Below are positions 1-13,055 of a stretch of 13,055 nt of DNA, one piece after another; position 1 is the stretch's first letter; each line of letters starts with the position of its first letter. This stretch comes from Candidatus Magasanikiibacteriota bacterium (GTDB lineage: Bacteria; Patescibacteriota; Patescibacteriia; Magasanikbacterales; GWA2-37-8). The stretch lies in the NCBI GenBank assembly GCA_026396535.1, contig JAPLWP010000067.1, forward strand, positions 1-13,055, given 5' to 3'. A model generated the notes under the pieces. The model searched no databases. It saw nothing but the letters and a program-made list of their open reading frames with translations, and had not been told where the DNA came from. Position numbers and translations under genes: made by a program.

Positions 1-23
1 AAAATTTTAATTGTTAAAATTTT
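1..23. repeat. All-AT perfect inverted repeat at rpsG 3' end
   Basis: Arms of 10 bp (AAAATTTTAA and TTAAAATTTT) flank a TTG centre, and the right arm overlaps the rpsG stop codon at 22-24. It could be a spacer hairpin between rpsG and the next str-operon gene, which lies outside the window. With A/T only it would be a weak RNA stem, and it may be chance in AT-rich DNA. Confidence 0.3.
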
Positions 24-498
24 ATTTAGCAAAGCGTGCAAAATGAGCGAAAGCTTTGTTGGCTTCAGCCATTCTGTGTACATCGTCACGTTTCTTTACA
101 GCATCACCAGTATTGTTGTGAGCATCGTTTAAAACAGTAGCCAATTTTAAATGCATCGGCTGGCCTTTTTTAGCGCGCGCGGCACCGATGATCCAGCGGA
201 AAGCTAGAGCATTCTGACGTTCACCGCGAACTGGCAAAGGTACTTGATAGTTGGCACCACCAACACGGCGGGAGCGAACTTCCACCTGAGGGCGGATAAG
301 GTTGATAGCTTCTTCGAAAACTTTCATCGCGTCTTTTTTGGTATCAGCAACGATTTTATCCATTGCTTTATAGAAAATACCTTGAGCGGTAGTTTTCTTT
401 CCACCTTCCATCAAAAAGTTGATGAATTTAGCGGCCAAGACACTGCCATATTTCGGGTCAGCGCTGATAACACGTTGTTTTGATTGTTTACCTCTCAT
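22..498 (-). CDS. rpsG: 30S ribosomal protein S7
   Basis: S7 (158 aa) is a primary 16S rRNA binding protein that nucleates assembly of the 30S head and sits near the decoding site and the E site. The sequence is recognisable along its whole length: the basic N-terminus, KFINFLMEGGKKTTAQ near residues 24-39, the RPQVEVRSRRVGGANYQVP stretch near 69-87 and RWIIGAARA near 101-109. The length is normal for bacterial S7. The ATG at 498 begins the usual MRGKQ-type N-terminus. It follows rpsL by 19 bases in the conserved str-operon order S12-S7, so the pair is almost certainly cotranscribed. No clear SD precedes the start. In E. coli S7 represses this operon by binding the S12-S7 spacer; the spacer here is too short to show an equivalent site. 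Confidence 0.97.
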   Translation of the reverse strand: MRGKQSKQRVISADPKYGSVLAAKFINFLMEGGKKTTAQGIFYKAMDKIVADTKKDAMKVFEEAINLIRPQVEVRSRRVGGANYQVPLPVRGERQNALAFRWIIGAARAKKGQPMHLKLATVLNDAHNNTGDAVKKRDDVHRMAEANKAFAHFARFAK

Positions 499-517
499 AA
501 GATTCAGTCATTAAGTA

Positions 518-946
518 TTATTTCTTGGCAGCTTTAGGACGCTTGGTACCATACAAACTGCGACCGCGACGACGTTTTTCAATACCTTGAGTATCATAAA
601 CACCGCGCACAATGTGGTAACGAACACCAGGAAGATCTTTTACACGACCACCACGAATCAAAACGATCGAGTGTTCCTGCAAATTGTGGCCTTCACCTGG
701 GATATAGGCGATAACTTCCATACCATTGCTTAAGCGGATTTTGGCCACTTTACGCAAAGCGGAGTTAGGTTTTTTAGGAGTTGTAGTATAAACCTTGGTA
801 CAAACACCACGTTTAAAGGCGCAACCTTTGGCAAATACGGTTTTGCGGCGGTGCAAGTTATCAATTGTAAACTGCAAGGCCGGCACTTTGGTTTTGCGCA
901 CTTTATTGATGCGCCCCTTTTTTAACAGTTGATTTACTGTAGGCAT
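518..946 (-). CDS. rpsL: 30S ribosomal protein S12
   Basis: S12 (142 aa) lies at the decoding centre and governs translational accuracy. The start is placed at the ATG at 946 because [12 protein letters not shown] is the conserved S12 N-terminus; the frame stays open for 36 further codons upstream, but that sequence is not S12-like. Landmarks are [22 protein letters not shown] (about 45-66), [12 protein letters not shown] (82-93) and [10 protein letters not shown] (102-111). Asp104 corresponds to the Asp that RimO methylthiolates in other bacteria. Between PALQ (22-25) and KRGVC (45-49) there is a basic insertion of about 16 residues, like the extended loop of low-GC Gram-positive S12 and unlike E. 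coli S12. No SD is visible upstream of the ATG. The gene is read from the promoter at 1098-1126 through a leader of about 145 bases. Confidence 0.97.
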
Positions 947-999
947 AGTTTGAATTAATTTGGCTAATCCTAGCGGATTGTGCCGAGTTTTTATTAAAC

Positions 1000-1024
1000 A
1001 AAAAAACTGACCATATATAATCAG
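1000..1024 (-). promoter_or_regulatory. Weak terminator-like hairpin in str-operon leader
   Basis: In the minus-strand transcript, CTGATT and GGTCAG can pair (four Watson-Crick and two G-U pairs) around an AU loop at 1013-1018, followed by seven U. An upstream GACCA can pair with UGGUC, which would compete with this stem. It lies in the long untranslated leader of rpsL and could be an attenuator, but the stem is short. Confidence 0.22.
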
Positions 1025-1097
1025 CCACGATTTTTCTGGTCCGCCCAAGATCAAAATATCAGATAAATATTGTAATTTTTGGACTAGTTCTGCTCAG

Positions 1098-1126
1098 ATA
1101 ATACTATATATATTGGGCTTTGTCAA
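1098..1126 (-). promoter_or_regulatory. Promoter of rpsL-rpsG (str operon)
   Basis: On the minus strand a perfect -35 TTGACA (1126-1121) is followed by a 17-base spacer and TATTAT (1103-1098), five of six matches to the -10 consensus. Predicted transcription begins at about 1091, giving a leader of about 145 bases before the rpsL ATG. This is the best sigma70-type promoter for the ribosomal protein operon in the region. Confidence 0.72.
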
Positions 1127-1129
1127 TGG

Positions 1130-1158
1130 TTGACACCTGTGTATATGTGTAGTATTTT
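1130..1158 (+). promoter_or_regulatory. Divergent promoter of small ORF 1195-1440
   Basis: A perfect TTGACA (1130-1135) is followed by a 17-base spacer and TATTTT (1153-1158), which keeps the key T, A and final T of the -10 element. The predicted start near 1165 leaves a 30-base 5' UTR containing the strong SD of the small gene. Its -35 lies only 3 bases from the -35 of the opposing rpsL promoter. Confidence 0.6.
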
Positions 1159-1194
1159 GGCTATGTAAGCTTATTTTTTTTGGAGGAGGGCAGC

Positions 1195-1440
1195 ATGTTT
1201 GATATTGAGAGTGAAGGAAAGGAGTCAAATAATGTGTATGATTTGTTTCTCGGTATAGCCATGATGGCTATTGTCGTTTGGCTGAGGATCAATACTTGTT
1301 TGGACACAACACTGACCTGTGTGGTCAATCTTAGTTTGCAAATGATTCTGTTTTTGTTCGGGGCGACACTGACTTTGACGGCGGCGGGGATGATTTTGGT
1401 TGATTTGTTTGATTGGCTCACAAAAGGAGGGAGGAAGTAA
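1195..1440 (+). CDS. Orphan small membrane protein, two predicted TM helices
   Basis: I do not recognise this 81-aa protein. The ATG at 1195 is chosen because GGAGGAGGG (1182-1190) sits at ideal SD spacing; the in-frame TTG at 1180 overlaps that SD and is unlikely. After an acidic N-terminus of about 17 residues there are two hydrophobic segments, about 18-37 (DLFLGIAMMAIVVWL) and about 48-72 (LQMILFLFGATLTLTAAGMI). Two Cys (about 40 and 46) lie in the short loop between them, and the tail is basic (GGRK). A near-consensus promoter precedes it and a strong bidirectional terminator follows at 1485-1550. Its SD strength and G/C-ending codons (CTG, TTG, GCG, GGG) differ from the AT-ending, SD-poor neighbours, suggesting recent acquisition or a different expression class. 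Whether it is a toxin, a regulator or something else cannot be told from sequence. Confidence 0.6.
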   Translation: MFDIESEGKESNNVYDLFLGIAMMAIVVWLRINTCLDTTLTCVVNLSLQMILFLFGATLTLTAAGMILVDLFDWLTKGGRK

Positions 1441-1442
1441 GT

Positions 1443-1508
1443 ATGCAGACCCGGTGGAGCTTGCTCCCGGGTAGGGAAGGTAATAAAAAACCACCTGCAA
1501 TCACGTAA
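1443..1508 (+). CDS. Possible 21-codon ORF with strong SD over a hairpin
   Basis: The ATG at 1443 lies 2 bases after the stop of the small membrane gene and is preceded by GGAGGGAGG (1426-1434) at good SD spacing. It would encode MQTRWSLLPGREGNKKPPAI plus one Thr. The DNA forms a hairpin: ACCCG (1449-1453) and GGAGC (1456-1460) pair with GCTCC (1463-1467) and CGGGT (1468-1472). The ORF ends inside the terminator stem. Many terminator left arms translate to similar KKPP strings, so this may be only a structured 3' UTR. The SD may simply be the Gly-Gly-Arg-Lys coding end of the upstream gene. Confidence 0.25.
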   Translation: MQTRWSLLPGREGNKKPPAIT

Positions 1509-1550
1509 GTAGAAAATAATTTTTCTTTTTACGCGACAGGTGGTTTTTTT
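1485..1550. terminator. Bidirectional intrinsic terminator
   Basis: AAAAAACCACCTG (1485-1497) pairs perfectly with CAGGTGGTTTTTT (1537-1549), giving a U tract on both strands. An inner, mostly paired stem (about 1504-1516 with 1520-1533) extends the hairpin. It ends the plus-strand small gene and the convergent minus-strand helicase, whose stop is at 1560-1562. Confidence 0.85.
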
Positions 1551-1559
1551 GTTTTCGAG

Positions 1560-3599
1560 TTATAAATCGTCCACATTTCGTAAAAAACTTCCAGGTTTTA
1601 TTTTTATCGGTTGGTCGTCATCTTCGGAAATATATTGGATTTCGTCGTCATTGCTGTTGTTAAATACCGAACTGCTTGAACGTAGTAGAGAATGATCGTC
1701 GATCAAATCCTGACTAATCTCTGAAAGAAAAATACTTGGTCCAGCTCCCGATCCCCAACCGTCAGCTTGCATTGGGAAAGTGAGATAAACATTTTCTTTG
1801 GCACGAGTGACCGCGACATAAAATAGTCGACGTTCTTCTTCTAAACCATTTTCTTCACGCAGAGCGCGCGCGTTTGGAAAGCCTTCGTTTACTAAGTTGA
1901 TAATAAAAATAATTTTCCATTCCAAACCTTTCGCCTGATGAATAGTAGATAAAACAATTCGACCCTCTTTTAGTTTTTGTTGATCGGTCGGATGGGCAAA
2001 AGATTCTTGCAATGACGCTTCCGCCAAAAAATCGGATAGATCTTTTTGTTTTTTGGAAATTTCAGCCAGTTGTTTTAAATCTTTTTTTCGGTCGTCGCTG
2101 TCTATAAATTCTGTCTCCAAATAGTCGATATATGGTGATTCGAGTAAAGCAGAAATCAATTCACCGGTATTGCAGTCTGGTTCAGTAGACCTCTGTAAAA
2201 GTTTTTCAAATATTTTGAAAAAATTGTTCCAGCCAGCAAGTGCTTTACCGCTAAGTATGTCGCCGATATTTTTTAGCTGATCAATGTTTTCTAATCTTTG
2301 CACCTGGGCAATAATTTTTTGAGCGGCGGCTGGGCCGACACCTTCTTCGTGTTGTAATATTCGCATCCAGGCGGCTGTGTCGGCGAGGTTATTAAAGATC
2401 CTGAGATAACTCAAAATATCTTTCACGTGAGCGCGCTCAAAAAAACGTAGACCACCGCGATAATCATAGAGAATTCCAGCGCGGGCTAGAGCTATTTCTA
2501 ATGCTTGGGAATGGTGGGTCGCGCGGAATAAAACCGCGATTTGATTCGGATTTATGCCTGTATCCAAGGCCTCAACAATTTTTTTAACAATAAAATTCGC
2601 TTCTGATTCTTGGTCAATTTGCGGATGTAGCGCCGGTTTTGGTAAACCACTTTTTAATGCGCGTAGTTTTTTGGCGTATTGTTTGGAATTATTGCTAATA
2701 ACATTATTAGCCAAGTCTAAAATTTCTTCACTAGAGCGGTAGTTTGTTTCTAATCGAAATATTTTTGCGTCTGGATATTTTTCTTCAAAATTTAAAATAT
2801 TCCGGATATCAGCCGCACGAAAAGAGTAGATGCTCTGCGCGTCATCTCCGACTACTAAAATATTTTTATGGATAACGGCTAGCTTATCTATTATGGCCGC
2901 TTGAATTTTATTAGTATCTTGGTATTCGTCTACCAATATATATTGAAATTGTGTGGCGAAATAATGTTGTACTGCCGGCAAATTTAAGAGAGCTGAAAGA
3001 TTTACTAAGAGATCATCAAAGTCCATCGCGTTGGCTTCTTTTTTCTTCATCGCATAACGGCTGGCAATATCCGCAAATGTGTCAGATAGCGGCCAATAGC
3101 CAGGATATTTTTTATCAATTACTTCGCCCACTGCTTGGTCGGCATTGCGAGCGTAGGAAATGATATTACCGATAATTTTGGCAGATGGAAATTTTTCTCC
3201 GGTTTTAAATTCTTTTACAACCAGTTTTAAAAGTGATTGAGCGTCGTCGGCATCCAGTACAGTGAAATTATTTTTATATCCCAAGTGCGCGGCATATTTG
3301 CGCAGAATTTTATTGCCAATATGATGAAATGTTCCGGACCAAGGTAAACGACTTTCTAGGCCAGTAATTTTTTGTACGCGTTCGATCATTTCGTTGGCCG
3401 CTTTGTTGGTAAAAGTAACGAGTAAAATATTTTCTGGGTTGATTCCTTTTTCTAATAGATAAGCCACTCGATAAGTAATAGTACGAGTCTTGCCAGATCC
3501 GGCGCCGGCCAATACCAAACAAGGGCCGTCGCCATTTTGGACAACATCCAATTGTTCTTGATTTAATTCTTGTTCAAAATTGATCATATGAATTGTCAT
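1560..3599 (-). CDS. uvrD: UvrD/PcrA-type superfamily 1A DNA helicase
   Basis: An ATP-dependent 3'-to-5' DNA helicase of the UvrD/PcrA/Rep family (679 aa, slightly shorter than the usual 700-740), expected to act in nucleotide excision repair, removal of recombinase filaments and replication restart. All SF1A motifs are visible: Q-motif region LNQEQ (12-16), Walker A AGAGSGKT (31-38), motif Ia VTFTNKAANE (61-70), Walker B VDEYQDTN (223-230), motif III GDDAQSIYSFRAAD (251-264), motif IV LETNYRS (283-289), motif V STIHQAKGLEW (551-561) and motif VI RRLFYVAVTRA (590-600). The start at 3599 is preferred over the upstream TTG at 3626 because AAGG lies 9 bases before it; an internal ATG four codons on is also possible. 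The C-terminal tail (about 640-679) is Ser- and Asp-rich and lacks the conserved PcrA end. It is transcribed alone. Confidence 0.93.
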   Translation of the reverse strand: MTIHMINFEQELNQEQLDVVQNGDGPCLVLAGAGSGKTRTITYRVAYLLEKGINPENILLVTFTNKAANEMIERVQKITGLESRLPWSGTFHHIGNKILRKYAAHLGYKNNFTVLDADDAQSLLKLVVKEFKTGEKFPSAKIIGNIISYARNADQAVGEVIDKKYPGYWPLSDTFADIASRYAMKKKEANAMDFDDLLVNLSALLNLPAVQHYFATQFQYILVDEYQDTNKIQAAIIDKLAVIHKNILVVGDDAQSIYSFRAADIRNILNFEEKYPDAKIFRLETNYRSSEEILDLANNVISNNSKQYAKKLRALKSGLPKPALHPQIDQESEANFIVKKIVEALDTGINPNQIAVLFRATHHSQALEIALARAGILYDYRGGLRFFERAHVKDILSYLRIFNNLADTAAWMRILQHEEGVGPAAAQKIIAQVQRLENIDQLKNIGDILSGKALAGWNNFFKIFEKLLQRSTEPDCNTGELISALLESPYIDYLETEFIDSDDRKKDLKQLAEISKKQKDLSDFLAEASLQESFAHPTDQQKLKEGRIVLSTIHQAKGLEWKIIFIINLVNEGFPNARALREENGLEEERRLFYVAVTRAKENVYLTFPMQADGWGSGAGPSIFLSEISQDLIDDHSLLRSSSSVFNNSNDDEIQYISEDDDQPIKIKPGSFLRNVDDL

Positions 3600-3641
3600 T
3601 TTAACACACCTTAATTTTTTGAGCAAAACAGCGTCGTATCA

Positions 3642-3682
3642 TTGACAAAAACTGAATTTTAGGATCGGATTTCGGATCCGAT
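3642..3682 (+). promoter_or_regulatory. -35-like box and perfect hairpin before small ORF 3722-4000
   Basis: TTGACA (3642-3647) lies in the divergent gap between the helicase and the small gene. No good -10 is found at 16-18 bases; the best at 17 bases is TCGGAT. A perfect 7-bp inverted repeat, ATCGGAT (3664-3670) and ATCCGAT (3676-3682) around TTCGG, overlaps that position. It may be an operator or a 5' UTR hairpin. Confidence 0.35.
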
Positions 3683-3721
3683 GTAGCAGTTGCGTCGGTG
3701 TTTTGTGAAGAGGATAGGAAA

Positions 3722-4000
3722 ATGATCGAAAATAAGTTTGCCAAGTGTGTGGGTTGGCGGTTTCGTGCTTACAATGAGCAAGGGATCCGGATTTTTGACG
3801 ATGTGTTGGTCGAGGTGAGCAGCGTCCAGTCGGAGTATCTGATGATCCAAAGAGAAGGGTCGTTTCGAACTCCCCGAGAGAGCCGGATGCAAAGCGGCAA
3901 TTCCTTTCGGAAAGAGGAATTGAGTCTGACTCATGCCTCGAACACCATGGTCGAGATGCGTTGGCGTGGTCACACGCGTTTTGTCTTCACACCACTGTGA
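3722..4000 (+). CDS. Orphan small basic protein, SD-driven
   Basis: I do not recognise this 92-aa protein. The start at 3722 is set by AAGAGGA (3708-3714) seven bases upstream. The protein is soluble, with no signal peptide or TM segment, and alternates short hydrophobic strands with Arg/Glu-rich stretches (GWRFRAYNEQGIRIFDD near 10-26; VEMRWRGHTRFVF near 77-89), suggesting a small beta-rich fold. Codon choice is strongly G/C-ending (GTC, CAG, CGG, GAG, ATC), unlike the AT-ending codons of uvrD and tgt on either side. A hairpin lies within the ORF (3898-3905 with 3915-3922) and another follows the stop. It shares this design (SD, TTGACA box, G/C-ending codons, downstream hairpin) with the small gene at 1195-1440, but the two proteins are not similar. 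The structured RNA could mean the locus acts partly as RNA. Confidence 0.5.
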   Translation: MIENKFAKCVGWRFRAYNEQGIRIFDDVLVEVSSVQSEYLMIQREGSFRTPRESRMQSGNSFRKEELSLTHASNTMVEMRWRGHTRFVFTPL

Positions 4001-4033
4001 TCATTAGTCTCACGACGAAATGGTCCAACAACT

Positions 4034-4066
4034 GCAAAGCCGTCCAGGGAAACCTCGGACGGCTGC
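4034..4066 (+). terminator. GC-rich hairpin with GAAA tetraloop after the small ORF
   Basis: GCCGTCC (4039-4045) pairs with GGACGGC (4057-4063). The inner AGG/CCT closes a GAAA loop and the outer GCA/TGC extends the stem. It starts 33 bases after the stop at 4000. There is no run of U after it, so termination would be inefficient; it may instead protect the 3' end or belong to a structured tgt leader. Confidence 0.4.
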
Positions 4067-4108
4067 GCTATTTATAAGGAAAACCTTGATTTTTATTGGA
4101 AAATAGCG
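4066..4108 (+). promoter_or_regulatory. Structured segment upstream of tgt
   Basis: CGCTATTT (4066-4073) and AAATAGCG (4101-4108) form a perfect 8-bp inverted repeat that encloses a smaller AAGG-AAAA-CCTT hairpin (4076-4087). It ends 22 bases before the tgt ATG. I tried to match it to preQ1 riboswitch architecture and could not. A possible tgt promoter overlaps it (TTGATT at 4087-4092, TAAAGT at 4109-4114), so the repeat could act in DNA or RNA. Confidence 0.3.
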
Positions 4109-4130
4109 TAAAGTTGGCTAAATAAAATAT

Positions 4131-5288
4131 ATGTCATTTTTTGAACTTATTCACGAAGACAAAAATACCGGTGCACGTGCTGGTATAATGCACACCGATC
4201 ATGGGGATATTCCTACACCGGTATTTATGCCGGTAGGTACCCAGGCTTCCGTAAAAACTTTGGATCAGACTGATCTACTTACTTTGGATCCAAAAATTAT
4301 TTTGGGAAATAATTATCATTTGCATTTACGCCCCGGCGAAGATTTGGTTGATGGTGCGGGCGGACTTAATAAATTTATGAATTGGGACAGACCAATTCTC
4401 ACTGATTCGGGCGGCTTTCAAGTGTTTTCTCTAGGTATTCAAAAAGAGCAAAAAGGTCAGCAAGGGAAATTGGTAAAAATTGATGAAGATGGAGTAAAAT
4501 TTCGTTCGCATATTGATGGGTCTGAGCACCGTTTTACGCCCGAGTCGGCCATTGAATGCCAGCATAAAATCGGCGCTGATATTATTATGGCTTTTGATGA
4601 ATGTACTCCGGATAATGCTGACTACATATATACCAAAGCGGCTATGGAGCGTACCCATCGTTGGGCAGAGCGCTGCATAGTAGAGCATAAGAAAAATATT
4701 TCCTATCACGGTTATCGCCAATTTTTATTTGGTATAATTCAAGGTGCCAACCACGAAGAGCTGCGCCAAGAGTCCGCTAAATTTATTACTAATTTGGATT
4801 TTGATGGTATCGCGATTGGCGGTGAGAGTATTGGCTATAATATGGAAGCGACGGAAAATATTTTACGTTGGGTCATGCCGTTTATTCCAAAAGATAAACC
4901 GCGCTATACTATGGGTGTAGGTTTAGATCCGACTGATTTGCTCAAAGTAGTGGCTGGTGGCGCGGACATGTTTGATTGTGTGGCACCAACTCGTTTGGCG
5001 CGTCATGGGATGTTGTTTGTAAAAACTTCTCAAGATCCAAAACGCCGATTGAATATTACCAATGCTGCTTTTGCCAAAGATTTTTCTCCGATCAGTGACA
5101 GTTGTGCTTGCCTAACTTGTAAAAATTATTCTCGCGCTTATTTACACCATTTGTTTGGTGCACAGGAATTGTCTGGGTTGCGTCTAGCGACCATTCACAA
5201 TATCCATTTTATGCTTGATTTGATGAGGCAGGCCCGCGAAGCGATTCTGCAGGATCGCTATAGTGAATTTATGAAAGAATGGCTGTAA
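4131..5288 (+). CDS. tgt: tRNA-guanine transglycosylase (Tgt)
   Basis: Tgt (385 aa, normal length) exchanges guanine-34 for a queuosine precursor or queuine in tRNAs with GUN anticodons, which include tRNA-Asn(GUU), a gene present in this window. Catalytic features are complete: TDSGGFQ with general acid/base Asp92, MAFDECTP with substrate-contacting Asp156, GIIQG with Gln204, nucleophile Asp282 in FDCVAPTR, and the zinc ligands Cys325, Cys327, Cys330 and His356. The base-recognition loop is unusual: the typical GGLAVGE reads GGESIGY at 230-236, changing both the Leu and the Glu that shape the preQ1 pocket in the Zymomonas enzyme. Substrate preference may therefore differ. No queuosine biosynthesis genes are nearby. 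There is no SD at the ATG. The gene is followed one base later by rlmH, probably in one transcript. Confidence 0.96.
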   Translation: MSFFELIHEDKNTGARAGIMHTDHGDIPTPVFMPVGTQASVKTLDQTDLLTLDPKIILGNNYHLHLRPGEDLVDGAGGLNKFMNWDRPILTDSGGFQVFSLGIQKEQKGQQGKLVKIDEDGVKFRSHIDGSEHRFTPESAIECQHKIGADIIMAFDECTPDNADYIYTKAAMERTHRWAERCIVEHKKNISYHGYRQFLFGIIQGANHEELRQESAKFITNLDFDGIAIGGESIGYNMEATENILRWVMPFIPKDKPRYTMGVGLDPTDLLKVVAGGADMFDCVAPTRLARHGMLFVKTSQDPKRRLNITNAAFAKDFSPISDSCACLTCKNYSRAYLHHLFGAQELSGLRLATIHNIHFMLDLMRQAREAILQDRYSEFMKEWL

Positions 5289-5289
5289 T

Positions 5290-5769
5290 ATGCTGCATAT
5301 TAAAATAGTTTGTTTAGGAAAACTAAAAGAAAAATATTGGCAGGAAGCGGAAGTGGAGTATCTCAAACGATTGTCAGCTTTTGCAAAGGTAGAAATTTTA
5401 GAGTTAAAAGAAGAATCATTTGACGAAAAGATGCCGGCGCAAATGATAAAAGAAAAAGAAGCTCAATTATTAAAAAACGCCTTGAATAAATTTCAAGACG
5501 CTTTTTTGATAGTGCTGGATGAGCACGGCAAACAATTTTCTTCTGTAGATTTTTCCCAAAAATTATCGGATTTGGCCCTTGATGGTAATAGTAATTTTGT
5601 TTTTGTGATTGGCGGGCCGTTGGGATTAGATGAATCTGTTTTAAAGATGGCAAAATTAAAATTATCTTTTTCTTCTTTTACTTTTACTCATCAGATGATC
5701 CGAGTATTTTTGCTAGAACAAATTTATCGGGCGATGATGATACAAGCTGGACGACAATATCATTATTAA
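5290..5769 (+). CDS. rlmH: 23S rRNA pseudouridine-1915 N3-methyltransferase RlmH
   Basis: RlmH (159 aa, standard length) is a SPOUT-class homodimer that methylates N3 of pseudouridine 1915 in helix 69 of 23S rRNA, using SAM, on assembled 70S ribosomes. Diagnostic features are the N-terminal strand IKIVCLGKLKEKYW (4-17), LDEHGKQFSS (76-85), the SAM-binding trefoil-knot motif FVIGGPLGLDE (105-115) and the C-terminal block SFSSFTFTHQMIRVFLLEQI (126-145), ending in GRQYHY, close to the classical HPYH(K/R)-type terminus. The ATG lies one base after the tgt stop, implying coupling. The last three bases overlap the convergent minus-strand ORF and no terminator separates them. Confidence 0.95.
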   Translation: MLHIKIVCLGKLKEKYWQEAEVEYLKRLSAFAKVEILELKEESFDEKMPAQMIKEKEAQLLKNALNKFQDAFLIVLDEHGKQFSSVDFSQKLSDLALDGNSNFVFVIGGPLGLDESVLKMAKLKLSFSSFTFTHQMIRVFLLEQIYRAMMIQAGRQYHY

Positions 5770-6146
5770 TTTACATCTTCTGAAGGTTTGGCAATAATTG
5801 TTTTTCCTTCCAGGTCTTCCTTGCTCATTTCCCCCAAGAATACAGGCTTTTCTGGTAATTCTGGAGGTGCAAAATCAGAATTTACGCCAATAGTTAATAT
5901 CTGTTTTAAAGCGTTCGCGTCCGGACAAGTAATATCATTTACTATGTCTGAGAGTAGGCTGTCTACAATTTGTTTGGGTGTTTGGTAAGGATTATCTTGC
6001 CAACGTGTTTTGATCTGTTTTTGCAATTCTTCTTTGGACGATGCTTGAAGACCAAAGAACTCATCCGGTATTTGATCCAAAAAATTATTAAATTTTCTAA
6101 TGCCCCCCCTCATGATTTCTAAGATTTGAGTTTCTTGTTCGCTCAT
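5766..6146 (-). CDS. Unrecognised soluble acidic protein (126 aa)
   Basis: I do not recognise the family. The protein has no signal peptide or TM segment. It appears helical in its first 100 residues (EIMRGGIRKFNNFLDQIPDE; SKEELQKQIKTRW; PKQIVDSLLSDIVNDI), followed by a Pro-rich acidic tail (APPELPEKPVFLGEM). It lies 12 bases downstream of the ORF at 6159-6710, so the two are probably one operon. Its stop codon (5766-5768) overlaps that of rlmH on the other strand, an unusually tight convergent junction. Codon usage is AT-rich like the neighbours, which favours a resident gene. The start at 6146 is the only good ATG near the N-terminus; no SD is seen. Confidence 0.7.
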   Translation of the reverse strand: MSEQETQILEIMRGGIRKFNNFLDQIPDEFFGLQASSKEELQKQIKTRWQDNPYQTPKQIVDSLLSDIVNDITCPDANALKQILTIGVNSDFAPPELPEKPVFLGEMSKEDLEGKTIIAKPSEDVN

Positions 6147-6158
6147 AAAATTTTAAAA

Positions 6159-6710
6159 TTAATTAGGTTTATTTTCTTCTTCGTCTTCGTTATTTTTATT
6201 TTTTCTGCTTTCTTTTAATTCTTGCAGTATGCTCTCGGGAGTTTGTAAATATTTAGAGAAATCAATGCTATGGTCTCTTATTAAATTTTCCTCTAATTCC
6301 CCAGAAGCCGCCGCCGCAGCCTTTAGATCTTTTGTTTTTTTTGATTCACCGTCTGATTTTTGAACGCTGGTGGGAAATAAAAATTCTTTGGTCTTAAATC
6401 CGTCTTTTGCACCAGCGGCCAATTTAAACCTCAATTCTGCTAAATATTTAAAATGCGCATCTCTTTCCTGGTCGTTCATGAATTCTAGTACTATTTCGCA
6501 TACCATGTCCAAAACCCAATGCATTTCTTTGTCAGGGTTGTTATTATAAACATCAAAGAAAAGCTTTTTAATTCTTTCTTTAGTAAAGAATTTTTTATCA
6601 AAAAACTCTTCTTCCATTTCGTCGATAAATTGAGCAAATTTTGCGTAATTAAATTGTTCTTTGGCGCTGAGGTTTATGAACTCTCTGTTACGCTGCATGC
6701 CTTCGCCCAT
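6159..6710 (-). CDS. Unrecognised charged helical protein (183 aa)
   Basis: I do not recognise the family. The N-terminal 105 residues are rich in Phe, Glu and Lys and look helical (FAQFIDEMEEEFFDKKFF; ERIKKLFFDVY; WVLDMVCEIVLEFM; HFKYLAELRFKLAAG). A low-complexity hinge follows (KKTKDLKAAAAASGEL, about 123-138), then a C-terminal segment ending in an acidic and Asn-rich tail (NKNNEDEEENKPN). There is no signal peptide or membrane helix. The ATG at 6710 has no SD; a TATCAT -10-like box (6730-6725) would give an 8-base 5' UTR. A second ATG four codons later is possible. It heads a two-gene minus-strand unit with the 126-aa ORF, divergent from trpS across the palindrome at 6736-6757. Confidence 0.7.
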   Translation of the reverse strand: MGEGMQRNREFINLSAKEQFNYAKFAQFIDEMEEEFFDKKFFTKERIKKLFFDVYNNNPDKEMHWVLDMVCEIVLEFMNDQERDAHFKYLAELRFKLAAGAKDGFKTKEFLFPTSVQKSDGESKKTKDLKAAAAASGELEENLIRDHSIDFSKYLQTPESILQELKESRKNKNNEDEEENKPN

Positions 6711-6735
6711 ATGGTTTACAATTCATGATAAATTA

Positions 6736-6757
6736 GCTAAACTATAAATAGTTTAGC
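6736..6757. promoter_or_regulatory. Perfect palindrome between trpS and the divergent pair
   Basis: Two 10-bp arms, GCTAAACTAT (6736-6745) and ATAGTTTAGC (6748-6757), flank an AA centre with no mismatch. It lies 14 bases before the trpS ATG and 25 bases from the divergent start. For trpS, TTTACA (6715-6720) and TAAACT (6738-6743) are 17 bases apart and would put the -10 and transcription start inside the palindrome, the usual place for a repressor operator. A weak RNA hairpin is the alternative. Confidence 0.45.
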
Positions 6758-6771
6758 ACTTAATATTTTTT

Positions 6772-7752
6772 ATGTCCAAACCTGTAATCGTCTCTGGTAT
6801 TCAGCCGACCGGTAACCTTCATATTGGTAATTATCTAGGAGCGGTGAAAAACTGGCTCGAGCTTCAGAAATCTGGGAAATACCAACTATATATATTCATC
6901 GCCGATTTACATTCTTTGACCGGTAAACTTACTGCCGAGCAGTTGCGTGAGCAGGTCAGGATTACGGCCGCTGAATTATTGGCAGCTGATATTGATCCGG
7001 ATAAGACCACTTTTTTTGTGCAATCCCAGGTAATAGGCCACGCTGATTTGGCTTGGATATTCAATTGTGTCACTCCGATGGGTGAATTGGAGCGTATGAC
7101 TCAGTATAAAGATAAATCCGAGCAATTAAACAAAACTACAGCGGGGTTATTTGACTATCCGGTATTGCAAGCCGCCGATATTTTGATATATAAGGGCGAG
7201 CAAGTGCCGGTAGGACAAGACCAAGTTCAGCACGTAGAGCTCACTCGTGATATTGCTCGCTGGTTTAATAATAGATATGGTGAATTCTTCCCCGAAGCCA
7301 AACATCTTTTGACCCATGTGCCAAAAGTGATGAGTTTGCTCGAACCAGAAAAGAAAATGAGTAAAAGTCTAGGAGCTGGCCATGTGATAGAATTGCGTGA
7401 AAACCCAGAAGAGATAGAAAACAAATTAAAAAAAGCGGTTACGGCTACTACGGGAGGTGTGCAGGCGCCAGGAGTGATTAATTTATTAGGATTATTGAAA
7501 GAATTTGGTGATAAAAAAATCCATGATGCTTTTGTATCTGCTGAAAAAGAAGGCAGTATTCGCTATGGTGATTTGAAAAAAGCTTTGGGCGAAGCGGTGG
7601 CCCAGCATTTTGCTGAATTTAGAATCAAACGTGAAAAGCTTTTGAAAGATCCAAAAAAATTGGATAAGATTTTGGCCAAAGGCGCTGCCAAAGCGCAAAA
7701 AGTGGCGACAAAAAATATGGCTGAAGTTCGTAAGTTGGTTGGTGTTAAATAA
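6772..7752 (+). CDS. trpS: Tryptophanyl-tRNA synthetase
   Basis: TrpRS (326 aa, typical bacterial length) charges tRNA-Trp; it is a class Ic synthetase and acts as a homodimer in the cytoplasm. The Rossmann-fold signatures are clear: GIQPTGNLHIGNYLGA (9-24) contains the HIGH-type motif HIGN (17-20), and EKKMSKSLG (193-201) contains KMSKS. Substrate-pocket segments LQAADILIYKGEQVPVGQDQ (132-151) and HVELTRDIARWFN (154-166) are intact. The C-terminal part is Lys- and Ala-rich (KLDKILAKGAAKAQKVATK). The ATG at 6772 gives the standard N-terminus; no SD is present. The next gene starts 21 bases after the stop, so it is likely cotranscribed. Confidence 0.96.
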   Translation: MSKPVIVSGIQPTGNLHIGNYLGAVKNWLELQKSGKYQLYIFIADLHSLTGKLTAEQLREQVRITAAELLAADIDPDKTTFFVQSQVIGHADLAWIFNCVTPMGELERMTQYKDKSEQLNKTTAGLFDYPVLQAADILIYKGEQVPVGQDQVQHVELTRDIARWFNNRYGEFFPEAKHLLTHVPKVMSLLEPEKKMSKSLGAGHVIELRENPEEIENKLKKAVTATTGGVQAPGVINLLGLLKEFGDKKIHDAFVSAEKEGSIRYGDLKKALGEAVAQHFAEFRIKREKLLKDPKKLDKILAKGAAKAQKVATKNMAEVRKLVGVK

Positions 7753-7773
7753 TTTATTTTTAATTAAAATAAT

Positions 7774-8721
7774 ATGGAAAATACATCGAATTTGCACAGT
7801 GGTCCAAAAGATGTTTTTTTGCATCTTTTTAATATCGTTACTTTTTATTTGACAATTATTGGGTTTATTACTCTGTATATCCAATATATTAATGCTGCTT
7901 TTCCGGATGCTCTTAATTATTATTTTCAGTCTATCGCCGGAGCGGTGAGAATATCTTCTTCTATTTTATTTATCTCAGTGCCAGCTTATCTTTTGAGCTC
8001 TTGGTTGTTGGCCGCAGATTTACGTGTTGTGCCACAGAAAAGGGATTTTAAATTACGCAAATGGTTGTTGTATTTTACCCTTTTTATTTCCGCGATTATT
8101 ATCATTATAGATCTTATTACTTTTATTTATAATTTTCTCAGCGGTGAATTAACTATACAATTCTTTTTGAAGATATTGGTAGTACTAGCGGTAGCTGGAG
8201 CAGTATTTGGTTATTATATTTGGGAATTAAAAAGAGAAGATTTAAATTCCAAGGTGCCTAAAATGTTGGCGATAATTTTGGCAGTGCTAACTATCGTGAG
8301 TGTTGGGGCTGGTTTCTTTGTGGTTGGTTCGCCGGCTACTCAGCGCAATCGTCGCTTTGATGATCAGAGAGTAAGTGATTTACAGAATTTACAGGGCCAA
8401 GTAGTGAATTATTGGACTCAAAAAGCTATTGTTCCGGCAAAGCTTAGTGATTTGCAGGATAGTATTTCTGGCTTTAGGGTGCCATCAGATCCAGAAACAG
8501 GAGCGGCCTATGAATATAGAATAATTGATAAATTAAATTTTGAATTGTGTGCCAGCTTCAAAACTTCCGGTCCTGATGTCAACCAACCTAGAAGTATGAT
8601 CTATTCTCCAAATGATCCTTATAGTCAGAATTGGGCACACAAAGCGGAAAGAACCTGCTTTGACCGCACCATTGATCCAGAATTATACAAATCACAGCTG
8701 CCAGTCGTGCCAGTGAAATAG
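7774..8721 (+). CDS. DUF5671-type membrane protein with pilin-like C-terminal domain
   Basis: Five predicted TM helices (about 14-38, 57-80, 96-122, 127-150 and 163-185) resemble the DUF5671 family common in Patescibacteria. After the last helix, residues 186-315 look like the globular part of a type IV pilin or pseudopilin: an RRFDDQRVSDLQNLQGQVVN helix (193-212), PAKLSDL, a DPETGAAYEYR strand block and LCASF. These match the pattern of pilin heads with a DP-x-TG-x-x-Y-x-Y turn. Such a head is normally attached to one N-terminal helix and processed by a prepilin peptidase, whereas here it is fused to a polytopic membrane domain and presumably faces outwards. The function is unknown. It lies 21 bases after trpS, has no SD, and its stop is 4 bases before the promoter of the tRNA-Asn unit. 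Confidence 0.72.
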   Translation: MENTSNLHSGPKDVFLHLFNIVTFYLTIIGFITLYIQYINAAFPDALNYYFQSIAGAVRISSSILFISVPAYLLSSWLLAADLRVVPQKRDFKLRKWLLYFTLFISAIIIIIDLITFIYNFLSGELTIQFFLKILVVLAVAGAVFGYYIWELKREDLNSKVPKMLAIILAVLTIVSVGAGFFVVGSPATQRNRRFDDQRVSDLQNLQGQVVNYWTQKAIVPAKLSDLQDSISGFRVPSDPETGAAYEYRIIDKLNFELCASFKTSGPDVNQPRSMIYSPNDPYSQNWAHKAERTCFDRTIDPELYKSQLPVVPVK

Positions 8722-8724
8722 TAT

Positions 8725-8753
8725 TTGACAAGTTTAAAAGGTATTGATAGAGT
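8725..8753 (+). promoter_or_regulatory. Promoter of leader peptide / tRNA-Asn unit
   Basis: A perfect -35 TTGACA (8725-8730) lies 17 bases from TAGAGT (8748-8753), which keeps the three most important -10 positions (first T, A, last T) and has an extended -10 TG at 8745-8746. Placing the last -10 base at -7 puts +1 at 8760, the A of the leader ATG. The transcript would therefore begin with its start codon. Confidence 0.65.
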
Positions 8754-8759
8754 ATATAT

Positions 8760-8807
8760 ATGAAACAGACATTTTCTACAAATAATAACAATAATAATCC
8801 TGCCTAA
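8760..8807 (+). CDS. Asn-rich leader peptide MKQTFSTNNNNNNPA
   Basis: A 15-codon ORF whose codons 8-13 are AAT AAT AAC AAT AAT AAT (8781-8798), ending at TAA 8805-8807. It sits directly upstream of mutually exclusive antiterminator and terminator stems and of the tRNA-Asn(GUU) gene, the tRNA that decodes both AAU and AAC. The ORF begins at the predicted transcription start, so it would be translated as a leaderless mRNA; no SD is present. By analogy with trp and his leaders, ribosomes would stall on the Asn run when charged tRNA-Asn is scarce. The stop codon forms the first three bases of the antiterminator 5' arm, so a ribosome that finishes would cover that arm. The peptide itself probably has no function. 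An Asn-coding run could arise by chance in AT-rich DNA; the coincidence with the tRNA identity argues against that. Confidence 0.6.
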   Translation: MKQTFSTNNNNNNPA

Positions 8808-8852
8808 GTGGGTGAGTTATTGTTGAATAGAAAAAACAAACTCCCTCACTTA
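8805..8852 (+). promoter_or_regulatory. Candidate antiterminator stem of tRNA-Asn attenuator
   Basis: TAAGTGGGTGAGTT (8805-8818) pairs with AACTCCCTCACTTA (8839-8852) with 12 Watson-Crick pairs, one G-U pair and one mismatch. Its 3' arm contains the whole left arm of the terminator apart from one base, so only one of the two stems can form. A third possible pairing joins the Asn codons (AACAATAA, 8787-8794) to TTATTGTT (8817-8824). It resembles the 1:2 hairpin of classical attenuators, though it shares only a few bases with the antiterminator. Confidence 0.6.
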
Positions 8853-8866
8853 CTGAGGGAGTTTTT
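8838..8866 (+). terminator. Attenuator terminator before tRNA-Asn
   Basis: AAACTCCCTCA (8838-8848) and TGAGGGAGTTT (8854-8864) form a perfect 11-bp stem with a CTTAC loop, running into TTTTT (8862-8866). It stands only 3 bases before the tRNA 5' end. It would stop transcripts before the tRNA unless disrupted by the antiterminator, and also ends read-through from the trpS operon. Confidence 0.8.
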
Positions 8867-8869
8867 AAT

Positions 8870-8941
8870 TCCGGGATAGTTGAGCGGTACAACGCCACGC
8901 TGTTAACGTGGATTTCGTAGGTTCGAGTCCTACTCCCGGAG
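8870..8941 (+). tRNA. tRNA-Asn(GUU)
   Basis: A complete 72-nt cloverleaf. The acceptor stem is TCCGGGA (8870-8876) with TCCCGGA (8934-8940); the D stem is GTTG/CAAC (8879-8882, 8890-8893) with GG in the loop; the anticodon stem is CCACG/CGTGG (8895-8899, 8907-8911) with loop CTGTTAA, so the anticodon GTT (8902-8904) reads Asn codons. The T stem is GTAGG/CCTAC (8917-8921, 8929-8933) around TTCGAGT. Discriminator G is at 8941. The CCA end is not encoded (GCA follows the stem) and must be added enzymatically. The GUU anticodon makes this tRNA a Tgt substrate. Confidence 0.97.
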
Positions 8942-8950
8942 CAATTGAAC

Positions 8951-8983
8951 AAAAGCAGACCAATAACGGTCTGTTTTTGTTTT
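8951..8983 (+). terminator. Intrinsic terminator of tRNA-Asn
   Basis: CAGACC (8956-8961) and GGTCTG (8968-8973), extended by AAAAG pairing with TTTTT, enclose AATAAC and are followed by a T-rich tract. It lies 9 bases after the tRNA, so tRNA-Asn forms a monocistronic unit with its leader. Confidence 0.85.
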
Positions 8984-9049
8984 ATCGAATAGAATGGTTT
9001 TATTTTGAATTAATAATGTCTTAATGCGTTTCGTATATGGTAGTTAGGT

Positions 9050-10147
9050 ATGAAATACGTTAAAAAAATAAAATTAGATAATGCCCCTAAAATGAAGATC
9101 TCTCTTTTGGTTGCTTGTTTCAACGAAGAGAAATCCTTACGCAAGTCCATCAGATCCTGTCTTAATCAAACTCGAAAATTCGATGAGATGATTTATGTGG
9201 ATGATTCATCAACGGATAAAACCCCTGTTATTTTAAATAAGTATTCTGTTAATCCTAAATACAGCAATTTTCTTAAAGCAGTTAGAACTCCTCGTAACAC
9301 TGGAAATAAGAGTAGTGCCCAAGAATTTGGTCTGCAATTTATCACGGGAGATATATTTGTCGTCACTGACGCCGACACTTTTCTTGATAAACATTTTGTG
9401 AAAGAAATTGAAAAAAGCTTTGTTGATAACGCTGGTGCCGCCGCCGTGGCCGGCTATGTGCGTAGTTTGCCTTATAATTGGTTGACCTTATGCCGATCTT
9501 TTGAGTATACCATAGGACAAAAAGTTCATAAGCAGGCGGAATATTTTATGAGTTATATATTTGTTATACCCGGAGCAGCCAGCGCTTTTCGCTCCGATAT
9601 TTTTCGTGAGAATGTTTCTTTTGATCATGACACTATTACAGAGGACCTGGATTTTACTTATAAATTGCATGAGAAAAATTTTAAGATTTTTTATAACTCC
9701 AAGGCAGTAATTTATACCCAAGATCCCATTGATTTAAAAAATTACATTAATCAAACACGCCGGTGGTTTGGTGGCGGGTGGCAGAATCTAATCAAACACT
9801 GGAATTCTATTCCAGAAAGTCCAATGAGATCATTTGAAATTTCTCTTATATATGGAGAAGGAGTGGTATTTTCTGTTGTATTTTTAATAATTCCATTCAT
9901 TAATTTATGGGTAGAGTTATTGTTTTTAGTTGGATATTTCGTGATTACATCATTATTTGCCATATGGGCGGCACGGACTGAAAGAAGACCGTCTATAATG
10001 TTGGTACCTTTTGTTTATATCCTGCTGCTTTACATCAACGCTTATATTTACCTAGAACAATTTTATTTGGAAATAATATTAAGAAAAAAAAATTTAAAGT
10101 GGTTTAAACCTGATCGTTTTATTTTTAAATCAAAAATATTCAAATAA
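9050..10147 (+). CDS. Membrane family 2 glycosyltransferase (PgaC/IcaA/NodC-like)
   Basis: A processive-type GT2 glycosyltransferase (365 aa) that would polymerise a surface polysaccharide from a nucleotide sugar at the inner face of the membrane. GT-A fold signatures appear in order: SLLVACFNEEKSLRKSI (18-34), YVDDSSTDKT (49-58), the metal-binding DAD in VVTDADTFLD (104-113), catalytic acid region ITEDLDFTYKLHE (196-208) and QTRRW (235-239), the QxxRW motif of processive synthases. Two or three C-terminal TM helices follow (about 270-285, 287-306 and 315-337). The N-terminal TM pair of PgaC and NodC is missing, so the catalytic domain starts at once. ATG 9050 is used; Met15 (9092) is an alternative, and neither has an SD. 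A small membrane protein and a secreted deacetylase follow, pointing to one polysaccharide locus. Sugar specificity cannot be read from sequence. Confidence 0.88.
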   Translation: MKYVKKIKLDNAPKMKISLLVACFNEEKSLRKSIRSCLNQTRKFDEMIYVDDSSTDKTPVILNKYSVNPKYSNFLKAVRTPRNTGNKSSAQEFGLQFITGDIFVVTDADTFLDKHFVKEIEKSFVDNAGAAAVAGYVRSLPYNWLTLCRSFEYTIGQKVHKQAEYFMSYIFVIPGAASAFRSDIFRENVSFDHDTITEDLDFTYKLHEKNFKIFYNSKAVIYTQDPIDLKNYINQTRRWFGGGWQNLIKHWNSIPESPMRSFEISLIYGEGVVFSVVFLIIPFINLWVELLFLVGYFVITSLFAIWAARTERRPSIMLVPFVYILLLYINAYIYLEQFYLEIILRKKNLKWFKPDRFIFKSKIFK

Positions 10148-10157
10148 TTTTAATCGT

Positions 10158-10481
10158 ATGTCTCCTACACCTTTTCTTGGATTATCAGTCCTGATCCATC
10201 TCGGCATAATTTTTATAAACCGAATGCTTGGCCGCAACGGCCCAATCAAGCGTGTGCGTCTAAAAATAAATAAGCCATCAGTATCCCGGCGCATCAGTAT
10301 GGCTATAATCACGTCTGTGCTCACGGTCGTTAGTATCAGTGCCGCCCTACTAATTGATACCGCTGTTGTGGATAAGCATTCGTCGATAAGATTTATTAAT
10401 CATATCATTGCTCAAGATTTAAATCATGACACCATAAATAACTCAAATAATATTTATTCACCTCTTAATTATAAAATATGA
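10158..10481 (+). CDS. Small two-TM membrane protein coupled to the deacetylase gene
   Basis: A 107-aa protein with TM helices at about 5-21 and 46-70, joined by a basic loop (NRMLGRNGPIKRVRLKINK) that is probably cytoplasmic, and an Asn-rich C-terminal tail of about 37 residues. It begins 10 bases after the glycosyltransferase stop. Its TGA overlaps the next ATG as ATGA (10478-10481), strong evidence for a real, translationally coupled gene. I see no homology to a named family. In size, topology and position it recalls PgaD/IcaD, small two-TM partners needed by PNAG synthases; this is inference from context only. Confidence 0.65.
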   Translation: MSPTPFLGLSVLIHLGIIFINRMLGRNGPIKRVRLKINKPSVSRRISMAIITSVLTVVSISAALLIDTAVVDKHSSIRFINHIIAQDLNHDTINNSNNIYSPLNYKI

Positions 10482-13055
10482 AGAATCAGTCATCAAAATT
10501 TAAAAGTAAAATATTATCGATCTCATTAATTTTATTGTTAGTTGTTGGGATTTATTCGCCTTTAGTAAGTGCGGCAGCAGTATCAAATAATTTAATTTCT
10601 AATCCATCTTTCGAAACAACTGGCTCAGCCAGCTCCACTTTACCAGATCAGTGGACGCTAGCCGGATTTGGCACAAATGATAGGACATTTACATATCCTG
10701 TAACTGGCATAGACGGCAATGCCGCACGCGTGGATATAAGCTCTTATACAGACGGCGATGCCAAATGGGTATTTAATAATGTACCAATCACGGCCGGTCA
10801 ATCATACGCGTTTAAAGATAATTATATGGCGATAGTGCCGACTGTAATTGCTGTTCAATACACCAGCGCCAGTGGCACGACAAGTTTTGATCCAAATTTT
10901 CTGAGCGTACCCGCCTCACCAAGCGCCTGGGGTACAGCCAGTATTAATTTTACCGCTCCCTCTGGTGCAATAACGGTTACAGTTTTTCATCTGTTAAATT
11001 CCGTCGGTTCGTTAACTGTGGATAATTATAGTTTAACTTTGATTCCACCACCAACACCTTTTGACCAAGGGTTTGCTTCTTTGACATTTGACGATGGCGT
11101 GCAATCACAAATGGATAATGCAAAGCCAATTCTTGATTCCGCAGGAATGAAAGCAACTTTTTATATTGTCACTCATGCTAGCGCTGGGTTTTCGGTTCCC
11201 ACTTCATCGCCTGAATCTGTTTTAGCCGACACAATTTATATTTATAAAGATCAATATATCAGTAACGCTAATTCGCAAATTTCTGCGCAAGTCACCCTGA
11301 CAGATAATTCCGTGATAAACGCAGATGTGGTTGATAGTTCTGGAGTTACTTTGGGTTCGAGTGCTACTGTACCAGCTTCGTCATCAACACTGGCACAAGC
11401 ACAAGTAAATTTTTATATTCCACCGACAGCAAAATCCGTAGTAGTTTCACATAATCCAACTGAGGGAAATTCGTTGGTTGTTAGTAATGTGTCCTTTGGA
11501 GCGAAAGGTTATATGCCTATTCAAGACATATTAAGTTTAAAAGCCGATGGCCAAGAAATAGGTGCTCATACGCAAATACATCCAGATTTGAGCACCTTAG
11601 GCACAAACGATGCTCAATCCCAAGTTCAAGGTTCGCTCAATGAACTGTTGGCCAATGGCTTGTCACCGATGTTATCGTTTAATTATCCATACGGCAATTT
11701 TAACTCCAGCACCATACAAATCGTTCAGAACGCTGGATTTACATCAGCTCGCTCTGTGATTCCAGGTTTTAATGGTAAGAACGCCAACCCGTTTGCTTTA
11801 ACAGCTCAATCGGTTAATGCCAACACCACCTTGGATCAAGTAAAAGCATGGATTGATAGTGCTAAGACAAATAAAACATGGTTGATATTAGTGTTCCATG
11901 ATATTACTCCAACCATATCCGTCAATGATCCTTATGCATCAACTCCAACTATGATGCAAGATATTGTAAATTATCTTACCGCTAACAATGTGCCAGTTCA
12001 CACGATCAGCCAAGGAATAGATCTGTTGAATAATGTTATCCCTGCACCGGTTGTGCCACCTACACCAACGCCAACCTCTACACCAACCTCAACACCTACA
12101 CCAACTGTCATCACCAAAACGATCACTCTGTATCCTGGTTGGAATCTGATTACTGTACCGGTTGTGCCAATCAATACCACAACCAACCAAGCCATAAATT
12201 ATACTGCAGAAACATTTGGACAATTTGTAGGTGCAGATATGCTTTCTCAATGGTCGGCAGATAGTTATGCTAGTCATATTGTTGGTGTATCAACAACAGC
12301 AAACAACTTCAATATAACTTCGGGCACGGGATTCTTCATACATGTCACCAGCACCAAAAATCTATCTATTATCGGAACAGCTATTGCTCAAACAAGTCCA
12401 ACAATATCAGCAGGCTGGAACTTGCTAGGGTGGGCATCTGACACTAGTACGAATGCTGATGCTTTCGGTACGCTGATGGGTAACATCGATATTGTTTCAA
12501 CTTTCAACAATGCCAATCAGCAATGGCAGAGTCATGTCATGGGGTTGCCTTTAAACAATTTTACAATTAACCAAGGCAACAGTGTATTTATGCATCGTCT
12601 AGTTAGTACTCCTACTAGCACTCCTCCAGTTTCAACTACAAGTACTACCGCCACTACCTCTATCTCTACCACTTCTACAGCAATGAATAATGTACCTAAC
12701 AGTTCCGTTGAAGTCGCGTCGCTCATCGACGCGACTTTTCCGGATCAATGGACGTATGGTGGTTGGGGTACAAACACCGCGATATATGAATATATAAATG
12801 ATGGCCATATTGGATCGCATAGTACTAAACTTATCGTAAGCAATTATAATTCCGGTGATGCACATTGGGATTATGCACCACAATCTTTGACTCGAGGAAT
12901 GGATTATCAATTCACTGCTTGGTACAAAACCAATACCACTCCTCATGTAGTCGTTCATTATATTAAAGATAATGGCAGCGAAGATTTTTTTGGATTATCT
13001 GATCCTGAACCGGACGGAACAAATAATTGGCAAAAATATTCTGGAGTTTTCAGTG
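10478..13055 (+). CDS. Secreted modular polysaccharide deacetylase, 3' end outside window
   Basis: The frame stays open from ATG 10478 to the window edge (859 codons, no stop), so the protein is incomplete. Modules in order: signal peptide 1-32 (Lys-rich start, hydrophobic core, VSA cleavage); jelly-roll-like module about 37-190 (NLISNPSFE, PDQWT at 56-60, ending in a VDNYSLTL strand); NodB-type deacetylase about 198-520; Pro-Thr linker 527-543; a domain with two GWNL sub-repeats (Trp555, Trp647), each followed by a glycine-hydrophobic block (SGTGFFIH, NQGNSVFMH); Ser/Thr linker about 708-738; and a second jelly-roll-like copy from about 740. Deacetylase motifs are TFDDG (203-207, Asp205/Asp206), HTQIHP with His364 and His368 as metal ligands, FNYPYG (401-406) and FHD with His474. 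About 110 residues (234-343) are inserted between the first strand and the HxxxH motif. It would remove acetyl groups from a surface polymer, plausibly the product of the upstream synthase. Confidence 0.85.
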   Translation, partial: MKNQSSKFKSKILSISLILLLVVGIYSPLVSAAAVSNNLISNPSFETTGSASSTLPDQWTLAGFGTNDRTFTYPVTGIDGNAARVDISSYTDGDAKWVFNNVPITAGQSYAFKDNYMAIVPTVIAVQYTSASGTTSFDPNFLSVPASPSAWGTASINFTAPSGAITVTVFHLLNSVGSLTVDNYSLTLIPPPTPFDQGFASLTFDDGVQSQMDNAKPILDSAGMKATFYIVTHASAGFSVPTSSPESVLADTIYIYKDQYISNANSQISAQVTLTDNSVINADVVDSSGVTLGSSATVPASSSTLAQAQVNFYIPPTAKSVVVSHNPTEGNSLVVSNVSFGAKGYMPIQDILSLKADGQEIGAHTQIHPDLSTLGTNDAQSQVQGSLNELLANGLSPMLSFNYPYGNFNSSTIQIVQNAGFTSARSVIPGFNGKNANPFALTAQSVNANTTLDQVKAWIDSAKTNKTWLILVFHDITPTISVNDPYASTPTMMQDIVNYLTANNVPVHTISQGIDLLNNVIPAPVVPPTPTPTSTPTSTPTPTVITKTITLYPGWNLITVPVVPINTTTNQAINYTAETFGQFVGADMLSQWSADSYASHIVGVSTTANNFNITSGTGFFIHVTSTKNLSIIGTAIAQTSPTISAGWNLLGWASDTSTNADAFGTLMGNIDIVSTFNNANQQWQSHVMGLPLNNFTINQGNSVFMHRLVSTPTSTPPVSTTSTTATTSISTTSTAMNNVPNSSVEVASLIDATFPDQWTYGGWGTNTAIYEYINDGHIGSHSTKLIVSNYNSGDAHWDYAPQSLTRGMDYQFTAWYKTNTTPHVVVHYIKDNGSEDFFGLSDPEPDGTNNWQKYSGVFS
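12056..12106 (+). repeat. Degenerate Pro-Thr codon repeat (linker)
   Basis: CCA/CCT and ACA/ACC/ACG codons alternate with a few TCT/TCA, giving a (P-T)n and (P-T-S-T)n linker at residues 527-543 of the deacetylase. Such linkers separate domains in secreted enzymes and vary in length by slippage. Confidence 0.75.
12711..12737. repeat. Perfect 11-bp-arm hairpin inside the deacetylase ORF
   Basis: AAGTCGCGTCG (12711-12721) and CGACGCGACTT (12727-12737) flank CTCAT and run into TTTT (12735-12738). This GC-rich terminator-like hairpin sits at the border between the Ser/Thr linker and the second jelly-roll copy, in an otherwise AT-rich gene. It is read through in frame. Confidence 0.7.

Follow-up and report, generated by a model that had tools for sequence, protein, structure and literature searches.

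The tRNA-Asn locus and its leader

On the forward strand of the window (the whole stretch of DNA analysed here, 13,055 nt) a tRNA-Asn(GUU) gene is preceded by a sigma-70-type promoter, a short ORF with a run of Asn codons and two overlapping predicted hairpins, and is followed by one more hairpin with a T run, a probable terminator (Table 1). These elements, including the 15-codon ORF, its six Asn codons and the perfect 11-bp terminator stem, had been pointed out in a reading of the letters alone (the sequence-only reading), and all of them are present; the arrangement of leader and tRNA-Asn in the window is confirmed.

Table 1. Features of the leader and tRNA-Asn locus (window coordinates)
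Feature	Position	Strand	Basis
Sigma-70-type promoter: TTGACA 8725-8730, 17 nt, TAGAGT 8748-8753, TG ahead (extended -10)	8725..8753	+	10/12 matches
Leader ORF, MKQTFSTNNNNNNPA and stop, 15 codons, probably leaderless	8760..8807	+	sequence; in-frame AAYAAY over 58 leaders
Regulatory run of six Asn codons (AAT AAT AAC AAT AAT AAT), within region 1	8781..8798	+	sequence
1:2 hairpin, Asn codons 8786-8795 with 8816-8825	8786..8825	+	whole-leader fold
Antiterminator 5' arm (region 2), first base at the stop codon	8805..8818	+	fold
Antiterminator 3' arm (region 3), overlaps the left arm of the terminator	8839..8852	+	fold
Intrinsic terminator: 11-bp stem 8838-8848/8854-8864, 5-nt loop, T run 8862-8866	8838..8866	+	sequence, fold
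tRNA-Asn(GUU), type B, D arm AGTTGAGCGGTACAAC	8870..8942	+	tRNA call; Rfam 67.7 bits
Hairpin and T run 3' of tRNA-Asn (stem 8956-8973), probable terminator	8956..8982	+	sequence

The ATG of the ORF, at 8760, lies six nt past the -10 element. Promoter matches in the window as a whole numbered 34, against a mean of 39.0 in shuffles; as they are no commoner than in shuffled sequence, we dropped promoter strength alone as evidence, and the promoter call rests on conservation: among the 58 leaders described below, 50 have a promoter with at least 9 of 12 matches 5' of the ATG. The T run of the terminator consists of five T, three of them within the stem. A simple hairpin scanner listed both the terminator and the hairpin after the tRNA on the minus strand only (for the terminator, because its T run is partly inside the stem); the plus-strand reading of both hairpins is based on sequence inspection and folding. 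At the Rfam gathering thresholds the tRNA was the sole match in the leader region of the window.

Elsewhere in the window, a long open ORF with Thr/Pro-rich linkers (10478-13054) runs off the end of the window; one stretch of it is presumably polysaccharide-deacetylase-like.

Distribution among relatives

The comparison covered 57 genomes: that of the window plus 56 others from its genus, family and order. Loci of tRNA-Asn were collected by a DNA search, which gave a match in 34 of the 57 genomes, together with an anticodon-arm pattern, and the upstream regions were sorted by hand. Such a search upstream of tRNA-Asn genes of relatives, for an Asn-rich ORF followed by a terminator, had been proposed in the sequence-only reading; it found the leader 5' of a tRNA-Asn of the window's type in 34 of the 57 genomes, own included. 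The window-type tRNA-Asn itself was present in 37 genomes, with the leader in 34 and without it in three (G002, G005 and G018), and was not found by these searches in 20 of the 57. The pattern that would have spoken against attenuation, namely relatives keeping the tRNA and the terminator while losing the Asn run or the antiterminator pairing, is thus not what we saw. Two side observations concern single genomes: G051 has two copies of leader and tRNA-Asn (L206 and L207), with leader peptides two residues apart, and in G002 the controlled type of tRNA-Asn (L010) comes directly after the end of a trpS-like gene (labelled by eye), with no leader.

A wider pattern scan of named genomes required AATAATAAY together with a T run and the arm of a tRNA-Asn, but neither ORF nor frame, and returned 74 stretches. 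Thirty-nine of the 74 records were titled as Patescibacteria lineages (Magasanik-, Komeili-, Kuenen- and Dojkabacteria, Parcubacteria, 'Patescibacteria group'), and 38 of these 39 had a leader ORF: the start codon was ATG in 37 and GTG or TTG in L101, with no leader ORF in L103. Two of four records titled simply 'bacterium' had the leader (L082 and L085). On inspection, the arrangement was seen in none of the 31 records of other groups; L078, L079, L094 and L109 of these groups do have three or more clustered Asn codons in a short ORF. The leader sequences of L025 (G015, same family as the window) and L064 are identical. In a phylum-wide draw another pattern, for tRNA-Asn loci, matched only 82 of 192 genomes, and loci were kept for 30, all outside the window's class; the leader was absent from all 29 kept loci with enough upstream DNA. 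Judged from these searches, the system is common in the window's order, occurs in some other Patescibacteria lineages and is not general in the phylum. Phage carriers were dropped from consideration: the single IMG/VR match had no tRNA found within it.

Signs of translation in the leader ORF

The 58 distinct leaders used for statistics were selected for an ATG ORF with clustered Asn codons, so that statistics of the ORF are conditioned on this choice; omitted by name were 34 loci (the 31 records of other groups, L077, L124 and L103). The less conditioned tests are the pattern scan without ORF described above and the tRNA-independent search described below. All 58 leaders have a short ORF, putatively translated, with a run of cognate codons. 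The hexamer AAYAAY was found in the leader ORFs 250 times in frame and once out of frame, and the Asn runs are interrupted by whole codons of many kinds. The recurrence of the arrangement in relatives, with the Asn run in frame, is more than chance.

The distance from the -10 element to the ATG is 5-11 nt in 47 of the 50 leaders that have a clear promoter. The ATG lies, therefore, close to the expected transcription start, and the ORF is probably leaderless. The ratio AAT:AAC is 262:91 in the leaders and 128:45 in six genes of the window; given this agreement, we rejected sensing of queuosine or of codon choice. We infer that the ORF is translated, that the ribosome stalls in it and that read-through rises when charging is low.

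Competing hairpins predicted in the leader

The antiterminator arms proposed in the sequence-only reading came out of folding as well: the minimum-energy fold of 8805-8852 is their pairing (-15.1 kcal/mol, z -3.85). In the longer stretch 8760-8869 the predicted fold has the terminator formed and the Asn codons in the 1:2 hairpin, which had not been noticed before (-31 kcal/mol, z -5.33). On these predictions the layout of the window leader is four-region and trp-like. A terminator (median -11.7 kcal/mol) and a competing upstream arm, i.e. mutually exclusive antiterminator and intrinsic terminator, were predicted by folding in 58 of 58 leaders, and of the terminator's left arm a median of 86% is taken up by the antiterminator.

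To allow for chance pairing, we exchanged arms between species. The 2:3 duplex had -11.3 kcal/mol with native and -7.4 kcal/mol with swapped arms, and none of 10,000 permutations was as good; the permutation takes leaders as independent, while relatedness makes swapped arms more alike and so acts against a difference between native and swapped. The control 2:4 duplex gave -6.2 and -5.9 kcal/mol, respectively. The native 3-arm was in the best tenth of all arms in only 30 of the 58 leaders. Against dinucleotide shuffles of region 2 the 2:3 pairing had mean z -2.6 and was within the best 5% in 41 of 58 leaders, with the window's own pairing at only z -1.0. The 1:2 duplex reached -7 kcal/mol or lower in 15 of 58 leaders; native arms averaged -5.6 and swapped arms -4.75 kcal/mol, two of 10,000 permutations being as good. 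The pairing of both stems, antiterminator and terminator, is kept while the sequence changes across the 58 leaders. In equilibrium folds of whole leaders the antiterminator and the terminator prevailed equally often, 29 to 29.

Ribosome position and predicted states of the switch

The front edge of the E. coli ribosome lies ~15 nt from the first base of the P-site codon. Between the last Asn codon and the start of arm 2 the median distance is 10 nt (range 2-18); the first base of the stop codon precedes arm 2 by a median of 1 nt (from 11 before to 25 after). With the E. coli footprint, a ribosome with its A site on the last Asn codon would end about 9-10 nt beyond it, with arm 2 just free, and one with its A site on the stop codon would mask about 12 nt of arm 2. 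The spacing is consistent with the freeing and masking of region 2; with the ribosome drawn at the stop codon the terminator was favoured in 58 of 58 leaders, but once arm 4 is included and the A site occupies the last Asn codon, equilibrium folding favoured the antiterminator in only 21 of 58.

In the window leader without a ribosome the predicted terminator probability is 0.95, the result of the 1:2 hairpin. For the A site on Asn codons 1-3 the antiterminator has 0.44-0.55 and the terminator 0.21-0.33; on codon 4 the values are 0.30 and 0.48, and on codons 5-6 the terminator takes 0.89-0.92 at equilibrium. Before arm 4 is made, the antiterminator has 0.82-0.83 with the A site on codons 5-6 and 0.77-0.83 over all six Asn codons. 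On the stop codon the terminator probability is 0.90. With the equilibrium antiterminator so weak at the end of the run, the switch must use the order of folding or stalling early in the run.

The gene under proposed control

In 86 genomes of the order, a search independent of tRNA, for TATG with five Asn codons plus a T run, found 16 distinct places, 14 of them leaders, while the reversed pattern gave one match; the two places judged by eye as non-leaders are in G044 (C3) and G269 (C11). All 14 leaders precede tRNA-Asn, and not a biosynthetic or synthetase gene; in L349 the tRNA follows across an insertion of roughly 200 nt.

Palindrome-rich insertions of ~60-200 nt between terminator and tRNA-Asn were observed in L002, L005, L020, L201, L205, L208 and L349. 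Some of them open with sequence like the 5' end of tRNA-Asn, identical to that of the own gene in L002, L005 and L205; by eye, this resembles the insertion of an element into the 5' end of the tRNA.

Leaders of other tRNAs were sought as ORFs that start with ATG, are 7-26 codons long and have three cognate codons within five. None of 56 non-Asn tRNAs passed (27 in the window genome and 29 in the single-contig genome G036), and tRNA-Asn passed in both genomes. A looser listing in the window genome, restricted to ORFs, with any start and at least two cognate codons anywhere, showed short ORFs 5' of several other tRNAs. The ORF ahead of tRNA-Ile(GAT), for instance, has 12 residues, five of them Ile; that of tRNA-Ala(GGC) has nine Ala among 37 residues and seems to be the tail of a reading frame from upstream.

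In four of the 34 genomes with a leader (G012, G033, G046 and G051) the asparaginyl-tRNA synthetase gene, asnS, comes directly after leader and tRNA-Asn, and in a fifth, G049, leader and tRNA-Asn are 1.2 kb from it; in the window genome asnS is on another contig than the leader. The four adjacent loci are L227, L235, L246 and L253, with a promoter-like stretch before asnS in L227 and L235. Among 60 upstream regions of asnS fetched, none had the leader before asnS without an intervening tRNA-Asn; other short ORFs with clustered Asn codons were present in L257 (judged by eye to be the tail of a reading frame from upstream) and L238. As asnS adjoins tRNA-Asn in four of 34 genomes only, we rejected it as the real target in general. 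Checked as another alternative target, asparagine synthetase (TIGR01536) was above cut-off in 20 of the 57 genomes, the window's not among them. Charging without AsnRS was rejected too: asnS was above cut-off in 54 and gatB in 52 of the 57 genomes.

A second tRNA-Asn gene, often split by an intron

The tRNA-Asn behind the leader (type B) has a D arm of the form GTT...AAC in 55 of 58 loci; L080, L095 and L116 differ. The window genome contains a second tRNA-Asn, absent from the sequence-only reading, on contig 53; it is broken off by the contig end after the T arm; immediately 5' of it lies a promoter-like stretch, and no leader. Among the 34 leader genomes, a further tRNA-Asn gene occurs in at least 24: by hand sorting, it is intact through the anticodon in 11 and split in 13. 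These other genes showed no Asn leader in the upstream DNA examined (75-188 nt before the 13 split genes and ~105 nt for G034 and G040; a leader farther upstream is possible).

In the split genes an insert of 177-590 nt lies between the second and third anticodon bases (17 fetched, L275-L291). The joined halves were called tRNA-Asn in 17 of 17, and 14 of the 17 loci matched an Rfam group I intron model. The leader is carried by 13 of 17 genomes with the intron and by 11 of 24 with an intact gene (Fisher p 0.06, uncorrected for relatedness and sorted by hand; the table omits G049 and genomes with the tRNA but no leader). In the tRNA lists of G000 and G036, in which intron-split genes are not included, the only other anticodon present twice is CAT, in G036.

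The attenuator would thus govern an extra copy of tRNA-Asn and not the only one, and feedback would reach the pool through type B. This modifies the homeostatic loop of the sequence-only reading, by which low charged tRNA-Asn raises transcription of tRNA-Asn itself: the link between leader and tRNA-Asn stands, while the gene is not the sole source of this tRNA. One could speculate, with some doubt, that the tRNA-Asn without a leader provides the base supply and that type B, in a closed loop worked by ribosome stalling at its own codons, is a demand-driven backup switched on only when ribosomes starve for Asn-tRNA. Type B would then be induced, for example, when splicing or dilution limits the other tRNA-Asn, whose gene would often be interrupted by a self-splicing intron within the anticodon.

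Proposed mechanism and alternatives

The ORF, its codon run, the exclusive hairpins as predicted, their conservation and spacing, the link to tRNA-Asn and the second gene are what sequence and comparison demonstrate. We consider it highly probable that together they make a trp/his-type attenuator of transcription, mediated by the ribosome, through which a tRNA gene is controlled by its own codons, the model put forward in the sequence-only reading and now supported by conservation, the swap test and spacing. RNA polymerase would initiate at about the ATG, and a ribosome would load onto the leaderless 15-codon ORF and trail the polymerase. With charged Asn-tRNA scarce, the ribosome would wait at the Asn codons and leave the antiterminator 5' arm, ~10 nt past the last of them, free to capture region 3; the polymerase would then read through into tRNA-Asn. 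The output would be a second, inducible tRNA-Asn on top of the leader-free one, i.e. negative feedback on supply. An extra tRNA is no help when asparagine itself is missing.

The AAY repeat could instead be a protein-binding RNA motif, akin to the triplet repeats bound by TRAP, that switches the hairpins with translation irrelevant. The triplets are evenly spaced, and triplet spacing would keep the frame too. Against this, in 47 of 50 clear-promoter leaders the ATG that starts 5-11 nt past the -10 element is in the frame of the repeat, 38 of 39 Patescibacteria-titled records from the scan without an ORF requirement still have an in-frame start, the runs are interrupted by whole codons of various kinds, AAT and AAC occur in the ratio found in genes (262:91 and 128:45) and the distance to the antiterminator fits the edge of a ribosome. 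We regard protein binding as very unlikely.

It is very unlikely, in our estimate, that the attenuator mainly reports shortage of asparagine or of AsnRS to an operon of tRNA-Asn and asnS. Although the gene order in G012, G033, G046 and G051 agrees with such an operon, these are only four of 34 leader genomes, and in G033 and G051 asnS seems, by eye, to have a promoter-like stretch of its own; the window tRNA is followed by a hairpin and T run, with asnS on a different contig, and no leader was seen before asnS lacking the tRNA among the 60 regions fetched. A constitutive leader, in which the terminator is an ordinary one of an upstream transcript and the Asn-rich run arises by chance from AT-rich sequence, would agree with the high AT content at this place of the window, with promoter matches no more frequent than chance and with a minus-strand T run that the hairpin also has; yet recurrence, frame, spacing and the advantage of native over swapped pairing in 58 leaders, with tRNA-Asn behind all 14 leaders of the tRNA-independent search, leave it practically no credence, and it is already contradicted by conservation.

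To our knowledge, how bacteria set the levels of single tRNAs is largely an open question. The attenuator described here is a compact and conserved candidate circuit in small genomes, in which translation would meter one tRNA and adjust its transcription. If true, it would be a new use of trp-type attenuation, with a non-coding target and the sensed molecule as output, and would extend leader-peptide control to Patescibacteria by a small module that can be tested in a laboratory host.

Comparison with known systems

T-box riboswitches sense uncharged tRNA by direct base pairing. They resemble the leader in that tRNA charging is read through a choice between terminator and antiterminator, and differ in that the leader has a codon run in an ORF; the T-box was absent among the ten Rfam matches with E up to 5 in the window leader. 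Weak similarities, below gathering, were those to Phe_leader (RF01859, 26.4 bits, gathering 55) and His_leader (RF00514, 17.2 bits, gathering 49), families with a different amino acid and target.

Leader-peptide attenuators are also found before aminoacyl-tRNA synthetase genes, as in pheST. The histidine leaders of hisS/hisZ in bacilli are of this kind (PMC2965389). Like our leader, the synthetase-gene attenuators have a cognate codon run and an output that serves aminoacylation; here the output is the tRNA, in contrast, and a synthetase gene directly downstream is confined to the four asnS genomes mentioned.

Closest are the attenuators of the trp and his operons, for which a ribosome-mediated model with exclusive II:III and III:IV hairpins has been described (PMC1183508). 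The likeness extends to a short ORF with a run of regulatory codons, to the exclusive hairpins and to a stop codon set to mask region II, with I:II pairing in the window leader as well. Unlike in those operons, the target here is a tRNA and not biosynthetic genes, the sensed species is the product and the ORF seems to be leaderless. The sequence-only reading knew of no described tRNA gene under a leader peptide of its own codons, and we found none in the open-access literature (most subscription papers lie outside it). The mechanism is of the known trp/his type; what would be new is the tRNA target and the proposed closed loop.
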